Shown here: positions 1 to 10,118 of the stretch, in pieces
How the letters are laid out: each line of letters begins with the position of its first letter
Position numbering within the stretch: position 1 is the first letter of the stretch
From: Adhaeribacter sp.
Lineage (GTDB): Bacteria; Bacteroidota; Bacteroidia; Cytophagales; Hymenobacteraceae
Reading direction: 5' to 3'
Length of the DNA: 10,118 bases
Assembly (NCBI GenBank): GCA_028288395.1
Contig: JAQBNV010000610.1
Span: 1 to 10,118, forward strand
Made by a program: the position numbers and the translations under genes
Notes under the pieces: model-generated
What the model was told of the DNA's origin: nothing
The model's database searches: none
What the model saw: only the letters and a program-made list of their open reading frames with translations

Positions 1-1323
1 GTAGACGGGGTGCGGGCCATCCGCTCGCCGGGCAGCACCCTAAAACCGCTTTTGTACGCCGCTGCTTTCGACCGGGGACTGGTTACGCCGAAAACGGTAA
101 TCAGCGACGTCCCCATCGATTATGCCGGCTATCGCCCGGAAAATTATTACGGTACTTACAGCGGCAATATTACCATCGAACAGGCCTTGGCTACCTCGCT
201 TAATATTCCGGCGGTAAAAATATTGGATCAGTTGGGCGTGCCCGCCTTTGTGCAGAAACTACAGCAGGCCGAATTTTCGCAGGTAAAGAAAACCGGCAGT
301 CAACTGGGTTTGTCGCTTATTCTGGGTGGCTGCGATGTTACGCTCGAAGAACTGACTACGTTGTTTTCGGCTTTCGCGAATGGCGGCCAATATTCTTCCC
401 TGCGGTGGCAGCAGCAGGATACAGTGGCCGTACAGAAAAGATTAATTTCGCCAGCAGCGGCCTACATGTTAAACCAAATATTAACCCAGTTGCAGCGCCC
501 CGATTTACCGCACAACGCCCAAAACAGCCAGCACATGCCCCAAATAGCCTGGAAAACCGGCACCTCTTACGGCCGCCGCGATGCCTGGAGCATTGGCTAC
601 AATAAAAAACATACCGTGGGCGTGTGGGTGGGTAATTTTTCCGGCGAGGGCGTGCCGGAACTCAACGGCACCGATTCGGCCACGCCGCTGCTCTTCTCTA
701 TTTTTAATACCATCGATTACAACAGTCCCGAAAGCTGGTTCCGGATGCCCCGCGACCTGCGGTACCGCCGGGTTTGTGCGGCCAGTGGTTTGCCCCTAAA
801 TAGCTTTTGTCAGGATGAAATAACCGATACGTTTTTGCCCGGCATTTCGCCGGTAATTAAATGCGAACACCTGAAACGGGTGCCGGTTTCGCGGGATGAA
901 AAATGTGCTTACTGCACCAGTTGCCTGCCCGACGGGGATTACCAGCAGAAATGGTATCCGAACCACGCGCCCGAGTTGCTGGCTTTCTTGGAGGAGGAAC
1001 ATATTCCTTACGAGAAAATTCCGGCCCATAACCCTGCCTGCAGCCGCATTTTTCAGGACTTTGCCCCGGTTATTACGTCGCCTACGGCCGATACCGAATA
1101 TTTGCTCGAACGGGCCGAAAATCAGAAACTGATGCTGCATAGCAACGCCCACAACGAAGTAAAGCAGGTTTGCTGGTACATCAACGACCAGTTTTTGCAG
1201 GCCACGCCAGCCAATACAAATTTATTCTTTACGCCTACCAAAGCCGGCAAATATAAAATATCCTGCACCGACGACCAGGGCCGCAACAGCAACAGCTTTA
1301 TCCAGGTTAAATTTATTGATTAA
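1..1323 (+). CDS. pbpC: Penicillin-binding protein 1C, C-terminal part (5' end outside window)
   Basis: This is a class A penicillin-binding protein that cross-links, and in its missing N-terminal part polymerises, peptidoglycan on the outer face of the inner membrane. The frame is open from base 1, so the gene starts before the window; the GTG at 10 is internal. About 440 codons remain of a family usually near 750-800 residues, so the membrane anchor and glycosyltransferase domain lie upstream. The transpeptidase motifs are in order: SxxK in 'GSTLKP' (Ser codon 34-36, Lys 43-45), SxN as 'SLN' (196-204) and KTG in 'WKTGTSYG' (553-561). A cysteine-containing linker follows (about 775-920), then a C-terminal beta-domain of the PBP1C type (about 1050-1320), which separates PbpC from PBP1A/1B. 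The TAA stop is at 1321-1323. No alpha2-macroglobulin gene, its frequent partner, is seen downstream. Confidence 0.92.
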   Translation, partial: VDGVRAIRSPGSTLKPLLYAAAFDRGLVTPKTVISDVPIDYAGYRPENYYGTYSGNITIEQALATSLNIPAVKILDQLGVPAFVQKLQQAEFSQVKKTGSQLGLSLILGGCDVTLEELTTLFSAFANGGQYSSLRWQQQDTVAVQKRLISPAAAYMLNQILTQLQRPDLPHNAQNSQHMPQIAWKTGTSYGRRDAWSIGYNKKHTVGVWVGNFSGEGVPELNGTDSATPLLFSIFNTIDYNSPESWFRMPRDLRYRRVCAASGLPLNSFCQDEITDTFLPGISPVIKCEHLKRVPVSRDEKCAYCTSCLPDGDYQQKWYPNHAPELLAFLEEEHIPYEKIPAHNPACSRIFQDFAPVITSPTADTEYLLERAENQKLMLHSNAHNEVKQVCWYINDQFLQATPANTNLFFTPTKAGKYKISCTDDQGRNSNSFIQVKFID

Positions 1324-1439
1324 GCTTGTTCAGAGTTCTAAAAAGCAACAGAATAAATAATTTATATCTTGTAAGTTCATCAGTCTTTTGGCACATTAGT
1401 TCCTGCTCGTTATGTAAATAATGCTGGCCGGTAATTTAA

Positions 1440-1746
1440 GCTAATCGGGAAGAGCAGATCAGCGGCAATGCGGTAGATGCGGCCATTGTCGTACAGTTTG
1501 CTTTGGCCGTGGTATTGCCTGTCGCCGGCAATATTGAAGGCGGGGCTTTATGGTGCTGCGCCAGACAACAGGGCTATCGCTTCGCCCGATTATCGTGAAA
1601 CCGCTCCGGTCCGCGCCCACCGAGATATGTACCTGGATGCCTAAGGCAACGATATTCCCAAATGAAGTATGAAGGTCGCTGGGGTGCCCGGGACGGCAGG
1701 TTATACGGGTAATGGTTTTCACCTGGAAGATTCTCTCCCAGAATGA
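1440..1746 (+). pseudogene. ggt: Gamma-glutamyltransferase pseudogene fragment
   Basis: This is a decayed piece of a gamma-glutamyltranspeptidase, the periplasmic enzyme that cleaves glutathione and other gamma-glutamyl compounds. Similarity runs through three frames. The first, from 1440, reads SGNAVDAAIVVQFALAVV (from 1461) and then LPVAGNIEGG, the conserved N-terminal 'GGNAVDAA...PVAGNIGGG' block. The second is shifted and reads GFMVLRQ (from 1544). The third, from 1588, reads DYRETAPVRAHRDMYLDA, meets TAA at 1642-1644 and TGA at 1663-1665, and continues to VAGVPGTAGY before TGA at 1744-1746. Only about 100 residues near the N-terminus of a family of roughly 550-600 are represented. The signal peptide, the catalytic Thr region and the small subunit are absent, so no enzyme can be made. 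The order of matching blocks is intact, so this is a true remnant and not chance similarity. Confidence 0.85.
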
Positions 1747-2235
1747 CCGACACTATTTTTCACCTGTCTATATATATGTTTGATGGAGCGTGGTTCACCA
1801 GTTTTAATATTATTGCTGCATTTAAGCCCCCAATGGTATTAAAGGCAAAACCAATGCCTTTCCCTGCTGATTATTTGCATTACTGATGTCCGGCATAACC
1901 AGCGGCAACGGTCATTCCCAAAGCTGCTGTTACATCCAAAAACCGATTATCTAAAGGCGTAAATACTTGCCTTAGACTTACGCCTGGCCAGTATTTTCTG
2001 GTGGCTTTTAACCGGGATTAACCCTTTATTTTAGTCATTCAACCCTTTCCTTCTGCCCTTCGCATAAGATTATTTTCGTACGCGCCTTTCACGTTGCAGC
2101 TTTGTGTTGTCAGTAAGCAAAAACCTTGATTATCAGCCGTAAAACCGTGTGACACCCAAGAAAAACAAACGCTACAGCAAAACAGAAAAGTAAAAAATTC
2201 AACTATAAACCCGAACCTCTAACCTAAAAATCACT
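1747..2235. other. Gene-poor decayed spacer between ggt remnant and SH3-like pseudogene
   Basis: No intact gene, RNA gene or terminator could be recognised in this stretch. It lies between two broken genes and probably consists of decayed coding DNA. The most protein-like piece is a 45-codon minus-strand open stretch at 1880-2017, listed separately. No convincing Bacteroidota promoter was found immediately upstream of the ATG at 2236. Confidence 0.5.
1880..2017 (-). pseudogene. Possible minus-strand coding remnant, unrecognised
   Basis: Read on the minus strand, this stretch is open for 45 codons between stops (TAA at 2020-2018 and TAA at 1882-1880). It encodes a protein-like sequence including KYWPGVSLRQVF, then TPLDNRFLDVTAALG and MTVAAGYAGH. 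A shifted continuation toward 1790 (GKGIGFAFNTIGGLNA) also looks protein-like. It has no credible start and I do not recognise the family. It could be a fragment of a decayed gene like the neighbouring ggt remnant, or chance. Confidence 0.25.
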
Positions 2236-2564
2236 ATGAAAAAGTCACTTCTTATTTTCGCACTTTCCTTACAAACCGCTTTTGTATTTGCTACCGACAA
2301 CACGGCAGTAGTGGCGAAGGCCCGTTATGAAAACGTTAAAATGTACCGCCAATCAGGCACTTCTACCGAGGTACTAAAAGCTTTAAAAAGTACCGACGAA
2401 ATTGTGGTCGTCCGCAAGTATGGACTTCTGATTTAGACAGAGAAGGAAACCCGGTAATATTTAAAATCATCCAGTTACCGAGCGATACTTTTGCTTCCTT
2501 CAGGCCTTCTGTAATCGGGTACAACCCGCCTCACATTTCGTTGCGGCTGGTAAAAGACAAATAA
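2236..2564 (+). pseudogene. Small exported SH3-like protein, frameshifted or deletion-fused
   Basis: The ATG at 2236 opens a short frame with a clear signal peptide (MKKSLLIFALSLQTAFVFA). It is followed by the first half of a bacterial SH3-type domain: ARYENVKMYRQSGTSTEVLK, then a stretch ending EIVVVRKY. The frame stops early with TAG at 2434-2436, giving 66 residues. From about 2418 a different frame is open and reads VWTSDLDREGNPVIFKIIQ onward to TAA at 2562-2564, ending LRLVKDK. Either one frameshift near 2415-2425 split a single gene, or a deletion fused the N-terminus of an SH3 protein to the tail of another gene. The second half does not look like the end of an SH3 domain (no clear W..V...G-W/Y-V pattern), which favours a deletion junction. 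The 66-residue product might still be secreted, but its fold would be incomplete. Confidence 0.6.
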
Positions 2565-2573
2565 ATATTTAAG

Positions 2574-2632
2574 TAATGTATGTCCTGTAAAGTGGTTGGT
2601 GATGAACCAACCACTTTACAGGACATACATTA
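2574..2632. repeat. Perfect 27-bp inverted repeat with 5-nt loop
   Basis: Bases 2574-2600 and 2606-2632 are exact reverse complements, separated by the loop gatga (2601-2605). The structure starts 10 bases after the stop of the broken SH3-like gene. A transcript could form a very stable hairpin. No run of T follows on the plus strand, so it is not a textbook intrinsic terminator, although it could still stop or process transcripts from either side. Its length and perfection also fit a recent mobile or repetitive palindromic element. Confidence 0.85.
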
Positions 2633-3130
2633 ATTGTATTACTAAACCAACCATTATTTTATTTAAAGAAGGTTACCCTTTATCTTTCCTACAAACATAA
2701 TATCTGGTTCAGGAGGTAACAGCCGGGCAATATTTAAACCGGCTCGATAACCACCGCCTTGTTTCTAACCAGTACGGAAAGTCTTTAAATATTATCTTAA
2801 ATTGCTATTTACTAACAACTTACAAACCATAATAGAAGAATCAGAAGTAAGAAACAGGTTAAATATACTTTGCTTTAATATATAACTCTCGCTATTTTTA
2901 TTAACTTAGATAGCTCTTTAAGAAACGGAGTAACTTCCTTTTATGCTTACCACTACGAAGGCTCCTGGGGTTGTTCAAAAATAGTAATTAGAATAATATC
3001 GGATTAAAAACCGGGGACTATTGGACGGGATTATGAATCTAATCCAGTCTTCTCTAAAAACTAAATTGGTTAAGTACTAATTGCCCTTAAAGCCATCGCC
3101 CCTATTTTAATCCTGGTTAAATTTAAAGTT
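2633..3130. other. AT-rich spacer upstream of the operon
   Basis: This stretch of about 500 bases has no recognisable gene. It is AT-rich and probably contains the operon's promoter and leader. A short hairpin-capable sequence, ggatta / taatcc, lies near 3030-3047. The best promoter candidate, at 2869-2900, is listed separately. No riboswitch or tRNA-like fold was recognised. Confidence 0.5.
2869..2900 (+). promoter_or_regulatory. Candidate Bacteroidota-type promoter for the operon
   Basis: TTTG at 2869-2872 is followed after 20 bases by TATTTTTA at 2893-2900. The latter matches seven of eight positions of the Bacteroidota -7 element TAnnTTTG, at the usual 19-21 base spacing from the -33 TTTG. 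It would leave a leader of roughly 220 bases before the ATG at 3131. Such matches are common in AT-rich DNA, so this is only a candidate. Confidence 0.22.
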
Positions 3131-4009
3131 ATGGAAGTTCAGGAAGTTGAACGCCTCATTAAAATCAGTAAAGAAAAACCTTTACTGCCCGAAACCTTTG
3201 TACCGTGGAATATTCCGCCTTTGCCCGACGACGAATTTTTACCTGAGAAATTAAATTCGCTGGCGGGCCTGGCCTTTTACGACACCCTCACGCCCGACCA
3301 GAAAAGGGAGTTGGGCCGGCACGAAGCGGTGCAGGTAATGTATTCGTATGGCTGGAGCGAAGCATTATTCTGCCTGTTTATGAACCGCTACATCCTGACC
3401 CTGCAGCCCGATAATGTAGAATATCGGTTTTTGCTACGCGAATTAATTGAAGAGTTTCGGCACCAGGAAATGTTTGCCCAGGCCATTGCGCACCTGAATG
3501 GCAAGCCGATTAAGCCCACCCGCCTGCATAATATTATGGGCCAGTTTACAGTAAAGTTTATGCCGGCCGATGCCGTGTTTATGAGTTGCCTGGCCGTAGA
3601 AATGATGGCCGATTTGTACGGAAACCACCTGCGCAAAGGAGCGAAGGTTTACGTTGTGCTGAAGAAAGTAGCGGAGCTGCATAATATTGAAGAGGGGCGT
3701 CACATCCATTTCACCAAAGCTTTTTTGAAGCGGTACACCCATAATGCCAGTTTTATTAGAAGAAGTTTTTACAGTTACCTGGTATTGTTCAATGTGTTTT
3801 TTATGCGCACGCTCTACGTAAAAAAAGAAATATTTGCGCGGATAGGACTCGAAAACCCGGATGTTGTTTTTAAAATGGCCAGCAAAAATTACCAGTACAA
3901 GTTTGGCCAGGAGTGTTTAAAAACCATTGTGCAGTTTGTAGACGAATGGGGCGGTTTTAACAAAGCCACCCGCTGGGCCTGGCGGTTACTTTTAAAAGCA
4001 AACGTATGA
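3131..4009 (+). CDS. AurF-like ferritin-fold diiron oxygenase
   Basis: The 292-residue product looks like a member of the AurF family of ferritin-like diiron oxygenases. Characterised members (AurF, CmlI) oxidise aryl amines to nitro groups. All seven metal ligands expected from AurF can be placed: E77 (YGWSEALF), E108 and H111 (IEEFRH), E157 (LAVEMMAD), H184, E188 and H191 (LHNIEEGRH). The spacings E108-H111, E157-H184, H184-E188 and E188-H191 equal those I recall for AurF (E136/H139, E196/H223, H223/E227, E227/H230). No signal peptide is present; a hydrophobic patch at about 212-229 probably belongs to a core helix. It is the first gene of the operon, and its TGA overlaps the next ATG (ATGA, 4006-4009). 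The substrate is unknown. The neighbours suggest a lipid or acyl intermediate, so N-oxygenation is not implied, and C-H or C-C oxidation is possible. Confidence 0.85.
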   Translation: MEVQEVERLIKISKEKPLLPETFVPWNIPPLPDDEFLPEKLNSLAGLAFYDTLTPDQKRELGRHEAVQVMYSYGWSEALFCLFMNRYILTLQPDNVEYRFLLRELIEEFRHQEMFAQAIAHLNGKPIKPTRLHNIMGQFTVKFMPADAVFMSCLAVEMMADLYGNHLRKGAKVYVVLKKVAELHNIEEGRHIHFTKAFLKRYTHNASFIRRSFYSYLVLFNVFFMRTLYVKKEIFARIGLENPDVVFKMASKNYQYKFGQECLKTIVQFVDEWGGFNKATRWAWRLLLKANV

Positions 4010-5004
4010 GCCGCGTAAAAATAAGTCATATTGCCGCTTATACAGCAGGTTCCCGGCGGGTAAGCAGCCACGAAATAGAAGCCCGGATAAATCACAAACA
4101 AGCCTTACTGGCGCCCGGGGTACTGGAAAGATTATTTGGGGTTAAAAACCGATATTTTGCCGAGGCCGGTACGCAATGCTCGGATTTGGCTGCCGGGGCG
4201 GCCCGCAAAATTCTGGCCCAGGTAGATCCCCAAACGATTGATTGTTTAATATTTGCCGCGGCCAGCAGCGACCTGATTGAGCCCGCCACCGCCAATATTG
4301 TGCAAGCCAAACTCGGGCTGACGTGCCCGGTTTTTGATGTAAAAAATGCCTGCAACAGTTTTATGTCGGCGATACAGGTGGCTGCCAGTTTTATTAAAAG
4401 CGGCGAGTACCAGCGCGTACTCATTACCAACGGCGAAATCCTGCAGAATGCCATAACCTTTAATATTACCGACGAAGTAGATCTGCTAAAGCGATTGGCC
4501 AGTTTTACCCTCGGCGATGCCGGCACGGCCGCTTTACTTCAAAGGAGCCAGGACGAATCAGGCATTCTTTACCACGATATCCGCTCGATGGGTAAATACT
4601 GGGAATTATGCGTGATTCCCGGCGGCGGCTCGATGTACCCCCAGGATTGCAGCAAGCACTTTTTTGAAGGTAAAACCTCGGAACTACGGGAGGTATTTGC
4701 CCGCGAAAGAGGCGATCTGATAGAGAAATGCCTTCAAAAAACCGGCTTTACCCGCAACGATATCGATCATTATTTTATTCACCAGGTTTCAAAAAACTCC
4801 TGCGAAGCCCTGGCCCGGGAGATAGATATTCCGCTGGCAAAAGTGCATTGTATTGTAGAAGAATACGGCAATACCGCCGCGGCGTCTATCCCGCTGGGCA
4901 TCTCGCTGGCGGTGCAGGCCGGGAAATTAAAAAAAGGCCAGAAAATAATGATTATTGGTTTGGCGGCCGGAATAAGTATGTCGGTTAGTTTAATTATCTG
5001 GTAA
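4006..5004 (+). CDS. KAS III / OleA-like thiolase-fold condensing enzyme
   Basis: The 332-residue cytosolic protein belongs to the 3-oxoacyl-ACP synthase III (FabH) superfamily, which forms C-C bonds by Claisen condensation from an acyl thioester held on a cysteine. The triad is visible: C116 (DVKNACNSF), H259 (YFIHQVSK) and N289 (EEYGNTAAASIP), with the typical end GLAAGISMSVSLIIW. The segment SDLIEPATANIVQAKLG carries E92 where OleA has its catalytic Glu117 ('YLEPSTA'), by my recollection of that sequence. FabH has no acid there. OleA condenses two fatty acyl-CoAs head to head to a 2-alkyl-3-keto acid, so E92 and the OleC/OleD-like neighbours favour an OleA-type role over housekeeping FabH. 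It overlaps the upstream gene by 4 bases and the downstream gene by 1 base (TAATG, 5002-5006). An ordinary secondary-metabolite KAS III remains possible. Confidence 0.85.
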   Translation: MSRVKISHIAAYTAGSRRVSSHEIEARINHKQALLAPGVLERLFGVKNRYFAEAGTQCSDLAAGAARKILAQVDPQTIDCLIFAAASSDLIEPATANIVQAKLGLTCPVFDVKNACNSFMSAIQVAASFIKSGEYQRVLITNGEILQNAITFNITDEVDLLKRLASFTLGDAGTAALLQRSQDESGILYHDIRSMGKYWELCVIPGGGSMYPQDCSKHFFEGKTSELREVFARERGDLIEKCLQKTGFTRNDIDHYFIHQVSKNSCEALAREIDIPLAKVHCIVEEYGNTAAASIPLGISLAVQAGKLKKGQKIMIIGLAAGISMSVSLIIW

Positions 5005-6542
5005 TGCTGTACCATTCTCCTATTCTGGAACCGCTCATCCGCCTGGCCCAATCGGACGAACAAACACCTATTTTGTTTAACGGCGGCGAACCCCTTACCC
5101 CACGCGAACTATTAACCGGCAGCCTGCAACTGGGGCAGCAATTGCTGAACCTGGGCATGCAAAAAGACGACACCGTTATTATTGCCGTGGCCCCCGGCGC
5201 GGATTTTATTAAAGTGATGTATGCCACCATGATGATCCGGTGTAAAGCAGCTATAATCGATCCCGAGATGGGGCGAGCCTTATACGCAGCGAAGCTGGCC
5301 CAGCTAAAACCTAAATGGGCTTTTGTAGATACCCGCCTGCTGCTCTTGCAGGAACATCCGCTGCTGCGGTACGCCTATTTTAAGCTGGCCCGGAAGCCGG
5401 TTTACTTCCCGCGGGTAAAAAATTTAAATATTATTGCTTCCGGGCCCCGGCTGCCTTTGCTGCAAAAGTTTACTTCCCTGCAAAAATTGGTTAAAGCACC
5501 CAAGCAGCCGGTTAATTTACTTAAAGATCCGGGTCCTTACGATTACCTGATTACTTATACTTCGGGCACGTTGCAGGAACCCAAAGGGGTGTTACATTCT
5601 TTTGCCTCCCTGAGCCAGAGCATTCGGTTATTAAGCGCGTTGGTGCAAGGCCAGCCCGGGGACCGGCTGGCAACTTACCTCCCGCATTTTGTATTGCTGG
5701 GCATTACCGCGCAAGTACCCGTATTTGTTTACAACCCTAGTCTAAGTGTGCCGCAGAAGCTTGCTTTTTTAAAGAAAAACAAAATCAGCATCCTGTTTGG
5801 TCCGCCCAGCGATTTCCTGCCCTTGGTGCAATATTGCGAGCAGCAGCAAAGCCAATTGCCGGCTTCTTTAAAACACCTGCTACTGGGGTCGGCACCGGTG
5901 CATAAAAGTTTCTTAATAAGATTGGTAGCGGTTCTTCCGGAGCAGGTGCGTTTAACCATTACTTATGGCATGACCGAGCATTTACTCGTAAGCACTGCCG
6001 ATGGGCGCGAAAAAATAAATTATATTGGTCCCGGCGACCTGGTGGGCAAACCAGTAGTCGGGGTAGAAGTAAAAATAGCCGCCGACGGCGAACTGCTGGT
6101 GCGCTCCGCCCAACTGTTTTCCCGCTATTACCACCTTTCGGACCGCCCCGAATTTCATGCTACCGGTGATTTGGCCCGGCTGGACGCCGATGGTAATATT
6201 TTGCTGCTGGGCCGCAAAAAGGAAATGATCATCCGCAGCAATACGAATATTTACCCGGCACTTTACGAAGATACCATCAAGAAAATACCGGGCGTGGAAG
6301 AAGCGGCGATGGTGGGTATTTATTCTCCCGAAAAAGAAGACGAAGAAGTTTACCTGGCTGTGGAAGCCAGCCGCCCCCTGACGGCCAAATATATTCTGGA
6401 TAAAATATCGTACGGAGCGTTACAAATCGAAAAGAATGCGCTGCCCGACGAAGTGATTTTTATGCAGATGCCGCGTAAAGGCCGGCAGCACAAAATAGAC
6501 CGCGCCAAAATAGCCCAAATTATTAAAGATCGTAAAAATTGA
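5004..6542 (+). CDS. AMP-forming acyl ligase, OleC (beta-lactone synthetase)-like
   Basis: The 512-residue protein belongs to the ANL superfamily of adenylating enzymes. Core motifs in order: phosphate-binding loop YTSGTLQEPKGV (185-196), ITYGMTE (319-325), TGD (387-389), hinge LLGRKKEMI (401-409) followed by NIYP, and a probable catalytic lysine K497 in RQHKIDR. The N-terminal stretch at about 55-90, ending IIDPEMG, recalls the 'DPGMG' segment of OleC. OleC adenylates a beta-hydroxy acid and closes it to a beta-lactone instead of making a CoA ester. The P-loop is unusual: the common TSGTTGxPKG has become TSGTLQEPKG, losing the usual Thr-Gly pair. The position between OleA- and OleD-like genes supports an OleC-type role, but fatty-acyl-CoA or acyl-ACP ligase activity cannot be excluded. 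The start ATG overlaps the previous stop by one base; the end overlaps the next TTG start by four. Confidence 0.85.
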   Translation: MLYHSPILEPLIRLAQSDEQTPILFNGGEPLTPRELLTGSLQLGQQLLNLGMQKDDTVIIAVAPGADFIKVMYATMMIRCKAAIIDPEMGRALYAAKLAQLKPKWAFVDTRLLLLQEHPLLRYAYFKLARKPVYFPRVKNLNIIASGPRLPLLQKFTSLQKLVKAPKQPVNLLKDPGPYDYLITYTSGTLQEPKGVLHSFASLSQSIRLLSALVQGQPGDRLATYLPHFVLLGITAQVPVFVYNPSLSVPQKLAFLKKNKISILFGPPSDFLPLVQYCEQQQSQLPASLKHLLLGSAPVHKSFLIRLVAVLPEQVRLTITYGMTEHLLVSTADGREKINYIGPGDLVGKPVVGVEVKIAADGELLVRSAQLFSRYYHLSDRPEFHATGDLARLDADGNILLLGRKKEMIIRSNTNIYPALYEDTIKKIPGVEEAAMVGIYSPEKEDEEVYLAVEASRPLTAKYILDKISYGALQIEKNALPDEVIFMQMPRKGRQHKIDRAKIAQIIKDRKN

Positions 6543-7561
6543 AAATCTTAATCACCGGCGCGAATGGCTTTGTAGGAGCGGCGTTGTGCCGGTACTTTCA
6601 CCAACAAGGGCACACAATTCTGGCGCTCGGGCGGCAATCAAAGCCTCATCCCAACCTGGCGGCTATTGCAGATTATTTACCAGCTGATATAACCCAAACA
6701 CTGAAGCCATTCCGGGCCGATGTTTGCATTCATGCGGCCGCTTTGGCTTCCGATACCGCTGCTTATAAAGATTTATACCATAACAATGTAAAAGGCACCT
6801 GCCAGGTACTCCGGGCAGCCCGGCACTGCGCCTATTTTGTCCAGGTTTCGTCGTCCTCGGTTTACCAATTTGGCAAGGCCCCGGCTAAAGAAAGCGATGC
6901 TACGCTAAATGCCAACCTCAGCCCTTACGGCAGAACCAAATTAATCGCTGAGCAGCTGGTCCTGGAAAATATACCTACCAGTCAGAAAAGAATAATTTTG
7001 CGCCCCCGGGCTATTTACGGCATCGGCGACCGGGTTTTATTGCCGCGTTTACTGCACCTGGTAAAAGGAAACATTATTTTTTGTCCGGTTCCGGCTACAG
7101 TACAAACTTCGCTTACCTACATCGGAAATATTGGCTATGCCATAGACTTGTTTTTGCAGCAGATCAAGCCGCCCAGGATGCAAATTTATAATATTGCGGA
7201 TGCGCCGGCTTATAATTTAAGAAAAAGCATTTTACAATTGCTGACAGCCATATACCCCCCGGATGCAGCCTATTGCCAGGTTCCGATATTTTTATTAAAA
7301 TTGCTGGGGGGCATCAATAAAATGGTGCCTTTTAGCGCCAGATTAAATCCGTTTGTACTACATTCCCTTACCCAAAATGCTTTGCTGGATACCGGTACCA
7401 GCAAAGCCGGTTTAGGGTATGAACCCCAGTATAATTTTGAAGACACGTATCCCCAAATTGCGGCGTGGCTGCAGCAGCTAGGCGGGCCCGATTGGTATTT
7501 AAAAAACCTGACGCAGGCCCCTTGGGAATTAGGCCAGAAATTTGCAAATATACCTTTATGA
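6539..7561 (+). CDS. NAD(P)-dependent epimerase/dehydrogenase, OleD-like, TTG start
   Basis: The 340-residue protein is an extended short-chain dehydrogenase. The dinucleotide-binding motif GANGFVG is at 7-13, a Ser run at 104-107 supplies the likely catalytic serine, YxxxK is Y130-K134 (PYGRTKLIAEQ), and LRPRAIYGIGD follows at 154-164. This arrangement resembles OleD and 3-beta-hydroxysteroid dehydrogenase-like proteins ('LRPR-IWGPGD'). OleD reduces 2-alkyl-3-keto acids to the 3-hydroxy acids that OleC uses. The start is TTG at 6539, overlapping the ligase's TGA as TTGA. It is chosen because MKILITGANG begins the Rossmann strand as usual and no ATG fits. About 25 residues after a typical end (GGPDWYLKNLTQAPWELGQK) form a C-terminal tail of unknown role. 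A sugar-nucleotide epimerase is less likely, as no sugar genes are nearby. Confidence 0.87.
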   Translation: MKILITGANGFVGAALCRYFHQQGHTILALGRQSKPHPNLAAIADYLPADITQTLKPFRADVCIHAAALASDTAAYKDLYHNNVKGTCQVLRAARHCAYFVQVSSSSVYQFGKAPAKESDATLNANLSPYGRTKLIAEQLVLENIPTSQKRIILRPRAIYGIGDRVLLPRLLHLVKGNIIFCPVPATVQTSLTYIGNIGYAIDLFLQQIKPPRMQIYNIADAPAYNLRKSILQLLTAIYPPDAAYCQVPIFLLKLLGGINKMVPFSARLNPFVLHSLTQNALLDTGTSKAGLGYEPQYNFEDTYPQIAAWLQQLGGPDWYLKNLTQAPWELGQKFANIPL

Positions 7562-8181
7562 AAATAACCTGCCATTTAATAATAATCTTCTTTACCTGGC
7601 TACCGGTTTATAAAATATCGGCCCAGGATAATTGGGAATTGAAAAAAAACGAAAACGGCATTACAGTTTATTCCCGCGGCATTACGAACGAAAAGCTTAA
7701 AGAAATAAGGGTGGTTTGCGAGTTGCCGGGCACAACGGCCCAATTAAAAGAAATTCTGCAAAATGTGGGCGGGCACGCCCGCTGGGTTTACCTCACCAAA
7801 AAAACCAACCTGGTAAAAAAGGTAGATGACCAGACGCTTATTTATTACAGTGCCTCCGATATGCCCTGGCCGGTAACCGACCGCGACCTGGTGGTAGAGC
7901 TAACGATTACGGAAGCCCCTGATTCCGGAAATTTATCTATCCGGGCCAAAAGCATTTCGGACTACCTGCCGCCTAAAAAAGATTATGTCAGGGTTCCTTA
8001 TTCGCTGGCTACCTGGGAAGTAGTGCCGCTACCGAATAATAAATTAAAAGTCGATTATACATTCCGGGTAAATCCGGGCGGCGATATACCCAGCTGGATA
8101 GTAAATGCGGCGGCTACAACCGGTCCTTATAATACTTTTGTAAAATTAAGAGATTTATTAGCCGCCAAGCAGGCCCGGTAA
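7558..8181 (+). CDS. Exported START-domain lipid-binding protein
   Basis: The start is ATG at 7558, overlapping the previous stop as ATGA (7558-7561), although the frame is open further upstream. This start gives 207 residues with a signal peptide (MKITCHLIIIFFTWLPVYKI, then SAQ) and likely cleavage after SA, so the protein is probably periplasmic. There is no lipobox. The rest matches a START-type domain, a helix-grip fold with a hydrophobic cavity for one lipid: ARWVY at 75-79, the family hallmark MPWPVTDRDLV at 102-112 and NPGGDIPSWIVN at 172-183. Its translational coupling to the biosynthetic genes suggests that it binds or carries their hydrophobic product, but related START proteins also occur alone in Bacteroidota with no known ligand. 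The TAA stop is at 8179-8181, and no clear terminator follows. Confidence 0.85.
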   Translation: MKITCHLIIIFFTWLPVYKISAQDNWELKKNENGITVYSRGITNEKLKEIRVVCELPGTTAQLKEILQNVGGHARWVYLTKKTNLVKKVDDQTLIYYSASDMPWPVTDRDLVVELTITEAPDSGNLSIRAKSISDYLPPKKDYVRVPYSLATWEVVPLPNNKLKVDYTFRVNPGGDIPSWIVNAAATTGPYNTFVKLRDLLAAKQAR

Positions 8182-8233
8182 ATCCTAAAACTTTTTCCGG
8201 GCTTGGTAGTTAAAGAAGCACATTTTAACCTTT

Positions 8234-9043
8234 ATGCCCGAACTGCCCGAAGTAGAAACTTACCGCCGTTATTTTGAAGAAACAGCCTTGGGCCAGACTG
8301 TAGCCCACCTGGAAGTAGAAGATCAGCGACAACTTACCACCGATTTTGATACCCTGCAGCAAGCGTTAAAAGGCGCACAGTTTACCGGGGCACATCGTAT
8401 TGGCAAACACTTTTTGATAAACCTCAGTACCAGCAAAACCCTGGTTTTACATTTTGGCATGACCGGCGATTTGGCCTATTACCGCGATGCCGAAGACACG
8501 CCCCGCTTTGCCCGCATTGTTTTTCATTTCCAGAACGGCTTTCGGTTGGCCTTTATCGATTCGCGCAAGTTCGGCCGCGTAGGGTTGGCCGAAAGTATAG
8601 AAGCGTACCGCCAGGAAAAGAGACTTGGTCCCGATGCGCTGGATATAAGCCTGCTGCAATTGCAGGCTAGCCTGGGAAAACGCAAAGCACCTGTCAAATC
8701 TTTGTTGCTGGATCAGAAAATTCTGGCTGGTATAGGCAACTGGATTGCCGATGAAGTCTTGTTTCAGGCACAAATATTTCCGGCTAAACTGGCTAACCAA
8801 CTTTCGTCGGCCGAATTTAAGCGGTTACATGCTGCCATTCTGTACGTCTTAAAAACCGCCATTGAGGAGGAAGCCAATTACGGCAACTTCCCCAAAACCT
8901 TCCTCATCCATGCCCGGGGCTGGGACGATAGCGCCTTAAAACCCGCCGAACGGCAGGTTTGTCCCCAGCACCGCACGCCACTGAACATAATCAAAGTAGG
9001 CGGCCGCACTACCTACTTTTGTCTGGTTTGCCAGCCGCAATAA
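8234..9043 (+). CDS. mutM: Formamidopyrimidine-DNA glycosylase (Fpg/MutM)
   Basis: This 269-residue base-excision repair enzyme removes oxidised purines such as 8-oxoguanine and nicks the abasic site. The N-terminus MPELPEVETY holds the catalytic Pro2 and Glu3 once the initiator Met is removed, which fixes the start at 8234. Other family landmarks are K58 (RIGKHFLI), HFGMTG at 73-78, R111 in FIDSRKFG, and the helix-two-turn-helix KILAGIGNWIADEVL with N169. The zinc finger is C243xxH246 ... C263xxC266, with R258 in its loop (VGGRTT). His replaces the usual second Cys, but the finger should still bind zinc. It lies 52 bases after the START gene, with no overlap, so it may be a separate unit or a read-through tail of the operon. 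Its housekeeping function seems unrelated to the lipid genes. Confidence 0.97.
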   Translation: MPELPEVETYRRYFEETALGQTVAHLEVEDQRQLTTDFDTLQQALKGAQFTGAHRIGKHFLINLSTSKTLVLHFGMTGDLAYYRDAEDTPRFARIVFHFQNGFRLAFIDSRKFGRVGLAESIEAYRQEKRLGPDALDISLLQLQASLGKRKAPVKSLLLDQKILAGIGNWIADEVLFQAQIFPAKLANQLSSAEFKRLHAAILYVLKTAIEEEANYGNFPKTFLIHARGWDDSALKPAERQVCPQHRTPLNIIKVGGRTTYFCLVCQPQ

Positions 9044-9073
9044 ATACTGGTCGCATCAATTGCCCTCCCGGAA

Positions 9074-9312
9074 TATATTATACCAAATAGCAAATAACAG
9101 CTTCCTTAGCAGCACAGCCAATAGCTTTCCTTACCTAAGTCCGTCATGCTGTTAAGAATCTTCTGCCTGAGTTGGAATAGCAGGCAATAAACCAAATCTG
9201 TTATTTGCCTGTAACGCCTTCTAATCAGAAGATTCCTTCGGAGCGGACTTAGGTAAGGAATGATTTATATGTGCTGCGATAGAAGGTCTTTAGTACTAGC
9301 TGGTATAATATA
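9074..9312. repeat. MITE-like nested palindromic element
   Basis: Four nested inverted pairs share one centre. The outermost is an exact 12-bp pair, 9074-9085 (tatattatacca) and 9301-9312. Next is an exact 17-bp pair, 9127-9143 (ttccttacctaagtccg) and 9244-9260. Then comes an exact 10-bp pair, 9156-9165 (gaatcttctg) and 9226-9235, and an inner near-perfect pair, 9181-9190 and 9201-9211. There is no coding capacity and no obvious target-site duplication. The ttccttacctaagtccg part, with gtcatgctg next to it, resembles dispersed palindromic repeats I recall from Hymenobacteraceae genomes. It is probably a non-autonomous mobile element or REP/BIME-like repeat, and may also form a large RNA hairpin downstream of mutM. 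Confidence 0.7.
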
Positions 9313-9412
9313 ATTAAATGAAGAATATTAAATAAATAGTCCTCTTGACTTGCTTCATATTGCCAGCCCACTGCGGGGAAAAGGAAGGATTATCCTATTT
9401 AAAACTATAATG

Positions 9413-9427
9413 CGGATTTTAAATCCG
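9413..9427. repeat. Short perfect palindrome (7-bp arms)
   Basis: The sequence cggattt, one base, aaatccg can form a small hairpin. It lies 100 bases beyond the MITE-like element. It may be an operator-like site or a scar of another dispersed repeat; nothing in the sequence decides between these. Confidence 0.4.
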
Positions 9428-9737
9428 AAGGAGAACCGCTTTACCGGTATTTCCCAGCATTGTGTGGTGTAACGAACAAATATAACTTATTTCAAGATCA
9501 CTGCTGTTAGCAAAAGCTAATCCCTTAATTACTATTTAGATCATTAAACAACCTGAATACCATTTGATTATAATTCATCCTTTATATAACAAAATAAATA
9601 AATTTTATATATTATTATCAGAGTCCGGTTAAAACAATTTAAAATATTTTTTTCTGCTTTCCGTACGACTCTAAAAATTAGCCTTATCTGCTATATTGGG
9701 ATAAGACAAAATTATTTAAACAAAATCAGCTGTTTTC

Positions 9738-9768
9738 TTTGGATATATTTATTTTATCTCTACTTTTA
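9738..9768 (+). promoter_or_regulatory. Candidate promoter upstream of lipoprotein gene
   Basis: TTTG at 9738-9741 is separated by 19 bases from TACTTTTA at 9761-9768, seven of eight matches to TAnnTTTG. This fits the Bacteroidota -33/-7 layout. It would give a leader of about 255 bases before the ATG at 10030. The surrounding AT-richness makes chance matches likely. Confidence 0.2.
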
Positions 9769-10029
9769 AAAGCTGTATTATTTAAATATAGCTAACCAAT
9801 TATGCTTTAGGTATATCTTCCGTATTAATTATTATTTCTAATACCAAAACTGATAAGCTATTAAGTTCTGGTTCCGCGGGAAAGGTCATTTACAATTATC
9901 ATTTTAAGCTTTAAAAATAATCTTTGGTCATCCATAAACCAGGAACCTTAGCAGAAATATCTTGTAATTAATTTTCATTAATCTATTAAATATTAAATCT
10001 ATACTCTAAACTTTTACAAATCAGTTGGT

Positions 10030-10118
10030 ATGAAAATCAAATCTATCTTATTACCCGGCAAATCGATAATAGCTGCTGGCATCCTGTCGATGATGGTATT
10101 TGCAGGTTGCGACAAAAA
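10030..10118 (+). CDS. Lipoprotein, N-terminal fragment (3' end outside window)
   Basis: Only 29 complete codons are visible, from ATG at 10030. They encode a lipoprotein signal peptide: a basic start (MKIKSILLPGKS), a hydrophobic stretch (IIAAGILSMMVF) and a lipobox-like FAGC with the cysteine at residue 27, followed by DK. Phe at the -3 position is less common than Leu but acceptable. The mature protein would be anchored in a membrane. Its family cannot be told, because the rest lies beyond the window. Confidence 0.75.
   Translation, partial: MKIKSILLPGKSIIAAGILSMMVFAGCDK

Follow-up and report, generated by a model that had tools for sequence, protein, structure and literature searches.

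An intact five-gene operon in an Adhaeribacter sp. carries a cassette that belongs to a known lipid pathway, in a branch that has been little explored, and in relatives unrelated oxidizing enzymes take the place of its AurF-type diiron oxygenase. Ole-type enzymes give rise to membrane olefins or to reactive beta-lactone natural products. The enzymes of the operon probably link two fatty chains head to head; the resulting compound would be reduced, activated (perhaps to a beta-lactone), and oxidized. With modest confidence, we read it as an operon for lipid biosynthesis that represents a distinct OleACD clade and in which the AurF-type enzyme would oxidize a precursor or the product, most likely a lactone. 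The cassette suggests that named Adhaeribacter strains contain lipids that have yet to be explored.

The analyzed stretch of DNA (i.e., the window) comprises positions 1 to 10,118 of the forward strand of contig JAQBNV010000610.1 (assembly GCA_028288395.1). Five intact genes without internal stops occupy positions 3131 to 8181 in the order AurF-type diiron oxygenase, OleA-like, OleC-like, OleD-like, and START protein (Table 1), and the Pfam scores of all five proteins exceed the respective cut-offs. Successive genes overlap by 4, 1, 4, and 4 bases (junctions ATGA, TAATG, TTGA, and ATGA); the gene coordinates and the reading of the junctions agree with the original prediction of a five-gene operon with these overlaps. 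The five genes recur in identical order in both of the named Adhaeribacter loci that were found (L008 and L009), where the OleD-like gene starts with ATG rather than with TTG as in the window. No RNA family matched the window above threshold. A promoter/terminator scan returned 15/12 sites (8.9/9.3 expected) and was not used as evidence.

Table 1. Genes of the operon, in window coordinates
Product	Position	Strand	Length (aa)	Pfam match
AurF/CmlI-type ferritin-like diiron oxygenase	3131..4009	+	292	PF11583, 137 bits
OleA-type thiolase (FabH fold)	4006..5004	+	332	ACP_syn_III_C, 84 bits; ACP_syn_III, 59 bits
OleC-like adenylate-forming enzyme	5004..6542	+	512	AMP-binding, 121 bits
OleD-like 2-alkyl-3-oxoalkanoate reductase (extended SDR)	6539..7561	+	340	Epimerase, 103 bits
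START-domain protein, signal-peptide-like N-terminus (accessory)	7558..8181	+	207	PF01852, 48.7 bits

The condensing enzyme carries the residues characteristic of OleA: E92 corresponds to OleA Glu117, and C116, H259, and N289 form the Cys/His/Asn triad. The Glu117-Pro pair is present in 19 of 19 proteins (i.e., the window and 18 cassette OleA loci), all of which also keep the triad, and it recurs in the OleA proteins of L237 and of Streptomyces viridifaciens plasmid pKVP2 (L088), while FabH rows have Phe at the Glu117 position. In the OleA alignment of PMC7064751, Glu117 followed by Pro is reported for every protein except two. Loci of paralogues that lacked a usable frame were not included in the OleA tree, which therefore has 6 paralogue rows and not all of the matches found. 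A 95/95 split in this tree separates the cassette rows from the FabH rows; Xanthomonas OleA and the lipstatin-type LstA pair together on long branches (87/82) without joining the cassette directly. A FabH identity was rejected on the basis of Glu117 and the tree, despite the slightly higher score of the FabH-subfamily model NF006829 (184 bits) than of NF006720 (178 bits), both below cut-off. By sequence, the two solved structures that match best carry the name 3-oxoacyl-ACP synthase 3, and Xanthomonas OleA ranks behind them. A Runella protein (L081) was dropped from the OleA counts because it lacks Glu117 and sits on a long branch.

A published survey used the PROSITE pattern EPxx[AS]x(14,18)DxxNACL for OleA and reported no ole clusters in Bacteroidetes (PMC7158056). 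The motif of the cassette OleA ends in NACN in place of NACL and thus escapes this strict pattern. Since three lipstatin-type LstA rows miss it as well, we did not take the pattern as defining OleA.

The ligase and the reductase lie beside, rather than within, the known Ole clades. In the ligase tree (rows LstC_L096 and par_L140 taken out), which supersedes an earlier one with few outgroups, 17 cassette rows and Streptomyces L088 form one clade (100/99) that is sister to 14 OleC/LstC rows (100/100), and these two groups together are split from 13 other adenylate-forming enzymes at 100/99. Among 89 matched NCBIfam models, NF006754 is the best for the window ligase, at 152 bits against a cut-off of 478 that is passed by both lipstatin-type LstC (560 bits) and canonical OleC (657 bits). 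Because it is sister to the OleC/LstC clade and falls far under this cut-off, we call the enzyme OleC-like, not OleC. In the reductase tree, the cassette falls on the OleD/LstD side of a split (100/99) from 8 epimerase rows (again fewer than the matches found, for the reason given for the OleA tree), and the window protein adjoins the OleD/LstD clade without falling within it. Its best model, NF042422 (99.6 bits; cut-off, 580), is likewise not passed by the canonical OleD of L091 (357) or by LstD (223). The trees and the Glu-Pro pair support the originally proposed relationship of the condensing enzyme, the ligase, and the reductase to OleA, OleC, and OleD, respectively: none is placed with FabH, ordinary ligases, or epimerases, and the gene order is kept in some relatives.

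The original prediction also held that the operon lacks OleB and asked for a check of the host genome. With the OleB-like protein of L091 as the query, no match was found in the host's own assembly (79% complete). No OleB match was seen in 103 cassette and AurF loci either, and none of the cassettes has a gene like that for OleB, the beta-lactone decarboxylase of the OleABCD olefin pathway, nearby. Full-length OleB-like hydrolases occur in 3 of 9 cassette genomes (1e-39 to 1e-49), away from the ole genes; matches in G312 and G317 are partial only (110 to 124 residues; 5e-12 to 5e-10).

From this gene content, the intact catalytic residues, and the tree placements, we infer a route in which OleA would condense two acyl-CoAs head to head into a 2-alkyl-3-keto acid and OleD would reduce this to a 2-alkyl-3-hydroxy acid. 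The OleC-like ligase would then adenylate the carboxylate and most likely close a beta-lactone, which, without OleB, would not be decarboxylated to an olefin. The AurF-type enzyme may hydroxylate or otherwise oxidize an acyl chain, either of a precursor or of the product. A beta-lactone is a plausible product as judged from sequence. We give a smaller but appreciable chance to a mycolate-like outcome, in which the 2-alkyl-3-hydroxy fatty acid made by OleA and OleD would be converted by the ligase into an acyl-AMP or acyl-CoA for an envelope lipid, with no beta-lactone, the diiron enzyme hydroxylating the chain and the START protein carrying the lipid. The position of the ligase outside the OleC/LstC clade, its score far below the model cut-off, and the signal-peptide-like start of the START protein would suit such a lipid, but the ligase groups with OleC/LstC and stands apart from the other 13 sampled enzymes of the adenylate-forming type, NF006754 is the best of its 89 matched models, and the recurrent neighbor families, some of which were Pfam scanned, showed no acyltransferase.

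The protein encoded by the first gene has putative metal ligands at E77, E108, H111, E157, H184, E188, and H191, and these seven positions are identical in 39 of 40 aligned Bacteroidota AurF rows (exception, L067). Searching solved structures by sequence for a relative of AurF gave chance-level matches only, while a fold search with its AlphaFold model (pLDDT, 88.9) returned CmlI and AurF structures as the first nine matches. The modeled fold and the seven putative ligands are consistent with membership in the AurF N-oxygenase family (PF11583). The AurF/CmlI arylamine N-oxygenases and the CylC/NocO dimetal halogenases have this fold in common, and the window protein also shows AurF's ligand pattern of 3 His/4 carboxylate; identity is 10 to 14% in the nine best structural matches. 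The residue ahead of ExxH is described as Gln in CylC homologues, where QExxH marks the CylC-type dimetal halogenases, and as Asp in AurF (PMC12101540). The window protein and all 40 Bacteroidota AurF rows instead carry Glu (i.e., EExxH), and a halogenase reading was rejected on this motif. If the enzyme acts on aliphatic C-H bonds, an N-oxygenase-type scaffold would be oxidizing the C-H of a lipid.

Of the 80 loci kept from an AurF-anchored scan, 14 carry AurF along with OleA-, OleC-, and OleD-like genes. Besides Adhaeribacter, metagenome-assembled genomes of Saprospiraceae, Chitinophagales, and Schleiferiaceae contain this set of four enzymes, sometimes with altered order or strand. Because of this recurrence, and the identical set and order in L008 and L009, we regard the grouping as more than chance, and the predicted conservation of the neighborhood is borne out. 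The pairwise distances of AurF correlate with those of OleA (r = 0.684; n = 19), OleC (r = 0.733; n = 17), and OleD (r = 0.735; n = 16), values reached in 0 of 5,000 permutations, although r also reflects shared genome ancestry.

The remaining AurF genes are mostly found elsewhere: 58 of the 80 loci have no nearby Ole homologue (12 are cut within 2 kb downstream, and 36 have at least 4 kb on both sides), and the ligase was absent at 1e-15 from 8 of 8 such genomes searched. AurF can therefore work without OleACD, and an ordinary fatty acid may be what it acts on. This would fit an unlikely arrangement in which the ligase comes first and supplies OleA, as a fatty acyl-CoA/ACP synthetase, AurF oxidizes a free or thioester-bound fatty acid, and the product is a ketone or hydroxy acid; the tree position of the ligase with OleC/LstC speaks against it.

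A ligase-anchored search covered 27 genomes, 8 of them already known (G793 to G796, G798, G800, G843, and G972) and 19 new. OleA lies beside the ligase in 14 of the new genomes, 4 have the ligase without OleA nearby (L233, L234, L246, and L249), and 1 is cut by a contig end (L236). (Two contigs appear under two row names, L064/L230 and L066/L229; G946, with L247 and L250, was counted once; and L248 and L250 were left out of one tree.) Each of the 14 OleA-ligase loci has an adjacent oxygenase candidate (i.e., AurF in 10, Cupin_8/JmjC in 3, and a fatty-acid hydroxylase [FA_hydroxylase] in 1), in line with the predicted link between an oxidizing enzyme and the Ole genes. That AurF is a chance neighbor or part of another pathway, leaving OleACD as the whole pathway, is improbable: the orphan AurF loci and the 4 OleA-ligase loci without AurF would accord with it, but such AurF genes are rare (3 of 296 phylum genomes, the host's own among the 3) yet adjacent in 10 of the 14 loci, the reading frames overlap in the window, and the 4 loci without AurF each hold another oxygenase-family gene beside the cassette.

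In the Cupin_8 proteins that replace AurF, HxA stands at the position of the HxD of JMJD5, so they are perhaps not oxygenases of the ordinary kind. The SyrB2 site is described as holding chloride in place of Asp (PMC12101540), and by this analogy the Cupin_8 form could be a halogenating variant. More tentatively than our main reading, we suggest a modular family of oxidized head-to-head lipids (probably beta-lactones) in Bacteroidota, with one OleACD core and a repeatedly exchanged tailoring enzyme (i.e., AurF-type diiron, JmjC/Cupin_8, or membrane fatty-acid hydroxylase; P450 in Actinobacteria). The exchange offers a direct way to test AurF-type action on an aliphatic substrate.

The START gene adjoins the cassette only in Adhaeribacter and in one decayed Cesiribacter copy; it is an accessory, not a core member, and this distribution does not support START as a general part of the operon. 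Its product begins with MKITCHLIIIFFTWLPVYKISAQ, which is signal-peptide-like by eye, and the nearest solved structure by sequence is 3qsz (1.4e-28). The searches with this protein took it as 7555 to 8178, with one codon ahead of its ATG. In Adhaeribacter, this presumably periplasmic protein probably binds or carries the lipid.

The original remark that no described pathway is known to have this gene set has to be qualified, since a cluster built on this idea, with a different oxygenase, is published. This Actinoplanes atraurantiacus cluster with the layout OleA-glycosyltransferase-OleC-P450-OleD likewise combines OleA, OleC, OleD, and one oxygenase without OleB, as compared by its published layout (PMC7064751). 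The same layout is found on S. viridifaciens pKVP2, whose ligase and reductase group with the cassette in the trees; these clusters are actinobacterial and have a P450 and a glycosyltransferase where the window has the diiron enzyme. The Actinoplanes OleA is reported to have been active in a p-nitrophenyl ester screen but to have given no Claisen product in a limited assay. Lipstatin-type clusters (L092, L093, and L096, a class assigned from gene content and not from record names) also have OleA, OleC, and OleD homologues without OleB, and lipstatin is a beta-lactone (PMC7064751). They differ in having a second thiolase-like gene, an NRPS, and a formyltransferase, with no diiron oxygenase annotated, and they hold sister positions to the cassette in the OleC and OleD trees. 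The canonical OleABCD pathway (OleB-, OleC-, and OleD-like genes of L091; Xanthomonas OleA 3row) has the same enzyme types and conserves Glu117, but it includes OleB, and the window ligase and reductase fall outside its clade.

Mucilaginibacter neighbors gave no lead to AurF function. Present in 31 of the 58 loci and encoded on the opposite strand, the commonest neighbor family of the orphan genes is biotin synthase-like by eye.

The five-gene locus is a real, conserved operon type, namely, an OleACD variant with an exchangeable tailoring enzyme. The tight gene run in the original prediction was borne out when the junctions were re-read in the window sequence (i.e., overlaps of 4, 1, 4, and 4 bases). 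The AurF gene occurs in two further genomes of the genus (Adhaeribacter aerolatus, L008; A. rhizoryzae, L009), whose loci carry the identical five-gene set followed by fpg, and is absent from the five others searched; the operon thus has a patchy distribution, even at the genus level.

Coordinates of the operon, its flanking genes, and the Cupin_8 genes of related loci
Locus	Feature	Position	Strand	Placement
Window	Penicillin-binding protein 1C gene, 3' part only	1-1323		Upstream of operon
Window	AurF-type diiron protein gene	3131-4009	+	
Window	OleA-like gene	4006-5004	+	
Window	OleC-like gene	5004-6542	+	
Window	OleD-like gene, TTG start	6539-7561	+	
Window	START protein gene	7558-8181	+	
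Window	fpg	8234-9043		Downstream of operon
L231	Cupin_8/JmjC protein	143-1162	-	Beside AurF-less cassette
L232	Cupin_8/JmjC protein	3108-4181	-	Beside AurF-less cassette
L240	Cupin_8/JmjC protein	4314-5339	-	Beside AurF-less cassette

The AurF-anchored scan kept 80 of 102 relatives. OleA lies near AurF in 18 of these loci, the ligase in 16, and OleA, ligase, and reductase together in 14; these counts leave out the FabH-like gene of a Runella locus (L081), and L062 and L078 run into contig ends. AurF-OleA-OleC-OleD order on a single strand is found in 11 of the 14 full loci (L066 has a large gene before the reductase); the OleACD block is on the opposite strand to AurF in L075 and L077, and the reductase alone is inverted in L084. 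The hosts of L075 and L077 are uncertain, since they are filed under Candidatus Paceibacterota and uncultured bacterium, respectively. AurF has no Ole neighbor in 58 loci, mostly Mucilaginibacter (e.g., L010, L018, and L023), of which 12 are cut within 2 kb downstream and 36 extend 4 kb or more to each side; a cassette-type ligase was absent at 1e-15 from all eight such genomes searched. Upstream of AurF, a radical SAM family recurs in L062, L074, and L085, and a family with no Pfam match (one representative of each family scanned) recurs in L062, L070, L074, and L085. On actinobacterial plasmids, AurF-family genes adjoin DUF4873 genes (L198:3959-5625 and L200:3430-8539, the latter also with FAD- and SDR-type oxidoreductase genes).

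Because the first scan was anchored on AurF, we added a ligase-anchored search, in which a profile of 15 cassette ligases was run against 398 genomes from the family to which G793 (the Chitinophagales MAG containing L065) belongs. The profile matched 27 genomes (8 already known and 19 new), and OleA adjoins the ligase in 14 of the new ones, accompanied by AurF (10 loci), a Cupin_8 protein (3 loci; L231, L232, and L240), or a fatty-acid hydroxylase family protein (1 locus; L242). A conserved neighborhood of Ole-type genes with an adjacent oxygenase-family gene recurs in relatives from both searches. Cassette-type ligase genes with neither OleA nor OleD nearby were also seen (L233, L234, L246, and L249, the last a partial, weak match).

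The Cupin_8 and hydroxylase genes adjoin the cassette on its own strand. In L063, a fatty-acid hydroxylase gene occurs together with AurF. The lone hydroxylase beside an AurF-less cassette could be there by chance; three related Cupin_8 genes (54 to 63% alike; no match in the other 100 loci searched) beside three AurF-less cassettes can hardly be. In a joint OleA and OleC tree (32 rows), L231 and L232 group with the AurF-bearing L066 (100/100), and L240 falls elsewhere. Oxygenase type requires five changes on this tree, equal to shuffled labels, so it does not track the tree and was exchanged more than once. The proposed oxidation step is supported by gene linkage and by the replacement of AurF by other oxygenase-family genes. 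Cupin_8 activity is uncertain, since these proteins have HNA or HCA (HxA) at the HQD (HxD) position of JMJD5; a halogenase-like or an inactive site is possible.

The AurF protein scores 137 bits against Pfam AurF, and the first nine fold matches of its AlphaFold model (pLDDT, 88.9) are CmlI and AurF, three of them at an E value of 0.001 or better. By motif, E77, E108, H111, E157, H184, E188, and H191 are putative counterparts of the AurF ligands, whose numbering comes in part from PMC12101540. Of 40 Bacteroidota rows, 39 share all seven positions; only a decayed Cesiribacter copy (L067) departs from them.

E92 of the OleA-like protein aligns with the glutamate of LEPSTA in Xanthomonas OleA, where FabH chains have Phe; we take this residue to be Glu117 in literature numbering (derived from chain offsets). 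Glu-Pro is present in the window and all 18 cassette OleA loci, with Cys, His, and Asn retained. According to PMC7064751, the glutamate is a general base, and only two of the OleA proteins aligned there lack it. The OleA tree (38 rows) places the window and 16 loci in one clade (100/98), L075 and L077 with the Streptomyces viridifaciens pKVP2 protein (L088; 91/81), and the FabH rows with the FabH-like row of L081 apart (95/95). Xanthomonas OleA pairs with LstA (87/82); the branches of both are long, which leaves the precise branching order unsure (LstA, LstC, and LstD are our names, from the gene content of lipstatin-type clusters L092, L093, and L096).

The ligase and reductase were likewise predicted to be Ole related, and both trees agree, setting the cassette next to OleC/LstC and OleD/LstD and away from the other ligases and epimerases sampled. 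In the OleC tree (45 rows, several outgroup rows long), 17 cassette rows and L088 form a clade (100/99) sister to 14 OleC/LstC rows (100/100), jointly separated from 13 other adenylate-forming enzymes (100/99). In the OleD tree (32 rows), 15 cassette rows group with L088 (98/95), and the OleD/LstD group (99/97) includes the L084 reductase; both groups, with the L081 reductase, are separate from eight epimerase rows (100/99). The top NCBIfam model of the window ligase is NF006754 (152 bits; cutoff, 478, passed by canonical OleC at 657 and LstC at 560), and that of the reductase is NF042422 (99.6 bits; cutoff, 580; canonical OleD of L091, 357; LstD, 223). At the sequence level, support is good for the proposed condensation and reduction and moderate for lactone formation.

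OleB was absent at the loci, in line with the original prediction of an operon without it: the OleB-like protein of L091 had no match at 1e-10 among 103 cassette and AurF loci, nor in the window's own assembly (contig C555; completeness rated 78.6%). Full-length matches (1e-39 to 1e-49) were found in three of nine cassette genomes, all away from ole genes; five others had weaker matches and one had none. The two Adhaeribacter genomes of L008 and L009 gave partial matches only. L091 belongs to one Bacteroidota genome (G118) with OleB-, OleC-, and OleD-like genes together, beside which no OleA with a good match was seen; the ligase there has the same sequence as a protein assigned to Aegicerativicinus sediminis. 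Only 1 of 395 genomes of the phylum had an OleD-model match at 1e-60. In Streptomyces sp. BHT-5-2 p1 (L094:5044-9618), OleA, an alpha/beta hydrolase resembling OleB by eye, OleC, and OleD are consecutive and unannotated in the record used.

The START protein proved not to be a general operon member. Among the 103 loci, its gene adjoins the cassette only in the window, L008, L009, and L067, lies further away in L081, and is absent from the rest. L067 is a decayed operon copy: AurF residues 1 to 238 are fused straight onto OleD residues 180 to 331 with START next (L067:10001-11788), OleA and OleC are missing, and Tyr replaces one AurF ligand His. This remnant argues that START formerly belonged to the operon in the Cesiribacter lineage too. 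START relatives (49 to 54% identical) occur away from fpg in all five operon-less Adhaeribacter genomes. This distribution points to a recruited accessory, and a START role in the lipid pathway is weakly suggested.

PMC7064751 already describes oleACD clusters without OleB, including OleA-GT-OleC-P450-OleD of Actinoplanes atraurantiacus, with a hydroxylated, glycosylated beta-lactone as the proposed product; the pKVP2 cluster has an equal layout. An OleA pattern survey (PMC7158056) reports no ole clusters in Bacteroidetes, and the cassette OleAs miss its pattern at the final residue. No publication on an AurF and Ole gene set was found, judged by titles and abstract beginnings with subscription papers mostly outside the scope. 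A Paracoccus operon (L197:4015-7980) contains thiolase-, OleD-like, MBL-fold, and F390-synthetase-related genes, and L081:4580-11918 contains OleD-like, AurF, MBL-fold, FabH-like, and GH3 genes with an F390-synthetase-like frame (by eye); these sets are perhaps another lipid pathway built from the same parts.
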